A stretch of DNA of 64,000 nt from positions 29,718-93,717 of the forward strand of contig CAJBRT010000190.1 in assembly GCA_903958045.1 (NCBI GenBank). Reading direction: 5' to 3'. The DNA is from an uncultured Bacteroidota bacterium (GTDB lineage Bacteria > Bacteroidota > Bacteroidia > Chitinophagales > Chitinophagaceae). Made by a program: the position numbers and the translations under genes. This document shows positions 1 through 64,000 of this stretch, piece after piece (position 1 is the first letter of the stretch; the number at the start of each line of letters is the position of its first letter). The notes under the pieces are model-generated. The model made no database searches and was not told the DNA's origin. It saw only the letters and a program-made list of their open reading frames with translations.

Positions 1-106
1 AAATCATATGGATTGTGCCAAACAAATAGGAGGGTTGCTGTAAACCATTACCACTTATTTCCCAAAGAAGGGTATTTGATTTATCTCGCTGTGCAATTGA
101 TTGCAT
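1..106 (-). CDS. TraB/GumN family protein, N-terminal part only (cut by window edge)
   Basis: The minus strand from the ATG at 106 encodes about 35 residues running off the left edge. They include NTLLWEISG and YLFGTIHM, the typical N-terminal signature of TraB/GumN proteins (putative periplasmic metal-dependent hydrolases related to Tiki and ChaN). The codons immediately upstream in the same frame (146-107) encode a signal-peptide-like run (LVVIFFFTLCS before MQSIAQ). However, no ATG, GTG or TTG lies in frame between the preceding gene's TAA (149-147) and the ATG at 106. The real start may therefore be non-canonical or damaged, or the signal peptide may be lost. It follows the sigma factor operon in the same direction. 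The family call rests on a short segment. Confidence 0.6.
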   Translation of the reverse strand, partial: MQSIAQRDKSNTLLWEISGNGLQQPSYLFGTIHMI

Positions 107-146
107 CGAGCAGAGTGTAAAGAAAAAAATAACTACTAGTTTTCGA

Positions 147-767
147 TTACAATGAATCTGATTCGTCCATTTCATAAAGTATATTTTTTAATTTTTGAAT
201 ATGCTTACCATAAAGATTAAATATGTACCAGCGGCTGATATAATAATTTATAATTCCAAGGATAAGGCCAATAGAGAGAAATATAATTAGTTCTAATGCA
301 TTGGGAAATTGAACTATATCGCCTTTTGCTTCAAGATACGATATGGCACCTGCAATCAGATAAACAAAGACTACACCGATATTTCCGATCTTAAAATAAA
401 GGTTAACCAGTGTTTCTAACGAATTCAATTGAAGATTGAGATTTGATTTTACCTCACAAGCCAAACATTCCATTTTATTTAGTAGTTTGTACTTATAGAA
501 TGCATAAATACAAAAAAGCATTCCAACAAGAATAAGAAGTATAATATCAAAGTATAAAAGATTTGAACCAACTTGATTTGAAATCAGCCAAATGATGAGA
601 CCATAAAACAAAATCACAAAAAGTACTTCTAATTTTAGATTTCGTTTAATTAATGCAATTGGGCGACTTGACTCTTGATTCAGAATCTTACTTAATCCCT
701 CTTCATTAATTGGAAATGAAGAATTGCTAGAGTCATCCCATAATTCTTTTAGCTTCTCAAGTTCCAT
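147..767 (-). CDS. Four-TM membrane protein encoded with an ECF sigma factor
   Basis: A 206-residue protein with a short soluble N-terminus (about 45 residues) followed by four hydrophobic segments at roughly 47-65, 71-90, 125-145 and 158-178, ending in a charged cytosolic-looking tail. Its start overlaps the end of the ECF sigma gene by 11 nt, so the two are translationally coupled. Position suggests a regulator of that sigma factor, but it does not look like a classical FecR-type or zinc anti-sigma factor (no single central TM segment, no HxxxCxxC). I do not recognise the family. The function as anti-sigma factor is inference from context only. Confidence 0.75.
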   Translation of the reverse strand: MELEKLKELWDDSSNSSFPINEEGLSKILNQESSRPIALIKRNLKLEVLFVILFYGLIIWLISNQVGSNLLYFDIILLILVGMLFCIYAFYKYKLLNKMECLACEVKSNLNLQLNSLETLVNLYFKIGNIGVVFVYLIAGAISYLEAKGDIVQFPNALELIIFLSIGLILGIINYYISRWYIFNLYGKHIQKLKNILYEMDESDSL

Positions 768-1266
768 ATTGTCTTGTTTTAGTAATCTGACGTAATTTTT
801 CTTTTATCCGATTCATTTTCACTCTTAAGGTACCCTGACTTATACCTAGTACCTCTTCCATTTCCTCATAAGTTTTGTCATCGAGATAAAGCATAACTAC
901 TGCTTTTTCGACTTCATTAAGATTGCTAATAGCACTATATAAAAGATCTATATTTTCTTGATGGTCACTGCCATCATTTTTATCAATCATTTCCTTGAAT
1001 TCAAAGCCTATAAAACTCAAAGGAACTTTTGATTTGCCTCTTCGATATTGAGTGAGTGCAGTATTAAGCGCAATCCGATACATCCAGGTACTTATTTTGG
1101 ATTCATTTCTAAATCCATTGAATGACTTCCATAGTTGTAATATAATTTCTTGGAAAAGGTCTTGTTTTGCTGATAAATCTGAAGCATATACATGACATAT
1201 TTTATGAAGCATTCGTTCATGCTGACGTATAATATCTAAAAAAGCCTTCTCCGTCAATGAATTCAA
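757..1266 (-). CDS. ECF (sigma-70 family) RNA polymerase sigma factor
   Basis: At 169 residues this has the usual size for an extracytoplasmic-function sigma factor. Region 2 spans about residues 8-75 (QDLFQEIILQLWKSF, then ISTWMYRIALNTALTQYRR, the core-binding and -10 recognition helices). Region 4 spans about 108-160 (VMLYLDDKTYEEMEEVLG then GTLRVKMNRIKEKL, the -35 recognition helix-turn-helix). Region 3 is absent, as expected. It overlaps the following membrane-protein gene by 11 nt, and that gene probably encodes its regulator. Upstream lies a direct repeat, TGTAACTT/TGCAACTT, that might be part of a self-activated promoter. Confidence 0.9.
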   Translation of the reverse strand: MNSLTEKAFLDIIRQHERMLHKICHVYASDLSAKQDLFQEIILQLWKSFNGFRNESKISTWMYRIALNTALTQYRRGKSKVPLSFIGFEFKEMIDKNDGSDHQENIDLLYSAISNLNEVEKAVVMLYLDDKTYEEMEEVLGISQGTLRVKMNRIKEKLRQITKTRQYGT

Positions 1267-1286
1267 TTAAAAGTGATTTTTCATAT

Positions 1287-1314
1287 AAGTTGCATGAACC
1301 TTTAAAAAGTTACA
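1287..1314 (-). promoter_or_regulatory. Direct repeat upstream of the ECF sigma gene (possible ECF promoter or operator)
   Basis: On the minus strand TGTAACTT (1314-1307) and TGCAACTT (1294-1287) are 20 bp apart, about two helical turns, 21-48 nt upstream of the sigma factor start. Motifs with a core AAC are common -35 elements of ECF sigma factors, so autoregulation is plausible. This is pattern inference only. Confidence 0.3.
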
Positions 1315-1385
1315 ATATTGAACGAAAATAATATTGAATTTTGGGAATGGGAAAGATGCAAAACTTAACTCTCTGATAGACAAAG

Positions 1386-1410
1386 AAAAAGCCATCATTT
1401 CTGATGGCTT
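1386..1410 (-). terminator. Rho-independent terminator of tRNA-Asn
   Basis: On the minus strand a perfect 7-bp stem GCCATCA/TGATGGC closed by a GAAA tetraloop is followed by five T residues. It begins about 12 nt after the tRNA 3' end. Confidence 0.9.
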
Positions 1411-1421
1411 GTCCAGTTGGG

Positions 1422-1495
1422 CTCCCCCTTCTGGACTTGAACCAGAGACCCTCTGATTAACAGTCAGATGCTCTAACCAACTGAGCTAAGGAGGA
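1422..1495 (-). tRNA. tRNA-Asn (anticodon GTT)
   Basis: The minus strand folds as a tRNA: acceptor TCCTCCT pairs with AGGGGGA (one G-U), the D arm holds AGCTCAGTTGGTTAGAGC, the anticodon loop CTGTTAA gives anticodon GTT, and the T arm is TCTGG-TTCAAGT-CCAGA. The discriminator base is G and CCA is not encoded (the DNA reads CCC). It is preceded by a TAnnTTTG promoter and followed by a strong terminator, so it is a single-gene unit. Confidence 0.97.
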
Positions 1496-1528
1496 ATATG
1501 TTCCCCACGGTTGAGTACCACGGGGTTG

Positions 1529-1558
1529 CAAAAATAGGAAAATTTGCAATCTGGCAAA
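1529..1558 (-). promoter_or_regulatory. Promoter of tRNA-Asn
   Basis: On the minus strand the -33 element TTTG (1558-1555) is separated by 18 nt from the -7 element TATTTTTG (1536-1529). This matches the Bacteroidota housekeeping promoter pattern TTTG-N18/20-TAnnTTTG. The tRNA 5' end is about 33 nt downstream. Confidence 0.75.
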
Positions 1559-1589
1559 ATCTAGTTGCAAAAATCATCAAAAAACAGTG

Positions 1590-1928
1590 CTAAAAAGCAA
1601 CATAAAGGCCATCTTCCCGCATTTGGGTCGGATAGGTTTTTAAATAGTACCCTTCGCCGCTGGTATTCCGCCCGTTTTGGAGGCTAAACCTGTACCGGTG
1701 TAGTGGACATACCACCATTCCGGCCGCGTCTATAAAGCCGTCCGCCATGATGCCGCTGGCATGGGGGCATTTTTGCGCAAAAGCAAAAATTTGATCTTGA
1801 AATTTTCCGAGGGTTATTTTTTTTCCAGCCACTTCTACAATACACATATTGTTGGACTGCCAACCAAGTGACAATGGCGCATCTGTAATTTTATGCCAAG
1901 TAGGTGGATTGGAAAAAAGAGAAAGCAT
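1590..1928 (-). CDS. Rieske [2Fe-2S] ferredoxin-like protein
   Basis: A small soluble protein of 112 residues with both Rieske cluster motifs: C54-P-H56 (KCPHASG) and C74-P-L-H77 (CPLHRY), which ligate a [2Fe-2S] cluster through two Cys and two His. There is no signal peptide or TM segment, so it is probably a cytosolic electron carrier of the Rieske ferredoxin type. I chose the ATG at 1928, 4 nt after the hflX stop codon. A longer frame to 1979 would overlap hflX by 47 nt and adds no conserved sequence. It is the last gene of the unit outer-membrane protein-hflX-Rieske. Its redox partner cannot be told from the window. Confidence 0.85.
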   Translation of the reverse strand: MLSLFSNPPTWHKITDAPLSLGWQSNNMCIVEVAGKKITLGKFQDQIFAFAQKCPHASGIMADGFIDAAGMVVCPLHRYRFSLQNGRNTSGEGYYLKTYPTQMREDGLYVAF

Positions 1929-1932
1929 GCGG

Positions 1933-3120
1933 TTAAAAATGAACGTCTCTGTAAGGGTAACGTATTTGATAGAGTTCACGCACTTTGGTTAAAATAATTT
2001 CACGCAGTGCGTCAATATTTTTTCTTTCCAGTGCCGAAATAAAAACACAATTATCGTTGGTAGCACGGTCCCACTTTTCTTTTAGTTCTAATAGTAACTC
2101 TTGCTTTACTTCGTCTTCAAGCCACTCATCAAATGTGTTGGATTCGTACAAATCTAATTTATTAAAGATGGTAAGAATGGGTTTATCAAACGCTTTTAAT
2201 TCTTGAAGTGTATGATTTACCACACCAATTTGATCTTCGTATAAAGGATGCGAAACGTCTACAACGTGTAATAAAATATCTGCTTCACGCACTTCATCTA
2301 ATGTGCTTTTAAAACTTTCCACTAAATGGTGTGGAAGTTTTCTAATAAACCCAACGGTATCACTTAATAAAAAAGGTGTGTTTTCGTAAACGATTTTTCG
2401 AGTAGTAGTATCGAGTGTTGCAAATAATTTATTTTCTGCAAACACTTCCGATTTACTCAGCACATTCATGAGGGTGCTTTTACCAACGTTTGTGTAACCC
2501 ACTAAAGCAACGCGAATAAACTCGCCACGTTCTTTACGCTGGGTGATAGATTGTTTATCTATTTCTTTTAAACGTCCACGTAGTAAAGCAATTTTATCTT
2601 TAACAATACGTCTATCTGTTTCAATTTCTGTTTCACCCGGACCACGTGAACCAATACCCGCTCCCTGACGCTCAAGGTGCGTCCACATTCCTTTTAATCG
2701 TGGTAAAATATATTGGTATTGCGCTAATTCTACTTGCACTTTTGCTTGTGCTGTTCTTGCGCGAGAGGCAAATATGTCGAGGATTAAATCGCTTCGATCA
2801 ATAACGCGGCACTTCACTTCTTTTTCAATATTAGAAATTTGTGAGCCCGTTAATTCATCGTCAAATATCACTACGTTAATATCTCTTGATGCAACGTACT
2901 GTTTGATTTCTTCGAGCTTTCCCTTTCCTACAAATGTTCGGCTATCGGGGTGTGGAAGTCGTTGTGTAAATCTTTCGACGGCTATGGCACCAGCGGTTTC
3001 AGCTAAAAACGAAAGTTCATCTAAATATTCTCTTACTTGCTCAGGTGTAACTTCTTTTTGAATGAGACCAACAAGTACCGCTTTCTCCTCTTTTCTAATT
3101 TTGTGTTGCTTCTCAATCAA
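1933..3120 (-). CDS. hflX: GTPase HflX
   Basis: A 395-residue ribosome-associated GTPase that splits stalled or heat-damaged 70S ribosomes in its characterised homologues. The N-terminal HflX domain (about 14-195) contains the glycine-rich GIGSRGPGE segment near 155-163 and a coiled-coil stretch. The G domain has G1 GYTNVGKST (208-216), G3 DTVGF, G4 NKLD and G5-like SAL. Length is normal. The gene lies 11 nt downstream of the preceding outer-membrane protein gene and 4 nt upstream of the Rieske gene, so the three are probably co-transcribed. Confidence 0.95.
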   Translation of the reverse strand: MIEKQHKIRKEEKAVLVGLIQKEVTPEQVREYLDELSFLAETAGAIAVERFTQRLPHPDSRTFVGKGKLEEIKQYVASRDINVVIFDDELTGSQISNIEKEVKCRVIDRSDLILDIFASRARTAQAKVQVELAQYQYILPRLKGMWTHLERQGAGIGSRGPGETEIETDRRIVKDKIALLRGRLKEIDKQSITQRKERGEFIRVALVGYTNVGKSTLMNVLSKSEVFAENKLFATLDTTTRKIVYENTPFLLSDTVGFIRKLPHHLVESFKSTLDEVREADILLHVVDVSHPLYEDQIGVVNHTLQELKAFDKPILTIFNKLDLYESNTFDEWLEDEVKQELLLELKEKWDRATNDNCVFISALERKNIDALREIILTKVRELYQIRYPYRDVHF

Positions 3121-3131
3121 AATATCAAAAT

Positions 3132-3869
3132 TTATAAACCGCTGAGTGTAATACCTACAGATAAACGGTGCATGGTAGGACCAAATCCTTCTTTAAGTAC
3201 ACCGTTAAATTGATAGCCCGCATGAAGTGATAAACTACCATAACCAACTCTACCAGTAACTGCAAGCATGGTTCCGTTAATATAACGCTTGGTTACATTT
3301 TTTTCGATGTAAGCCGTTCCATACACCGATTCGCCTTGCTTGTTAATTAGGTTTTTACCTTTTGTATATGCTTTTATAAGAGAACCTACTTTAACACCAA
3401 AAGCTGCCTTCCAAGATTTGGAAGGATTTTCGGGATTCGAATAGTATCTGATTTCTGCAGGAATTTCGGCGTAAATGCTAGTGGCTTTATTTTTCTTGAA
3501 ATGATCTACGCTATCTACCGGTGTAAATTGAAGTGTAGGAGCGCCTGATTTAAAATCAACTCTCGTATTGTCAAAAAATATATGGCTTGTTCCTAAACCA
3601 ATACCGTATGCTACGCTATATTTTGGATTTGTTTTTACAGGCTTATCAAACATGAAATAAACATTAAAATGTCTGCTAAAACCATTACCTGTGCGAAGTG
3701 CAGTAGGCTTACCAGTCCATGAGTCAGATCCGTATTGAATAACTAAATGATCGGCAGCACGATTGGTAAAATCAAATTTACTCCAGTCTTTGGTTGGTTT
3801 TTTTGCTGTTTGAGCAGAAGCAAAAAGGGTAGCAGTTAGCGCAAGGCTTAAGAATACTAGTTTTTTCAT
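3132..3869 (-). CDS. Outer-membrane beta-barrel protein
   Basis: The protein (245 residues from the ATG at 3869) starts with a clear signal peptide, MKKLVFLSLALTATLFASAQ. It continues with alternating aromatic/polar strands typical of an 8-10-stranded beta barrel (YSVAYGIGLG, YAEIPAEIRYYS, AAFGVKVGSL, GRVGYGSLSLHAGYQF, ending HRLSVGITLSGL). It resembles the PorT-like/OmpW-like barrel proteins common in Bacteroidota. The exact family and ligand are not recognisable. The start at 3869 is preferred because a TATTTTTG promoter lies at 3913-3906 and a longer frame from 3929 would begin upstream of it. Confidence 0.75.
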   Translation of the reverse strand: MKKLVFLSLALTATLFASAQTAKKPTKDWSKFDFTNRAADHLVIQYGSDSWTGKPTALRTGNGFSRHFNVYFMFDKPVKTNPKYSVAYGIGLGTSHIFFDNTRVDFKSGAPTLQFTPVDSVDHFKKNKATSIYAEIPAEIRYYSNPENPSKSWKAAFGVKVGSLIKAYTKGKNLINKQGESVYGTAYIEKNVTKRYINGTMLAVTGRVGYGSLSLHAGYQFNGVLKEGFGPTMHRLSVGITLSGL

Positions 3870-3905
3870 TTTTTGTTTGGTTCGCTGTATAAATACAATT
3901 GGCCA

Positions 3906-3913
3906 CAAAAATA
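3906..3913 (-). promoter_or_regulatory. -7 promoter element (TATTTTTG) of the outer-membrane protein-hflX-Rieske unit
   Basis: The minus-strand TATTTTTG matches TAnnTTTG exactly and sits 36 nt upstream of the ATG at 3869, implying a leader of about 30 nt. Confidence 0.55.
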
Positions 3914-3983
3914 ACTGAATTGACATCAAGGCGGTGGTTAAAAATTAGTCAAAACTGCTTTATTTTGGTTTTTGAGGCCAATT

Positions 3984-4649
3984 TTACGCAATTTGTTGAT
4001 TTTTAGGCAAGTATCCCGCTGCATAGGTGATAATTCCGGCCAGGCTTTTGGCTCCAATTTTGTCCATAATTCTAATGCGGTAGCTCTCAACAGTTCGTTT
4101 TCCAATTTTTAACTGACCGGCAATTTCTTTACTGGTGAGTTCTTTACAAATAAGTCCAATAATTTGTTTTTCAACTTCTGTAAAGCTGATGCTTGCATTG
4201 TGATGTCGGACCGTGGTTTTTTGGGCAATAATTTTTGAAAGCCTTTCGGTAATGCTCTGTGAAAAATAAGCATTGTGCTGATACACCGAATTAATCGCAC
4301 TCACGAGTTCTTCGTGAACAATGTTTTTTGATAAAAAACCCATGGCTCCGGCTTCAATCATTTCAATGATTTGTTGGTCTTCCCCAAAAGAGGTGAGCGC
4401 AATAATTCTGATGCCCGGATATTTGGCGCATAAAATTTTTACCGCCTCTGTACCTGTAAGGTTGGGCATTTTTACATCGGTAATTATTACATCGGGCGCA
4501 GTAGATGCTACAAGCGCAATTAATTGTGCGCCATCGGCGGCTTCACCAAGTATATCGATACTTGAAACGCCTGCTAGCATTAGCTTTAAGCCTTCTCTAA
4601 AAATACGGTGATCATCGGCGATAACGATTTTGATTTTTTTACTTAGCAT
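3984..4649 (-). CDS. NarL/FixJ-type response regulator
   Basis: A 221-residue protein: receiver domain (about 5-125) with the acidic pair D12/D13, phosphoacceptor D58 (VIITDVKMPN) and conserved K108 (FLSKN), followed by a LuxR-type DNA-binding helix-turn-helix (about 155-212; SFTEVEKQIIGLICKELTSK, then KIGKRTVESYRIRI). It would bind DNA as a phosphorylated dimer. It overlaps the upstream histidine kinase gene by 11 nt, forming a two-gene two-component system. The targets are unknown. Confidence 0.93.
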   Translation of the reverse strand: MLSKKIKIVIADDHRIFREGLKLMLAGVSSIDILGEAADGAQLIALVASTAPDVIITDVKMPNLTGTEAVKILCAKYPGIRIIALTSFGEDQQIIEMIEAGAMGFLSKNIVHEELVSAINSVYQHNAYFSQSITERLSKIIAQKTTVRHHNASISFTEVEKQIIGLICKELTSKEIAGQLKIGKRTVESYRIRIMDKIGAKSLAGIITYAAGYLPKNQQIA

Positions 4650-5397
4650 AATTGAGGGGAGTTTTTATTTGATAACGAACACCTTGCTGTGGCAAAGTGT
4701 CTATAATAATTTGGCCGCGAAGTAGCGCAACACGGTTAAAAATATTTCTGAGTCCAGAACCCGTAGCTGTAAGCGCTACTGCGTCTTTATCAAAACCAAT
4801 GCCATCATCTGTTATGGATAGGAAAAAATATTTATCATCGAGTGATGCATGTATCCAAACATTATTAGCATTCGAATGCTTTAATGCGTTGTTTAAGATT
4901 TCCTGAATAATACGGTAATGATGTAACCAGTGATCTGGTTCCGATTCGGGTAACACGCCACTTAATTCCCAGTATACTTTTATGTTGCCTAATTTATTGA
5001 CAGTGGCTACTAGTTCTTCTACGCCCCAACAAAAGCCAGCTGCTAGTAACTGGTTGGGCACAATGGCTTCACTCATCACACGCATACGTTTTAATACGTC
5101 ATCGATATGCGTGGCCGCTTCTTTAATGAGTTGTCTATCGGCGGTAGATACGGGGTTGATGCTACTTACCTGAAGTCTGATAACAGATAAGAGTTGACCA
5201 AAGTCGTCGTGAAGATCAGCGGCAATTCTTTTACGTTCTTTTTCGGCGGCGGTAATTTCTGTGGTAATGAGTTGATGTAATAAGTTTTTATTTTTTTTGT
5301 GGTAGAAATAAATCACACAAATAAATAAAAGTATAAATACACCGAGCAGCGGTATTGAAAACAAAATAAGCGTGTAAAAGCTAGGCTGTTCCGACAT
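4639..5397 (-). CDS. Membrane-anchored sensor histidine kinase (HisKA_3/NarX-DesK type)
   Basis: A 252-residue kinase with a single N-terminal TM helix (about 8-32), no periplasmic sensor domain, a HisKA_3 dimerisation helix with phosphoacceptor H63 (RIAADLHDDFGQLLS), and a C-terminal HATPase domain (N box NALKHSNANN, G1 DDGIGFD, G2 GSGLRNIFNR). Such minimal kinases are common in Bacteroidota and may sense through the membrane segment or a partner protein. It is paired with the response regulator that overlaps its 3' end. Confidence 0.92.
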   Translation of the reverse strand: MSEQPSFYTLILFSIPLLGVFILLFICVIYFYHKKNKNLLHQLITTEITAAEKERKRIAADLHDDFGQLLSVIRLQVSSINPVSTADRQLIKEAATHIDDVLKRMRVMSEAIVPNQLLAAGFCWGVEELVATVNKLGNIKVYWELSGVLPESEPDHWLHHYRIIQEILNNALKHSNANNVWIHASLDDKYFFLSITDDGIGFDKDAVALTATGSGLRNIFNRVALLRGQIIIDTLPQQGVRYQIKTPLNYAK

Positions 5398-5552
5398 GCA
5401 ATAATTTTATTATTCAATTTGGAAATAATAAATATCACTTCCTAATTATTGCTGACAACTAGACGCTATTACATTGCCTCAAAAAAATATTACATTAGTG
5501 AAACCCTTGGTAACAATTGGCATTAGGTGTTTATACGTAAATATAAAAAATG

Positions 5553-6332
5553 CTAATCTAATGGACGAATCCAAATATTTCTAAAACTCACTGGACTTCC
5601 ACCATCTAGGTCATGGTCTTGTAAATAAAATGGAAGTTTGGCTGGATGTGCTTCATAAACTGCTGGACCAATCCACTGTATCGTTCCTTTTATATCTACA
5701 TTGTTTTGAACGAGTACGCCATTGTGCAACACGGTAAATCTTCCAGGCACCTGCACTTTACCATCGGCATAAAATTGTGGAGCCGTAAAAATGATATCAT
5801 AGGTTTGCCACTCTCCTGGTTTTTTTGTTGCATTTACAAGTGGAATATGCTGTTTGTATAATGCGCCCGCTTGGCCATTTACATAGGTTTGATTGGTATA
5901 AGAATCTAAAATTTGAATTTCATACTTACCCATAAAAAACACACCACTATTGGCGCGGTACTGACCTGATTGCTTGATTTCTGCGGGAGAGCGCCACTCG
6001 ATATGGAGTTGACAACTACCAAAAGGCTGGTTGGTTTCTATCGAACCAGAACCTTTTACCACCGTTAGGGTGCCGTCTTTTTCTATTTTCCATCCTGCCT
6101 TGCCACCGCCTAATCGGTGCCACGCATCTAAATTTTTACCATTGTATAATATAATAGCATCGGAAGGAGCGTCGGACGGTGTTTTACCTGGCTCTACTTT
6201 TGTAGGCTTTGGTTCCCAAATTTCTGTTTTAGCAGATTCTCTATTTAAACTGTCTTCTCTACTTTGTTGTGCGCTAGCATGTATACCAACAAGTGTTAAA
6301 CCAAGTAATACTACTATACTTTTTTTCATCAA
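5553..6332 (-). CDS. DUF1080 family secreted protein (3-keto-disaccharide hydrolase-like)
   Basis: A 259-residue protein with a signal peptide ending ASAQQ, followed by a concanavalin-like jelly-roll domain of the DUF1080 family. Visible features are IILYNGKNLDAWHR near the start, NSGVFFMGKYEIQILDSY in the middle and PFYLQDHDLDGGSPVSFRNIWIRPL at the end. Members of this family cleave 3-keto-glycosides in partnership with Gfo/Idh/MocA oxidoreductases. Here the upstream gene is exactly such an oxidoreductase, its stop only 1 nt before this start, which supports a shared sugar-oxidation/cleavage pathway. The start could equally be the second Met at 6329. Confidence 0.88.
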   Translation of the reverse strand: MMKKSIVVLLGLTLVGIHASAQQSREDSLNRESAKTEIWEPKPTKVEPGKTPSDAPSDAIILYNGKNLDAWHRLGGGKAGWKIEKDGTLTVVKGSGSIETNQPFGSCQLHIEWRSPAEIKQSGQYRANSGVFFMGKYEIQILDSYTNQTYVNGQAGALYKQHIPLVNATKKPGEWQTYDIIFTAPQFYADGKVQVPGRFTVLHNGVLVQNNVDIKGTIQWIGPAVYEAHPAKLPFYLQDHDLDGGSPVSFRNIWIRPLD

Positions 6333-6333
6333 A

Positions 6334-7662
6334 TTAAATTTTTGGAATGCTGTATCCGTTATGGTACACAGCCGATAAATATTTTGCGTTTACCGCAGCG
6401 TCGGTAAATTGTTTTTTTGCGTGATCCCACTGTAACTGTTTGCCACTGCGGTGTGCAATGTTACCCATCTGACAAATGGTAGCCACTTTTGCACCTTCCT
6501 GAATAGAGCAGTGTAGTTTAGAAAAATCACGAGACTTTACAACTTCTAAAAAGTTAATCCAATGTTTTTCTACACCATTGTCTACCGATCTATTGAGAGG
6601 AACAATAATTTTATTGGCACTTCTAGATTCTTGAAGCACTTCCCAACCTTCTCTATTTAAAACCAGCGTGCCGTTGTCGCCCTGAAACGCAACACCATGG
6701 TCTCTTCCGTAGTTACCATTGGTAATACCCATTGTTTGTTCCCAAGAAACACTAAACTTATCAAAGCCATACAGCACGTTTAACATATCTGGCGTTTCAC
6801 TTGCTGCATTAGGGTCAGCGTATTTACCACCCACCGCAGAGATCGTATTGGGCGCTGTTGCTTTCATACCTAATAAAGCGTAATCCAATAAATGCACACC
6901 CCAATCAGTCATTAAACCACCTGCATAATCCCAGAACCATCTAAATGAATAATGGAAACGGTTGCGGTTATACGGTCTTAACTGAGCGGGACCAAGCCAT
7001 GTTTTATAATCCACCCCTGCTGGGATAGGCGCGTCAGCCCTCGGCTGCATAGGCGTAGACTGAGAATAGCACCACACTTTTACATTTCTGATAGCACCTA
7101 GTTTTCCGGTATGTACAAAGTCAACGGCGTCACCAAAATGTTTTTGGCTGCGCTGCCACTGACCCGCCTGCACGGCTCTACCATATTTTTCTTGAGCAGC
7201 CACCATGGCGTTACACTCCACAATAGAATTACCTACTGGCTTTTCTACATAGATATCTTTTCCGGCCTGACAAGCATGAATCATTTGAAGTGCATGCCAA
7301 TGATCTGGCGTGCCTATAATAACAACGTCGATGTCTTTATTTTCTAATAATTTTCTATAATCGGAATAGATCGCAATTTTAGAAGTATCAATATTTTTTG
7401 ATTTTAATTCGGCAATTCTTCCATCAATAACGGTGGTGTCAATGTCACAAAGTGCAGCAATGACAACGCCTGGAAGGCGCATGGCAGTAGAGGCGTTGGC
7501 CCATCCCATACCATTTAAACCAATCACACCAATGTTAACACGGTCCGATGGCATGATACTATTTTTAAAATAAGCAAAGCTCTCATTACCGAGCGCAGAT
7601 GCAAGTACAGAGCCTCCCGTTAAGAGACCTGCGTTTTGTAAAAAGTTTCGACGTGTAGACAT
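6334..7662 (-). CDS. Gfo/Idh/MocA family oxidoreductase with Tat signal
   Basis: A 442-residue protein starting with a Tat-type signal (STRRNFLQNAGLLTGGSVL), so it is probably exported folded with its NAD(P) cofactor. The Rossmann motif GVIGLNGMG lies at about 45-53 and the EKPVG cofactor/substrate motif is present. The C-terminal part has the substrate-binding sheet of Gfo/Idh/MocA enzymes (WFWDYAGGLMTDWGVHLLDY). Family members oxidise sugars, often at C3. With the DUF1080 protein directly downstream it is likely to process a glycoside in the periplasm. A perfect 10-bp inverted repeat lies between the ATG and the upstream region. Confidence 0.92.
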   Translation of the reverse strand: MSTRRNFLQNAGLLTGGSVLASALGNESFAYFKNSIMPSDRVNIGVIGLNGMGWANASTAMRLPGVVIAALCDIDTTVIDGRIAELKSKNIDTSKIAIYSDYRKLLENKDIDVVIIGTPDHWHALQMIHACQAGKDIYVEKPVGNSIVECNAMVAAQEKYGRAVQAGQWQRSQKHFGDAVDFVHTGKLGAIRNVKVWCYSQSTPMQPRADAPIPAGVDYKTWLGPAQLRPYNRNRFHYSFRWFWDYAGGLMTDWGVHLLDYALLGMKATAPNTISAVGGKYADPNAASETPDMLNVLYGFDKFSVSWEQTMGITNGNYGRDHGVAFQGDNGTLVLNREGWEVLQESRSANKIIVPLNRSVDNGVEKHWINFLEVVKSRDFSKLHCSIQEGAKVATICQMGNIAHRSGKQLQWDHAKKQFTDAAVNAKYLSAVYHNGYSIPKI

Positions 7663-7668
7663 GGCAAG

Positions 7669-7696
7669 CGTTTTAATTGAAGTATAAATTAAAACG
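7669..7696 (-). promoter_or_regulatory. Perfect inverted repeat (possible operator) before the oxidoreductase-DUF1080 unit
   Basis: CGTTTTAATT (7669-7678) and AATTAAAACG (7687-7696) are perfect inverted copies separated by 8 nt, ending 6 nt from the oxidoreductase ATG. Dyads of about 28 bp beside a sugar gene start often bind a dimeric repressor. No T-run follows, so it is not an intrinsic terminator. The regulator is unknown. Confidence 0.45.
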
Positions 7697-7720
7697 TTTT
7701 TTGCATATCTGCTAAATTAT

Positions 7721-8926
7721 TTAACGCTTTTTGTAACCCGGTCTTTGTTTAAAATTACCTCTACCTCGTTGCTTGGGTGCATATGCCGGTGTATCGCCAA
7801 ATTCGGGAGGGACCGTACCCTTTGTTACGGGGGCGCCCAGTAGCTCTTCGATGGCCAAAAATTTATATTGTTCCTGCTCACTTACAAGCGTGAAAGCCGT
7901 TCCAGTAGTAGCTGCGCGGGCGGTACGGCCAATGCGGTGAATATAATCTTCACCATCGTTAGGGACATCATAATTAATAACAAGGTCAATTTCTTCAATA
8001 TCAATACCCCTGCTTAAAATATCGGTAGCTACTAGTATAGAAAGTTTGTGGTTTCTAAAATCTTGAAGCACCTGCTCTCTTTGCTTTTGATCCAGATCCG
8101 AATGAATTTCTTCGGCAGCAAGTTTAGCACGTTTTAATTCCTGTGTAAGCTGTTTTACGTTTTGTTTTTTAGAACAAAACACAATTACATTTTTATACAC
8201 ATTGCTGCTAAGCATGTCGGTTATGATCGGCACTTTTTGTGGTTCGTACACAATAAATGCTTTTTGTATAATTTGTTCTGGCGGTTTTGAAATCGCAATA
8301 TTTATTTCTACCGGGTTCGTTAATATTTTTCTAGCAAGGTCACGCATTTTTACAGGCATGGTTGCAGAAAATAAAAGGTTTTGTCTTTTCGCCGGTAAAA
8401 AGGAAATTATTTTTTGAATGTCATCGTTGAAACCCATGTCTAGCATACGGTCTGCCTCATCAAGCACTAAATATTTTAAGCCCTTAAGTTTTACATAACC
8501 CATGTTTAAATGCGCAATCATTCGGCCAGGTGTACACACCACAATATCAACACCGGTATTCAATGCTTTTTTTTCTGCGGCAAAAGAACTTCCGTCACCA
8601 CCACCATAAACAGCAATAGAACTTACATCGGTAAAATAAGAAAGGCCTTCTAAGCTTTCTGCAATTTGAATCGCTAACTCACGCGTTGGAACAATAACAA
8701 GTGCATTGATATCGTGTGAGTCGTGCTGTGTAGTGAGTAATCTATGTAAGAGTGGAAGTAAGAACGCTGCTGTTTTACCCGTGCCCGTTTGCGCTGCAGC
8801 TATAATATCTTTTCCTTCTAATATGGGAACCATTACTTGTTGTTGCACCGGTGTTGCCGTCTCGTAACCCATCGCATCAATACCATCCAGTATCCGCTGA
8901 TCCAACCCTAAATCAATAAACTTCAA
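7721..8926 (-). CDS. DEAD-box ATP-dependent RNA helicase (RhlE-like)
   Basis: A 401-residue helicase with all DEAD-box motifs in order: Q motif (YETATPVQQQ), Walker A AQTGTGKT (45-52), PTRELA, TPGRM, DEAD (VLDEADRMLDMGF), SAT, and the C-terminal motifs VATDILSRGIDI and HRIGRTAR. A short basic Gly/Arg tail (QRGRGNFKQRPGYKKR) probably adds non-specific RNA binding. This matches RhlE-type helicases involved in ribosome assembly and RNA turnover. It has its own promoter (TATCTTTG at 8960-8953). Confidence 0.93.
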   Translation of the reverse strand: MKFIDLGLDQRILDGIDAMGYETATPVQQQVMVPILEGKDIIAAAQTGTGKTAAFLLPLLHRLLTTQHDSHDINALVIVPTRELAIQIAESLEGLSYFTDVSSIAVYGGGDGSSFAAEKKALNTGVDIVVCTPGRMIAHLNMGYVKLKGLKYLVLDEADRMLDMGFNDDIQKIISFLPAKRQNLLFSATMPVKMRDLARKILTNPVEINIAISKPPEQIIQKAFIVYEPQKVPIITDMLSSNVYKNVIVFCSKKQNVKQLTQELKRAKLAAEEIHSDLDQKQREQVLQDFRNHKLSILVATDILSRGIDIEEIDLVINYDVPNDGEDYIHRIGRTARAATTGTAFTLVSEQEQYKFLAIEELLGAPVTKGTVPPEFGDTPAYAPKQRGRGNFKQRPGYKKR

Positions 8927-8952
8927 AATAAAATATTTAATGTGTCTATAAA

Positions 8953-8960
8953 CAAAGATA
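8953..8960 (-). promoter_or_regulatory. -7 promoter element (TATCTTTG) of the DEAD-box helicase gene
   Basis: The minus-strand TATCTTTG matches TAnnTTTG and lies 26 nt upstream of the helicase ATG. Its TATC half is also the 3' arm of a perfect hairpin that follows kdnB. Confidence 0.6.
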
Positions 8961-8980
8961 GGGCTTATTACGGCCCTATC
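8957..8980 (-). terminator. Hairpin between kdnB and the helicase gene, overlapping the helicase -7 box
   Basis: GATAGGGC (8957-8964) and GCCCTATC (8973-8980) form a perfect 8-bp stem with an 8-nt loop. On the minus strand it lies about 28 nt after the kdnB stop and is followed by TTTGTTTAT, so it may act as a weak terminator for kdsB-kdnB. Its distal arm overlaps the helicase promoter. Confidence 0.45.
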
Positions 8981-9007
8981 TGATAATCTATTACTACAAC
9001 GCTTGCA

Positions 9008-10081
9008 TTACAGCTTTTCGTATAATGCGCGCAGTTTTTGACGCGTCATAATTGTTTCCCAGTCTTTACCAAGTGCGTTTTCCCAAAGTGGTTTTAGACT
9101 TAAAGAAATATCTATCATGGTATTAAAATCTTGATCCGATAATCCCGCACAAATACCTACTGGAATATCGATGTTATTTTTTTCTACCATGAATTTAAAT
9201 TCTTTAACACCTGCTGGGTAATACTCCTCTAAATGATTCATCACAATACAGTTACCAATACCATGTTTGGTGCCTAGTAAATAACTAAGTCCATAACTCA
9301 CTGCATGCGCAACACCTACCTGACTATACGCAATACTCATACCACCTGCAAAAGATGCCATCATTAATTGTTCGTCACATTCATCATCCCAAGTATTTTT
9401 TTCTACAAATACTTTTCTGCAAAGATCTAATGCCTTTTCGCCATAACTCTTACTAAATTCATTAAAGTACGTGCCTTCTAATGATTCGATGCAGTGTATA
9501 TAACAATCCATACCCGTGTAAAAACGCTGATTTGCTGGCGCGTCTTTTGCTAAATCTGGATCAAGTACAATTTGATTAAACGGTGTAAAATCTGAATTCA
9601 TCCCCAACTTACGCACAGGACCTGTTAACACGGTTGTTCTACTCACTTCGGCGCCAGTTCCAGATAATGTTGGAATACCCACTTTATAAACGCCCGCTTG
9701 TTTTACAAGATCCCATCCCTGATAATCGGCCGATGATCCGGGGTTTGTCATCATAAGCGCAACGGCTTTTGCAAGGTCCATGGTAGAGCCGCCGCCTATT
9801 CCAATAATACCACTAACGGTACCAAACTCTTCACGTAGTGATGCCGCCAAAGCGTCTACCTGTCCGGTTTTGGGCTCATGCGTAACATCTGCAAAAACAA
9901 TTTTATCTTTTCCTGTGAGTGGGATTCTTTGTATAAGCGGCTTACCTTCAAAAAAATGATCCACTAAAAATATCATTGGGGCACCGCCCTTTCTATTGGG
10001 TGCTAAAATTTCATCCAGTTGATTAAAACTACCGCGTCCATACACTACATAGTCAACCATTTTAAAATTTCTAAAACTCAT
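9008..10081 (-). CDS. kdnB: Probable 3-deoxy-D-manno-octulosonate 8-oxidase (KdnB-type iron alcohol dehydrogenase)
   Basis: A 357-residue group III iron-dependent alcohol dehydrogenase. The nucleotide-binding GIGGGSTMDLAKA lies at 94-106, and the metal ligands fit D192, H196, H259 and H273 (YTGMDCYIHCIES and the KHGIGN region). Its N-terminus (NFKMVDYVVYGRGSFNQLDEIL) and the stretch SSADYQGWDLV resemble KdnB as I remember it. KdnB oxidises Kdo at C8 so that the aminotransferase KdnA can form 8-amino-Kdo. kdsB starts the unit 24 nt upstream, consistent with a Kdo-related role. No kdnA-like aminotransferase is in the window. A generic alcohol dehydrogenase is the alternative. Confidence 0.75.
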   Translation of the reverse strand: MSFRNFKMVDYVVYGRGSFNQLDEILAPNRKGGAPMIFLVDHFFEGKPLIQRIPLTGKDKIVFADVTHEPKTGQVDALAASLREEFGTVSGIIGIGGGSTMDLAKAVALMMTNPGSSADYQGWDLVKQAGVYKVGIPTLSGTGAEVSRTTVLTGPVRKLGMNSDFTPFNQIVLDPDLAKDAPANQRFYTGMDCYIHCIESLEGTYFNEFSKSYGEKALDLCRKVFVEKNTWDDECDEQLMMASFAGGMSIAYSQVGVAHAVSYGLSYLLGTKHGIGNCIVMNHLEEYYPAGVKEFKFMVEKNNIDIPVGICAGLSDQDFNTMIDISLSLKPLWENALGKDWETIMTRQKLRALYEKL

Positions 10082-10105
10082 ATCGCTTTGTTTTATTTCA
10101 GGTAA

Positions 10106-10834
10106 TTATTGTTGTAAAAGCTTGGCTGCTTTTTCTAAATCTTGAGGGGTATCAATTTCTACACCCATATAATTTGTTACCACCATTTTTATAGGCACAC
10201 CATTTTCTAAATAACGCAGGCACTCAATTTTTTCTGCGGCTTCCAGTGGTGTCATTTCCCAATTGGTAAACGCAAGTAGCGCTTCTTTTTTAAAAGCATA
10301 CACGCCAATATGTTCGTAATAAACAATCGCTGTTTCCGTACTTCTAGGATAAGGTATCACGCTCCTAGAAAAAAACAAGGCATTGCTTTTTTTATCGATC
10401 GCCACTTTTACATAGTTAGGGTCATCAATATTTTGCTGTGAAGTAAGCACTTGCATCAGCGATGCGACACGAACGTTTTCACTACTATCTTTAAAAACTT
10501 CGAGTAATTTTTGGAGTGGTTCTTTTTTTACAAAAGGTTCGTCACCTTGTACGTTTACCACCACGTCAATATCTAAATTGGCAACCGCTTCTGCAATTCG
10601 GTCGCTACCACTTTCATGCTCTTTGACACTCATGATAGCTTTACCACCATGACTGGTGATTTCATCAAAAATAATAGCACTATCCGTTACCACAAATACA
10701 TCGGTAAATAAACTAGTTGCAAGCGTGTTGTCGTAGGTATGACGAATAACGGTTTTATCTCCTAGCGGCTGCATGAGTTTAGCAGGAAAGCGCGTAGCAG
10801 CATATCTAGCAGGAATAAAAGCACAAATTTTCAT
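10106..10834 (-). CDS. kdsB: 3-deoxy-manno-octulosonate cytidylyltransferase (CMP-Kdo synthetase)
   Basis: From the ATG at 10834 the protein has 242 residues, the normal KdsB length. It activates Kdo (or 8-amino-Kdo) with CTP for transfer to lipid A. Motifs are [15 protein letters not shown] at the N-terminus (CTP binding), [11 protein letters not shown] (metal/CTP) and the C-terminal [14 protein letters not shown] longer frame from 10855 adds seven non-conserved residues (MHHNLMF) and was rejected. It is followed by kdnB in the same direction, which suggests that its substrate may be the amino sugar. Confidence 0.95.
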
Positions 10835-10868
10835 GAACATCAAATTGTGATGCAAAGAAACGGCATAT

Positions 10869-11690
10869 TTAATAATCTGTCTTCACCGATTTGTCAAAAG
10901 GCACTTTTAGTTGATACGCCAAACTTTCATCGGTGCGATCATCGAGTACATCGAGGCCGTAACGCAAGTTTTCCATAGGCGTAGCATCAAAAGTTCCAAA
11001 GAGGCGGTCCCAAATAGAAAAGATATTGCCGTAGTTAGAATCGGTTTGAGGACGCATATAATGATGGTGCACTTTGTGCATATTGGGAGACACAATCACA
11101 TAGCTAATGGCCGTATCCAGCCACAAAGGAAGTCTAATATTGGCGTGGTTAAATTGAGAAAACACAGCGCTTAAACTTTGGTAGAGCATTACAAGCCACA
11201 TGGGCGCGCCGCAAACAACCACACCAATCAGGGTAAACACAACCCTAAAAACGCTTTCGCCTGGGTGGTGTCTATTAGCCGTGGTCGTATCTACATGGGT
11301 ATCGGCGTGATGCACCATATGAAATTTCCACAAAATTTTTATTTTATGTTCTATAAAATGAATGAACCAAGCGCCTACTAAATCTAAAAGCATTAACCCA
11401 CCAATCATAAATACCCAGGTAGGCATTTCAACCATTTGTAGTACGCCAAATTTTTGTGCCACGGCCCAATCTGATGCTTTTACAATAACAAGTGCAAAAG
11501 CAAAATTGATAACAATAGTTGTTGCTGTAAAAAAGAAATTTACAACCGCGTGTTTCCACTTGTGGTATGAAAATGAAAATAGAGGAACTGCTCCCTCTAT
11601 AATCCAAAATAAAGTTATACCACCAGCTAAAATAAGTGCGCGGTGCGTACTTGGTATCTGGTTAAAATATTCAATTAAATTTTCTAGCAT
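10869..11690 (-). CDS. Sterol desaturase/fatty acid hydroxylase family membrane protein
   Basis: A 273-residue integral membrane protein with about four to five TM segments and the histidine clusters of di-iron membrane hydroxylases: [11 protein letters not shown], then NRHHPGE, then [10 protein letters not shown]. The family hydroxylates or desaturates lipids (fatty acids, sterols, carotenoids). It ends 34 nt before kdsB and begins 6 nt after dnaN, so it may be read from the dnaN promoter. The substrate is unknown. A second family member lies at 51785-52561. Confidence 0.85.
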
Positions 11691-11696
11691 CTGCTA

Positions 11697-12812
11697 TTAA
11701 TTATTTAACATGAGCGGCATCACAAGCATCAGTAAATCTTCACCAGCACCTTGTTCGGTTGGTTTGATTAAACCTGCTTTTGTAGAAGTAGATAGTTCCA
11801 TTTTTACATCATCGGTGTCTGCAGCGTTTAACATTTCAATTAAAAACTTTGCATTGAAAGCGATTTGTAAATCTTCACCATCATACATACAGTTCATGCG
11901 CTCATTACCTTCAAAACTAAAATCAACATCTTGCGCAGCCATCTGTAACTCGCTGCCAGTAATGTTTAGCGCCACTTGATTGGTGCTCTTATTACTAAAT
12001 ACATTTACACGACGTAATGCATTTTGGAAATCATGTTTGTTAACAATTAGCTTGTATGGATTGTCTGCAGGAATCACCACTTTATAGTCTGGGAATCTTG
12101 CATCGATTAATCGGCAAATCATTTGTGTAGAACCGTGGTTCACAAATAAATGATTGCTATTATAGCTAATGGTAATTGGATCTTCGTTATCTGGTAACGC
12201 GTTTTTTAATAAGTTAAGTGGCTTGCGCGGCACAATAAACGAATCTGTTTTTGGTGCTTTGGCATCTGTTCTTTTATAACGAACTAGTCTGTGCGCATCG
12301 GTAGCAACAAATTGAACGCCGCTTGTTGACAATTCAAAAAACACACCCGTCATAGCTGGGCGTAAATCATCGTTACTAACAGCAAACAATGTTTTGTTGA
12401 TAGCCGTTAATAAAGCACCACTTGTCATATCAAAACTGCTGGTGTCATCTGCAGATGGTTCTTTAGGAAAATTATCTGGATTTTCACCCATCACTTTATA
12501 CTTACCGTTATCGCTGGTAATTTCTACTGCAAAGTTTTTGTCGATATTAAAAGTGAGTGGTTGATCGGCAATATTTTTTAATGAATCCAACAAGATTTTA
12601 GCAGGAATACAAACACGGCCATTGGCCTTGCTTTCAACATCCATTTCTACACGCATCACTGTTTCTAAATCAGTTGCTACTATGCTTAATTTTTTGTCGG
12701 TAATTTCAAATAAAAAGTCTTCTAAAATAGGCAACACGGTGTTTGCATTAATAACGCCACCAATTTGTTGAAGGTGTTTTAGAAGCGAAGAAGAAGAAAC
12801 AATAAATTTCAT
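11697..12812 (-). CDS. dnaN: DNA polymerase III beta subunit (sliding clamp)
   Basis: From the ATG at 12812 it has 371 residues, the usual clamp length, beginning MKFIVSSSSLLKHLQQIGG and ending EDLLMLVMPLML. It contains the three tandem clamp domains that form the ring as a dimer. Landmarks include ATDLETVMRVEM, ATDAHRLVRYKR and ARFPDYKVVIP. A longer frame from 12839 was rejected because it begins inside the -7 box TAGGTTTG (12844-12837). dnaA is not adjacent, which is common in Bacteroidota. Confidence 0.96.
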   Translation of the reverse strand: MKFIVSSSSLLKHLQQIGGVINANTVLPILEDFLFEITDKKLSIVATDLETVMRVEMDVESKANGRVCIPAKILLDSLKNIADQPLTFNIDKNFAVEITSDNGKYKVMGENPDNFPKEPSADDTSSFDMTSGALLTAINKTLFAVSNDDLRPAMTGVFFELSTSGVQFVATDAHRLVRYKRTDAKAPKTDSFIVPRKPLNLLKNALPDNEDPITISYNSNHLFVNHGSTQMICRLIDARFPDYKVVIPADNPYKLIVNKHDFQNALRRVNVFSNKSTNQVALNITGSELQMAAQDVDFSFEGNERMNCMYDGEDLQIAFNAKFLIEMLNAADTDDVKMELSTSTKAGLIKPTEQGAGEDLLMLVMPLMLNN

Positions 12813-12836
12813 GCTACATGAGTTATAGGTACCCTG

Positions 12837-12844
12837 CAAACCTA
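12837..12844 (-). promoter_or_regulatory. -7 promoter element (TAGGTTTG) of dnaN
   Basis: An exact TAnnTTTG match on the minus strand, 24 nt upstream of the dnaN ATG. It decides the start codon. Confidence 0.6.
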
Positions 12845-12972
12845 ATCCAAAATTCCAATACTTTGGCGGTCTAAATAGGGCTATTAGACAACAAAGTGTT
12901 TTATGTGAATCAGTTGTGGATTTGCGGTCTAAAACATGGCATAATTACAGCAAGTCTGTATATTTATCGCTC

Positions 12973-13452
12973 ATGATAAAAAAATACCTCACCCCGGATC
13001 AGGCTTGGCAAAAAATTAAGCACTACTGTGCCTATCAAGAGCGAAGCCACCAAGAAACCAAAGACCGGTTGTATGGGTATGGATTATCTACCAAAGATGT
13101 AGAAGTACTTCTTTCAAAACTCATCGAAGAAGACTATTTAAACGAAACCCGCTTTGCCACTTTATTTGCTGGAGGTCATTTTAGAACCAAAAAATGGGGG
13201 CGCGTAAAAATTGCTTATGAACTCAAGCAAAAAAGAGTAAGCGCCTATAATATTAAAGCCGGACTCGCTACCATCGAAGAGGAGGCTTACGAACAAACCA
13301 TTCATAAACTAGCCCTCGATAAATGGGAAAAATGTAAGGGACAGGTGGGCTATGCAAGACAGGCCAAAGTATTGCAGTACTTAGTGAGCCGTGGCTTTGA
13401 GAGTGGGCCGGTGCAGGCCGCTATTGCCAAAATAAAAGCAGGGCCTCAATAA
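12973..13452 (+). CDS. recX: Regulatory protein RecX
   Basis: From the ATG at 12973 the protein has 159 residues with the three-helix repeats of RecX: LTPDQAWQKIKHYCAYQERSH, then the LIEEDYLNETRFATLFAGGHF block and KWGRVKIAYELKQKRVSAYNI. RecX binds RecA filaments and limits their activity. It is not next to recA, which lies at 33280. The longer frame from 12916 adds 19 non-conserved residues. It is 17 nt upstream of the omega-amidase gene, so the two are probably co-transcribed. Confidence 0.88.
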   Translation: MIKKYLTPDQAWQKIKHYCAYQERSHQETKDRLYGYGLSTKDVEVLLSKLIEEDYLNETRFATLFAGGHFRTKKWGRVKIAYELKQKRVSAYNIKAGLATIEEEAYEQTIHKLALDKWEKCKGQVGYARQAKVLQYLVSRGFESGPVQAAIAKIKAGPQ

Positions 13453-13469
13453 AATTATTAAATTGCAGC

Positions 13470-14252
13470 ATGAGTAATTTACACATCAGCCTTATTCAAA
13501 CCGATCTTTTTTGGGAAGACAAGTTTCGCAATATGGAGATGCTCGAAAAAAAAATAGCCGCAGTTGAAGCGGCTACACAAATTGTAGTATTACCCGAAAT
13601 GTTTACCACCGGTTTTAGCATGCAACCAAAACTTTTTGCCGAAACCATGGAAGGCCCTACGGTAGAGTGGATGATTGAGCAGGCGTCCCTTCATAAAATA
13701 ATTTTAACGGGTAGCATTATTATTGAAGAAGACAATAAATTTTACAACCGCTTGTTGTGGGTATTACCTACTGGACAAGTGGCGTATTATAATAAAAGGC
13801 ACTTGTTTGCATATGCAGGCGAAGACAAAGAATATACAGCGGGTAATAAAAGATTAATAGCGCAAGTAAATGGATGGAAAATTTGTTTGCAAATTTGTTA
13901 TGACCTACGTTTTCCAGTATGGGCACGCAAACAATCACCCAACGAATATGACCTTTTACTCTATGTAGCCAACTGGCCTGAAAGGCGCAACCACGCTTGG
14001 AAAACCCTACTGTGCGCGCGCGCCATAGAAAACCAAACCTATGTGGTGGGCGTTAACAGAGTGGGCAAAGATGGACATGAAATAAATCATAGTGGCGATA
14101 GTATGATTGTGGATCCACTCGGTCAAGTACTCTATTACAAAGCGGACGACGAAGACACAGTATACATGGAATTAGAAAAAAATGTAGTGCTAGAGGCAAG
14201 AGAAAAATTCCCGTTTGGAAAAGATGCTGATTCTTTTTCAATTGAGCTTTAA
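13470..14252 (+). CDS. Omega-amidase (nitrilase superfamily, YafV/Nit2-like)
   Basis: A 260-residue carbon-nitrogen hydrolase with the catalytic triad E43 (VVLPEMFTTGF), K108 (YYNKRHLF) and C142 (LQICYDLRFPVWAR). The sequence around the cysteine and TTGFSMQP fit the YafV/Nit2 group, which hydrolyses alpha-ketoglutaramate and related omega-amides formed by glutamine transaminases. The protein lacks a signal peptide, so it is cytosolic. It follows recX and precedes nagA in the same direction. Confidence 0.9.
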   Translation: MSNLHISLIQTDLFWEDKFRNMEMLEKKIAAVEAATQIVVLPEMFTTGFSMQPKLFAETMEGPTVEWMIEQASLHKIILTGSIIIEEDNKFYNRLLWVLPTGQVAYYNKRHLFAYAGEDKEYTAGNKRLIAQVNGWKICLQICYDLRFPVWARKQSPNEYDLLLYVANWPERRNHAWKTLLCARAIENQTYVVGVNRVGKDGHEINHSGDSMIVDPLGQVLYYKADDEDTVYMELEKNVVLEAREKFPFGKDADSFSIEL

Positions 14253-14280
14253 TGCTCGTTTTATTACATCAAAACTTTTT

Positions 14281-15363
14281 ATGTCAATATTTATTTCTGC
14301 AAAGTCATTGTTTACCGGGAGCGAATGGATACAAGAAGCTGCAGTAGAAATAAATTATGGTATTATTGTTTCGATTTCAAAAGAGCAGTACAATGCGGGT
14401 GAAGCATTCCCTTGTGTAGTTCCTGCGTTTATTGATTTGCAAATTTATGGTGCAGACCAAAAATTATTATCTGAATTTCCGGACGCTGATTGTATCCAAA
14501 AAATATATGAATACTGTTTAGCTGGCGGTGCCGCCTATTTTCAGCCCACCATTGCTTCACAATCTACCGGCGTAATGTATAAAGCCATTGACGCCGTTAA
14601 AGCTTACAAAACCAGCGGTGGCAAGGGTTGTATAGGATTACATGTAGAGGGCCCTTGGATCAATGCTTCTAAAAAAGGAGCGCATAACGAGGACGTTATT
14701 CACGCACCAACCATAGCCGAAGTCGAAGAATTATTGGCTTACGGTAAAGGGTTTGTTAGCATGATTACGCTTGCGCCAGAAATTTGTGATCCGCGTATTA
14801 TTGATGTGATACAATCACACGGCATTATTGTATCGGCAGGGCATAGCAATGCAAATTATGAAACAGCTACAACCTTTTTTGATAACGGCATTACTGTAGC
14901 CACGCATTTATTTAATGCGATGAGTGGTTTTTTACATAGAGAGCCGGGCATGGTGGGTGCGCTATTTAATCATCCACGCGCTAGTAGCAGCATTATTGTA
15001 GATGGTTATCATGTAAATTATCATGCAGTTAAATCGGCTAAAAAAATAATGGGTGATAGACTGTTTTGTATCACAGACGCGGTAACAGCTACAAATACTG
15101 GTTTTTACAAACACACGCTGGTTGGAGATAAATATGAATCTGGCGGAACCCTTAGTGGGTCTGCACTTACGCAGTTAAAATCGGTTCAAAATTTAGTGGA
15201 GCATGTAGGTATCGATTTTACTGAAGCGCTTAAAATGTGCAGCGTATATCCGGCGCGTGTGATGCAAAAAAAAGAAATCAGCGGCTGTATAAAAATGGGT
15301 GAACCTGCTGCGCTAGTTTGTTTAAACGAAAAGATGGAACTGCTAAAAATAGTAGCCTCCTAA
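14281..15363 (+). CDS. nagA: N-acetylglucosamine-6-phosphate deacetylase
   Basis: From the ATG at 14281 the protein has 360 residues. It removes acetate from GlcNAc-6-P in amino-sugar recycling and catabolism. The NagA landmarks are VVPAFIDLQIYGA (the family has no HxH here), metal ligand E123 in HVEGPW, AGHSNANY and THLFNAM (metal His), and the catalytic Asp in CITDAVTAT. The longer frame from 14215 overlaps the amidase gene and is not conserved. Its stop overlaps the convergent S41 peptidase gene by 4 nt. No nagB is in the window. Confidence 0.93.
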   Translation: MSIFISAKSLFTGSEWIQEAAVEINYGIIVSISKEQYNAGEAFPCVVPAFIDLQIYGADQKLLSEFPDADCIQKIYEYCLAGGAAYFQPTIASQSTGVMYKAIDAVKAYKTSGGKGCIGLHVEGPWINASKKGAHNEDVIHAPTIAEVEELLAYGKGFVSMITLAPEICDPRIIDVIQSHGIIVSAGHSNANYETATTFFDNGITVATHLFNAMSGFLHREPGMVGALFNHPRASSSIIVDGYHVNYHAVKSAKKIMGDRLFCITDAVTATNTGFYKHTLVGDKYESGGTLSGSALTQLKSVQNLVEHVGIDFTEALKMCSVYPARVMQKKEISGCIKMGEPAALVCLNEKMELLKIVAS

Positions 15364-16847
15364 TTTTTTTGCTGAATCATTTTTTTTACAGCTTCCAACT
15401 TATTATCAATACCAAGTTTAATGGCATAAGAACTAGGTTCTACGGGTACATCAGGGATAACGCCGCCGCCTTTGGGCCTCGTTTTATCCATCACCATACG
15501 GTATAAAGGAAGTCTAAAAAGCAGTTTTGAATGCGGGAGTTTAATGCTAGGAATTAGAATGGCAGAATTACCATAATAACCACCGCCCGTTTCTTCCCCA
15601 ACAATCGTTACGTTTTTTTGCTTGATCAGTGGGGAAGTAAATAATGTAGACGCCGAAAAAGTATAGCCACCTTGTAAAATATAAACGCTTCCGTCAAAAT
15701 GATTTTTAGTAATCGGTGCATAATAATGTTTTTCATATCTATTAATATGAAACCCACCACCTGATGCTTTTTTTGAAATCATGACCTTAGCAAGCACATA
15801 ACCCATAACATCAAAATAAGATGAGATGGGTATTTTGCGGATGCCCCTATTTTTTGCTACCACACTATCCGCTATTTTAAAAGAATGATCTGAAATGTAC
15901 CTTGTAAGGAGTGTAGAATTTTTAATTTCGCCGCCGCCATTGCTGCGTAAATCAATCACCAAATTTTTCACGCCTCTTGAATGTATAGTTCTAAAACTTT
16001 GGCGTATAAACTTTCTGAACCCCTTACCAGAAAAACTACTAAGGTTCATAAATGCGGTGTTAGCAGTACTATCAACGAGTAGTGTCCACTTTTTAATGGG
16101 AGCCGGCTTGGGTATTGTTGGTTTGCTACTTGCAACCGTTGATTTGGAAAGACTGTCTTTTTTTGTTTTGGGGGGCACATAAGCTGCAATACTTGTTGTT
16201 GCAGCATAACCAGCGCTATCGATATATGAAATCTGATAGAGGCTATCCTGATTACCAAATCTAGCTTTATACCAGCCACCAAAATTATTAGTGAGGACCT
16301 GGCTTTTGAAATTAATACTATTCCCATCGGTACTAATAATACTATACAGGCTATCTACTATGGGTTTGATGGGTAATTGATTGATGGCTGTAACAATGGT
16401 TCCTCTTTTTAAGATGCTATCGTTTGTATATATATTTCCAATCACCACAGCAGAGTCTTTCCATACTTTTAATTGAAGTGGAAACTGTGGGTACTTATAC
16501 GCTGCATATAATTTTGTAAGCTTGGGAGAAAAAAGTACCGATGTATGACCACATTTAATATTCGCTAAATAACTGGCCACCACTGTTCTAAATTCCCACA
16601 CAGACATAGAATCTTTAACAGATGCAAGTGCATTTGAAAAATAGAAATCCATGCTATCCTTGGGTGTATACCAATAAGTGCTTGGATGATTTTGCAGGAT
16701 TGCTTTTTGAAGGGTATGCAAATCTTTGATAAGTAGTGCTGGCGCTATTTTGGGGGCGTCTGCTAATTTTTTTTGCGCTATTACGGATACCCCAAAAAAT
16801 AGGCAACAAAAAACTAAAACGAGTTTGTAACCATTACCGCCGCGCAT
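15360..16847 (-). CDS. Secreted S41-family peptidase (tail-specific protease type)
   Basis: A 495-residue protein with a signal peptide ending SVIAQ, so periplasmic or surface-exposed. The C-terminal half carries the S41 core: VIDLRSNGGGEI, then the probable nucleophile region GGYTFSASTLFTSP, then VGEETGGGYYGNS and the PDVPVEPS tail. The N-terminal part may hold a degenerate PDZ-like region. S41 members without a clear PDZ domain are frequent in Bacteroidota and their substrates are mostly unknown. It lies 16 nt downstream of thiL and may be in that operon. Confidence 0.85.
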   Translation of the reverse strand: MRGGNGYKLVLVFCCLFFGVSVIAQKKLADAPKIAPALLIKDLHTLQKAILQNHPSTYWYTPKDSMDFYFSNALASVKDSMSVWEFRTVVASYLANIKCGHTSVLFSPKLTKLYAAYKYPQFPLQLKVWKDSAVVIGNIYTNDSILKRGTIVTAINQLPIKPIVDSLYSIISTDGNSINFKSQVLTNNFGGWYKARFGNQDSLYQISYIDSAGYAATTSIAAYVPPKTKKDSLSKSTVASSKPTIPKPAPIKKWTLLVDSTANTAFMNLSSFSGKGFRKFIRQSFRTIHSRGVKNLVIDLRSNGGGEIKNSTLLTRYISDHSFKIADSVVAKNRGIRKIPISSYFDVMGYVLAKVMISKKASGGGFHINRYEKHYYAPITKNHFDGSVYILQGGYTFSASTLFTSPLIKQKNVTIVGEETGGGYYGNSAILIPSIKLPHSKLLFRLPLYRMVMDKTRPKGGGVIPDVPVEPSSYAIKLGIDNKLEAVKKMIQQKN

Positions 16848-16863
16848 ACTTTTTCAATTGAAA

Positions 16864-17901
16864 TTAGGCTTCTTTAAATGCCGTCCAACCCTGTGCTGTG
16901 ATATCAAATGTATTAGCACCCTTGGTCAATAATTTTGAGCCTTCATTGATATCTACCACATAACCAATCACGCTAATGTCTTCATTGAGTGTAATTTTAT
17001 CGTGGTCTTCTTGTTTAAGCGTAAAGAGTAGTTCATAATCTTCGCCACCATTAAGGGCGCAAACCGTAGGATCTAGTCCAAACTTAAATGCAGCTTTTCT
17101 TGATTCATCCGATATCGGAAGTTTTTCTTCGTAAATTCTACAGCCTACAACGCTTTGCTTACATAAGTGTAAGACATCGCTACTAATGCCATCGCTTACA
17201 TCCATCATAGCAGTAGGTGTAATATTATTTTCTGCAAAAAATGATATGATTTCTTTGCGTGCTTCTGGTTTCAGAAGTCTTCCAACAATATAACTTTCGT
17301 TTTCTAAATCAGGTTGTACCCCTGGGTTTTCGAGATAAATCTTTTTTTCTCTTTCCATGAGTGTTAATCCTAAAAAGGCACCGCCTAAATCACCGGTTAC
17401 ACATATTAAATCACCCACAGCAGCTGTGCTTCTTTTTACAAATTTATCAGGTGCTACTTCACCAATGGCTGTTACCGAAATAACAAATCCTTTTTGTGAA
17501 GAAGAGGTATCGCCACCCACTAAATCTACGCCGTGTTTTTCACAAGCAATATGCACGCCTTCATAAAATTCGGTGATGGCTTCTACACTAAAACGGTTGC
17601 TAATACCAATACTAATGGTGATTTGTGTAGGCTGCGCATTCATGGCGTAAACGTCCGAAAGGTTTACCATCACTGCTTTGTAGCCTAGATGCTTTAATGG
17701 CGTATACATCAAATCAAAATGAATCCCTTCTAATAATAAATCGGTAGTAACCACGGTTTGTTTTCCAAAATGATCGATTACCGCCGCGTCATCGCCCACC
17801 GATAAAACAGTAGAAGCGTTATGCGTTTCAAAATTTTTAGTCAGGTGTTCTATCAATCCAAATTCACCTAGTGTGGTTATTTCTGTTCTTTGTTCGCTCA
17901 T
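16864..17901 (-). CDS. thiL: Thiamine-monophosphate kinase
   Basis: A 345-residue ThiL of the PurM-like ATP-grasp-unrelated fold. It phosphorylates thiamine monophosphate to the pyrophosphate coenzyme. Motifs are VGDDAAVID, TTDLLLEGIHFD (metal and substrate), VGGDTSSS, VTGDLGGA and MMDVSDGISSD. The length is typical. It sits 10 nt downstream of the inositol-phosphatase family gene and shares its direction. Other thiamine biosynthesis genes are absent here. Confidence 0.95.
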   Translation of the reverse strand: MSEQRTEITTLGEFGLIEHLTKNFETHNASTVLSVGDDAAVIDHFGKQTVVTTDLLLEGIHFDLMYTPLKHLGYKAVMVNLSDVYAMNAQPTQITISIGISNRFSVEAITEFYEGVHIACEKHGVDLVGGDTSSSQKGFVISVTAIGEVAPDKFVKRSTAAVGDLICVTGDLGGAFLGLTLMEREKKIYLENPGVQPDLENESYIVGRLLKPEARKEIISFFAENNITPTAMMDVSDGISSDVLHLCKQSVVGCRIYEEKLPISDESRKAAFKFGLDPTVCALNGGEDYELLFTLKQEDHDKITLNEDISVIGYVVDINEGSKLLTKGANTFDITAQGWTAFKEA

Positions 17902-17911
17902 GTTTTATTTT

Positions 17912-18691
17912 TTATTGTACGGGTGCGCCATTAATAATAGCTAGTAACTCATCATGAATGAGTCCATTGGTTGCTAATAAATGTGGTTGATATACGGAGT
18001 ATGGTTCGCCTTTATAATCCGTTACTTTTCCACCCGCTTCGGCTACCATTAAAAAACCTGCTGCACTATCCCAGGCCTGTAATTTATGTTCATAAAACCC
18101 ATCAAATTTACCAGCTGCTACCCAGCAGAGGTCAATGGCAGCGCTACCTAGCCTGCGCACAGGTATACCTTTTCTAATTAATTTTTCAAATACTTGTAAC
18201 GGTCCGTTAGGCGTATCTAAATACGTGTACGGAAAGCCCGTTACAAGGCAAGACTCGATGACTTTTGATTTTTTGCTGACGCTAATTTTTTTATCGTTTA
18301 CAAACGCTCCCTTTCCTTTTTCAGCAAAATAAAACTCATTCATAATGGGGTTGTATACTGCGCCCATAATGATTTCGCCTGCTTTTTCCAGTCCCACACT
18401 TACACAACAAATAGGAATGCCATTGGCAAAGTTTACCGTACCGTCGATAGGGTCAATAATCCATTTAAATTCCGATGTGGTAATAATTTCTCCGGTTTCT
18501 TCACTTAATATAAAATGATCCGGATAAGCTGCTTGAATTACACCAATTATAGCGCGCTCTGCTGCGTGATCCGCCTCTGTTACTAGATTATTTACGCCCT
18601 CTTTGTGGCTAATTTCAAATGCGCCATTAAAAAACCGCTGCAACTCGGCAGCGCCCGCTCTTGTAGCCGCAATCAGTGTTTCTGTTAACAT
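17912..18691 (-). CDS. Inositol monophosphatase family protein (SuhB-like)
   Basis: A 259-residue Mg-dependent phosphatase with the family metal motifs: ILSEETGE, WIIDPIDGTVNFANGIP and the C-terminal WDSAAGFLMVAEAGG. It may act on inositol monophosphate or on another sugar/nucleotide phosphate (the CysQ or SuhB roles cannot be separated by sequence reading). The -7 box TACTTTTG lies only 4 nt upstream of its ATG, suggesting a leaderless or near-leaderless mRNA. Confidence 0.92.
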   Translation of the reverse strand: MLTETLIAATRAGAAELQRFFNGAFEISHKEGVNNLVTEADHAAERAIIGVIQAAYPDHFILSEETGEIITTSEFKWIIDPIDGTVNFANGIPICCVSVGLEKAGEIIMGAVYNPIMNEFYFAEKGKGAFVNDKKISVSKKSKVIESCLVTGFPYTYLDTPNGPLQVFEKLIRKGIPVRRLGSAAIDLCWVAAGKFDGFYEHKLQAWDSAAGFLMVAEAGGKVTDYKGEPYSVYQPHLLATNGLIHDELLAIINGAPVQ

Positions 18692-18695
18692 TACG

Positions 18696-18703
18696 CAAAA
18701 GTA
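18696..18703 (-). promoter_or_regulatory. -7 promoter element (TACTTTTG) of the inositol-phosphatase/thiL unit
   Basis: An exact TAnnTTTG match on the minus strand, 4 nt from the ATG. The intergenic region is shared with the divergent GH3 gene promoter. Confidence 0.55.
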
Positions 18704-18745
18704 ACGAAGATGCAGCCACTATTCAAGTTTTGTGTCATTTTGCTT

Positions 18746-18753
18746 TAGCTTTG
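18746..18753 (+). promoter_or_regulatory. -7 promoter element (TAGCTTTG) of the GH3 family gene
   Basis: An exact TAnnTTTG match, 4 nt upstream of the ATG at 18758, again implying a near-leaderless transcript. Confidence 0.55.
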
Positions 18754-18757
18754 TAGC

Positions 18758-20248
18758 ATGGCCCTATTTGACCTCTCCCTTTCCCCCAAAAACACGAAAA
18801 AAGAACAGACCCGTGTTTTAAAAAAATTACTGCGTCGTGCAAAAAACACGGCATTTGGAAATAGATATGGATTTGACGCGCTTTTAAAAAGCAAAACGCC
18901 TGCACAAGATTTTCAAAAAGCGGTTCCCATTTACAATTACAATAAAATATACAAAGAGTGGTGGCACAAATGTATTGAGGGGGAATCAGATGTTTGTTGG
19001 CCTGGTAAAATAAAATATTACGCTTTAAGTAGTGGAACATCCGAAGCGTCTAGTAAATATATTCCGGTTACACGGGAGTTACTATCCGGCAACAAAGCCA
19101 TTATGGTGAAGCAGTTGTTAAGTCTTAGGCACTATAAAAATATTCCATACACCTCTATTGCAAAAGGCTGGCTCGCCATTGGTGGTAGCACAGAACTTCA
19201 AAAGGGAACGGGTTTTTACGCCGGCGATTTAAGTGGCATCACTGCTAAAAAATTACCTTCTTGGTTTCAGCCTTTTTACAAACCAGGAAAAAAAATAGCC
19301 AAAGAAAAAGATTGGAATAAAAAATTAGAGGAGATTGTTGCAGAAGCGCCTAAATGGGATATTGGGTTTTTAGTAGGTGTACCCGCATGGATTCAGCTCT
19401 GTATTGAAATGATTGTAAAAAAATATGAACTCAATAATATTCATGAGCTCTGGCCCAACTTATCTTTTTTTGGTCATGGAGGCGTAAGTTTTGAACCCTA
19501 TAAAAAAGGATTTGAAAAATTATTAGGAAAACCCATTACCTACATCGAAACGTATTTAGCAAGCGAAGGTTTTATTGCCTACCAAGACCATCAAAATGCA
19601 GCAGGGATGCGGCTTGTAACGGGGCAGCACTTATTTTTAGAATTCGTTCCTTTCAATGAAAATAATTTTGACGAAGACGGAGAAATTAAAGATAGCGCTA
19701 CTGCACTGCTTATAGATGAAGTGGAAGAAGGCACCGATTACGCCGTTTTAATTAGTACGGCTGCGGGGGCATGGCGTTATTTAATTGGTGATACCGTAAA
19801 ATTTATTGACAAACAAAATGCACAAATTATTATTACCGGAAGAACCAAACACTTTTTAAGTTTAGTAGGTGAGCATTTAAGTGTCGATAATATGAACAAA
19901 GCGGTTGAAAATGTTAGCCACGCATTTAATATTAGCATTCCAGAATATACAGTTACCGGTGTGCCTCATGGAAATTTATTTGCACACAAATGGTATGTAG
20001 CCTGCAACGACACCGTTAACGAAACCGAATTAGCAGCTGCCATTGATCAGTACCTATGTAGCATTAATGATGATTATGCCACCGAACGAAAAAGTGCTTT
20101 GCAAAATGTTTCTGTTACAGTCCTTAAAGAAGCAGTATTTATGGATTTTATGGAGTCTGAGGGAAAACTAGGCGGACAACACAAGTTTCCGAGGGTATTA
20201 AAAGGGAAGCAGTTAGAGGCTTTTGAAACATTCATTCGTAACAATTAA
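18758..20248 (+). CDS. GH3 auxin-responsive promoter family protein (acyl-adenylating)
   Basis: A 496-residue member of the bacterial GH3 family, the acyl-acid amido synthetase fold of the adenylate-forming superfamily. Visible blocks are YALSSGTSEASSKYIP (phosphate/ATP binding), FGHGGVSFEPYKKGF, TYLASEGFIAYQ and the hinge WRYLIGDTVKFID with ITGRTKHFLS. Plant members conjugate amino acids to auxin or jasmonate. The bacterial substrate is unknown. It heads a three-gene run with a LysE-type exporter (3 nt gap) and a small exported protein, hinting that its product might be exported, but this is inference. Confidence 0.85.
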   Translation: MALFDLSLSPKNTKKEQTRVLKKLLRRAKNTAFGNRYGFDALLKSKTPAQDFQKAVPIYNYNKIYKEWWHKCIEGESDVCWPGKIKYYALSSGTSEASSKYIPVTRELLSGNKAIMVKQLLSLRHYKNIPYTSIAKGWLAIGGSTELQKGTGFYAGDLSGITAKKLPSWFQPFYKPGKKIAKEKDWNKKLEEIVAEAPKWDIGFLVGVPAWIQLCIEMIVKKYELNNIHELWPNLSFFGHGGVSFEPYKKGFEKLLGKPITYIETYLASEGFIAYQDHQNAAGMRLVTGQHLFLEFVPFNENNFDEDGEIKDSATALLIDEVEEGTDYAVLISTAAGAWRYLIGDTVKFIDKQNAQIIITGRTKHFLSLVGEHLSVDNMNKAVENVSHAFNISIPEYTVTGVPHGNLFAHKWYVACNDTVNETELAAAIDQYLCSINDDYATERKSALQNVSVTVLKEAVFMDFMESEGKLGGQHKFPRVLKGKQLEAFETFIRNN

Positions 20249-20251
20249 TAT

Positions 20252-20890
20252 ATGATAGCGCCGCTCATCAAAGGTTTAGTGCTGGGGTTGATATTGAGCA
20301 TTTCGGTGGGGCCTATCATCTTTGCGATCATCAAACATAGCATCAACAGTGGACGTAAAGCGGGACTGAGCTTTGTGGCAGGGGTTTCTACCTCAGATAT
20401 TTCATTGGTTTTATTTTGCAATTTTTTTACCGGACTTTTTGCAACGGCACTTGAACACAAAAATAAAATTGCAATTGCTGGCAGTATTTTTTTAATTGGG
20501 CTGGGTATTTATACACTTCTATTTAAAAAAGTAAGTATTGCTGAAAACGCAAATGGTGCTCAAGAAAAATTAACCTGGCAAAAATATGTGGGTCTTTATT
20601 TGTCGGGTTTTTTTATGAATACATTAAACCCGGGTGTGTTTTTATTTTGGTTTGCTTGGACCGCAGCAATTGTGGCAGATGCAGCAGCAGCAAGTAATCC
20701 AGCCAATTACAAAGCCATTGTATTTATAACCTGCTTACTGTTTGTTCTTGCTTCCGATATTGTTAAAGTTGTTTTATCAGAAAAATTAAGGCCCAAACTC
20801 AATACAAAAAACTTACATTTAATCAATCAAATTGCTGGCGTTATACTCATTGGATTTGGTGTGTTTCTTTTCTATGGCGCATTAAAATAA
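20252..20890 (+). CDS. LysE/RhtB family amino-acid exporter
   Basis: A 212-residue inner-membrane protein with about six TM segments. The N-terminal LysE signature is GLILSISVGPIIFAIIKHSI followed by GRKAGLSFVAGVSTSD, and the central GFFMNTLNPGVFLFW motif is present. It should export amino acids or related small molecules by proton exchange. It begins 3 nt after the GH3 family gene and ends 4 nt before the next gene. Confidence 0.9.
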   Translation: MIAPLIKGLVLGLILSISVGPIIFAIIKHSINSGRKAGLSFVAGVSTSDISLVLFCNFFTGLFATALEHKNKIAIAGSIFLIGLGIYTLLFKKVSIAENANGAQEKLTWQKYVGLYLSGFFMNTLNPGVFLFWFAWTAAIVADAAAASNPANYKAIVFITCLLFVLASDIVKVVLSEKLRPKLNTKNLHLINQIAGVILIGFGVFLFYGALK

Positions 20891-20894
20891 AAAC

Positions 20895-21452
20895 ATGTTA
20901 TTAGTAAAATATGTGGTGGGGATATTTGCAGCAGTTTTATTCACTGTTACAGCATCTACTGCACAAGTTGGCAACACGCTCGTGCTAAAAGAAAAAGGTC
21001 GAACCATTCAAAGTTGGATTGAAAAAGATTGTATCACATTTAGATTTAGCAACACGCAGTGGATTGAAGGAAAAATAAAAACCATTTTAAAAGACTCCTT
21101 ACTCATTAATATGTACCGTGCGCAGCAATCACCTACTGCGTTTGGGGGTTTTAGGGTGGATACGACTTGGCTTGGTTTTTTAAAAATAAGTATCAATGAG
21201 ATTTCGGGACTACCACAGTCGCGTTACAAATCGGGAATGTTCACAAATGGCATACTCTTTAAATTAGCAAGTAGCGCGTATTTGTTTTTAAATATTGTCA
21301 ATAGTATCATAAAAGGGTATCCACTACTCGATGCAGCTAATACCACCAGACTCCTTGTTGCTACTGGATTTTATGGAATTGGGACCCTTCAAAAACAAAA
21401 ACACAAAGACTATTTGCCCATTGGCAAAAAATATACAGTAGCCATTTATTAG
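20895..21452 (+). CDS. Conserved exported protein of unknown function
   Basis: A 185-residue protein with an N-terminal signal peptide (VGIFAAVLFTVTASTAQV) and a mainly beta-strand body (GRTIQSWIEKDCITFRF, IEGKIKTILKDSLLINMY), followed by one or two weakly hydrophobic segments (about 115-160). I do not recognise the family. It follows the LysE gene by 4 nt and its last 4 nt overlap the convergent kinase gene at 21449. Confidence 0.75.
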   Translation: MLLVKYVVGIFAAVLFTVTASTAQVGNTLVLKEKGRTIQSWIEKDCITFRFSNTQWIEGKIKTILKDSLLINMYRAQQSPTAFGGFRVDTTWLGFLKISINEISGLPQSRYKSGMFTNGILFKLASSAYLFLNIVNSIIKGYPLLDAANTTRLLVATGFYGIGTLQKQKHKDYLPIGKKYTVAIY

Positions 21453-22015
21453 CGTGCTAAAACAGCGTCTATAGCAGCCACTGCTTTTTGATTTCGCGCT
21501 TCAAATCCACCACTAATTTCGATCCAAGGCGTTTGTTGATTGATTAAAATATCTTTGTACATCTGAAACAATTCTTGACGAGGTTTTTCGTCGGGGTATT
21601 CTCTTAATGCATCTTTCACCCAGGGTATGTCTGGTTTACAAAGCAAATATAAATCGTAGTGCCGCTTGTTAATTTCATCTAAAATAAACGTTGGACAAGT
21701 ACCAAATACATATTCGGCCCACACTTTCATCACGTACATGTCGGTATCAATAATAAGTGGTTTTATAATTCCCGTTTGATCCGTTTGTGATTGTAACGCG
21801 TCTATGTGTTTTTGCTCTGCGGCTAATTGACCTTTTGCAATGGTGATTAAATCATCAACCGTATAAGCGGTTCCGTTTTCTAATAAATATTCCCTTGCAA
21901 ACTCAGGGCACCAAAGAGTCTTATAATAATCCGCTAGATGCCCGCAAAGTGTAGATTTACCGGTACTTTCAGGACCTATCACAACAATTTTTTTAAGCGC
22001 TACTGTTGTACTCAT
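21449..22015 (-). CDS. NadR-like ATPase/nicotinamide riboside kinase domain protein
   Basis: A 188-residue P-loop protein with Walker A GPESTGKST (14-22), CPEFAREYLLENG, PLIIDTDMYVMKVWAEYVFG and LYLLCKPDIPWVKDALREYP. This is the kinase domain of NadR (AAA_28 family), which phosphorylates nicotinamide riboside to NMN. The NadR adenylyltransferase and DNA-binding domains are absent. It overlaps the 3' end of pnuC by 4 nt, so uptake of the riboside and its phosphorylation would be coupled. Confidence 0.88.
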   Translation of the reverse strand: MSTTVALKKIVVIGPESTGKSTLCGHLADYYKTLWCPEFAREYLLENGTAYTVDDLITIAKGQLAAEQKHIDALQSQTDQTGIIKPLIIDTDMYVMKVWAEYVFGTCPTFILDEINKRHYDLYLLCKPDIPWVKDALREYPDEKPRQELFQMYKDILINQQTPWIEISGGFEARNQKAVAAIDAVLAR

Positions 22016-22635
22016 GCTGCTTGTGCTTTTTTACGCCATGCTATTAGTCCTGCAATCGCAAGCGCTAATAAAACAGCAAATTGAACACTCGTAAATACAT
22101 AGCCCTTCACAAAATAGAGTGGGATCGAAAAAATATTTGTAGCAATCCAATAATACCAGCTTTCTACTTTTTTCTTGGCCATCAGCCACATGCCCGTATA
22201 GGCTGCGGCGCTTGACAAAGCGTCGGCCCAAGGAATGGCCCCCTCTGCAAAAGAAGCTTTAGCGTAATAGAGCGCGGCGTATAAGACAATATAAAAACTA
22301 CCAAAGAATAATAGCTGTTGTAAAAGTTCTTTTTGCGTAGAAAACTGAATGTGTAAAACGCTTTCCTGCTGCTCATTTTTGCGCGTCCACAACCACCATC
22401 CATACATACTCATGATAGTGTAATAAATATTGACACTCGCTTCGCCTAGTAAGTGACCTTTAAAACTTAAATAAACAAAAATGGTGGTATTGATCAGACC
22501 CACAGGATACACGAGTACCTGCTCTTTTTTGCTAAACCATACACTTGCAATACCTGCAAGCACAGCAATAAATTCTAATGCGGATGTTTGTAGTAAACCA
22601 TCTATAAAAGATTGGTATAAAGTGGCAGGGCTCAT
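22012..22635 (-). CDS. pnuC: Nicotinamide riboside transporter PnuC
   Basis: A membrane protein of 207 residues (ATG at 22635) with about seven hydrophobic segments. PnuC family landmarks are EFIAVLAGIASVWFS at the start, the VYPVGLINTTIFVYLSFKG segment, YTIMSMYGWWLW (WxxW-like motif) and ESWYYWIATNIFSIPLYFVKG. It facilitates riboside uptake, with trapping by the kinase encoded next. A longer frame from 22653 would overlap the Nfu gene and is less likely. It begins 1 nt after the Nfu stop. Confidence 0.92.
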   Translation of the reverse strand: MSPATLYQSFIDGLLQTSALEFIAVLAGIASVWFSKKEQVLVYPVGLINTTIFVYLSFKGHLLGEASVNIYYTIMSMYGWWLWTRKNEQQESVLHIQFSTQKELLQQLLFFGSFYIVLYAALYYAKASFAEGAIPWADALSSAAAYTGMWLMAKKKVESWYYWIATNIFSIPLYFVKGYVFTSVQFAVLLALAIAGLIAWRKKAQAA

Positions 22636-22636
22636 T

Positions 22637-23236
22637 TTATTCGGCCTCTGCAACCACTTCTTTCACTTCCGGAATCATGCGTTTCATCATGCCTTCGATA
22701 CCGGCTTTTAAAGTAACCATAGAAGAAGGGCAACCACTACAACTACCTTGTAACATTAAATTTACAACGCCATCATTGTAGCTTTTAAATTGTATCGCAC
22801 CGCCATCCATTTCTACGGCTGGCTTCACGTAATTTTCTAATAATTCTTTAACGCGCTTTACGATGTCATCATCATCGGCGCTAACGGTATTGGTTGCTTC
22901 TTGTTTCATTTTTGCAACCTCTTCTTCATTCACTACTACACCACCATTTTCGAGATACTCTTGTAAAAAAGTTTTGATGGTTGGAATTACATCCTGCCAA
23001 TCATCGGTGTCAGGCGTTTTTGTAAGTGTCACAAAATTAGAAGCAATAAATACCGCTTTGATAAATGGAAAACTAAACAACTCTTTTGCAAGCGGAGAGG
23101 CGGCCGCAAGTGATTCGTCGGCAACGTCTAAACTTTTACCTGGATACAATAATTTGTTTGCCACAAATTTCATGGTTTCCGGATTGGGTGTCATCTCGGT
23201 ATAAATGCTAATGATAGAGTTGCCTGTAGTAATCAT
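22637..23236 (-). CDS. Nfu-type iron-sulfur cluster scaffold/carrier protein
   Basis: From the ATG at 23236 the protein has 199 residues: an N-terminal Nfu_N domain (YTEMTPNPETMKFVANK, as in eukaryotic NFU1) and a C-terminal NifU-like domain with the cluster-binding CxxC in MLQGSCSGCPSSMVTLK. It would deliver [4Fe-4S] or [2Fe-2S] clusters to target proteins. A longer start at 23266 is rejected because a TATTTTTG promoter lies at 23261-23254. Downstream are pnuC and the kinase in the same direction. Confidence 0.9.
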   Translation of the reverse strand: MITTGNSIISIYTEMTPNPETMKFVANKLLYPGKSLDVADESLAAASPLAKELFSFPFIKAVFIASNFVTLTKTPDTDDWQDVIPTIKTFLQEYLENGGVVVNEEEVAKMKQEATNTVSADDDDIVKRVKELLENYVKPAVEMDGGAIQFKSYNDGVVNLMLQGSCSGCPSSMVTLKAGIEGMMKRMIPEVKEVVAEAE

Positions 23237-23253
23237 AGTATCAAATTGAAGAA

Positions 23254-23261
23254 CAAAAATA
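23254..23261 (-). promoter_or_regulatory. -7 promoter element (TATTTTTG) of the Nfu-pnuC-kinase unit
   Basis: An exact TAnnTTTG match on the minus strand, 17 nt upstream of the ATG at 23236. Confidence 0.55.
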
Positions 23262-23320
23262 AACAATTTTATCGGGGGAGTAGCGGAGACGCCCGATTTT
23301 TCGGATATCGAAAAAGCAGA

Positions 23321-23860
23321 TTATTTTTTTTCGGCAGGTTTGGGTACAAAATCTAACACCACGCCATTGATACAATACCTAAGACCCGTTGGTGGTGGAC
23401 CGTCTTCAAACACATGACCCAGGTGTGATTTACACCTACCGCACTGTACTTCTGTTCTTTTCATCCCAAGCGTATTGTCCTCTAGATAAATGATAGAGGT
23501 TTTAGTTAGGGGCTCAAAAAAACTTGGCCAACCACAACCACTATCAAATTTGGTGTTGCTTTTAAATAGTGCATTTCCACAAACAGCGCAATAATAAGTG
23601 CCGGCTTCTTTAAAGTCTTCAAACTTGCTGGTCCATGGTCTTTCGGTTCCTTTTTGTCTAGCCACATAAAAAACCTCTGGTGATAGGATTTTTTTCCAGG
23701 CGTCTTCTGGTACTTGAATACTTGTGGTATCTGTTCTAGAAAAATGGGGGTTACTGTTTTTTGTAGTGTCTTCCATAGTCGTCGCTTTTTGTTGTAACGC
23801 AGATCCACTGCAGCTTTGCACGGTTATCAAGCATAATAAATAGAGGATGATCTTTTTCAT
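23321..23860 (-). CDS. msrB: Peptide-methionine (R)-S-oxide reductase, lipoprotein form
   Basis: A 179-residue MsrB that repairs methionine-R-sulfoxide. The zinc site is the two CxxC pairs (YYCAVCGNALF and VQCGRCKSHLGHVF) and the catalytic Cys is in LRYCINGVVLDF. GCGWPSFFEPL is the family signature. The N-terminus (MKKIILYLLCLITVQSCSGS) is a lipoprotein signal with lipobox Cys17, so this copy acts in the envelope. Confidence 0.94.
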   Translation of the reverse strand: MKKIILYLLCLITVQSCSGSALQQKATTMEDTTKNSNPHFSRTDTTSIQVPEDAWKKILSPEVFYVARQKGTERPWTSKFEDFKEAGTYYCAVCGNALFKSNTKFDSGCGWPSFFEPLTKTSIIYLEDNTLGMKRTEVQCGRCKSHLGHVFEDGPPPTGLRYCINGVVLDFVPKPAEKK

Positions 23861-23933
23861 ATTCTGCCAGGATCTGGTGTTTAAAGATATAACAAAGGCG
23901 CCGGTGGTTTAGTTGTATATAATGTCAAATTCG

Positions 23934-23941
23934 TATATTTG
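23934..23941 (+). promoter_or_regulatory. -7 promoter element (TATATTTG) of adk
   Basis: An exact TAnnTTTG match 24 nt upstream of the adk ATG at 23966. It overlaps the TTG that would give a longer frame, which excludes that start. Confidence 0.6.
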
Positions 23942-23965
23942 TTGCAAGCAAGAATCCCAATCAAC

Positions 23966-24544
23966 ATGTTTAATATTATTTTATTTGGACCTCCCGGCAG
24001 TGGCAAAGGAACGCAAAGCGAAAACCTAATTGCATCTTACGGATTAAAACACCTGTCTACCGGCGATTTATTAAGAAGTGAAATAGCCAACCAAACCCCC
24101 CTTGGACTTGAAGCCAAGCGTTTTATGGATCAGGGTCAATTGGTTCCGGATGAAGTAGTCATTGGCATGATTAGCTCGGCACTGGACAACAATCCAGCTG
24201 CAAAAGGCTTTCTATTTGATGGATTTCCGCGTACAGAGGCACAAAGTATTGCCCTAGACAAGCTTTTGGCCCTGAAAGAAACTGAAATTAGCCTCGTGCT
24301 GGCGCTTGAAGTAAGCGAGGAGGAGCTTGTTAAACGCCTATTAAACAGGGGTTTAACCTCAGGCAGGTCGGATGATACCAACGAAACGGTGATTAAAGCC
24401 CGTATTAACGAGTATGAACAAAAAACCACGGTAGTAGCCAACTATTATGCTGGATTTGATAAAGTGGTGAAAATCAAGGGAGAAGGAACCGTAGAAGAAA
24501 TATTTTCATCTCTACGCAGCGAAATTGATAAAAGGTTGTCTTAG
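23966..24544 (+). CDS. adk: Adenylate kinase
   Basis: From the ATG at 23966 it has 192 residues. It interconverts ATP + AMP and 2 ADP. Motifs are the P-loop LFGPPGSGKGTQ, the AMP-binding HLSTGDLLRSEI, LFDGFPRTEAQ and the short-lid segment GLTSGRSDDTNETVIKARI. It lacks the long zinc LID, so it is the short type. It is monocistronic, with a TATATTTG promoter upstream and a strong terminator 35 nt downstream. Confidence 0.96.
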   Translation: MFNIILFGPPGSGKGTQSENLIASYGLKHLSTGDLLRSEIANQTPLGLEAKRFMDQGQLVPDEVVIGMISSALDNNPAAKGFLFDGFPRTEAQSIALDKLLALKETEISLVLALEVSEEELVKRLLNRGLTSGRSDDTNETVIKARINEYEQKTTVVANYYAGFDKVVKIKGEGTVEEIFSSLRSEIDKRLS

Positions 24545-24578
24545 TTATATAGCTAGTTTAACCAACAGCTAACTGCTT

Positions 24579-24614
24579 TCCCGCCATAGTTAACCCTAAG
24601 GCGGGATTTTTTTT
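24579..24614 (+). terminator. Rho-independent terminator of adk
   Basis: TCCCGCC (24579-24585) and GGCGGGA (24600-24606) form a 7-bp GC-rich stem with a 14-nt loop, followed by eight T residues. Confidence 0.88.
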
Positions 24615-24645
24615 GTTTTAACAGGTCTTTGGGTATTTAAAGCGG

Positions 24646-24653
24646 TACCTTTG
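24646..24653 (+). promoter_or_regulatory. -7 promoter element (TACCTTTG) of the L,D-transpeptidase family gene
   Basis: An exact TAnnTTTG match. The predicted transcript start at about 24659 coincides with a TTG that would open a longer frame, so the ATG at 24706 is the more likely start. Confidence 0.55.
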
Positions 24654-24705
24654 CAGCTTGACCAAGATCCAATACATAGCGTTTATAGTAAAAAACAAGG
24701 CCCTA

Positions 24706-25344
24706 ATGGCGTTTGTATGCCTATTTATGGCCTTATCATCAGCTGCCCTAGCCGAGCCACTTCCCAAAGAACAGCTTTACCAAAAACTGGAGCTTAGGCA
24801 GCGCGGCTTATCCAAAAAAGCTTTTGACCTAGCCCTAAGGGGTTTCGAAAAATTATTGGCACATGGCAAATTAATGAACAGTACCGTTTTATCGATTGTA
24901 GACTTCAGCCTGCCCTCTACACAAAAAAGACTCTTTGTCATTAATATGATTACGCAGGAATTAATTTTTTATGATTATGTAGCGCACGGAAAAAATTCGG
25001 GAGCAGCTATTGCAAAAAGTTTTTCCAATACAATCAATAGTTTTAAAAGTAGTCTTGGTTTTTTTGTTACACAAAACACCTACACTGGACGAAATGGTTT
25101 GTCGTTGGCGCTTGATGGAAAAGAAAAAGGAAGGAATGATCATGCACTAGTAAGATCGATTGTGATTCATGGTGCACCTTATGTAAATGAAAATTTTGCT
25201 TCACACAAAACAGGGATTGGAAGAAGTTGGGGTTGCCCTGCTGTTCCAGAAAAAATCACCAAAGATTTAATTGAAACGATTAAAGATGGTTCTTGTTTTT
25301 TTATTTACGCACCTATCTATAAAAAAGAAAGCGCCTCCTTGTAG
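24706..25344 (+). CDS. Murein L,D-transpeptidase catalytic-domain protein (YkuD_2 type)
   Basis: From the ATG at 24706 the protein has 212 residues with a signal peptide (MAFVCLFMALSSAALA). The mature part has the YkuD_2 features: RLFVINMITQELIFYDYVAHG, SSLGFFVTQNTYTG, SIVIHGAPYV, and the catalytic GRSWGCPAVP with its Cys and upstream His. It probably acts on peptidoglycan peptides in the periplasm. A TTG-started frame from 24658 is disfavoured by the promoter position. Its last codons form part of the convergent ompA-type gene's terminator. Confidence 0.87.
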   Translation: MAFVCLFMALSSAALAEPLPKEQLYQKLELRQRGLSKKAFDLALRGFEKLLAHGKLMNSTVLSIVDFSLPSTQKRLFVINMITQELIFYDYVAHGKNSGAAIAKSFSNTINSFKSSLGFFVTQNTYTGRNGLSLALDGKEKGRNDHALVRSIVIHGAPYVNENFASHKTGIGRSWGCPAVPEKITKDLIETIKDGSCFFIYAPIYKKESASL

Positions 25345-25352
25345 GAAGCGCT
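25322..25352 (-). terminator. Rho-independent terminator of the OmpA lipoprotein gene, inside the convergent gene's 3' end
   Basis: On the minus strand AGCGCTTCC/GGAGGCGCT form a 9-bp stem (one G-T) with loop TACAA, followed by TTCTTTTTT. The 5' half of the hairpin and its T-run lie within the last codons of the plus-strand L,D-transpeptidase gene. Confidence 0.7.
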
Positions 25353-25380
25353 CTCAAATATAGGATTGGGTTAGTAAAGA

Positions 25381-26286
25381 CTATTTTCTTTCTAATAATT
25401 TAAAGAACTGATCTAATTGAGGTAATACCACAATTCTTGTTCTTCTATTGGTTGCTCTACCTGCCGCAGTGCTATTATCTGTAAGTGGTAGGTATTCGCT
25501 ACGACCCGCTGCTGTCATGCGTTTTGGATCAAGGCCATATGATTTTTGAAGGATACGAACAATGGATGTTGCACGCTTAACACTCAAATCCCAGTTGTCA
25601 TTTAATTCGTCAGTGCTGATCGCAACATTGTCTGTGTGACCTTCTACCATGAATTCAATTTCTGGTTGTGCAGCTAATACTTTTGCAACTTTACCTAACA
25701 CAACTTTTGCACGCTCAGTAACATCGTAGCTTCCTGTTTTAAATAATAACTTATCAGAAATGTCTACATATACAACACCTTTATCAACTTTAACATTGAT
25801 ATCTTGATCTTCTAAATTTCCTAGTGCACCTTTTAAGTTCATAACAAGTGCCATGTTTAAAGAATCTTTACGTGCAATAGAACCTTGTAGGTCTCTGATG
25901 TAAATATCTTTTGCACCAATATTTTCTAAAGATTTTTTAATGCTCTCTGCTTGTGCACCAGTGATAACAGATAAATCTTTTAACTGCTCCATCGCAGTGC
26001 TACTATTTTTACGTAAATATTCTACTTGATCATTAAGGCCAGCAATTTGCTCCTCTAATGCCTTTTTTCTAGCTGTTAATTCAGCATTTGCAGATTTAGA
26101 CTTGTCTAACTGTGCTTGGATGGCTTTAACTTCATCTTGAAGGGCACGGTATTTTTCTTGCATGTCTAAGTAAGAACCACTTAGTTGAACATACTTAGCT
26201 TCACTTTCTTTAAACTTCTTTGTGCTCACACAAGAAACCAGCAATGCAGAAGCGCCGATTACTGTAAATAGTTGTTTTAGTTTCAT
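25381..26286 (-). CDS. OmpA family lipoprotein with coiled coil
   Basis: A 301-residue protein with a lipoprotein signal (lipobox LLVSC, Cys19). A long coiled-coil region follows (about 30-130; repeated KALEEQIAGLNDQVEYLRK-like heptads). The C-terminal OmpA peptidoglycan-binding domain (about 175-290) contains FMVEGHTDN, LSVKRATSIVRIL and GRSEYLPL..NSTAAGRATNRRTRI. It probably tethers the outer membrane to peptidoglycan. It has its own candidate promoter at 26374-26367. Confidence 0.9.
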   Translation of the reverse strand: MKLKQLFTVIGASALLVSCVSTKKFKESEAKYVQLSGSYLDMQEKYRALQDEVKAIQAQLDKSKSANAELTARKKALEEQIAGLNDQVEYLRKNSSTAMEQLKDLSVITGAQAESIKKSLENIGAKDIYIRDLQGSIARKDSLNMALVMNLKGALGNLEDQDINVKVDKGVVYVDISDKLLFKTGSYDVTERAKVVLGKVAKVLAAQPEIEFMVEGHTDNVAISTDELNDNWDLSVKRATSIVRILQKSYGLDPKRMTAAGRSEYLPLTDNSTAAGRATNRRTRIVVLPQLDQFFKLLERK

Positions 26287-26358
26287 AACAGTATAAATTA
26301 TTGATAGTTAGTCGATGATTAAACGCGTTTTTTGGTAAAAAATTGCGTTTTATGGGTT

Positions 26359-28011
26359 TTACGATACAAAAATAACCTTTTTCTCCTCCTTTAGCCACAG
26401 ATCATAGTTATTTCCATAATAAGATTCTATCGATTTTCGCTTAATTTTTAACGTTGGCGTTAGAAGTCCATTCGGAATACTCCACTCCTCTTTACAAATA
26501 ACCATTTTAGAAAGTCGTTCGTGGTGGTCTAATCTATTATTGATCTGATCTAAAAAACTACTCAATTCCTCGTCGAGTCCCAATGGCTGTTCTGCTGTTG
26601 GCGCAAGGGTACAAAGTACAAATGCCGATGTCATACCAGAACCCACCACACAGGCCTGACTAATAAGGGGATGTTCTAGTAGTTTGGTTTCGATAGGTGC
26701 CGGCATAATATATTTACCCTTGCTGGTTTTAAACTGGTCTTTGATACGTCCGGTAATCGTTAAATACCCATTTGCATCAATAGATCCTTCGTCGCCAGTT
26801 TTTAAGAATCCGTCTTCAAAAGACTCGGCCGTTAACTGCGGCTCTTTATAATATCCGAGCATCGAGGCGTCACTTTTTACTTGCACTTCATTTTCGGCAC
26901 TGAGTCTTACTTCAACATCTTCATAGGTTTGACCAACCGTACCAAATTTGTGGTGCCCCACGCGGTTCGCATGTGATAGTGCCGAGTTTTCGGTCATACC
27001 ATAGGCTTCTAAAATAATGATATCGAGTTTTGCAAACCACTCTTGTAAGGCAACACTTATTGGAGAAGCGCCAGTAAAAATAAACTTGGCATTTGAAAGT
27101 CCTAGTTTCTTTTTAATCGCTTTTTTAATTAGAGAGGAAACAATGGGTATGCTTAATAAAGTACTTAATTTTTTTTGTGGCATTTTAGATAAAACACCTT
27201 CTTGCATTTTTTCCCAAATACGTGGAACTGCTAAAAAAACAGTGGGCTGTGTGTGCACTAAGTTGGCATTAAAAGAATCTAGATTTTCAACAAAATAAAT
27301 TGTGCTTCCGGTAAAAATAGCGCCGCACTTTACAAGCATTTTTTCTGCCACATGACAAAGTGGTAAATAAGAAAAGAATGTTTCTTTTTTAATTTGGGGG
27401 ATGTGATTCAAAAACCTATCCACAGCAAATCCAATAGCATGAAAATTATGCATTACACCTTTGGGTTGACCCGTCGTTCCAGAAGTATATATAATGGTAG
27501 CTAGTGCCATAGAGTCCTTTACTGGATTGCCTTGTACTGGTTCGTGTTGTGAAATTAGATCATCCCAGTTAAGGGTGTTTTTTTCTAGATAAAAAGGAAA
27601 GCCAATGGTAATTAAATGTTCAGGAACTCCTTTTCGCATTTGATCGGCGCCATCAAGTTTTCCAAAAAAAACAGCTTTGGCTTCACTGTGTTCTAAAATT
27701 TGTTGAATAGACTCGGCGGTCATATTTGGATACATAGGCACCGATACACAACCCGCAAACGAAATGGCCAAATCGGCCATTATCCAGTGCGCACAGTTTT
27801 TACTAAGTATCGCCACCTTATCATCTTTGCCAAGACCCATTGCATTTAATGCAGCAGCCATTTTTCTAACTTGCTGACCAGCCTCGGCCCAAGTAAAATT
27901 TTTATACGCACCGGCTACTGGTTCGGATAAAAATAATTGATCCGGTTGCGATGCTTCAAATGCACAAAACTTGTCAATTAAGGTTGGGTATTTACGCGTT
28001 GTTGTTTGCAT
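26359..28011 (-). CDS. AMP-dependent long-chain acyl-CoA synthetase
   Basis: A 550-residue adenylate-forming enzyme resembling the FadD15/bubblegum group. The motifs are IIYTSGTTGQPKGVMHN (ATP/P-loop), EAYGMTENSALS, LKTGDEGSIDANGYLTITGRIKDQFKTSKGKYIMP (hinge and catalytic region) and a C-terminal PTLKIKRKSIESYY with the catalytic Lys region. It activates fatty acids to acyl-CoA. It overlaps the preceding acyltransferase gene by 20 nt, so acyl activation and acyl transfer genes are coupled. Confidence 0.9.
   Translation of the reverse strand: MQTTTRKYPTLIDKFCAFEASQPDQLFLSEPVAGAYKNFTWAEAGQQVRKMAAALNAMGLGKDDKVAILSKNCAHWIMADLAISFAGCVSVPMYPNMTAESIQQILEHSEAKAVFFGKLDGADQMRKGVPEHLITIGFPFYLEKNTLNWDDLISQHEPVQGNPVKDSMALATIIYTSGTTGQPKGVMHNFHAIGFAVDRFLNHIPQIKKETFFSYLPLCHVAEKMLVKCGAIFTGSTIYFVENLDSFNANLVHTQPTVFLAVPRIWEKMQEGVLSKMPQKKLSTLLSIPIVSSLIKKAIKKKLGLSNAKFIFTGASPISVALQEWFAKLDIIILEAYGMTENSALSHANRVGHHKFGTVGQTYEDVEVRLSAENEVQVKSDASMLGYYKEPQLTAESFEDGFLKTGDEGSIDANGYLTITGRIKDQFKTSKGKYIMPAPIETKLLEHPLISQACVVGSGMTSAFVLCTLAPTAEQPLGLDEELSSFLDQINNRLDHHERLSKMVICKEEWSIPNGLLTPTLKIKRKSIESYYGNNYDLWLKEEKKVIFVS
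26367..26374 (-). promoter_or_regulatory. Candidate -7 element (TATTTTTG) for the OmpA lipoprotein gene
   Basis: An exact TAnnTTTG match on the minus strand inside the last codons of the upstream synthetase gene, giving a leader of about 75 nt. No clear -33 element was found. Confidence 0.4.
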
Positions 28012-28579
28012 AGGTATCGGTTAAATGTGACATTCCGTATTCTGGAATTTTTCCTTGTAAGGGTGCAAAAAAGGATATTATTTTTTTGAAATCTTCGGCT
28101 TCGTTATGGGTGGTGTAAAATGGTTCCGCAAACGTGACTTCTTTTTTACCAAAATCAAGTCCAACCATTACAATGGGTACGCCGGCGTTTTTAGCGATAT
28201 GATAAAAGCCTGTTCTGAGCCTTTCCGTTTTTTTTCGGGTGCCTTCGGGCGAAAGAGCAAGCACAAATTTTTCATGGCTATTAAAAAGCTGGACCACTTG
28301 ATCCACCATATTGTGTTTGTTAAACCGGTCTACGGGAAAGCCGCCGGTACTTTTAAAGATAAACGCAAAGGGGCCCTTAAATAAGGAGTCTTTGCCTAGA
28401 TACTTAACATGTTCTAAATGCCTAACACTTCTGATGGCCAGGCCAACTATAAAATCCCAAGCGCTTGTATGAGGCGCCACAATGAGTACACACTTATCTA
28501 AATGATAGGGAAAATTTTTATGGATTTTCCAACCGGTAATCCATACGTATAGTGACCAAAAAAAGCGCATAAGCAGCAT
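27992..28579 (-). CDS. PlsC-like lysophospholipid acyltransferase family protein
   Basis: A 195-residue acyltransferase with the catalytic HX4D motif (APHTSAWDF), the GGFPVDR block and SPEGTRKKTERLRTGFYHIA (glycerophosphate-binding EGTR). It is shorter than typical PlsC and resembles the small LPLAT proteins widespread in Bacteroidota. It sits directly upstream of and overlapping the acyl-CoA synthetase gene. Confidence 0.87.
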   Translation of the reverse strand: MLLMRFFWSLYVWITGWKIHKNFPYHLDKCVLIVAPHTSAWDFIVGLAIRSVRHLEHVKYLGKDSLFKGPFAFIFKSTGGFPVDRFNKHNMVDQVVQLFNSHEKFVLALSPEGTRKKTERLRTGFYHIAKNAGVPIVMVGLDFGKKEVTFAEPFYTTHNEAEDFKKIISFFAPLQGKIPEYGMSHLTDTYANNNA

Positions 28580-28630
28580 CGTTGGATAACAAGATAAGAA
28601 ATCTATACTTTCTACAAAACCTTGAGCAGG

Positions 28631-30664
28631 TTATTTCATGTCGTCTCTTATTTTTTGTAAACGAAACATTTCGTCGCGGAGGCGGGCTGCTTCTATAAAG
28701 TCCATATCTTTTGCAGCACCTTCCATTTCTTTTTTAGCTTGCTTGATGGCTTTTTCTATTTGAGGAATGGTTGTATACACCACTTGCTCTGCAAAAGTTT
28801 GACTCTCTGTTTTGCTATTGTTTTGGGGTACGGCATTAGATGGGTCATAGCCCTTAATATCAAGTACCGATGTTTGTGCAAACACCTGCTCCTTGCTTTT
28901 TGAAACCGTTGTAGGAGTAATGTTGTGTGCCTCGTTGTAAGCAACTTGCTTGGCCCTACGGCGCGACGTTTCATCGATCGTGCGCTGCATGCTCATCGTC
29001 ATTTTATCGGCATAAAAAATAACAAGCCCATTTACATTTCGCGCAGCACGTCCAGCCGTTTGTGTCAATGATTTTTCGTTACGTAAAAAACCTTCTTTGT
29101 CTGCGTCTAAAATAGCAACGAGGGAAACTTCGGGTAAATCAAGTCCTTCTCTTAAAAGGTTAACGCCCACGAGTACATCAATCACACCAAGTCGGAGATC
29201 TCTTAAAATTTCTACACGCTCCAGGGTATCCACATCACTATGAATGTATTTGGCTTTTATGTTTCGCTTGGCTAAATACTGATTCATCTCTTCGGCCATC
29301 CGTTTGGTAAGCGTTGTAACAAGCACACGGTCGCCACTGGTGATGCGCAGGTCTATTTCGTGTAATAAATCATCAATTTGATGAAGGCTTGGACGCACCT
29401 GAATGGGTGGATCCAATAAGCCGGTAGGCCTTACAACCTGCTCTACCACTACGCCGCCGGTTTTTTCAAGTTCATATTCGGCGGGGGTGGCGCTCACAAA
29501 AATGGTTTGACCAATCATGTTGTCAAACTCATGAAAATTAAGCGGTCTGTTATCAATGGCACTCGGTAAACGAAATCCATAATCTACGAGTGTCATTTTT
29601 CGGGACCTATCGCCACCATACATCCCGGCAATTTGCGGAATGGTTTGATGGCTTTCATCTATGATGCACAAAAAATCTTTAGGGAAATAATCGAGCAAGC
29701 AAAAGGGTCTAGTGCCCGGTTTTCTTCTATCAAAAAAACGTGAATAGTTTTCGATGCCAGAGCAATAACCTAGTTCACGAATCATTTCTAAATCGTATTC
29801 TACTCTTTCTTTAATGCGGTTGGCTTCTTGCTTTTTTCCTACGCGCATAAAATATTCATATTGCGCGCGCATTTCATCTTGTATTTCGTGCATCACTTCT
29901 ACAATCATGTCTTTGGGCGCTAAATATAAATTAGCTGGAAAAATAGCCGCATTGTCCATCGTACCAATGCGTTTGCTGGTTTCGGTTTCAATGCTTTCTA
30001 TCGATTCAATTTCGTCACCAAAAAAAGTAACCCGGTACCCAAAATCGACATAGGGTAAATTAATATCGACGGTATCGCCTTTGACTCTAAATGAACCTCT
30101 TTTAAAATCATCTTGTGTGCGGGAATACAACGAATTAATCAATGCGTGCAAAAATGCTTGGCGTGAAACCACCTGCCCCGTATGAATGCGCACAATACCA
30201 TTTTCATATTCGGTAGGATTACCCATACCATAAATACAACTCACACTCGCCACAATAATTATATCTCTGCGGCCACTTAATAATTGCGCCGTTGCTTGAA
30301 GTCTTAGTTTATCAAGCTCTTCGTTGATGCTTAAATCTTTTTCGATGTATACACCCGTAACCGGCATATACGCTTCGGGCTGATAATAATCGTAATAGCT
30401 AACAAAATATCCAACCGCGTTGTCTGGAAAAAACTGCTTGAACTCGCCATAAAGTTGTGCCACCAGGGTTTTGTTGTGCGTAAGCACCAGCGTAGGTCTT
30501 TGTGTATTTTGAATAACGTTAGCAATAGTAAAGGTTTTACCGCTACCCGTAACCCCTAAAAGTGTTTGGTACTGCTCGTTTTCATGCACGCCCTTTGTGA
30601 GCTGATCAATGGCCGAGGGTTGATCACCTGCTGGACTATAGGGTGCGTGAAGCGTAAAAGGCAT
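28631..30664 (-). CDS. uvrB: Excinuclease ABC subunit B
   Basis: A 677-residue UvrB, the damage-verifying helicase of nucleotide excision repair. Visible are Walker A LGVTGSGKTFTIAN, the beta-hairpin region YYDYYQPEAYMP, the DESHQTIPQIAGMYGGDRSRK block, helicase motifs TLTKRMAEEM and GVNLLREGLDLPEVSLVAI, QTAGRAARN, and a C-terminal UVR domain (AAKDMDFIEAARLRDEMFRLQ) that contacts UvrC. Length is normal. uvrA and uvrC are not in the window. Confidence 0.97.
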   Translation of the reverse strand: MPFTLHAPYSPAGDQPSAIDQLTKGVHENEQYQTLLGVTGSGKTFTIANVIQNTQRPTLVLTHNKTLVAQLYGEFKQFFPDNAVGYFVSYYDYYQPEAYMPVTGVYIEKDLSINEELDKLRLQATAQLLSGRRDIIIVASVSCIYGMGNPTEYENGIVRIHTGQVVSRQAFLHALINSLYSRTQDDFKRGSFRVKGDTVDINLPYVDFGYRVTFFGDEIESIESIETETSKRIGTMDNAAIFPANLYLAPKDMIVEVMHEIQDEMRAQYEYFMRVGKKQEANRIKERVEYDLEMIRELGYCSGIENYSRFFDRRKPGTRPFCLLDYFPKDFLCIIDESHQTIPQIAGMYGGDRSRKMTLVDYGFRLPSAIDNRPLNFHEFDNMIGQTIFVSATPAEYELEKTGGVVVEQVVRPTGLLDPPIQVRPSLHQIDDLLHEIDLRITSGDRVLVTTLTKRMAEEMNQYLAKRNIKAKYIHSDVDTLERVEILRDLRLGVIDVLVGVNLLREGLDLPEVSLVAILDADKEGFLRNEKSLTQTAGRAARNVNGLVIFYADKMTMSMQRTIDETSRRRAKQVAYNEAHNITPTTVSKSKEQVFAQTSVLDIKGYDPSNAVPQNNSKTESQTFAEQVVYTTIPQIEKAIKQAKKEMEGAAKDMDFIEAARLRDEMFRLQKIRDDMK

Positions 30665-30669
30665 ACCGT

Positions 30670-31272
30670 TTATTTTCTAGTGATATTATAAATAGCAACA
30701 GGTGGCGTAAGCATTTGTTCGTGATCGTTTAACATATATATTTTTCGGACCACCGACATGCCCTTTACTACTTTTCCAAATGCCGCATAGCCAAGTTTAT
30801 CTTCTACGTTTTCGCCGCCTTCGTCGAGACCGGGTTGGTTACCAATACAAATAAAAAATTCGGCGTTGGCGGTACCGGGTACATTACGCGCCAGCGATAA
30901 AACACCATCAGTGTGTTTGAGTCCTGTTGTAGAAGTAGGTTCGTGGGGAATGCCCTTCATCTCATAGAGCTTCATATAATTTGTTTTCCAAAGACCTCCT
31001 TGTAAAATTTCAGTTTTTGGTGCGTTAGACGGCTGGTTGGTTACATTTAATACGCGGTAAAAAGAAGCGTCTTCGTAAAATCCTGAATCTACGTAAGATA
31101 GAATAGCAGCGCAGGTTTGCGGCGCTTTGCTAGGGTATAATTCTGCTTCTATGATGCCATACTTGGTTTCAATTTGTATGCGCGGATTGGCATATTTTTT
31201 TTGTGTGCATGAAAAAAATAATAGCGCTGCGCAAATAGCAGTCATTTTTTTTATGATACCATATGAACCCAT
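30670..31272 (-). CDS. Cyclophilin-type peptidyl-prolyl isomerase, lipoprotein
   Basis: A 200-residue protein with a lipoprotein signal (lipobox LFFSC) and a cyclophilin domain: YGIIEAELYPSKAPQTCAAILSYVDSGFYEDASFYRV, then LSLARNVPGTANAEFFICIGNQPGLDEGG and YAAFGKVVKGMSVVRKI. It would assist folding of envelope proteins. The start may instead be the Met at 31245, which would remove the 22-nt overlap with the GNAT gene; both give a usable signal. It lies 5 nt upstream of uvrB. Confidence 0.87.
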   Translation of the reverse strand: MGSYGIIKKMTAICAALLFFSCTQKKYANPRIQIETKYGIIEAELYPSKAPQTCAAILSYVDSGFYEDASFYRVLNVTNQPSNAPKTEILQGGLWKTNYMKLYEMKGIPHEPTSTTGLKHTDGVLSLARNVPGTANAEFFICIGNQPGLDEGGENVEDKLGYAAFGKVVKGMSVVRKIYMLNDHEQMLTPPVAIYNITRK

Positions 31273-31754
31273 ACTTCTTCGTCAGCGATTACGCCGTTTT
31301 TAAAAATTGCTTTTTTTCTAGTGCCTTCTAATACAAAATTATTTTTTTCTAGCACACGCGCCGAGCTTCTGTTGTTTCCAAAAATTTTTGCTTCAATGCG
31401 AACAATTTCTTTATTTTTTTTTATTGCATCCACCATTAGTGCTACAGCTGCTGTTGCAATGCCTTTGCCCCAATAATTTTCACCAATAAAATATCCAATC
31501 TCTACCGTTTTAGCATATACGTCTTTATGCCATGTGCAGCTTATGTTTCCGGCTACGAGGTTTCCAATTTCGATGGCAAAATTAGCTACCGGTTTTTCTT
31601 CATTGGCATGTTTAATCCAAGCTAGCGCATCCATAACGGTGTATGGACTTGGAAACTCATTTCTAATGCTGTTCCAAACGTTTCTATTATTTGCGACTGC
31701 GGCAAGGGCTTGTGCGTCACTCATTTGCCAGTTTCGGATATTGATTTTTTGCAT
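31251..31754 (-). CDS. GNAT family N-acetyltransferase (RimJ/RimL-like)
   Basis: A 167-residue acetyltransferase with the acetyl-CoA-binding block IGYFIGENYWGKGIATAAVALMVDAI (R/Q-x-x-G-x-G/A type) and the C-terminal NNRSSARVLEKNNFVLEGTRKKA typical of RimJ/RimL proteins. These acetylate protein N-termini or small molecules; the substrate is unknown. It lies 1 nt downstream of mgsA and overlaps the cyclophilin gene. Confidence 0.88.
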   Translation of the reverse strand: MQKINIRNWQMSDAQALAAVANNRNVWNSIRNEFPSPYTVMDALAWIKHANEEKPVANFAIEIGNLVAGNISCTWHKDVYAKTVEIGYFIGENYWGKGIATAAVALMVDAIKKNKEIVRIEAKIFGNNRSSARVLEKNNFVLEGTRKKAIFKNGVIADEEVWVHMVS

Positions 31755-31755
31755 C

Positions 31756-32214
31756 CTATTTTACAATCTTCCTGTTTAAATAATCGCTATAATCAGGAAT
31801 GGTTGCATCGTAGTCGCCGTGCATAAATGGCGATGTGATTACAAAGTCGGCGGTGGCTCTATCACAAGCCATTGGAATATTCCAAAGAACACAAAGTCGT
31901 AAGAGTGCTTTTACGTCACTATCGTGTGGTTGCGCTTCCATAGGATCCCAGAAAAAAAACATCATGTCTATTTCGCCAGCTGCAATCATAGCGCCAATTT
32001 GCTGATCGCCACCCATTGGGCCACTCATTAATTTTTTAACGGGTCTGTCAATTTTTTCTTCGATGATTTTGCCGGTGGTTCCTGTTGCTATGAGTTCGTG
32101 TTTAGACAATACCACTTTATTGTGCTCTACCCAGGCCATTAAATCGGCCTTTTTATTATCGTGTGCCACAAGTGCTATCCTTTTACGTGGGCCTAGTTTT
32201 TTAATGTTTTTCAT
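31756..32214 (-). CDS. mgsA: Methylglyoxal synthase
   Basis: A 152-residue MgsA that converts dihydroxyacetone phosphate to methylglyoxal and phosphate, a bypass used when sugar phosphates accumulate. Motifs are IALVAHDNKKADLMAW, ATGTTGKIIEE, the catalytic-Asp region MSGPMGGDQQIGAMIA and FFWDPMEAQPHDSDVKALLRL. The length is typical. Confidence 0.95.
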   Translation of the reverse strand: MKNIKKLGPRKRIALVAHDNKKADLMAWVEHNKVVLSKHELIATGTTGKIIEEKIDRPVKKLMSGPMGGDQQIGAMIAAGEIDMMFFFWDPMEAQPHDSDVKALLRLCVLWNIPMACDRATADFVITSPFMHGDYDATIPDYSDYLNRKIVK

Positions 32215-32247
32215 TGGGGTAGATATTAAAGTAGAAAGGTAGTTAAA

Positions 32248-33177
32248 TTATTTTTTTGAACGGGTGTAAATGATGGCTAGTAGGGGGTGTGCAGCTATTA
32301 TTAAGCTGTTCATAAGAACCGGTATACCAGTGTAGTGTAATAATAAAAACAACAAAACCAAATATAGAGGATACGCAAAAAGTAAGACTGCAAACAAAAC
32401 GGAATCATAAAATACAGTACCCTTTGTCTTATATGCCACAAAGTTTTTGATAATCAAAAAAAGCGGCGCATGCCAAAACCAGGCGATTCCTATAATGGGA
32501 AATAAATAAATGGGGCGTTTATACTTTTTTGAGGGCGGTTCTTTAAAGAGCGAAACCATTTCCTGCATTACGGTATTATTAAAATTATTTCGTTCAAGCG
32601 ACATGCTAGCTGGTGTTGAATCTGCTGAAAAGTAAAGTCCCGCAGAAAAGGATGTTCCGAGCATTAAGTATATTTTTTTTCCAAAGTGTTTAAAACCATT
32701 ATAGGTGATAACCGCTGGAAGTACTGTTGGTATTACACCTGCGGCAACGGCCTGTTGCAAAATTCTAGCAGCGCCTTTTTTAAATGGCTGTATTTCATTT
32801 TTATTTAAACAGGTCCCTTCGATAAAAATTAATAGAATCCCGCCATTTTTTAGAACTTCTACGCTGGCATCAAAACTGTTTTGATTTTTATGTAAGTGCT
32901 CTTTTCCTTCTCTTTGTCTGTAAACCGGCATCATGTTAAGTGCGCGGAGTAAAAAATTATGCCATGGTTTTGTAAACACATCTCCGCGCGCTAAAAAGGA
33001 AACTGGGTAGGTACAATTTGCCGCAATAACAAGCGCATCAAAAAATGAATCGGGATGATTGGCAACAATCAGTAAGGGTCCTTTTTGCTTAAGTGCTGTT
33101 TTGTTGTGTACTTTAATAGACACACAAAATATTTTAAGCGCTACGCGAATCAAGAAAAGTAGTAGGCGATACAGCAA
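32248..33177 (-). CDS. Membrane-bound 1-acyl-glycerol-3-phosphate acyltransferase family protein
   Basis: A 309-residue acyltransferase with the NHPDSFFDALV motif (H-x5-D spacing), FLARGDVF, NMMPVYRQREG and IFIEGTCLNKNEIQPFKKGAARI. Two to three C-terminal TM segments follow (about 225-305). The start is a TTG at 33177 since no ATG is in frame just upstream, so the exact N-terminus is uncertain. It is the second acyltransferase in the region and may act in phospholipid or lipid remodelling. Confidence 0.82.
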   Translation of the reverse strand: MLYRLLLFLIRVALKIFCVSIKVHNKTALKQKGPLLIVANHPDSFFDALVIAANCTYPVSFLARGDVFTKPWHNFLLRALNMMPVYRQREGKEHLHKNQNSFDASVEVLKNGGILLIFIEGTCLNKNEIQPFKKGAARILQQAVAAGVIPTVLPAVITYNGFKHFGKKIYLMLGTSFSAGLYFSADSTPASMSLERNNFNNTVMQEMVSLFKEPPSKKYKRPIYLFPIIGIAWFWHAPLFLIIKNFVAYKTKGTVFYDSVLFAVLLFAYPLYLVLLFLLLHYTGIPVLMNSLIIAAHPLLAIIYTRSKK

Positions 33178-33199
33178 ATGGTTTTTTTTGTAAAATAAA

Positions 33200-33236
33200 C
33201 AAAATAGCCGCCCCTTTTTATAGGACGGCTATTTTT
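33200..33236 (-). terminator. Terminator between recA and the acyltransferase gene
   Basis: AATAGCCGCCCC (33203-33214) pairs with AGGACGGCTATT (33222-33233) in 10 of 12 positions, flanked by A-rich and T-rich stretches. On the minus strand it lies after the recA stop and ends in TTTTG. The symmetry could make it work in both directions. Confidence 0.65.
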
Positions 33237-33279
33237 ATTATTACTAACCCATCAAATACTATACATTTTAAAGCAAAAT

Positions 33280-34293
33280 TTATGCTTCTGCGGCCGCAGT
33301 TCTTGCTTCTATTACCTTAGCTCTGATTTTAGCTTCAATTTCGTTGGCTAATTCTGGATTGTCGTGTAAAAGTGTTTTTACAGACTCTCTTCCTTGGCCA
33401 AGTTTATTGGTGTCGTAGCTAAACCAGCTTCCACTTTTTTGAACAATACCAAGTTCTACGCCCATATCAATGATTTCGCCAAGTTTACTGATGCCTTCAC
33501 CAAAAATGATATCAAATTCTGCGGCTCTAAATGGTGGTGCTACTTTGTTTTTTACCACTTTTACTTTTACGTGGTTACCAATTGCAGCATCGCCATCTTT
33601 AATTTGTGTCATTCTTCTAATATCTAGACGAACTGACGCATAGAATTTTAATGCATTACCACCCGTTGTTGTTTCAGGATTACCAAACATCACACCAATT
33701 TTTTCACGGAGTTGGTTAATGAAAATACATACAGTTCCTGTTTTATTAATGGTTGCTGTAAGCTTACGAAGCGCTTGGCTCATAAGTCTTGCGTGTAATC
33801 CCATTTTTGAATCACCCATTTCACCTTCTAATTCACTTTTGGGTACAAGTGCTGCTACAGAGTCAATCACCACTACATCTAATGCGCCTGATAAAATTAA
33901 ACGGTCGGCAATTTCTAATGCTTGCTCGCCATAATCGGGTTGAGAAACGAGTAGGCTATCAACGTCGACACCTAATTTTTTTGCATACGCACTATCAAAA
34001 GCGTGCTCCGCATCGATGATCGCACACATACCGCCTTTTTTTTGCGCTTCTGCGATTACATGAATAGCAACCGTTGTTTTACCAGAAGATTCTGGACCAT
34101 ATATTTCAATAATTCTACCTTTTGGTAAGCCACCTATTCCAAGAGCACTATCAAGACCTATCGAACCCGTAGAAATCACTTCCATTGGTTCTTGGCTACG
34201 CTCGTTCATCATCATGACAGAGCCCTTGCCATAGTCTTTATCTATTTTGTCGATTGTTAATTTTAGCGCCTTTAATTTTTCAGTGTTACTCAT
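33280..34293 (-). CDS. recA: Recombinase RecA
   Basis: A 337-residue RecA: Walker [20 protein letters not shown] (Walker B), [39 protein letters not shown] (loop L2 and neighbouring conserved block) and a short acidic/Ala-rich C-terminus. It forms filaments on single-stranded DNA for recombination and repair. It has its own TATCTTTG promoter at 34336-34329. I see no LexA-type palindrome in the 200-nt upstream region. Confidence 0.97.
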
Positions 34294-34328
34294 ATGGTTA
34301 TTTTTACTTGTTACGTGCTAATGGATAA

Positions 34329-34336
34329 CAAAGATA
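34329..34336 (-). promoter_or_regulatory. -7 promoter element (TATCTTTG) of recA
   Basis: An exact TAnnTTTG match on the minus strand, 35 nt upstream of the recA ATG. Confidence 0.55.
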
Positions 34337-34495
34337 AGTACCCTTTGTTAAATAAACTAATTTTTTTAGTATTTTTTAGCTAATGGGTTTAGCGGGGCTT
34401 ATTTTGTTACCGATAATTAAATGTAAAACAAGGTTTTGATAAAGCAATCCTGTATTTATGCGCAATCTGTTTTAAAAAACATAAGTGTTTGATTA

Positions 34496-35350
34496 TCAAT
34501 ACGTATTGGTCATATCGGAATCTACGCAAATTATATAATGGGCTTTATTTAAGTTTTCTAAAGCCAGATTTTGGATGTTTTTTTGGCTGACCGTGGTAAT
34601 GGTTTTAATTTTTAGCAAAGGGTTGGTTTTTGCTAAATACCAACCAATGCCCTCATAGTTTTCGGAGTGATATGAGCCGTTGTAATGTATAAATAAGCTC
34701 CCAGGCACCTGTGTGGTTACTATAAAATGTGCCATCGTAGCGTCTTTACTAGCCTGTGCTTTTGGTAGGTTTTCGCCACCATGACCGCCCATCATCGCAA
34801 TCATATTTTTATACCCAGGAAGTTCCGGATCATACGCCATAGGAAGTGGTGCCATCCAAGATTTTTCCTGTGCCGTTAAACTATCAAGTCCTGTAAATCC
34901 TTTTTTAGAAACCAGTGATGCGTATTTGCGTGGAATATTGGTAGCTGTAAAAGGAATATTATTTTCTTTAGCAAAATTTACAAGTGGCGCATAATCGGTA
35001 GGATAATTTTTCCATAAACGCGCTAGTGAATCAAGCCCCTTTGCGTTTATTTTTCCTTGCAAATAATAATCTAGTGCTTGTTGATTATCACGTTCAAACA
35101 TTTCGGCACCCAGCGTTAATTTTCTTTTTTCAAATAAATCTTTGGTTACACTTAGTTGAAGCCAGTGTGCAATAGCGTTGTTGTGGTATTCACCAAAAAG
35201 CAGAATATCATTTTGTGCCAACACGCGAATCATTTTTTGATAGCTTACTTTTTTTCCTTTGCTATCATACAATACAAATGGTGTTTTTGTTTGTGCAAAA
35301 ACGCTAACCGTAAAAAATAAAGCAACAAGGGAAATAATTATTTTTTTCAT
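34496..35350 (-). CDS. ChaN-like haem-binding/TraB-GumN-related lipid-free secreted protein
   Basis: A 284-residue protein with a signal peptide (MKKIIISLVALFFTVSVFAQ). The mature part has the ChaN fold signature: DILLFGEYHNNAIAHWLQL, LGAEMFERDNQQALDYYL, YAPLVNFAKENNIPFTATNIPRK and MMGGHGGENLPKAQASKDATMA. ChaN proteins are implicated in haem binding or uptake and are distantly related to TraB/Tiki proteins. It lies 13 nt downstream of the gamma-glutamyltransferase gene. Whether it binds haem or acts as a peptidase cannot be judged. Confidence 0.85.
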   Translation of the reverse strand: MKKIIISLVALFFTVSVFAQTKTPFVLYDSKGKKVSYQKMIRVLAQNDILLFGEYHNNAIAHWLQLSVTKDLFEKRKLTLGAEMFERDNQQALDYYLQGKINAKGLDSLARLWKNYPTDYAPLVNFAKENNIPFTATNIPRKYASLVSKKGFTGLDSLTAQEKSWMAPLPMAYDPELPGYKNMIAMMGGHGGENLPKAQASKDATMAHFIVTTQVPGSLFIHYNGSYHSENYEGIGWYLAKTNPLLKIKTITTVSQKNIQNLALENLNKAHYIICVDSDMTNTY

Positions 35351-35363
35351 TTTATTTTTTTAT

Positions 35364-37271
35364 TTACCAACCAATACCATAATCTTCGCCATTGTTAGAA
35401 CTGCCGCCCCAAAGGCTTCCGTGCTTCCAATCAAAAAATATAGCATTGATAGGACCGCTACTTCTAGGATCAAAACTTAGTTTATAACCCATATTTTTTA
35501 ATTCGGTTCTAACTTTTTCTGGGGTATTTGTGTTGAGTGTAAGATTACCAGGTTTTGGTTTTCTGTCGGCCATTTTATTTCCACCTAATGATAACCAAAG
35601 TTGATTGGAATTAATATTTGCTGCTTCTGCCGCTTGTTGAACCGTCATTCCAAATTCAACCATGTTTAAAAAAAACTGTAATAAATTCTGATCTTGAGTA
35701 TCCCCACCCTGCACCGCAAAAGACAAAAACGGTTTACCATCTTTTAATGCAAGACTTGGTGTTAATGTAACGCGTGGTCTTTTTCCGGGCGCCACCACAT
35801 TAAATGGATTTTGGATAGAATCTAACACGAAGGATTGCATGCGTTGACTCATACCAACACCTGTATTACCCGCTATACATGCTGGAATCCATCCACCACT
35901 TGGTGTGATTGATACTACCCAACCACTCGTGTCAGCAGCTTCTACAGAGGTTGTTCCTCTCCACAAGCGGTCATTGTATAATTCATTATCGATAGCGTCG
36001 TTTTTGGCAATTTCCGAACCGTCATGACTTGGTAATACACCTGTTTTTCTAGTAGCGGTATCGGTATTATACAGGGCAGCTCTTTGTTGCAAAAGGCTCC
36101 TAAAAGGGTTTTCCTTTCCTTCAAAAGGGTAAGGATCTCCGGGGGCTGTATTTGGATTGTTAAAACCAACCGGAATTTCAGAAGCTCTTTTTTTAGCGTA
36201 ATCCTTACTCAGTAAGCCTTTGATAGGAATTTGAGTAGAAAATTTAGGGTCTCCATAATAAAAATCGCGGTCTGCGAAACTTAAATTCATAGCCTGATAC
36301 ACAGTGTGGATATAAGCAGGAGAATTATAACCCATTGATTTTAAGTCATAATTTTCTAAAATATTTAAAGCCTGTAACATACTAGGACCCTGAGTCCAAG
36401 ATTGTAGTTTGTATACATCAATCCCTTTATAATTGATTTGTAAAGGTGTTTCGATTATGGGTTTCCAGTTGGCTAAATCTTGAAGGGTAATAAGACCCCC
36501 TTGTTCCTGTGCACCTCTAACAAATTCCTGTGCTATATCACCTTTGTAAAAACGGTCATAAGCCGCATAAATCGCTTCCTTTCTAGATTTTCCTTTTTTA
36601 AGAGCTTGTTTTTCTGCGTCTACTAATTTTTGTAAAGTAGCTAGTAAATCTTTTTGAATAAATATTTCTCCCGCTTCTGGTGCTTCTCTTTTTTCTCCTA
36701 AGTGTGGTAATAAAATATTTTTACTGTAAGGCCAATCTTTAATTCTTTGTTTACCACGTTCGATACTATTTGCTGTTTGAGCATCAATTGGATAACCTGC
36801 TGCAAGTTGCATCGCAGGTTTTAAAACTTCTTCTAAACGCATCGTTCCATACTCTGCAAGCATCATACAAAGTCCACCGGGTGTGCCAGGTGTTGTTGCA
36901 GCTAATGGACCATATTCGGGCGGATAATTCATCCCTTTATTTTTAAAAAATTCTGGTGTTGCACCCGTAGGAGCCACGCCCATGGCGGATATGGCAATAA
37001 CTTGTTTTGTTTTTGGATTGTAAATTAACGCCTGTGTTTCACCACCCCAACTAAGCACATCCCACATTGTACAAGTGGCTGCTAACATAGCACAGGCTGC
37101 GTCTACCGCGTTTCCGCCTTTGTTAAAAATAATAGAACCAGCCGTTGCAGCAAGTGGTTTACCAGTAATGGCCATCCAATTTTTTCCATGCAATGGAGGT
37201 TTTTGAGTAGGTTGCGTTTTTGCTGTGTAAGACAGGATTAAAAAAGCAAATACAAATTTTAATATTTTCAT
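35364..37271 (-). CDS. Gamma-glutamyltransferase family protein, secreted
   Basis: A 635-residue Ntn-hydrolase precursor with a signal peptide (MKILKFVFAFLILSYTAKTQ). The large subunit part includes GKNWMAITGKPLAATAGSIIFNKGGNAVDAA and PGTPGGLCMMLAEYG. The autoprocessing site is likely the Thr of RGTTSVEAADTSGW, followed by the small-subunit block AGNTGVGMSQRMQSF and a C-terminal GPINAIFFDW. It would hydrolyse or transfer gamma-glutamyl groups (e.g. from glutathione) in the periplasm. The catalytic surroundings differ from the classical TTHxSVVD, so the substrate may differ. Confidence 0.87.
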   Translation of the reverse strand: MKILKFVFAFLILSYTAKTQPTQKPPLHGKNWMAITGKPLAATAGSIIFNKGGNAVDAACAMLAATCTMWDVLSWGGETQALIYNPKTKQVIAISAMGVAPTGATPEFFKNKGMNYPPEYGPLAATTPGTPGGLCMMLAEYGTMRLEEVLKPAMQLAAGYPIDAQTANSIERGKQRIKDWPYSKNILLPHLGEKREAPEAGEIFIQKDLLATLQKLVDAEKQALKKGKSRKEAIYAAYDRFYKGDIAQEFVRGAQEQGGLITLQDLANWKPIIETPLQINYKGIDVYKLQSWTQGPSMLQALNILENYDLKSMGYNSPAYIHTVYQAMNLSFADRDFYYGDPKFSTQIPIKGLLSKDYAKKRASEIPVGFNNPNTAPGDPYPFEGKENPFRSLLQQRAALYNTDTATRKTGVLPSHDGSEIAKNDAIDNELYNDRLWRGTTSVEAADTSGWVVSITPSGGWIPACIAGNTGVGMSQRMQSFVLDSIQNPFNVVAPGKRPRVTLTPSLALKDGKPFLSFAVQGGDTQDQNLLQFFLNMVEFGMTVQQAAEAANINSNQLWLSLGGNKMADRKPKPGNLTLNTNTPEKVRTELKNMGYKLSFDPRSSGPINAIFFDWKHGSLWGGSSNNGEDYGIGW

Positions 37272-37811
37272 AAGATTGAAATTACAAGAAGCAATTGATT
37301 TTTTGTTATCTAATTTTTTTATAAAAATTGTGTGTTAATAATTACCGTAATAATAGATTTAATACTTTTTTATTTAAATAAACTATTACTATTACGGGTG
37401 TTAATACCTTAATAACCTTCTTGTACACATACGTATATTTTTAGTGTTCACTTGTTATACAACTTTATACACAGGTTTATAAACAGTTTTAAACGATGTA
37501 ATATTGATTTATTAACTAATTTTTTAATTTTTTTTTCAGTTTATTAAATGATAATTTTTTTAGTATCCACTAGTTGTATACTGTTAATTAACTGGGTGTA
37601 AAATGAGTTTATTTTAGCCTAATACCCTCTAAAGCCACTAAACCTCCTTACTTGTTCTAGTTCTGTTCACATATTTTTTGTAAAAAAGGGCGGTTTTCCA
37701 CCTAAAATACTACTTATTAACCCCTAGTTTGTGGATAGAAATAAGGCCGCAATACCTTATTTTTGCCCTCCGGCAATTTGCCGCTCATTTTATTTATTAT
37801 AATTCGTTTTT
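37272..37811. other. AT-rich intergenic region, candidate replication origin (oriC)
   Basis: This 540-bp gap between divergent genes holds no coding frame. It contains an exact DnaA-box pattern TTATACACA at 37465-37473, one-mismatch copies TTGTACACA (37421-37429) and CTATCCACA (minus, 37738-37730), and two-mismatch copies at 37455-37463, 37563-37571, 37663-37671 and 37694-37702. The stretch 37501-37560 is almost pure A/T and could be the unwinding element. GTGTTAATA is repeated at 37332 and 37398, CCGTAATA/TATTACGG are inverted at 37345 and 37390, and GTTAATTAAC (37583-37592) is a palindrome. The dominant gene strand changes here and a parS site is 3.6 kb away. dnaA is not adjacent. Confidence 0.45.
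37758..37765 (+). promoter_or_regulatory. -7 promoter element (TATTTTTG) of ppiD
   Basis: An exact TAnnTTTG match, 46 nt upstream of the ppiD ATG. Confidence 0.55.
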
Positions 37812-39902
37812 ATGTCTGTTATTCAAAGTATTCGTGACAGAGGCACGTGGATCATTTTTACTATTATCGCTGTAGCCTTAATTGCTTTTATATTACAAGA
37901 TGGTGTTGGTAGAGGCGGAAGCGCTTTTTCTAATACAACAACCATTGGTGAAGTAAATGGTCAAAAATTAGAAAGAACAGTTTTTGAAGAAAAGTTAGCG
38001 ATGCAAGAAAAAATGTATGCTAGCCAAGGAGCGCAAAGAGATCAATTGATTGGTTCTATATGGAATCAAGAAGTGGACCGCTTACTCATTGAAGCAGAGT
38101 GTACTAAATTAGGTTTACAAGTAACGGGTAAAGAATTATCAGATATTTTATTCTCTGAAAATTCTCCATTAAAACAAGAGTTTACAGATCCTGCAACGGG
38201 CTTATTCAAAGTTGAAGATGCTAAAAAAGCGTTTGCTCAAATTAAGAAAAGTAAAAATGCGGATCAAATTAAAATGATTAACCAGGTTTATATTCAACCT
38301 ATTTTAGAACAAGCAATCCGTAACAAGTACAGTGTGTTACTTCAAAAATCTGCGTATGTTCCAAAATGGATGCTTGAAAAACAAGCTGCCGATAACAATC
38401 AAATCGCTAGTGCTTCTGTGGTTTTTGTGCCTTACGCAAGTATTGCTGATAGTACTATTAAGGTAACCGATAATGATATTGCTGCTTATGTTAAAGCACA
38501 TGCATCTGCCTATAAAAAAGACGAAGAAACAAGATCTATTGCTTATGTTTCATTTAGTGCTGTTCCAAGTAGTGCGGATAGCGCTTCTGTATTCAATGAA
38601 ATTACTGCCAATAAACAAGATTTTGCGGCTGCAACTGATAACGCTAGTTTCTTAAACAGAGTAGGAAGCGATTTACCTTATTATGATGGTTATTTTAGTA
38701 AGAGTAGAATGCAACAGGTGAATAAAGACACACTTGTTAAAATTCCAACCGGAACTGTTTACGGTCCTTATGTAGATGGCAATGCGTACGTCTTAGCTAA
38801 AATGGTGGGTATTAAAAACTGGCCTGATAGTGCTAAGGTTCGTCATATTTTAATTGCTACCGTAGATCCAAGATCTGGTCAACAAATTAGACCCGATAGC
38901 CTTGCAAAAAAATTAGCAGACTCTATTAAGTATGCTGTTGCTGGTGGCGCAGATTTTAATGCACTCGTTCAAAAATATTCTGATGACCAGGGAAGTAAAG
39001 CTAAGGGCGGTGTGTATGATTATTTTGCACAAGGTCAAATGGTAGGCGCGTTTAATGATTTTTCTTTTGATAAGCCAAAAGGTACCAAAGATGTGGTGAA
39101 GTCTGAATTTGGATATCATTACACCGAGGTATTAGATCAAAAGAATTTCGCCCCTGCTTATAAAATTGCCTATTTATCAAAAGCGATTGTTGCTAGTGGC
39201 GAAACCGTAACAGCTGCGTCTACGGCAGCAGCTTCTTTTGTTGCGAGCAGCAAGTCTCAAAAAGAGTTTGAACAAAATGCGCTTAAAAATAACGTACAAA
39301 TTTTAAACGGCGTAGATATTAAGAAAAACGATTTCACTATTACTGGTTTAGGGAAAAGCAGAGAAACCGTTCGCTGGGTATACGATAATAAAGTAGGTGC
39401 TATTTCTGAGCCAACCGAAATTGGTGACGCGTATATTGTTGCTATGATTACGAATATTGGGGAAAAAGGAACATTGAGTGTTGCTGAAGCAAAACCACTT
39501 GTAGAGGGACTTGTAAGAAATGAGTTAAAAGCAAAACAAATTATAGCGTCTAAATTTAAAGGATCTACTTTGGAAGATTTTGTAAAGAGCTCTGGTTTTC
39601 CTGTGCAACGCGTAGACAGTTTAAGTTTTGCATCTCCATTTGTACCAGGCGTTGGAGCTGAACCAAAAGTAGTGGGTGCTGCATTTAATAAAGCACTCAT
39701 TGGTAAAAGTACTGCTGCTATTGAAGGATCTGCTGGCGTGTTTGCCGTAAAGCCTGAAACCATTGGTGCTGCTGCGGTTATGCAAGATGCTGCTGCTTTA
39801 CAATCGGCGCTTTTACAAGCTGTTCAGTCTAATGTATACAGAGGTTTTGAAGCAATAAAAAAATCTGCAAAAATTAAAGACAACCGCTCTACATTCTATT
39901 AG
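37812..39902 (+). CDS. ppiD: Membrane-anchored PpiD-type peptidyl-prolyl isomerase/chaperone
   Basis: A 696-residue protein with an N-terminal TM anchor (about 12-32, WIIFTIIAVALIAFILQDG), a SurA/PpiD N-terminal chaperone region, and one parvulin (PPIC) domain at roughly 340-450 (VRHILIATVDPRSGQQ..ADFNALVQKYSDDQGSKAKGGVYDYF..FGYHYTEVLDQK). The C-terminal half is another chaperone-like region. In E. coli PpiD helps proteins leaving the Sec translocon; the topology here is the same. It is single-gene, ending in a strong bidirectional terminator. Confidence 0.9.
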   Translation: MSVIQSIRDRGTWIIFTIIAVALIAFILQDGVGRGGSAFSNTTTIGEVNGQKLERTVFEEKLAMQEKMYASQGAQRDQLIGSIWNQEVDRLLIEAECTKLGLQVTGKELSDILFSENSPLKQEFTDPATGLFKVEDAKKAFAQIKKSKNADQIKMINQVYIQPILEQAIRNKYSVLLQKSAYVPKWMLEKQAADNNQIASASVVFVPYASIADSTIKVTDNDIAAYVKAHASAYKKDEETRSIAYVSFSAVPSSADSASVFNEITANKQDFAAATDNASFLNRVGSDLPYYDGYFSKSRMQQVNKDTLVKIPTGTVYGPYVDGNAYVLAKMVGIKNWPDSAKVRHILIATVDPRSGQQIRPDSLAKKLADSIKYAVAGGADFNALVQKYSDDQGSKAKGGVYDYFAQGQMVGAFNDFSFDKPKGTKDVVKSEFGYHYTEVLDQKNFAPAYKIAYLSKAIVASGETVTAASTAAASFVASSKSQKEFEQNALKNNVQILNGVDIKKNDFTITGLGKSRETVRWVYDNKVGAISEPTEIGDAYIVAMITNIGEKGTLSVAEAKPLVEGLVRNELKAKQIIASKFKGSTLEDFVKSSGFPVQRVDSLSFASPFVPGVGAEPKVVGAAFNKALIGKSTAAIEGSAGVFAVKPETIGAAAVMQDAAALQSALLQAVQSNVYRGFEAIKKSAKIKDNRSTFY

Positions 39903-39921
39903 TAGATGTTTAATTGATATT

Positions 39922-39955
39922 AAAAAGCCTCGCTAATTTTAGCGAGGCTTTTTTT
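39922..39955. terminator. Bidirectional terminator between ppiD and nadD
   Basis: AAAAAGCCTCGCTAA and TTAGCGAGGCTTTTT are perfect inverted copies (39922-39936 and 39939-39953) closed by a tiny loop. The flanking A and T runs let it serve ppiD (plus) and nadD (minus). Confidence 0.9.
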
Positions 39956-40526
39956 ATTTGTAATAGTTATGATCCTCAATTTCTTTTCTTACATTTTCAG
40001 GAACTAGATAACGAATCGTTTTTTGATCTCTAATATTTTCCCTAATTCCCGTTGCTGAAATATTTAAGAGCGGCGCGTTTAAGATGGTAACATGGGCACC
40101 AATTTTATCAACGTTTTCAAAGCCTGGGCGTATATAAACATAAAAAGCATATTTCTTTAAAAGCACTTCTGCGTTTTTCCAGCGCGCTATATTTTCAAAT
40201 CCATCGCTTCCCATGATGATTGAAAATTCGTGTTGCGGATATTTTTCTTCTAGATAGATAAGTGTATCAATGGTGTAAGAGGGGCGGGGTAATTTAAACT
40301 CAACATCAGAAGCTCTGAGTCTTGCTTCGTCATTTTCTATGGCTAGGTTTACAAGGTGTAACCGGTCATATTCGTTTAAAAGCGATCCGGCTGTTTTAAA
40401 TGGATTTTGTGGTGACACCACAAACCACACCTGCTGTACTTCTGTTCTGTTCACAACGTGACTTGCGATCATCAAATGACCGTGGTGTACCGGATTAAAA
40501 GAACCAAAATATAAACCTATTTTCAT
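39954..40526 (-). CDS. nadD: Nicotinate-nucleotide adenylyltransferase
   Basis: A 190-residue NadD that adenylates nicotinate mononucleotide in NAD synthesis. The nucleotidyltransferase motifs are GLYFGSFNPVHHGHLMIA at the N-terminus and the C-terminal ISATGIRENIRDQKTIRYLVPENV (ISSTxIR-type). MGSDGFENIARWKNAE is the substrate-binding block. Length is typical. It overlaps the terminator shared with ppiD and lies 34 nt downstream of feoA. Confidence 0.96.
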   Translation of the reverse strand: MKIGLYFGSFNPVHHGHLMIASHVVNRTEVQQVWFVVSPQNPFKTAGSLLNEYDRLHLVNLAIENDEARLRASDVEFKLPRPSYTIDTLIYLEEKYPQHEFSIIMGSDGFENIARWKNAEVLLKKYAFYVYIRPGFENVDKIGAHVTILNAPLLNISATGIRENIRDQKTIRYLVPENVRKEIEDHNYYK

Positions 40527-40560
40527 CTAAAATATTGATAATCAAGAAGTTGTGTATAAA

Positions 40561-40788
40561 TTAGTTTTCTTGGGCTACAATAATACTGTCTGCTTCGCTT
40601 AAACGAAGGCTTAAATGATAGCCAGAAACTTCAATTGAAATAGGATCTCCAAGTGGGGCGACCTGAACCACCTTTACGGGCTCGCCGGGAACACATCCCA
40701 TTTCCAATAATTTTATGTAGAGCTCGTCTTTTTCAAAAGAGTGAATGATACCTACTTCTCCCGCTTCTAGTTCCGATAATTTTTTCAT
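40561..40788 (-). CDS. feoA: FeoA family ferrous-iron transport accessory protein
   Basis: From the ATG at 40788 it has 75 residues, the normal FeoA size, with an SH3-like fold: LSELEAGEVGIIHSF, LYIKLLEMGCVPGEPVKVVQVAPLGDPISIEV and YHLSLRLSEADSIIV. FeoA assists the FeoB iron permease. No feoB is next to it. The longer frame from 40875 is excluded because the promoter TACCTTTG lies at 40822-40815, between that start and 40788. Confidence 0.9.
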   Translation of the reverse strand: MKKLSELEAGEVGIIHSFEKDELYIKLLEMGCVPGEPVKVVQVAPLGDPISIEVSGYHLSLRLSEADSIIVAQEN

Positions 40789-40814
40789 ACACGCTTTATA
40801 TTTATTGGCTCCCG

Positions 40815-40822
40815 CAAAGGTA
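40815..40822 (-). promoter_or_regulatory. -7 promoter element (TACCTTTG) of feoA-nadD
   Basis: An exact TAnnTTTG match on the minus strand, 26 nt upstream of the feoA ATG at 40788. Confidence 0.55.
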
Positions 40823-40877
40823 CCGCTCGCCGCAAAGAAAATGTTACGAAATTTGGAGTTAAACATAACTTGCACCC

Positions 40878-41306
40878 ATGCAAAAAGTAAACTTCCAAAA
40901 GGCCGACGCCGCCCTTACCCTGCCTGCTAAAACAGAGCTGAAAGCGTTTATTGAAAACCTATTTAAAAAGGAAAAGACCCAGCTTGCTGCTATTAATTAT
41001 ATTTTTTGCTCCGACAAATACCTGTTGTCTATTAACCAGCAGTTTTTGAACCACGATTATTACACTGATATTATCACTTTTGGACTACACGACAAGGGCG
41101 CCCCCGTTGTAGCAGAGGTTTATATTAGTGTAGACAGAGTGAAGGATAACGCAAAAACCCACGGAGTAACGTTTACCAATGAAATGCTCAGGGTTCTTTT
41201 TCATGGAGCCCTACATTTATGTGGTTACAAGGATAAGAGCAAGGCTGACATTTTGAAGATGCGCGCCAAAGAGGATGCTTACCTTGTTCGCTATACAAAA
41301 AAGTAG
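40878..41306 (+). CDS. ybeY: Endoribonuclease YbeY (16S rRNA 3'-end maturation factor)
   Basis: A 142-residue metalloprotein with the YbeY core LFHGALHLCGYKDKSKADI. Metal ligands H109 and H113 are present. The third position, His in E. coli (GYDH), is D119 here (GYKD). The upstream conserved segments INQQFLNHDYYTDIITFGL and VAEVYISVDRVKDNA are intact. In characterised bacteria it processes rRNA and helps ribosome quality control. It ends 39 nt before the parS site. Confidence 0.92.
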   Translation: MQKVNFQKADAALTLPAKTELKAFIENLFKKEKTQLAAINYIFCSDKYLLSINQQFLNHDYYTDIITFGLHDKGAPVVAEVYISVDRVKDNAKTHGVTFTNEMLRVLFHGALHLCGYKDKSKADILKMRAKEDAYLVRYTKK

Positions 41307-41321
41307 GTTCCACGTGGAACG
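41306..41321. promoter_or_regulatory. parS-like near-copy
   Basis: The centre GTTCCACGTGGAAC (41307-41320) is a perfect 14-bp palindrome. The 16-mer differs from the parS consensus TGTTCCACGTGAAACA at positions 1, 12 and 16. It starts 39 bp before the exact site, at the ybeY stop codon. Confidence 0.6.
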
Positions 41322-41344
41322 GGAATCAAATGGTTTTACGGCGA

Positions 41345-41360
41345 TGTTCCACGTGAAACA
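41345..41360. promoter_or_regulatory. parS: parS centromere site (ParB/Spo0J binding)
   Basis: TGTTCCACGTGAAACA is identical to the 16-bp bacterial parS sequence known from Bacillus and conserved across phyla. ParB loads here and spreads, and ParA/SMC then segregate the origin region. It lies in the ybeY-mnmG intergenic region. parA and parB are not in the window. Chromosomal parS sites are usually within tens of kb of oriC. Confidence 0.88.
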
Positions 41361-41404
41361 TTCAAATCTAACCACCTAGTACCTTGTTTTCTTTTTGATT
41401 GGAT

Positions 41405-41412
41405 TATCTTTG
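41405..41412 (+). promoter_or_regulatory. -7 promoter element (TATCTTTG) of mnmG
   Basis: An exact TAnnTTTG match only 5 nt upstream of the mnmG ATG, so the mRNA should have little or no leader. The parS site lies just upstream. Confidence 0.6.
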
Positions 41413-41417
41413 CACCC

Positions 41418-43286
41418 ATGTTTCCAGATTATGATGTTATTGTTGTAGGTGCCGGACACGCAGGTTGTGAAGCCGCAGCGGCCGCCGCCAACCTAGGTAG
41501 TAAAGTGCTCCTAGTTACTATGAATATGCAAACCATTGCTCAAATGAGTTGCAACCCTGCTATTGGTGGTATTGCCAAGGGACAGATTGTGCGCGAGATA
41601 GATGCAATGGGTGGATATACCGGACTGGTTACAGATGCAAGTACCATTCAATTTCGAATGTTGAATAGGAGCAAGGGTCCAGCTATGTGGAGCCCACGTG
41701 CGCAAAACGACCGTATGTTGTTTGCTGCCAAGTGGAGAGAGATGCTAGAAGAAACCCCCAATGTTGATTTTTACCAAGACACCGTGCAGGGGTTAATTAT
41801 AAAAGACAATAGAGCGGGTGGGGTCATTACCGGACTAGGCCACGAGATTAGATCTAAAACCGTGGTGGTTACTTCGGGAACCTTTTTAAATGGGATCATC
41901 CATATTGGTGAAAAACAATTTGGTGGTGGGCGTGTAGCGGAGAAAGCCGCAACCGGTATCACCGAGCAGTTAGTAGCACTGGGTATGGAAAGTGACCGTC
42001 TAAAAACAGGCACACCACCAAGGGTGGATGGACGTAGTTTAGACTATTCAAAAATGGAAGAACAGGCTGGGGACGAGGAAGTTGTGGGTTTCTCATACAA
42101 AGACACACCTCGCATCAAGGCCGCAGATCAGCGCAGTTGTCATATTACCTATACCAGCCAAAAGGTACACGACCTTTTAAGAAAGGGGTTTGACAGAAGC
42201 CCCATGTTTCAGGGAAGAATTGAAGGCGTAGGTCCTAGATATTGCCCAAGTATTGAAGATAAAATTAACCGCTTCGCGGATAGAGATAGACACCAGTTGT
42301 TTGTAGAACCAGAAGGCTGGAACACCGTAGAAATATACGTAAACGGGTTTTCTACCTCATTACCAGAAGAAGTTCAGTACGAAGCCCTTCGTAGTGTTCC
42401 TGGATTTGAGAATTGTCGCTTTTTTAGACCAGGTTACGCCATTGAATACGATTATTTTCAACCTACACAGTTAAAATATTCCTTAGAAACCAAGCTCATC
42501 GAAAACCTCTTTTTTGCCGGACAAATAAATGGCACAACGGGTTACGAAGAAGCGGCCTGCCAAGGTTTAATGGCCGGCATTAACGCGCACCAAAAGTCGC
42601 GCGAATTAGACCCTATTATTTTAAAAAGAAGCGAAGCTTATATCGGTGTACTCATTGATGATTTAGTAGGCAAAGGAACGGAAGAACCTTACCGTATGTT
42701 TACGTCTCGCGCAGAGTTTAGAACCCTCTTAAGACAAGACAATGCCGATATTCGTTTAACGCCATTAAGTTACCAATTGGGTCTTGCCAAACAAGATAGA
42801 ATGGACGCCGTGGAAGCGAAAAAAAATACGGTCACCGACATTAAAAATATACTCGCATCTTATAGCATTGAACCCGCAGAAATTGAAGGCTATTTCAATC
42901 AAATAAATTCGGCATCTATTACCGAAAAACAAAAAGCTTCAAAAATATTACTACGTCCAAACGTAGACCTGGTGGGCCTTTCAGCAGCTATGCCCCGTTT
43001 AAAAGAAGCCCTAGCAGGGTTTCATCCACAGGTGTTAGAGCAAGCAGAAATTCAAATAAAATACGAGCGCTACATCGAAAAAGAACAAGAAATTGCAACG
43101 CGCATGTTGCAAATGGAAAATCATATTATTCCAGAAAGTTTTAATTACGATGCTATGGCCGCACTCTCCAATGAGGCCCTGCAAAAATTCAAAAAAATTA
43201 GACCATCTACACTCGGCCAGGCCAGCAGAATTAGCGGCGTTAATCCAAGCGATATTCAGATACTCATGGTTTATATGGGCAGATAG
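41418..43286 (+). CDS. mnmG: tRNA uridine-5-carboxymethylaminomethyl modification enzyme MnmG (GidA)
   Basis: A 622-residue FAD protein that, with MnmE, modifies the wobble uridine of several tRNAs. Visible are the FAD Rossmann motif VVGAGHAGCEAAAAAANLG near the N-terminus, MSCNPAIGGIAKGQIVREIDAMGG, RCHI-like block RSCHITYT with the conserved Cys, GQINGTTGYEEAACQGLMAGINA and the C-terminal helical domain ending ASRISGVNPSDIQILMVYM. The gene is classically a neighbour of oriC in many bacteria, which fits the adjacent parS. Confidence 0.97.
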   Translation: MFPDYDVIVVGAGHAGCEAAAAAANLGSKVLLVTMNMQTIAQMSCNPAIGGIAKGQIVREIDAMGGYTGLVTDASTIQFRMLNRSKGPAMWSPRAQNDRMLFAAKWREMLEETPNVDFYQDTVQGLIIKDNRAGGVITGLGHEIRSKTVVVTSGTFLNGIIHIGEKQFGGGRVAEKAATGITEQLVALGMESDRLKTGTPPRVDGRSLDYSKMEEQAGDEEVVGFSYKDTPRIKAADQRSCHITYTSQKVHDLLRKGFDRSPMFQGRIEGVGPRYCPSIEDKINRFADRDRHQLFVEPEGWNTVEIYVNGFSTSLPEEVQYEALRSVPGFENCRFFRPGYAIEYDYFQPTQLKYSLETKLIENLFFAGQINGTTGYEEAACQGLMAGINAHQKSRELDPIILKRSEAYIGVLIDDLVGKGTEEPYRMFTSRAEFRTLLRQDNADIRLTPLSYQLGLAKQDRMDAVEAKKNTVTDIKNILASYSIEPAEIEGYFNQINSASITEKQKASKILLRPNVDLVGLSAAMPRLKEALAGFHPQVLEQAEIQIKYERYIEKEQEIATRMLQMENHIIPESFNYDAMAALSNEALQKFKKIRPSTLGQASRISGVNPSDIQILMVYMGR

Positions 43287-43354
43287 GCCCGTTCACATAA
43301 ATCCACAAAAAGGGTATAGGATTTTTATGTACATTCATAAGCTAAATCCTACCC

Positions 43355-44383
43355 TTGAAAAAACTAGTACAAACAACCATTGCAGTTGCAGGAATTTTCC
43401 TGTTTACTGCTTGCGCAAATAACAATAGCGCACCAACAATCGCCGAGTTTTTAGGACCTAAAGATTCAGGTGTTCAGGAGGCGGGTATCAAAATGATTCC
43501 GGTTAAAACCCCCGTAGGCACTTTTAAAGTTTGGACCAAAAGCATTGGTAACAGCGACCGCGTAAAAGTATTGTTACTTCACGGCGGACCAGCCATGACG
43601 CACGAATACATGGAGTGCTTTGAAAGTTTTTTACCGGCACAGGGCTATGAAATTATTGAGTACGATCAGTTGGGTTCTTTTTATAGCGACCAACCCAAAG
43701 ATAGTAGCCTATGGACCATCGACCGTTTTGTAGATGAAGTAGAACAAGTGCGCGTGGCACTCAATTTAACCAAAGACAATTTTTACATCATTGGAAATTC
43801 ATGGGGTAGCATGCTTGCCATCGAATACGCATTAAAATACCAACAGCATATTAAAGGCATGGTGATTGGCAACATGATGGCCAGCATTCCTGATTATGCA
43901 AATTATAATAAAGTGCTCCGCAAAGAAATGCGCCCCTCACTAGTAGACTCTTTACAAAACTATGAGGCAAAAGGAATGTATAAAGACCCTACGTATACAT
44001 CGCTTGTATTTAGTGAATTTTATACCAAACACCTGTGCCGTTTACCCGAGTGGCCAAATTCTGTAATGCGCTCACTACAACACGTAAACGAAGAAATTTA
44101 TGTGATGATGCAGGGTCATTCTGAATTTACAGTGAGTGGACGTATTGTAAATTGGGACCGCAAAAAAGACCTCGCTTCTATTAAAGTGCCAACGCTTACA
44201 GTGGGGGCAAAGTATGACACGATGGATCCAGAACACATGAAATGGATGAGTACACAATTTCCAAATGGTCAATATTTATATTGTCCAAACGGAAGCCACC
44301 TTGCTATGTGGGATGATCAAAAAGTTTATATGGATGGCGTTATTAATTTTATAAAATCTGTAGACCAAGGAAAAACAAAATAA
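43355..44383 (+). CDS. Alpha/beta hydrolase, proline iminopeptidase-like lipoprotein
   Basis: A 342-residue protein starting at a TTG codon (the only start fitting the signal peptide MKKLVQTTIAVAGIFLFTAC, lipobox FTAC). The hydrolase fold has the oxyanion HGGPAMTHEY, YDQLGSFYSD, the nucleophile elbow GNSWGSML, and late catalytic Asp/His candidates (VGAKYDTMDPEH and NGSHLAMWD). This pattern matches the S33 proline iminopeptidase family, acting in the envelope on N-terminal Pro peptides. It lies 10 nt upstream of the amidohydrolase genes in the same direction. Confidence 0.87.
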   Translation: MKKLVQTTIAVAGIFLFTACANNNSAPTIAEFLGPKDSGVQEAGIKMIPVKTPVGTFKVWTKSIGNSDRVKVLLLHGGPAMTHEYMECFESFLPAQGYEIIEYDQLGSFYSDQPKDSSLWTIDRFVDEVEQVRVALNLTKDNFYIIGNSWGSMLAIEYALKYQQHIKGMVIGNMMASIPDYANYNKVLRKEMRPSLVDSLQNYEAKGMYKDPTYTSLVFSEFYTKHLCRLPEWPNSVMRSLQHVNEEIYVMMQGHSEFTVSGRIVNWDRKKDLASIKVPTLTVGAKYDTMDPEHMKWMSTQFPNGQYLYCPNGSHLAMWDDQKVYMDGVINFIKSVDQGKTK

Positions 44384-44393
44384 AACAACAAGT

Positions 44394-47300
44394 ATGAAAA
44401 AAATCTGCCTGATGTTTGTTGGGTTACTGCTATTAAATTTTGTGCAGGCTCAAGAAACCTTTCAAGTAAACGGCGTTGGCGATAAGCGCGACGGCTGTTA
44501 CGCATTTACAAATGCAACCATTGTAAAAGATGCGCAAACCACCATTAAAAATGCAACGCTCGTTATTAGAGACGGAAAAATTGTTGCAGTAGGCGAAGGT
44601 GTTGCCGTTCCAGCAGACGCTGTGGTGGTAGACTGTAAAGACAAGTTTATTTATCCATCATTTATTGATGCCTACACCGATTATGGTATGCCACAACAAC
44701 AGCGTGCACAAGCAGCTTTTAGTTTTGGCGGACCTAGTCAATTAACCAACAACCAAAAAGGTGCGTATGGTTGGAACCAAGCTTTAAAATCTGATGTAGA
44801 AGGGCACAAGCTTTTTTCGGTAGATGATGCGAGAGCAAAATCATTTAGAGAAACAGGATTTGGTACCGTACTTACCCACCAAAAAGATGGTATTGTGAGA
44901 GGAACCGGAGCAGTAGTAGCGCTTGCAAACAACAAAGATAATTTTGTGGTTGTTAAAGAAAAAGCAGCTTCATTACTTTCATTCAATAAAGGTACTTCAA
45001 CACAAACCTATCCAAGTTCATTAATGGGTTCTATCGCTTTACTGCGTCAAACCTATTTAGACGCGGCTTGGTATAAGAACAATCCTGCTGCTACGGGCTT
45101 ACAAGGCGATGGCGTAAATATTACGCTTCAGTCATTTAATGCAAATGCGGGTCTTCCTCAAATTTTTGATCCTGCCGATAGAGGTGCTGGTGATGTTTGG
45201 GGTGTAATGCGCGCAGACCGCATTGGGGATGAGTTTGGTGTACAATATATTATTAAAGCAACCGGTAAAGAATACCAAAGAATTAAAGAAGTGGCTGCAA
45301 CAAAAGCACCACTGATTGTAAACTTAAATTTCCCAGTGGCTATGGATGTGGAAGATCCTGCTGATGCAAGACTTGTTTCTTTACAAGACATGAAGCACTG
45401 GGAACTAGCACCAACCAACCCAGGTGCAATTGAAAAAGCAGGTATTCCGTTTTGCTTAACAAGCTCAGATTTAAGAGATGCTAAATCATTTTTATCGAGC
45501 GTAAGAAAAGCAATTGAAAATGGTTTATCAGAAAAAGCAGCGATGGACGCACTTACAAAAACACCAGCCACTTGGTTTGGTGTATATGATAAAGTAGGTA
45601 GCATCGAAACTGGTAAATTAGCCAACTTTATAATCACAACAGGTCCTGTTTTTGCAGAAAAAACAACCTTATTACAAAACTGGGTATTAGGTGAAAAGCA
45701 CGCTGTTAACGAATCTGCATGGACAAGCGTGAACGGTAACTATACCCTCACATTACACTCAGCAACACCACAAACATTTGCTTTCGAAATTAAAAGTAAC
45801 AACAGCGCAACCGTTATTGCAAAAGATACGGTAGCTGCTACATTTAGTTACGATGGTAAAGTGGTGAAGTTTTCTTTTGCTCCAGAAAAACGTTCTCGTA
45901 ACAATATTAGATTTACCGGTTTTAACGCAGGTAACACTTTTAATGGTACAGCACAAGACGCCGAAGGAAATAATTTTACTTGGACTGCTGTATATGCTTC
46001 TGCATCTAAGCCTGACACTGCTTCAAATGCAGGTGGCCGTGGACGTATGGGTGCAGGTGGATTTGGCGGTGGCGCTGGTGCTCCTGGCAAAATGGGAAAA
46101 GTGACTTTTCCTATGATGGGCTTTGGTGTAGATTCTTTACAAACCAACGCACAAGTTTATTTAATTAAAAACGCTACCGTTTGGACTTCAGAAAAAGAAG
46201 GCATTTTACAACAAACAGACGTGCTCGTTAAAAACGGTAAGATTGCGAAAGTGGGCAAAAACTTATCGGATGCAAGCGCAAAAATTATTGATGCTACCGG
46301 CAAACACGTAACAGCGGGTATTATTGATGAGCACTCGCATATTGCTTCTGCTTCTACCAACGAAGGTGGACAAAGCGTAACATCAGAAGTGCGTATTCAG
46401 GATAATATCAACCCAGACGATATTGATATTTACCGTCAATTAAGTGGTGGTGTTACAACCTCTCATATTTTACACGGTTCTGCAAATACCATTGGTGGTC
46501 AAACGCAGTTAATTAAATTAAGATGGGGCGCAGATGACGCGGGCTTATTGTTTAAAGGCGCTGATCCATTTATCAAATTTGCACTTGGTGAAAACGTAAA
46601 ACGTACGTCTTCTACTCAAGGAAACAACCGTTACCCAGACACTAGAATGGGCGTAGAACAAGTGTTAAACGATGCGTTTGCAAGAGCAAAAGCCTATGAA
46701 GCAGCCCTTGCACAAAACCCGGCTACTAGACGTGATTTAGAATTAGACGCGCTGGTAGAAATCATGAATAAAAAACGTTTTATCACTTGTCACTCTTATG
46801 TGCAAAGTGAAATTACAGCAACTATGCGTGTTGCAGAAAAGTATGGTTTTAAAATCAACACCTTCACACATATTTTAGAAGGCTATAAAGTAGCGGATAA
46901 AATGAAAGCACATGGTGTAGCTGCATCAACGTTTTCTGATTGGTGGGCGTACAAAGTGGAGGTTACAGATGCCATCCCTTACAACGCTGCTATCATGACA
47001 AAAGTTGGTTTAAATGTTGCGATCAATTCTGATGATGCAGAAATGGCGCGCCGATTAAATCAAGAAGCTGCAAAGAGTGTAAAATATGGTGGTCTCACCG
47101 AAGAAGAGGCGCTTAAAATGGTGACGATTAATCCTGCTAAAATGTTACACGTTGACAGCAAAGTAGGAAGTATCAAAGCTGGTAAAGACGCTGATCTTGT
47201 GGTATGGAGCGATAACCCACTTAGTATTTATGCGAAAGCAGAAAAAACAATGGTAGATGGTATCGTTTATTTTGACCGCGAAAAAGATGCGCAAATGCGT

Positions 47301-47486
47301 AAGCAAGTACAAGCAGAACGCAGCCGCTTAATTGCAAAAATGGCCGGCGAAAAAAGAGCGGGAAGACCAACCATACCAGCGGCTCCAAGCTATAAAGAAG
47401 TGCATATTTGCAACGACCACTCTCATAAATTAGGTATGCTTGAAATAGAAGGTGAAGAAGTGGCAAACCAAAACGATAACAAATAA
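44394..47486 (+). CDS. Large secreted tandem amidohydrolase
   Basis: A 1030-residue exported protein (signal peptide ending VQAQ) with two amidohydrolase units. The N-terminal unit (about 25-430) has the entry beta-sandwich and FIDAYTDYG at 90-98, where family members carry the metal-binding HxH; the ligands are missing. A beta-rich linker with a Gly-rich segment (about 545-570) follows. The C-terminal unit (about 590-1000) keeps metal ligands: H647 and H649 (DEHSHIA), ITCHSYVQSE, NTFTHILEG and INSDDAEM. It resembles imidazolonepropionase-like enzymes. The substrate is unknown; a peptide or cyclic amide is possible. Confidence 0.85.
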   Translation: MKKICLMFVGLLLLNFVQAQETFQVNGVGDKRDGCYAFTNATIVKDAQTTIKNATLVIRDGKIVAVGEGVAVPADAVVVDCKDKFIYPSFIDAYTDYGMPQQQRAQAAFSFGGPSQLTNNQKGAYGWNQALKSDVEGHKLFSVDDARAKSFRETGFGTVLTHQKDGIVRGTGAVVALANNKDNFVVVKEKAASLLSFNKGTSTQTYPSSLMGSIALLRQTYLDAAWYKNNPAATGLQGDGVNITLQSFNANAGLPQIFDPADRGAGDVWGVMRADRIGDEFGVQYIIKATGKEYQRIKEVAATKAPLIVNLNFPVAMDVEDPADARLVSLQDMKHWELAPTNPGAIEKAGIPFCLTSSDLRDAKSFLSSVRKAIENGLSEKAAMDALTKTPATWFGVYDKVGSIETGKLANFIITTGPVFAEKTTLLQNWVLGEKHAVNESAWTSVNGNYTLTLHSATPQTFAFEIKSNNSATVIAKDTVAATFSYDGKVVKFSFAPEKRSRNNIRFTGFNAGNTFNGTAQDAEGNNFTWTAVYASASKPDTASNAGGRGRMGAGGFGGGAGAPGKMGKVTFPMMGFGVDSLQTNAQVYLIKNATVWTSEKEGILQQTDVLVKNGKIAKVGKNLSDASAKIIDATGKHVTAGIIDEHSHIASASTNEGGQSVTSEVRIQDNINPDDIDIYRQLSGGVTTSHILHGSANTIGGQTQLIKLRWGADDAGLLFKGADPFIKFALGENVKRTSSTQGNNRYPDTRMGVEQVLNDAFARAKAYEAALAQNPATRRDLELDALVEIMNKKRFITCHSYVQSEITATMRVAEKYGFKINTFTHILEGYKVADKMKAHGVAASTFSDWWAYKVEVTDAIPYNAAIMTKVGLNVAINSDDAEMARRLNQEAAKSVKYGGLTEEEALKMVTINPAKMLHVDSKVGSIKAGKDADLVVWSDNPLSIYAKAEKTMVDGIVYFDREKDAQMRKQVQAERSRLIAKMAGEKRAGRPTIPAAPSYKEVHICNDHSHKLGMLEIEGEEVANQNDNK

Positions 47487-47497
47487 ACTGTAGCGAC

Positions 47498-48808
47498 ATG
47501 AAAAAAATAATAGTTACACTTAGCGCGCTCGTATCATTCACTGCTGCAGTATTTGCACAAGATGATGTTTACCCAGCCGCAAAACAAAATAAAAAAACAG
47601 CCATTGTGGGTGCTACCGTGCACGTAGGTAATGGTCAGGTTATAGAAAACGGTACCGTTGTTTTTGACAATGGAAAAATCGTGTATGCTGGCGACGCAGC
47701 AGCTGCGCCAAAAGCAGAAAACACCATTGATGCAAAAGGCAAACAGGTATATCCAGGTTTAATTTTACCCTCTTCTAATTTAGGTTTACAAGAAATTACT
47801 GGCGTTAGAGGTAGCACCGATATCAATGAAATTGGTGAGTTTAACCCAAGTGTACGTAGCATCGCAGCGTATAAAGCAGAGTCTGTTATTATCAATACTT
47901 TACGGTTAAATGGTATTTTACTTGCACACACCATTCCTGGCGGCCAACTTATTGCTGGTCAATCATCGGTGGTGCAATTAGATGCATGGAACTTCGAAGA
48001 CGCAGCGTACAAAACAGATATGGGTATGCATTTTTACATGCCTAGCTTATTATCTAGAGGCGGAGGACGCGGTTTTGGCCGTGGCTTTGGCGGTGCCCCA
48101 GCAGGAGATCCTATCAAAGAAGCACTAGATAAAATTGAAAGCGTAAAAGCTATTTTTAGAGAAGCGAAAGCGTATCACCAAAAAGGAGCTGACAAACAAA
48201 TCAATTTGAAACTAGAAGCAACCAAAGGTTTATTTAACCGCACACAAAAATTATTTGTGCACTGCGATCAAATAAAACAAATGATTGTAGCGATTGATTT
48301 TGTAAAAGAATTTGGTTTTGATGTAGTGTTAGTAGGTGCAAGCGAAAGCTGGCAAATTGCGGATTTGTTAAAAGCCAACAATATTGCTGTTATCTTAACA
48401 CAAGAACATAGTTTACCCACTACCGATGATGATGATATCGATCAACCGTATAAAGCAGCAAGCGTTCTACAAAAAGCTGGCGTTTTATTTTGCTTAAACG
48501 ATGACGATCCTCAAAACCGCGGTAGAAATCTGATGTTTAACGCTGGAACCGCTGCTGCATATGGGTTAGGTAAAGAAGGCGCTCTTCAAGCCATTACCTT
48601 AAATGCTGCGAAAATTTTAGGGGTAGCTGATAAAACAGGTACCCTAGAAGTGGGGAAAGACGCTAATATCGTAATCAGCGAAGGCGATATTTTAGACATG
48701 AAGTCTAGTATTATTACCGATGCATTTATACAAGGCCGCGCGGTTGCAATAACAAGCAAGCACAAGCAGTTGTATGACCGTTACAAGCATAAGTACGAGA
48801 TTAAATAA
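47498..48808 (+). CDS. Secreted amidohydrolase homologue lacking metal ligands
   Basis: A 436-residue exported protein (signal peptide ending AVFA) related to the N-terminal unit of the preceding gene. It has the beta-sandwich entry (AIVGATVHVGNGQVIENGTVVFDNGK) and the exit LGVADKTGTLEVGKDANIVI. The position of the HxH motif reads LILPSSNLGL (88-97), so no metal site is evident. A Gly-rich stretch RGGGRGFGRGFGG is near residue 187. It lies 11 nt downstream of the 1030-residue gene, so the two probably work as a complex or pair, this one possibly non-catalytic. Confidence 0.83.
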   Translation: MKKIIVTLSALVSFTAAVFAQDDVYPAAKQNKKTAIVGATVHVGNGQVIENGTVVFDNGKIVYAGDAAAAPKAENTIDAKGKQVYPGLILPSSNLGLQEITGVRGSTDINEIGEFNPSVRSIAAYKAESVIINTLRLNGILLAHTIPGGQLIAGQSSVVQLDAWNFEDAAYKTDMGMHFYMPSLLSRGGGRGFGRGFGGAPAGDPIKEALDKIESVKAIFREAKAYHQKGADKQINLKLEATKGLFNRTQKLFVHCDQIKQMIVAIDFVKEFGFDVVLVGASESWQIADLLKANNIAVILTQEHSLPTTDDDDIDQPYKAASVLQKAGVLFCLNDDDPQNRGRNLMFNAGTAAAYGLGKEGALQAITLNAAKILGVADKTGTLEVGKDANIVISEGDILDMKSSIITDAFIQGRAVAITSKHKQLYDRYKHKYEIK

Positions 48809-48826
48809 AGAGTTCAATCCCTTATC

Positions 48827-48855
48827 AAAACCCCGGCAAAACGCCGGGGTTTTTT
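48827..48855 (+). terminator. Rho-independent terminator after the amidohydrolase genes
   Basis: CCCCGGC (48831-48837) and GCCGGGG (48843-48849) form a 7-bp GC stem with a 5-nt loop, flanked by AAAA and TTTTTT. It ends directly before the polA promoter. Confidence 0.92.
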
Positions 48856-48856
48856 G

Positions 48857-48864
48857 TAACTTTA
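48857..48864 (+). promoter_or_regulatory. Candidate -7 promoter element (TAACTTTA) of polA
   Basis: One mismatch to TAnnTTTG, 4 nt upstream of the polA ATG, immediately after the preceding terminator's T-run. The short spacing resembles that of mnmG and the GH3 gene. Confidence 0.4.
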
Positions 48865-48868
48865 CGCC

Positions 48869-51772
48869 ATGGCTAAAAAACTTTTTTTGTTGGATGCGCT
48901 CGCACTTATTTATAGAGCGTATTATGGACTGATTAGAAATCCACGCATTACCTCTAAAGGAAAAAACACCAATGCGCAATTTGGATTTACCAACACATTA
49001 ATTGATTTAATCAACAAAGAAAAGCCAACGCATATTGCCGTTTGTTTTGATACACACGCCCCTACCGAACGTCACACTGACTTTACTGAATACAAAGCCA
49101 ATAGACAAGAAGCCCCCGAAGATTTAATTGATTCTATTCCTGAAATTCAGCGAATTATTAGGGCTTTTAATATTCCAGTAATGGAACTCGATGGCTATGA
49201 AGCTGATGACGTAATTGGGACCCTTGCTTGGCAGGCCGCTGACAAAGGCTACGAAGTGTACATGGTAACCCCCGACAAAGATTATGGCCAGTTACTGATT
49301 CATCCGGGCGTATATATGTATAAGCCTCCATTTATGGGTAACGCCGCAGAAATTTTAGACGCACAAAAAATATGTGAGAAGTGGGATATCGCCCGCGTAG
49401 AGCAGGTGGTAGACATGCTAGGTTTAATGGGCGACGCCGTAGATAATATTCCGGGTATTATGGGTGTGGGTGAAAAAACCGCAGCTAAACTTTTAAAAGA
49501 ATACGATACCCTCGAAAACGTATTAGCCAATGCGCACAATATTAAAGGCGCCATGGGTGAAAAAATTAGAAAAGGTGTAGACGACGCGATTATGAGTAAA
49601 AAGCTCGCTAAAATTATCACCGACGTTCCGGTAAGTTTTCATGAAGAAGATTTTGCACTCTCTCCTATTAATAAAGAAGCCCTCGCTGAAATTTTTGTTG
49701 AGCTTGAATTTAAAACACTCGGTAAAAGAATTTTAGGTGATGATTTTAACGCCTATATGCCTGCACCAGAAGGCGTACAAACAGATTTGTTTGGCAACGA
49801 AGTGGTAGCTGCTCCTTCTAAAAAATCAAGCGCAGCAAATACGGGCGCTAACCCTGGCGCACAAGGCGCCTCGGCGAGTGCGGGTTCTATGGAAGCCGCC
49901 GAAGCCGTGGGGAACGCCGGTGAAGAAGCAGAACAGCGCGGAATGATTGCTGATAAAAATATTACCAATACACCGCACCAATATATTTGTGTTGAAACAG
50001 AAGCTGCATTAAAATCACTTGCGGAGCAGTTACTAATTGCCACCGAAATTTGTTTTGATACAGAAACCACTGGAACCGATGCCAACAATGTAGAACTGGT
50101 AGGATTTAGTTTTTCAGAAAAACCAGGACAGGGTTATTATATTCCTTGCCCACCAGATGAGGCGGGTGCTAAAAAAATGCTTTCTTATTTTGACAAAGTA
50201 TTTGCAAAACAAGACCTCGTACTAATTGGACAAAACATAAAATACGATTTACTGGTACTAAAATGGTATGGCGTAGTTCCTGCAAATAAACTTTTTGATA
50301 CCATGCTGGCGCACTATGTAATTGAGCCAGAAGGCAGGCGCAGTATGGATTTACTCAGTGCTCAATATTTAGGATACGAGCCCGTACATATAGAAGCCCT
50401 CATTGGAAAAAAGGGAAAAAATCAGGGCAGTATGCGTGATGTGGCTGTAGAACAAATTACCGAATATGCTGCTGAAGACGCCGATATAACACTTCAATTA
50501 AAACAAGTTTTTGTTCCTTTATTAAAAGAAAAAGAAGTAGAGCGCGTTTTTGAAAATGTAGAAAATCCACTCGTGCGCGTACTTGCCGACATGGAATTTG
50601 AAGGCGTTAAAATTGATAACAACTTTTTAAACGAATACAGCAAATTATTAGAAGTAGACGCCAAGCAGTTTGAAGAAAATGTGTATGCAGCAGCAGGTGT
50701 TCGTTTTAATTTAGCATCACCCAAACAATTGGGTGAAGTTTTATTTGATAAATTAAAACTAGACCCTAAAGCAAAAAAAACAAAAACGGGTCAGTACGCT
50801 ACCGGCGAAGACGTGCTTCTAAAATTATCCAACCAGCATAAAATTGTAGATGACATTTTAGGATTTAGAGAGCTTACTAAATTAAAATCTACGTATGTAG
50901 ATGCGCTTCCGCTCATGATCAATCCAAAAACTGGACGCGTGCATACCAGTTATGCGCAGGCAGTGGCGGTAACGGGTCGTTTAAGTAGCACGAATCCCAA
51001 TTTGCAAAACATTCCTATCCGAACGGCGCGCGGTAGAGAAATTAGAAAAGCCTTTATTCCGCGTGAGCCGGGTCGTATACTCATGAGTGCCGACTATTCT
51101 CAAATAGAACTGCGTATTGTAGCAGCTATTAGTGGTGACCCTAACATGTGCGCGGCTTTTAAAGCCGGTATTGACATCCATACCGCTACTGCTGCCAAGG
51201 TATATGGCGTAGAAGTAGCAGATGTAACCAAAGAAATGCGTTACAAAGCCAAGAGTGTCAACTTTGGAATCATTTATGGACAGGGCGCTTTTGGGCTTGC
51301 CGATAATTTGGGCATCTCCAGAACCGAGGCCAAAGAAATCATTGACAACTACAAAAAGGAGTTTCCAAATATCCAGGGTTATATGGACGAGCAAGTGGCT
51401 CTCGCCAAAGAAAAGGGTTATGTAGAAACCCTGATGGGCCGTAAACGCTGGTTAAAAGATATCAATAGTAGCAACTTTACCGTTCGGGGTTTTGCGGAAA
51501 GAAACGCCATCAATTCACCTATACAGGGTACGGCTGCAGATATGATTAAGTTAGCCATGATTAAAGTGCACGCTCAAATGGGTGCCGGCAACTGGGGGTC
51601 TAAAATGATTTTACAAGTACACGATGAACTTGTGTTTGACGCGGTCCCAGCAGAGGCGGATGCACTTGAAAAATTGATTATTGAATGTATGACTACCGCT
51701 TTACCTTTGCCAAACGGTGTTCCAGTAGAAGCAGAAGTGGGAAAAGGCAACAACTGGTTAGAAGCACATTAA
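48869..51772 (+). CDS. polA: DNA polymerase I
   Basis: A 967-residue polymerase with all three activities: the 5' nuclease domain (about 1-300; DALALIYRAYYGL, DGYEADDVIGTLA, GVGEKTAAKLL), the 3'-5' exonuclease domain (about 375-560; FDTETTG near 396, IGQNIKYDLLVL, YAAEDADITLQL near 533) with its acidic residues intact, and the polymerase domain (motif A SADYSQIELR near 740, O-helix KSVNFGIIYGQGAFGLA, motif C QVHDELVFD near 916). A low-complexity Ala/Gly-rich linker of about 45 residues (315-360) lies between nuclease and exonuclease domains. Confidence 0.97.
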   Translation: MAKKLFLLDALALIYRAYYGLIRNPRITSKGKNTNAQFGFTNTLIDLINKEKPTHIAVCFDTHAPTERHTDFTEYKANRQEAPEDLIDSIPEIQRIIRAFNIPVMELDGYEADDVIGTLAWQAADKGYEVYMVTPDKDYGQLLIHPGVYMYKPPFMGNAAEILDAQKICEKWDIARVEQVVDMLGLMGDAVDNIPGIMGVGEKTAAKLLKEYDTLENVLANAHNIKGAMGEKIRKGVDDAIMSKKLAKIITDVPVSFHEEDFALSPINKEALAEIFVELEFKTLGKRILGDDFNAYMPAPEGVQTDLFGNEVVAAPSKKSSAANTGANPGAQGASASAGSMEAAEAVGNAGEEAEQRGMIADKNITNTPHQYICVETEAALKSLAEQLLIATEICFDTETTGTDANNVELVGFSFSEKPGQGYYIPCPPDEAGAKKMLSYFDKVFAKQDLVLIGQNIKYDLLVLKWYGVVPANKLFDTMLAHYVIEPEGRRSMDLLSAQYLGYEPVHIEALIGKKGKNQGSMRDVAVEQITEYAAEDADITLQLKQVFVPLLKEKEVERVFENVENPLVRVLADMEFEGVKIDNNFLNEYSKLLEVDAKQFEENVYAAAGVRFNLASPKQLGEVLFDKLKLDPKAKKTKTGQYATGEDVLLKLSNQHKIVDDILGFRELTKLKSTYVDALPLMINPKTGRVHTSYAQAVAVTGRLSSTNPNLQNIPIRTARGREIRKAFIPREPGRILMSADYSQIELRIVAAISGDPNMCAAFKAGIDIHTATAAKVYGVEVADVTKEMRYKAKSVNFGIIYGQGAFGLADNLGISRTEAKEIIDNYKKEFPNIQGYMDEQVALAKEKGYVETLMGRKRWLKDINSSNFTVRGFAERNAINSPIQGTAADMIKLAMIKVHAQMGAGNWGSKMILQVHDELVFDAVPAEADALEKLIIECMTTALPLPNGVPVEAEVGKGNNWLEAH

Positions 51773-51784
51773 TATAAGGTAGTT

Positions 51785-52561
51785 ATGGTGGCACAACTTT
51801 TATCATTTCGCTGGGATATTATGCCAGAAGCTTTTTTAAAAATTGGCTCTCGTTATTTTTTAGCGGCCGCCATTGCTTTTATTATTTTCTATGTTGTTTT
51901 TAAGCAACAGTTTTTCTATAAAAAAATTCAAAAGCGTTTTCCAAAAGTTCCAGACTATTTGCGTGAAGCAGGCTTTTCATTAAGCACTATGCTCATCTTT
52001 AGTTTTCTAATCATGCTATTAAATTCGTCACCGGTAGCAGAGCATACAACGCGTTATAAAGATATTAGTGAATATGGATGGGGCTATTATTTTTTAGCAT
52101 TTCCCATCATGTTTATACTGCATGATTTTTATTTTTATTGGGTACACCGACTCATGCACCACAAAACACTTTTCAAATATGTGCACCTCGTGCACCACCG
52201 CTCAACCAACCCCTCTCCTTGGGCTGCGTATGCGTTTCATCCGATAGAATCGGTATTAGAACACGGCATTGTGGTACTGTTTTATTTTATCATGCCCATT
52301 CATATTACACAACTAGCGATTTTCTTTTTATTCTCGATTGTATATAATGTATACGGACACCTGGGCTACGAATTATATCCGACTGGATTTCATAAAACTA
52401 AAATTGGCAGATGGATTAACACGTCTACCAACCACAATCAGCACCATCAATATTTTACAGGTAATTACGGGCTCTATACACTTGTGTGGGACCGCCTCTT
52501 CAATACAATTCGCGCAGATTACGATGATCGTTTTGTAGACGCTACTACGCGCAGTAAATAA
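51785..52561 (+). CDS. Sterol desaturase/fatty acid hydroxylase family membrane protein (second copy)
   Basis: A 258-residue membrane protein with three to four TM helices and the di-iron histidine motifs DFYFYWVHRLMHHKTLFKYVHLVHHRS, FHPIESVLEHG and NHNQHHQYFTG. It belongs to the same superfamily as the gene at 10869 but is clearly a different subgroup. It begins 12 nt after polA. It may hydroxylate a fatty acid or carotenoid; the substrate is unknown. Confidence 0.86.
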   Translation: MVAQLLSFRWDIMPEAFLKIGSRYFLAAAIAFIIFYVVFKQQFFYKKIQKRFPKVPDYLREAGFSLSTMLIFSFLIMLLNSSPVAEHTTRYKDISEYGWGYYFLAFPIMFILHDFYFYWVHRLMHHKTLFKYVHLVHHRSTNPSPWAAYAFHPIESVLEHGIVVLFYFIMPIHITQLAIFFLFSIVYNVYGHLGYELYPTGFHKTKIGRWINTSTNHNQHHQYFTGNYGLYTLVWDRLFNTIRADYDDRFVDATTRSK

Positions 52562-52562
52562 A

Positions 52563-53069
52563 TTATTTTTTCTTGTAGATAGGAACCGTGCTACATGGTT
52601 CGCCAAACATAATAGACTTTGTAACAGGCCTTAGTTTGTTGGTAATGCTTACATACGCAGCTGCCGGAATTTTAATATCACCACAGCCTTTTACCACCAC
52701 TCTTTTATCGGTGTAGTCTTCTGCGCTAATGGCTTCAATATTTTGAAGTAGTATCTTCTCTTGCAATGCCGCTTCTGTACCAAAAAACACCGTGTTGGCA
52801 TAAGGTGCAAGCGCAGACGCTATAAGCATATACGCCCACATAGGAATGATTGCATCGGCAGAGCAGGTGATCGCAACATCCGCATTTTGATACTGCGTCC
52901 AATCGGTGGCTGTTAGCGCTGCTCTAAAATCTTTTTCTTTTAAAATGAGGCCCATAAATAAATGATCCTTCACGTCAAAAACCATGATAGGCCCAGCCGG
53001 ATAATATTTTTCTAGGTCTAATGAAATTAAACCGCTCTCTTCTACTTTATTGATAATGGGTTCTGCCAT
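52563..53069 (-). CDS. DUF2480 family protein
   Basis: A 168-residue soluble protein of the DUF2480 family, as far as I recall restricted to Bacteroidota. The start MAEPIINKVEESGLISLDLE, the DVKDHLFMGLILKEKDFR block, SADAIIPMWAYMLIA and VVVKGCGDIKIPAAAYV are visible. No signal peptide and no known catalytic motif. It lies 9 nt downstream of rho in the same direction, suggesting co-transcription. The function is unknown. Confidence 0.85.
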   Translation of the reverse strand: MAEPIINKVEESGLISLDLEKYYPAGPIMVFDVKDHLFMGLILKEKDFRAALTATDWTQYQNADVAITCSADAIIPMWAYMLIASALAPYANTVFFGTEAALQEKILLQNIEAISAEDYTDKRVVVKGCGDIKIPAAAYVSITNKLRPVTKSIMFGEPCSTVPIYKKK

Positions 53070-53078
53070 AACAAAAAA

Positions 53079-54668
53079 TTATCTGTTCATGCTCGCTAAA
53101 AACTCTTCGTTGTCTTTGGTACCACGCATGCGTTTTAATAGTTCGTTCATGGCTTCATCGGTATTCATATCGTTGATGAACAAACGTAAAATATTCATGC
53201 GGCCTAGCACTTCTTTATCAAGTAATAAATCATCTCTACGTGTAGAAGAACCCACTAAATCAATAGCAGGGAAGATACGCTTGTTGGCTAGTTTGCGATC
53301 AAGCTGTAATTCCATATTACCCGTACCTTTAAATTCTTCAAAGATTACTTCGTCCATTTTAGAACCGGTTTCAATTAACGCAGTTGCTAAAATAGTTAAG
53401 GAACCACCGTGCTCAATTTTACGCGCGGCACCAAAAAATTGTTTTGGTTTTAGAAGGGCATTCGCTTCCACACCACCACTTAAAACTTTACCACTACTTG
53501 GCGCTACGGTATTATGCGCACGTGCTAAACGTGTAATAGAATCTAATAAGATAACAACGTCATGACCGCACTCTACAAGTCGTTTTGCTTTTTGTAGTGC
53601 GATACTAGAAACCTTCACGTGTTTTTCTGCGGGCTCATCAAAAGTAGAAGCAATCACTTCTGCTCTTACGCTGCGCTCCATATCGGTTACTTCCTCTGGT
53701 CTTTCATCAATTAAAACCACCATCAAATAAACCTCTGGATGGTTTGCTGCGATTGCGTTTGCCACTTCTTTAAGAAGCATGGTTTTACCCACTTTTGGTT
53801 GCGCCACAATCAGTCCACGCTGACCTTTACCTATGGGGGTAAAGAGGTCAATAATACGCGTACTATAATTTGTTGGAGACGTAAACAGGTTTAGTTTTTC
53901 GTTGGGGAATAACGGCGTTAAATAATCAAATGGCACACGGTCACGCACTTCGTCCGGTCTTTTACCATTGATAAAATCAACTTTAATGAGTGCAAAATAT
54001 TTCTCACCTTCTTTAGGAGGGCGAACAGCACCTTGTACGGTATCACCCGTTTTTAATCCAAATAATTTTATTTGTGAAGGAGAAACATACACATCATCTG
54101 GTGATGATAAATAATTGTAATCAGAAGAACGTAAAAAACCATACCCATCAGGCATCATTTCTAAAACGCCTTCGCCTTCAATCATTCCTTCAAACTCAAT
54201 ATTAAATACCGGTTCTTTTTTGTGTGGTCTTGGCGGGTGTTGACTAGGTGTTGTATTTTCTGGTGCCTGTGCTGCCTCTGCGTTTTCTGGTGCTTGAGCC
54301 GCGTCAGCATTTTCTGTTGCTGCTGCTAATACAGGTGCTTCTGTTTTTTCTGGACGCTCAGGTCTTGGATTTGCTTTTTTAATTGGTCTCGCCTTTTGCA
54401 TTGGTGCAGCAGCTGGCACTTCTTCACTCATCACTTCTGCTTCTTCGGTACCATTACTCGTTTTTACGGTAACAGGCTTACGACCTTTTACGGGTGGCTT
54501 TTTCTTACCATCGTCTTTTGCAGACGCTTCACTTACCGCTTGGCTGTCTAGTATTTTATAGATGAGCGCTTGCTTGTCTAATTTTTTAAAACCTGTAATT
54601 TTTAAACCTTGTGCGATGTCTTGTAACACTGGTAACAAAAGATCGTTTAATTGTAAGATGTCGTACAT
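53079..54668 (-). CDS. rho: Transcription termination factor Rho, with N-terminal insertion
   Basis: A 529-residue Rho, about 110 longer than E. coli Rho (419). The N-terminal helical domain (1-45) is followed by a low-complexity insertion (about 46-150, Lys/Pro/Ala/Glu-rich, with ENADAAQAP and ENAEAAQAP at 119-136). Next come the RNA-binding cold-shock-like domain (about 155-235; [15 protein letters not shown]) and the hexameric helicase core (Walker A QPKVGKT near 290-296, [54 protein letters not shown]). Insertions of this type occur in Bacteroidota Rho proteins and may bind RNA or phase separate. Confidence 0.96.
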
Positions 54669-54866
54669 AAATAATTTGAAAATGAAATACTCTAGAATTG
54701 AGTTTTGGAATAACTAAGAAAGGGTGATTTTTAAAATAATGGAAAGAAGATAACCTGATTTAAGCAACTGATGGCTCTTTTGGCTTTGTTTCCATTGCAA
54801 TGTTAACACAAAAATCTCTAACACCCATAAAAATTGGCGTAAAAGTCATTTTTTAGCAGTACGGAA

Positions 54867-55310
54867 CTATTCGTAAATTCTTAATAATGAACCCGATAAG
54901 GCTGTTTTGAAGGATTTAAGTGGTGCAGTAGCCGGTCCGTTTAAAACGGTACCAGCGGTATTAAAATTGGATCCGTGACCCGGGCAATAAAAGCGGTTGT
55001 TGTTGCCCTGGAACTCTAAGGTAACCGATTGGTGCGTGCACAAAGAACTCACCGCAATGAGCATGCCCGAAGTGGTTTTGGCAATAATCACATTATTTGC
55101 GGTATCTACATAAAAACCACCATTATTTTGGAGCACATTAAATGGAGAATTAGAAATGTTGATGGTAAAATCCACCGGTTTAGTGGGGTTGCTTGGATTG
55201 GGCGAACTTCCGCCACCTCCATCAGATTTTGTGCAAGACCCAAAACATCCCATTACAAGTAGCGCTGCGCCACTCATGCCCACTTGTTCGATAAAGTCTT
55301 TTCTTTCCAT
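54867..55310 (-). CDS. Secreted Rieske [2Fe-2S] protein
   Basis: From the ATG at 55310 the protein has 147 residues with an N-terminal hydrophobic export signal (about 8-24; MSGAALLVMGCFGSC suggests a lipoprotein, though the Tat-like ERKDF start is also possible). A Gly/Pro-rich spacer follows, then a Rieske domain with C91-T-H93 (SLCTHQSV) and C109-P-G-H112 (YCPGHGSNFN), which ligate the cluster. It resembles solo Rieske proteins exported to the periplasm. Its electron partner is not visible. The longer frame from 55334 adds MNTRNNHT. Confidence 0.84.
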   Translation of the reverse strand: MERKDFIEQVGMSGAALLVMGCFGSCTKSDGGGGSSPNPSNPTKPVDFTINISNSPFNVLQNNGGFYVDTANNVIIAKTTSGMLIAVSSLCTHQSVTLEFQGNNNRFYCPGHGSNFNTAGTVLNGPATAPLKSFKTALSGSLLRIYE

Positions 55311-55358
55311 GGTGTGATTGTTTCGTGTATTCAATTTAACAAACTTTGGGATAGAATG

Positions 55359-55388
55359 TTTGCTTGTTCTTTAAACAAATTATCTTTG
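55359..55388 (+). promoter_or_regulatory. Promoter of asnS
   Basis: A -33 element TTTG (55359-55362), 18 nt spacer, and -7 element TATCTTTG (55381-55388), 8 nt before the ATG at 55397. This is a full match to the Bacteroidota housekeeping promoter. Confidence 0.75.
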
Positions 55389-55396
55389 CAGCCACT

Positions 55397-56848
55397 ATGT
55401 TTAATAAAAGAACAAAAATTAAGGCCCTTTTAACAGGCAGCCTTACTGGACAAAAAGTAACCGCCATGGGTTGGGTGCGCAGCTTTCGTAACAACCAGTT
55501 TATTGCCCTAAATGACGGTAGTACCAACCATAATATACAGGTAGTTGCCGAACTAGGTTTACTAGACGACGCTACTTTAAAGCGCATAACCACGGGTGCT
55601 TCCTTAAAAGTAGAAGGAACGCTGATTGAATCCTTGGGCAAGGGACAGTCGGTAGAAATAAAAGCAATTAGCGTAGAAATACTAGGTGATAGTGACGCGG
55701 AACAATATCCATTGCAACCTAAAAAACACAGCCTCGAGTTTTTAAGAGAGATTGCACACCTTCGTTTTAGAACCAACACATTCAGTGCTGTTTTTAGAAT
55801 CAGACACGCACTCGCATTTGCAGTGCATCAATTTTTCAATGAAAAAGGTTTTGTGTATTTGCACACACCTATCATTACAGCAAGTGATGCAGAAGGTGCG
55901 GGTGAAATGTTTAGAGTTACCACGCTACCAATGGATGGCTCGGCACCAAAAACAGAAAATGGCGATATCGATTTTACCCAAGACTTTTTTGGCAAAAGCA
56001 CTAACCTAACCGTGAGTGGTCAACTCGAAGGAGAGCTAGGCGCCATGGCGTTTTCAGAGATTTATACTTTTGGCCCAACCTTTAGAGCCGAAAATTCTAA
56101 TACCACAAGACACCTCGCCGAGTTTTGGATGATTGAACCCGAGATGGCTTTTTGTGATATTGAAGACAATCAAAATTTAGCCGAAGAATTTATTCAGTAT
56201 CTGATAAAATACGCAATGGAAAATTGCGCCGATGATTTGGCGTTTTTAGATCAACGTTTAGCAGAAGAAGAAAAACAAAAACCAACGAACGAAAGACAAG
56301 AGTTTGGTTTAATTGAAAAATTAAAATTTGTAACGGATAGTAAATTTGAGCGCATCACTTACACCGAAGCGATTGCAATTTTATTAGACTCACCGGCGTA
56401 CAAGAAAAAGAAATTTAAATACGACGTAAGTTGGGGTATTGATATGCAAAGTGAGCACGAGCGTTACCTCGTGGAAAAACATTTTAAAAAGCCCGTAATT
56501 GTTACTGGATATCCAGCTGCTATTAAAGCGTTTTATATGCGCCTCAATGATGGTTGTGAGCCAGGCAAACAAACCGTTGCAGCCATGGATATTTTAGCGC
56601 CAGGTATTGGCGAAATTGTGGGTGGTTCACAAAGAGAAGAGCGCCTCGATAAATTAGTAGCGCGCATGGAAGAGATGCATATTCCTACACATGAAATGAG
56701 TTGGTATTTAGATACGCGCCGTTTTGGTACTGTTCCACACGCGGGTTTTGGTTTAGGATTTGAACGAATGGTGCAATTTGTTACCGGCATGGGTAATATC
56801 AGAGACGTGATCGCTTTTGCAAGAACGCCGAAGAATTGCGAATTTTAA
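55397..56848 (+). CDS. asnS: Asparaginyl-tRNA synthetase
   Basis: From the ATG at 55397 the enzyme has 483 residues. An N-terminal OB-fold anticodon-binding domain (about 1-120; [19 protein letters not shown]) is followed by the class II catalytic domain: motif 1 region [26 protein letters not shown]-like block, motif 2 [22 protein letters not shown], and motif 3 [15 protein letters not shown]. The 55364 start is excluded because it lies upstream of the TATCTTTG box. It charges tRNA-Asn such as the one at 1422-1495. Confidence 0.97.
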
Positions 56849-56888
56849 AAAATATGGATTGAACTGTGGATTATATGTGAAATCCCCC

Positions 56889-56896
56889 TATTTTTG
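56889..56896 (+). promoter_or_regulatory. -7 promoter element (TATTTTTG) of tRNA-Phe
   Basis: An exact TAnnTTTG match, 17 nt upstream of the tRNA-Phe 5' end. Confidence 0.6.
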
Positions 56897-56913
56897 CTGC
56901 CCCGAATGGGAAT

Positions 56914-56986
56914 GGTGCGGTAGCTCAGTCGGTAGAGCAAAGGACTGAAAATCCTTGTGTCGCCGGTTCGATCCCGGCCCACACCA
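56914..56986 (+). tRNA. tRNA-Phe (anticodon GAA)
   Basis: A 73-nt tRNA: acceptor GGTGCGG pairs with CCACACC apart from a C-A mismatch at pair 5-68, D arm GCTCAGTCGGTAGAGC, anticodon stem AAGGA/TCCTT around CTGAAAA with anticodon GAA, T arm GCCGG-TTCGATC-CCGGC, discriminator A. The sequence reads ACA after that, so CCA is not encoded in full. A terminator follows directly. Confidence 0.96.
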
Positions 56987-56987
56987 C

Positions 56988-57018
56988 AAAGCCTCAGTTT
57001 TAATTACTGGGGCTTTTT
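56988..57018 (+). terminator. Rho-independent terminator of tRNA-Phe
   Basis: GCCTCAG (56991-56997) and CTGGGGC (57007-57013) form a 7-bp stem (one T-G) with a 9-nt loop, followed by five T residues. Confidence 0.85.
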
Positions 57019-57051
57019 AATGCCCGGTTGTTTCCAAAATCACAATTTTCT

Positions 57052-57846
57052 TTACCGAATTGTAATTGTTTTACGCTGCACCGAATGGGCTGAAAAAATC
57101 CCAAGCGCGCCACCTTCTATATTGGACGGTGGATTAGACGGCGCTGTGCCACCACCGGGTCCTGCGCCAGATTGAAGGTTTAAACTATAATAATACGTAT
57201 AGCTAGTGTTTGAAATGCATTGCATTTCTACAAAAACATTGTCACGTGGTTTGATTTTTAAATTATCGTCACCACCGCGTAATGGTCGTTGATTTACTTT
57301 TCCATTATTAAGGTTGTCATTGAACACATGAAAAGTAGGATCGATGGTGTCGTTGATTTTTTGAATAAATCGGTAACTGTTACCTAGTGTTACAGGATCA
57401 GCATATACTGGAATAACACTGTATCTAATTTCGCCATTAAAAGGGAAAGTATTAATACGCAAACTATCAAAATTAACTTTTAGTGGCATGGTAGCAGAAG
57501 CGGTATATTTTTTTTGATCTACCTCTACTTCAAGGTTGTAGGTGCCGCCTTCCATACCTTTTATTTTTTGTGTTTTATAAAGGCCGTTACTTACAAGTTG
57601 TAAACTGTCTTTAACACCGGCTTGATCCGTAATGATGACGCGGGCATTATTTACACCATTTATACGAGTTGGATTGTTAATGGTCGTAGATAAAGAGAGC
57701 TGCACAAAATAAGGCCCAGCCTGATCTGTAATGCTACCATCAATAACGAGCACGGGTTTGTTATCATCTAGTACTAAGGTAATTTCTTTGTCACAACCAA
57801 TAAATATTATAGTAAAAAACACTACAATAAATAATATTTTTTTCAT
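57052..57846 (-). CDS. DUF4249 family lipoprotein
   Basis: A 264-residue protein with a lipoprotein signal (MKKILFIVVFFTIIFIGC, Cys18). The mature part begins with a beta-rich DUF4249 domain (LVIDGSITDQAGPYFVQLSLS, NNARVIITDQAG, GGTYNLEVEVDQKKYTASA). DUF4249 proteins occur with TonB-dependent receptors in Bacteroidota and are thought to act as their surface or periplasmic partners. The cognate receptor gene ends 2 nt upstream of this start. Residue 200 onward is Gly/Pro-rich and weakly conserved. Confidence 0.87.
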   Translation of the reverse strand: MKKILFIVVFFTIIFIGCDKEITLVLDDNKPVLVIDGSITDQAGPYFVQLSLSTTINNPTRINGVNNARVIITDQAGVKDSLQLVSNGLYKTQKIKGMEGGTYNLEVEVDQKKYTASATMPLKVNFDSLRINTFPFNGEIRYSVIPVYADPVTLGNSYRFIQKINDTIDPTFHVFNDNLNNGKVNQRPLRGGDDNLKIKPRDNVFVEMQCISNTSYTYYYSLNLQSGAGPGGGTAPSNPPSNIEGGALGIFSAHSVQRKTITIR

Positions 57847-57848
57847 GC

Positions 57849-60161
57849 CTAAAATTTAAATTGATAGGTTACACTTGGCACCCATTTAAAAAGCGCGGTT
57901 CTGATAATTTGTGTTCTAGTAGGATCATTGGGATCGTCTTTAAAACTAATGCGGTACGCATTTTCTCTACCATAAACATTGTACAAACTAAAATTCCAAG
58001 AGCCGTGCATTCTTTTGGTTTTGTTTTTTTCATAGGTAGCACTAAAATCTAGACGGTGGTAGGCCGGCATACGATTTGCGTTTCTAGCCGCGTATTGATA
58101 GAGGGTTTGACCCTGTACATTATATTTTCCGGTAGGATATGTTACCGCATCGCCGGTATTGTACACAAACACACCAGATATAGACCAGCGCGCGTTAAGA
58201 TCATAAATCCCTACTACCGATATATCATGTGTTCGATCCTGACGGGCATTGTACCAATTGTTCTCATTGATCCCTTCAATTTTTCTTTCTGTTTTAGAAA
58301 GCGTATAACCAATCCACCCAGTTAAGCGACCTTCTTTTTTCTTTAACAACAATTCAAGACCATAGGCTCTTCCAATACCATACAATAAAACACTTTCAAC
58401 ATCCGAAACCGTATTGATTTCGGCACCATCTTTATAGTCTATTTGATTTTGTAAGTGTTTGTAGTAGGCCTCTGTGGTAAATTCAAAATTGCTTTTAAAT
58501 ACTTTTGTTACATAGCCCACACTAATTTGATCTGCAATTTCTGGTTTAATATTATAAGAGTTGCCAATCCACTGATCGGAAGGGCTTGACGCCACCGAGT
58601 TACTTAATAAGTGTAAGTGTTGCACATTTCTGGCGTAGCCCGCTTTTATACTTTTTTCATCATCGATACGGAAGTTGGTGGTAATGCGGGGCTCTAGATT
58701 TGCATATGTTTTTCCAAAACTAGAAGGCGCAAGTTTTATAGACGAACTCACTACTCCATTTTGATAAATATTATACACATCACCGCCCATTAAAGTATAC
58801 ATCGATAAGCGCATACCATAATCAATGGTAAGTTGATTGGTGGCTTTATAATTGTTGGTGAGGTAAACTGCGTTTTCGAGACCATTTCTGCCTGTTTTAG
58901 CTACACTATTAATAACGGTACCTGTAAATGTACTAGGCCTAATGTTATGTAGTATAGTATTAAAACCAAAGCGGAGTGTGTTTTGGGTGTTGGTATATAA
59001 AGTATAATCTTGTTTAAGGTTAACGTCCTTAATTTCTGAATTGATATTAAAATTGGTTTCGCCATTTTTTAATTTCACATTGTAATTGTAGTCGCTGTAA
59101 ATGAAAGAAGTATTTAAAAAGAGTTTATTGCTAATAATTTTGTTCCATCTGATGGTGCCGGTTTTATTGCCCCAGTCAATACCAAAGTCTTGCCCTAGGC
59201 CCAACTCATCTCTTCCAAAATAACCCGATACGTAAATTTTATTTTTTGCGTTGATTTGATAATTTGCTTTTGCATTTAAATCATAGAAATATAAAATGTT
59301 GTCTTTAAATTTTTCGGTCGCTTTTAAAAACACATCGGCATAGGTTCTTCTACCAGAAAGTATAAAAGAAGATTTATTTTTTTGAAGGGGCCCTTCAATA
59401 CTCACTTTACTACTAATAAGTCCAATACCACCATTCACCGTATAGTCTTGGTTATTGCCTTCTTTCATTTTAACATCGAGTACCGATGAAAGCCTACCGC
59501 CGTATTGACTGGGGCTATTGCCTTTGATAATAGTCGCATCTTTAATGGCGTCACTATTAAAAGTGCTAAAAAATCCAAGTAGGTGCGTGGCATTGTAAAC
59601 GGGCGCTTCGTCTAGTAAAATTAAATTTTGATCAGCACCACCACCACGTACAAAAAAACCGCTGTTGCCTTCGCCCGCCGATTTTACACCCGGTAACAAT
59701 TGAATGGTTTTTAAAAGATCCTTTTCTCCAAAAATAACAGGCACTTTACTGATAGCCGCCATATTAATGGTTTCGGTACCCATTTGTGCCTTGGTTAAAT
59801 TGTCGTTTTTTCGAGACGACTCCACCACCACTTCTTTTAGTACATTTTTTGTTTGTAAAGAAAAGTTGATGGTTATACTGCTGTCGAGTTTTATTTTTTG
59901 AACCAGTGTCTCATACCCCACTTGCGATACCATAACGGAGTAATTGCCCTTTGGTAGTGACAGTGAATAAAACCCGTACTCATTGGAGATAATACCAGCA
60001 TTTGGTAATTCCTGGATACGAACCACGGCCTTAATTAAGGATTCGCCCGTTTGTTTGTCGCGTACACTTCCGCTAAGTACAAGGGTTGATTGTGCGCTTA
60101 CCGAAGAGATCAATGAAAAAACCCCAATAATCAGGTTGAAAAAGCCTATTTTTTTTGCCAT
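57849..60161 (-). CDS. TonB-dependent outer-membrane receptor with carboxypeptidase-like regulatory domain
   Basis: A 770-residue receptor: signal peptide ending SVSAQS, a CarboxypepD_reg-like domain (about 28-105; LSGSVRDKQTGESLIKAVVRI), a plug domain (about 120-230; SKVPVIFGEKDLLKTIQLLPGVKS, FFVRGGGADQNLILLDEAPVYNATHLLGF) and a C-terminal barrel ending in aromatic WVPSVTYQFKF. The plug resembles receptors of the FecA/CirA class rather than SusC, and no SusD is present. With the DUF4249 lipoprotein it forms a two-gene uptake unit. The ligand is unknown. Confidence 0.9.
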   Translation of the reverse strand: MAKKIGFFNLIIGVFSLISSVSAQSTLVLSGSVRDKQTGESLIKAVVRIQELPNAGIISNEYGFYSLSLPKGNYSVMVSQVGYETLVQKIKLDSSITINFSLQTKNVLKEVVVESSRKNDNLTKAQMGTETINMAAISKVPVIFGEKDLLKTIQLLPGVKSAGEGNSGFFVRGGGADQNLILLDEAPVYNATHLLGFFSTFNSDAIKDATIIKGNSPSQYGGRLSSVLDVKMKEGNNQDYTVNGGIGLISSKVSIEGPLQKNKSSFILSGRRTYADVFLKATEKFKDNILYFYDLNAKANYQINAKNKIYVSGYFGRDELGLGQDFGIDWGNKTGTIRWNKIISNKLFLNTSFIYSDYNYNVKLKNGETNFNINSEIKDVNLKQDYTLYTNTQNTLRFGFNTILHNIRPSTFTGTVINSVAKTGRNGLENAVYLTNNYKATNQLTIDYGMRLSMYTLMGGDVYNIYQNGVVSSSIKLAPSSFGKTYANLEPRITTNFRIDDEKSIKAGYARNVQHLHLLSNSVASSPSDQWIGNSYNIKPEIADQISVGYVTKVFKSNFEFTTEAYYKHLQNQIDYKDGAEINTVSDVESVLLYGIGRAYGLELLLKKKEGRLTGWIGYTLSKTERKIEGINENNWYNARQDRTHDISVVGIYDLNARWSISGVFVYNTGDAVTYPTGKYNVQGQTLYQYAARNANRMPAYHRLDFSATYEKNKTKRMHGSWNFSLYNVYGRENAYRISFKDDPNDPTRTQIIRTALFKWVPSVTYQFKF

Positions 60162-60207
60162 ATACGATTGTTAAACAATAGAATCTCTAATTGGTTGAAT
60201 AGTACAA

Positions 60208-60215
60208 CAAATTTA
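60208..60215 (-). promoter_or_regulatory. -7 promoter element (TAAATTTG) of the TonB receptor-DUF4249 unit
   Basis: An exact TAnnTTTG match on the minus strand, 46 nt upstream of the receptor ATG. Confidence 0.5.
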
Positions 60216-60283
60216 AGATTGCTGCAAAACTAACTTCCGCATTACAAAGTATTGTAAAACAAACTGTTAAAAAAGCCAATACA

Positions 60284-60808
60284 CTACCAGCCCTTTAATT
60301 CTCTAAGCGTAGTAACATGGGCTACATGATGTTTGCCATGCCATGTGTAAACGGCAAAGAAATCCCATAAACTTATTTCTACGTTATGGGTGGGATGGAA
60401 AAATTTTCTTTGCCACTGTTCATCTGTAAAACTATGGAGTAGGTCTGTCCATCTCTGGTGCAAGGCATTTAATAAGATGATTGAAACCGGGATGGGCGTA
60501 TCTAATACATCTGATGTAAATGACCAATCGTTTTCACTGTAATCTTTAATGGTTGGTAGATCTTCTGTTATTGCCAATTTAAACACTATAAAAGCATTCA
60601 TATGGCTATCCGCTAAATGGTGAACTAGTTGACGCACTGTCCATCCACCATCTCTATAAGGTGTATCTAGTTGTTCTTTATTTAAATCATTGACTGCTGC
60701 GTCTAGGTTTGTAGGAAATACTTTCATTTCTTGTAACCAACCATTTTTAGTGTCTTGGCTAAAAGGCTTGAATTCAAAATTTCCAATAGGATAACGAGGG
60801 TCTTTCAT
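60284..60808 (-). CDS. DinB/YfiT family metal-dependent hydrolase (BstA-like)
   Basis: A 174-residue four-helix-bundle protein of the DinB/YfiT superfamily. Metal-binding histidines are in LVHHLADSHMNAF and WHGKHHVAHV, and the WTVRQLVHH segment is typical of YfiT. In Firmicutes YfiT/BstA members act as bacillithiol S-transferases or hydrolases, and Bacteroidota also carry bacillithiol genes in some lineages. The thiol cofactor here is unproven. Confidence 0.86.
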   Translation of the reverse strand: MKDPRYPIGNFEFKPFSQDTKNGWLQEMKVFPTNLDAAVNDLNKEQLDTPYRDGGWTVRQLVHHLADSHMNAFIVFKLAITEDLPTIKDYSENDWSFTSDVLDTPIPVSIILLNALHQRWTDLLHSFTDEQWQRKFFHPTHNVEISLWDFFAVYTWHGKHHVAHVTTLRELKGW

Positions 60809-60908
60809 GTTAGAATAGATTTAAATAATCGATGCATTATCAATTGAGATAAAAATATGAATATTTAATTATAAAATATTCATTTAAATATCTTTTGATA
60901 ACGATAAA

Positions 60909-61502
60909 TTATTCTTTCCATTCTATAGGGATGGCAATTTCATTGGTTCTTGCAATCATTTGATAAGGTGCGTTGTACCCTAAAAACGTGTACTCGCCTG
61001 TTACTTTTATATTACGCTTCGAGAGTATTTGTAATATTTTGTTTTTGTACATCGTTATTTTTTCGTCGTTGGCGTAGCCGCCAAATGAAATTATTGCGGC
61101 GTATTGCGGAGCTGACTCATGAATGCGAATGCTCTCGTCATTGGGTTTAGGTAAATTACTTTCATTGTATTTTGTGGGCATTACAAAGCTCATTTCTGCG
61201 CCCTTTTCTGACATATTCATTCGAACAGGAGCTGTCATGGCAATGCTCTCGTTTTCTTTGTTGCCGCCAAATATAAATCGGGCTAGTTTTCCAAAACCGC
61301 TATTAGCCACTGATTTGTAGTTTGTGGCACTCGAATAAACGGTGGCCATGGTTGCGGCGGGATAATATCTTATTTCAAGCTCGTCATCCTTTAATACGGT
61401 CCTATATTTTTGCTTTTCTGTTTTAACTGCATTATTGGTTATAAAAGATTGCAAAATAATATAAATGGCGCCCAGTCCTAAAAAAATGTATAAAGCTTTC
61501 AT
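60909..61502 (-). CDS. SOUL family haem-binding protein
   Basis: A 197-residue protein with an N-terminal signal or anchor (ALYIFLGLGAIYIILQSFI) and a SOUL domain: LEIRYYPAATMATVYS, KLARFIFGGNKENESIAMTAPVRMN, AEMSFVMPTKYNESNLPKPND and VTGEYTFLGYNAPYQMIART. SOUL proteins bind haem or tetrapyrroles. No haem biosynthesis or transport neighbours are present apart from the ChaN-like gene elsewhere in the window. Confidence 0.9.
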   Translation of the reverse strand: MKALYIFLGLGAIYIILQSFITNNAVKTEKQKYRTVLKDDELEIRYYPAATMATVYSSATNYKSVANSGFGKLARFIFGGNKENESIAMTAPVRMNMSEKGAEMSFVMPTKYNESNLPKPNDESIRIHESAPQYAAIISFGGYANDEKITMYKNKILQILSKRNIKVTGEYTFLGYNAPYQMIARTNEIAIPIEWKE

Positions 61503-61634
61503 GTTCTTGTTTAATAGTATAACAATACATACTTGAATAGGTTCAAAAAGGGCAAAATCACATATGTCAATAGGTTATTAACCCATTTAATTTAATACTA
61601 TATTTAGGGCAGATCTTGTGTAACTAGTGTGAAG

Positions 61635-62855
61635 ATGATAAAAAAAATTGTAACCAACTTAACCTTTTGGGTATTATTTGCTATCACATCTGGGATACTC
61701 GTAGGACATTTTTTTCCTGCAACAGGTGTGGCCATGCAACCCTTAGGTAAATATTTTATTGACGTTATTAAACTTTTTATCAATCCTATTATTTTACTGA
61801 CCATTGTAACCGGTATTTGTGGGATGGGGGATTTAAAAAAAGTAGGAAAAGTGGGCGGCAAGGCCCTCTTATATTTCGAAATCATTACCACTATTGCTTT
61901 ATTAATTGGCATTGGCGTTGGCTATTTGTTAGAGCCAGGTGCATCTGTTAATACCAGTATTGTAGCCAAAGGAGATATTTCTAAATACAGTAGTGGTAAT
62001 GTTTCTATTTCATGGGTTCAGTTTTTTAAAGATAATTTGACGATTCAAGTTTTACTTTTTGCAATCATAGCCGGTATAATCATTAGTAAATTAAAATACA
62101 AGGAAGCTATTTTACCTAAGGTGTACTGGATGTCAAAATATGTTTTTAGGGGACTGCACTTGGTTATGAAACTAGCGCCCATTGGGGCTTTTGGCGGTAT
62201 GGCGTACACGATTGGTAAATATGGTGTAGCAACATTACTGCCCTTAGGAAAACTCATGGCATGTGTTTATATCACCATGGCATTGTTTATTTTTCTGATG
62301 CTTGGCGCCGTGCTTCGTTATTATAAAATAAGTATTTGGAAATATTTAGGATTCATTAAAAATGAATTACTCATTGTGTTAGGTACTTCTTCTTCCGAAG
62401 CTGCCATGCCATCACTTATGGAAAAATTAGAACATATGGGTTGCCACAAATCTGTGGTGGGACTTGTGGTTCCTGCTGGCTATTCATTTAATTTAGACGG
62501 CACGTCTATTTATTTATCTATGGCCATTATATTTTTGGCTCAGGTTTTTCATATTCAACTCAGTTTGGAGCAAATCATTACCATCATTGGTATTTTAATG
62601 GTAACTTCTAAGGGTGCTGCTGGCGTAACGGGCAGTGGGTTTATTATTCTGGCTTCTACCTTAACCGCCACAAAAGTAATTCCAATAGAAGGGCTGGCCT
62701 TACTGCTAGGTGTAGACCGCTTTATGTCTGAGGCAAGGGCCATTACTAATTTTATTGGCAACGGCGTTGCTGCTATTTTTATTTCTAATAACGAAAAAAT
62801 GTTTGATCGATCAAGGATGTATAAGGCCTTTGGTATGCATAAAAACGAACATTAG
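61635..62855 (+). CDS. Dicarboxylate/amino acid:cation symporter (DAACS family)
   Basis: A 406-residue inner-membrane transporter with about eight TM helices and two re-entrant loops. Signature segments are GTSSSEAAMPSLMEKLE (HP1, serine-rich), PAGYSFNLDGTSIYLSMAIIFLAQ (TM7 with NLDGT) and GVTGSGFIILASTL and VDRFMSEARAITNFIGNGVA (HP2/TM8). It should import glutamate, aspartate or C4-dicarboxylates with Na+ or H+. I chose the ATG at 61635 over the GTG at 61629. Confidence 0.92.
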   Translation: MIKKIVTNLTFWVLFAITSGILVGHFFPATGVAMQPLGKYFIDVIKLFINPIILLTIVTGICGMGDLKKVGKVGGKALLYFEIITTIALLIGIGVGYLLEPGASVNTSIVAKGDISKYSSGNVSISWVQFFKDNLTIQVLLFAIIAGIIISKLKYKEAILPKVYWMSKYVFRGLHLVMKLAPIGAFGGMAYTIGKYGVATLLPLGKLMACVYITMALFIFLMLGAVLRYYKISIWKYLGFIKNELLIVLGTSSSEAAMPSLMEKLEHMGCHKSVVGLVVPAGYSFNLDGTSIYLSMAIIFLAQVFHIQLSLEQIITIIGILMVTSKGAAGVTGSGFIILASTLTATKVIPIEGLALLLGVDRFMSEARAITNFIGNGVAAIFISNNEKMFDRSRMYKAFGMHKNEH

Positions 62856-62883
62856 TGCCTACTATTTGTTACTTTACATACCT

Positions 62884-63981
62884 ATGATTGGACACCGTTT
62901 TATCAATTTTGTACCTGGCGAAAACTCAAAATCTAAATTTGAGCAGATGCTTGACATCTTTACCCAGCTATTAAATTACACGAGTGGCGATGCCACAGAG
63001 GCGCTAGACTGGCTCAATCAACTTGACCGCACCCATAAATTTACAGATGACGAATACGGTGTGGGCGATTTTATTGAAGACCTCAAGCAAAACGGATACT
63101 TAAAAGAAAACCCACAAGACGGTAAGTTTGCCATCACTGCAAAAACAGAACAAACCATTCGTCAAAAAAGTTTAGAGGAAATTTTTGGGAAGTTAAAAAA
63201 AGGCAAACAAGGAAACCATAGCACCACCAAAGCTGGACCTACCGGTGATATCAATTCAGACACCCGCTCTTTTCAGTTTGGTGATCTAATGGAACAAATA
63301 GATTTTACGGAGAGCATTAAAAACGCACAAATAAATAGAGGTGTCGATTCTTTTTCGATGCACGAAGATGATTTAGTAATTAGAGAAGCGGATTTTAAAA
63401 CGCAAACGTCTACGGTGCTCATGATTGATATTTCGCACTCGATGATTTTGTATGGTGAGGATAGAATTACGCCAGCAAAAAAAGTGGCCATGGCGCTTTG
63501 CGAACTGATCACCAAAAAATATCCAAAAGACACCATCGATATTGTAGTATTTGGTAATGATGCTTGGCAGGTAGAAATTAAAGATCTGCCCTATTTACAA
63601 GTAGGACCCTACCATACCAATACTGTTGCTGGGCTTGAGTTAGCGATGGATATACTACGCAAACGCAAAACGTCTAACAAGCAAATATTTATGATTACGG
63701 ATGGTAAACCAACATGTTTAAAAATTGGTGGCCGCTATTATAAAAACAGTTTTGGACTAGACCGTAAAGTGGTGAACCGTTGTATTAACCTTGCAGCACA
63801 GTGTAAGAAATTAAAAATTCCGATTACAACATTTATGATTGCATCGGATCCGTATTTACAAAAGTTTGTAGAAGAGTTTACAGAAATGAATAATGGTAAA
63901 GCCTATTTTGCGTCACTTGACAATTTGGGAAGTTTTATTTTTAATGATTTTGAAAGTGGCAAAAGAAAAACATTGTATTAA
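62884..63981 (+). CDS. VWA-domain protein (MoxR-associated type)
   Basis: From the ATG at 62884 the protein has 365 residues. The N-terminal helical part (about 1-165) resembles the VWA-linked regions of bacterial MoxR-system proteins. The C-terminal VWA domain carries the MIDAS DxSxS motif D182-I-S184-H-S186 (LMIDISHSMILYGED) and the later Thr/Asp (MITDGKPTCL). Such proteins usually work with an AAA+ MoxR ATPase, absent from the window but possibly just beyond it. A frame extending to 62755 overlaps the symporter gene and was rejected. Confidence 0.86.
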   Translation: MIGHRFINFVPGENSKSKFEQMLDIFTQLLNYTSGDATEALDWLNQLDRTHKFTDDEYGVGDFIEDLKQNGYLKENPQDGKFAITAKTEQTIRQKSLEEIFGKLKKGKQGNHSTTKAGPTGDINSDTRSFQFGDLMEQIDFTESIKNAQINRGVDSFSMHEDDLVIREADFKTQTSTVLMIDISHSMILYGEDRITPAKKVAMALCELITKKYPKDTIDIVVFGNDAWQVEIKDLPYLQVGPYHTNTVAGLELAMDILRKRKTSNKQIFMITDGKPTCLKIGGRYYKNSFGLDRKVVNRCINLAAQCKKLKIPITTFMIASDPYLQKFVEEFTEMNNGKAYFASLDNLGSFIFNDFESGKRKTLY

Positions 63982-63983
63982 TT

Positions 63984-64000
63984 ATGAGTAAGAAAATCGA
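63984..64000 (+). CDS. Start of a downstream gene, cut by the window edge
   Basis: An ATG at 63984, 2 nt after the VWA gene stop, opens a frame reading MSKKI before the edge. The close spacing suggests a co-transcribed gene. Five residues are not enough to identify it; an AAA+ MoxR-type partner would be expected from context. Confidence 0.4.

Follow-up and report, generated by a model that had tools for sequence, protein, structure and literature searches.

parS is usually regarded as being among the most conserved regulatory DNA motifs of bacteria. Chromosomal parS sites of ParABS systems, which are recognised by Spo0J/ParB and follow the consensus TGTTNCACGTGNAACA, are the closest described counterpart of the locus reported here, and the two are alike in core, in dyad, in clustering and in their restriction to one locus near the origin. 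They differ in that our locus comprises only two sites, 39 bp apart, and in that parAB is apparently far away. The Noc binding sites (NBS) of Bacillus subtilis share the palindromic architecture of our sites, but the latter have the parS bases at positions 1 and 6 and are unscattered. A third point of comparison is provided by the half-parS heptamers GTTCCAC and GTTTCAC, which are bound by ParB of P. aeruginosa and some other bacteria (PMC7022226). In relatives of the species studied here, both the half-degenerate and the composite sites have kept these heptamers; in P. aeruginosa, however, they form hundreds of scattered weak sites, whereas the half-site of the relatives stands at the centromere position itself.

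A parS doublet between ybeY and mnmG

The DNA analysed, referred to as the window, is a stretch of 64,000 nucleotides (contig C190, positions 29718-93717) from an assembly of 2,430,175 bases in 220 contigs (G000). An initial annotation had placed an exact 16-bp parS site between ybeY and mnmG, and our analysis confirmed both the site, TGTTCCACGTGAAACA, and the identity of its neighbours (Table 1). It had also judged chance occurrence of such a 16-mer in 64 kb to be very small, in agreement with the 3e-5 copies that base composition predicts. What it overlooked is that the site is not single: a second one lies 39 bp upstream, with a core (GTTCCACGTGGAAC) that forms a perfect 14-bp palindrome. 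In all four half-sites of the doublet, position 1 is G and position 6 is A.

Table 1. Coordinates within the window of the parS doublet, its neighbouring genes and the probable origin
Feature	Position	Strand	Details
parS site 1	41306..41321	+	GGTTCCACGTGGAACG; core 41307-41320; directly abuts the ybeY stop codon
parS site 2	41345..41360	+	TGTTCCACGTGAAACA; 14-bp core 41346-41359; mnmG starts 57 bp further on
ybeY, left neighbour of the array	40878..41306	+	Pfam YbeY, E=3.9e-24
mnmG (gidA), right neighbour of the array	41418..43286	+	Pfam GIDA, E=8e-163
Probable replication-origin region	37272..37811	.	A+T-rich gap ending at the skew minimum; one TTATACACA box at 37465

Scanning the whole assembly for GTTNCACGTGNAAC returned two exact matches, both in the window, against an expectation of 0.11 from base composition, and the reversed control pattern had no match in the same 2.43 Mb. 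The sites are thus few, clustered and unscattered, as expected of parS, and even scatter over the chromosome is ruled out. Additional parS sites with one mismatch elsewhere in the assembly were considered and rejected, the three matches of this kind being at the level of the control. Identification of the doublet as parS is supported by its sequence, by its uniqueness in the genome and by the conservation of its position in relatives.

Position relative to the origin and to parAB

Across the window, cumulative GC skew is lowest at 37,805, which places the probable origin at 37.8 kb, 3.5 kb from the doublet. In a complete genome from the same genus (G010) the skew minimum, at ~950 kb, and the equivalent array, at 956.6 kb, are 7 kb apart (mnmG at 958.1 kb). 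Since skew minima adjoin parS in the window and the equivalent array in this relative, the sites are origin-proximal, and the doublet is probably close to the replication origin. To this extent the reading of the initial annotation is supported: the site marks the origin-proximal region of the chromosome, and a clean centromere annotation points to the probable origin of an uncultured species. The A+T-rich gap that ends at the skew minimum is flanked by divergent gamma-glutamyltranspeptidase-like and SurA/PPIase-like genes and is a candidate oriC.

Neither ParB, searched for with the family model TIGR00180, nor parA was found in the assembly. Among relatives in the genus, ParB scored above the family cut-off in 45 of 48; two of the other three genomes are <61% complete, and the third, 89% complete, has a weak match only. 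A 7.4-kb contig of one close relative (G019) that carries parAB matches our assembly from base 2787 of the query on, and the match starts at base 1 of contig C172. Because C172 begins exactly where parAB should lie, and because 45 of 48 relatives have ParB, we attribute the missing genes to a probable assembly gap, and true loss of ParB from this species was rejected. As far as can be told, then, this is not a genome without parB, a finding that the initial annotation would have taken as evidence against its reading. The annotation had further described the site as separated from its genes. The separation holds in complete relatives, where parB and mnmG are far apart (3,622.7 kb, or 3.62 Mb, versus 0.96 Mb in G010; 1.02 Mb versus 2.28 Mb in G017), but such distance is the norm in the genus; judged from these genomes, in which the distance is ~1 Mb, parAB appears to lie far from the site. 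In G008 and G019, the nearest relatives, ParB contains the standard motif, G-H-A-R, and by analogy the window's genome would encode a ParB of this GHAR type.

Conservation of parS at the ybeY-mnmG gap

parS-like sites occur at ybeY-mnmG across the genus, the order and many named Bacteroidota. Genus members have one to five clustered sites in the same gap, the canonical core is present in 311 of 399 genomes of the order, and in 80 named Bacteroidota loci it is found mainly just upstream of mnmG. Flavobacteria often have one more site just beyond the mnmG coding region, and in several lineages the sites lie upstream of another gene or bracket mnmG. Copy number changes quickly, since the gap holds three canonical sites in both G008 and G019 versus two in the window, and two of the three in G019 fall within a 57-bp tandem repeat. 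In the literature searched, outside which lay Livny 2007, we found no description of parS variants from Bacteroidota or Chitinophaga.

Several relatives depart from the canonical sequence or position. Among order relatives, G050 (L086) has GTTTCACGGGAAAC and a ParB with A201, G075 (L087) has two copies of GTTCCACATGGAAC and a ParB with K204, and G062 (L101) has three copies of GTTCCACGGGGAAC. The canonical core is absent from most of family f3, to which G050 belongs, and from nearly all sampled members of g26, the genus of G075. In five loci from Chitinophagaceae-like genomes (L183, L184, L186, L190 and L200), the coding sequence of mnmG itself contains a canonical core, ~381 bp from the start of the gene.

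Function of the doublet and alternative explanations

We conclude that the two sites are very probably the chromosomal centromere, parS of ParABS, of a Chitinophagaceae-like bacterium, and an ordinary one; judged by sequence, their annotation is correct and routine. By analogy with characterised systems, ParB dimers would bind the GTTNCAC half-sites of the doublet and form closed CTP clamps, loading at this point and spreading outward from it. ParA would then draw the ParB complexes apart, so that the origin region at ~37.8 kb would be segregated first, and ParB at parS would also serve the loading of SMC-type condensin. These steps are the established mechanism of the ParABS family. The array could additionally act on the mnmG promoter.

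It is also conceivable, although improbable, that the palindromes have no centromere function and are an operator at which some other protein regulates mnmG or ybeY. Their location directly upstream of mnmG, adjoining a promoter-like TATCTTTG box, would suit such a role. However, the core has the ParB consensus sequence, the sites form a cluster of one to five at one place per genome, near the origin and in genomes that keep ParB, and in several lineages they precede a different gene or flank mnmG on both sides. Binding by Noc instead of ParB is more improbable still. Positions 1 and 6 alone distinguish Noc sites from those of ParB (PMC7383237), but all four half-sites have the parS bases G1 and A6 where an NBS would need A1 and C6, and NBS are scattered in the genome, unlike the doublet. 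A chance match, for which the shortness of the motif is the sole argument, is negligibly probable and already refuted by conservation: two cores lie 39 bp apart where 0.11 are expected per genome, at a position conserved in relatives.

Relatives with altered ParB or altered parS

With the centromere of the window thus read as ordinary parS, what is unusual in our observations concerns its relatives, and we put it forward as a hypothesis. Within one family parS is altered in three ways, namely by a drifted centre, by degeneration of one half-site, and by a composite element that is accompanied by an accessory gene.

The first departure involves ParB itself. In 24 genus members (for example G001, G015 and G025; loci L126, L128 and L144), S-L-A-K replaces G-H-A-R at residues 201-204 (Caulobacter ParB numbering). 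Jalal et al. (PMC7383237) give Q162, G170, K171, R173, N178, G201 and R204 as contact residues of ParB and report G201 as absolutely conserved among orthologues; GHAR ParBs of the genus have the same letters at all seven. The parS centre CACGTG occurs in 17 of 42 palindromes of the S-L-A-K clade, the remaining 25 having other centres (mostly CACATG, also CATGTG and CATATG), versus 28 of 30 in GHAR genus members that lack the gene designated X below (p=4e-6, with phylogeny ignored). The state of the centre switches between near-identical ParBs, as in G015 versus G025. The simplest reading of these sequences is that an S-L-A-K ParB would no longer read the central bases of parS strictly.

In the second departure, relatives without a canonical core have one to three elements of the form GTTYCAC-N8-GTTYC-N5-GRAAC in the ybeY-mnmG gap. 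These composite elements are 30-45 bp long, retain the parS half-site GTTYCAC and lie directly upstream of gene X, which encodes a protein of ~190-210 aa. The element was defined from nine genus members, and a genome-wide pattern search of 81 genomes, with as many as 2 mismatches allowed, recovered it from 11, in every case within the genus and at the ybeY-mnmG locus; X is present in 10 of these, and in the eleventh (G031) the contig ends just past the element. A profile search for X across 399 genomes of the order identified it in 31, all from one family (31/150) and representing 13 genera. Loci with both X and the element are L092-L100, L159-L162, L179, L181 and L255-L284, and two named Chitinophagaceae contigs, JACSRW010000040.1 and JANWHX010000076.1, have the same arrangement. 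Thirty X loci were read, and every one, including 18 of 18 outside the genus, has the element no more than ~205 bp upstream of the point where the X match begins. The pattern used for collection presupposes GTTYCAC, GTTYC and the GRAAC-like arm, so only the remaining positions, such as C14 (54/54), are independent evidence. Ten of the 54 elements are full or near-full 45-bp inverted repeats, and the full element may be interpreted as a parS whose two halves (GTTYCAC ... GTGRAAC) are parted at the dyad by a 31-bp inverted repeat.

Presence of X is associated with loss of the canonical core. Only 2 of 31 genomes with X have the core, versus 101 of 119 family genomes without it (p=2e-16, Fisher's test, with phylogeny ignored); put the other way, 29 of 31 and 18 of 119, respectively, lack canonical parS anywhere in the genome. 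The two exceptions have one core each, away from the X locus, and the composite element provides no canonical palindromic core at the locus itself. A single-lineage effect is argued against by the fact that the states alternate inside eight genera (g1, g34, g35, g36, g39, g48, g49 and g58). ParB is present in 26 of 26 newly tested genomes with X, and its residues 160-207 are identical between G033, which has X, and three genomes with canonical parS and no X (G027, G035 and G136). On these grounds we rejected the view that the composite elements arose from a change in the DNA-binding domain of ParB: genomes with X have kept the centromere position and have ParB, whose DNA-binding domain is unaltered. 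Since sister species alternate between states with a near-identical or identical ParB DNA-binding domain, they form natural pairs in which centromere evolution is directly testable. The proposition that genomes lacking both X and the core have no parS was likewise rejected, as most of those with a readable mnmG locus have one or two near-parS sites in the same gap, in which one half-site is typically perfect (GTTYCAC) and the other damaged.

Protein X has no match in Pfam or NCBIfam and a weak match to phrog_7030 (E 0.006). A 70-aa stretch resembles phage HNH/endonuclease VII-like proteins (tblastn, E 8e-8), from which X differs in lacking such family matches, in its D-H pair and in standing stably beside parS-like elements. 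In 11 aligned X proteins the H of the pair is kept in all, whereas the D is E or G in five. A search of PDB with the X profile found nothing, and AlphaFold2 run on one X sequence gave no usable model (mean pLDDT 35). We describe X as remotely HNH-nuclease-like.

How X and its element relate to parS can be framed in several ways. We favour functional replacement because of the origin-adjacent position, the genome-wide loss of the core and the unchanged ParB, and tentatively suggest that X and the element may constitute an alternative centromere cassette, a reading whose chances we put a little below even. Within such a cassette, X could be an adapter for the loading of ParB on split or half sites or, alternatively, a new centromere-binding protein. 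Possible alternatives are that X regulates its own expression through an operator that overlaps the earlier parS, which alone would leave the loss of the core unexplained, and that X was formerly a selfish nuclease that cut parS and whose presence forced the core to change. Taking functional replacement together with the first departure, a domesticated HNH-like X and a composite element may have replaced parS while ParB stayed unchanged, with X either helping ParB to load or acting as a second centromere-binding protein; the S-L-A-K clade would have relaxed its reading of the centre, and the species of the window would keep the ancestral canonical doublet. This combined scenario is plausible from the comparisons above, and we hold it with somewhat less than even confidence.

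The surroundings of X vary. In G435, G224 and G351 the gene is inverted between ybeY and mnmG, and the element is still upstream of it. In G010 (L065/L092), X and mnmG are separated by the insertion of a small nucleotidyltransferase/HEPN-like gene pair, and genus members with X (L093-L100) often have an extra CAP/SCP-like ORF of ~200 aa between ybeY and the composite elements.
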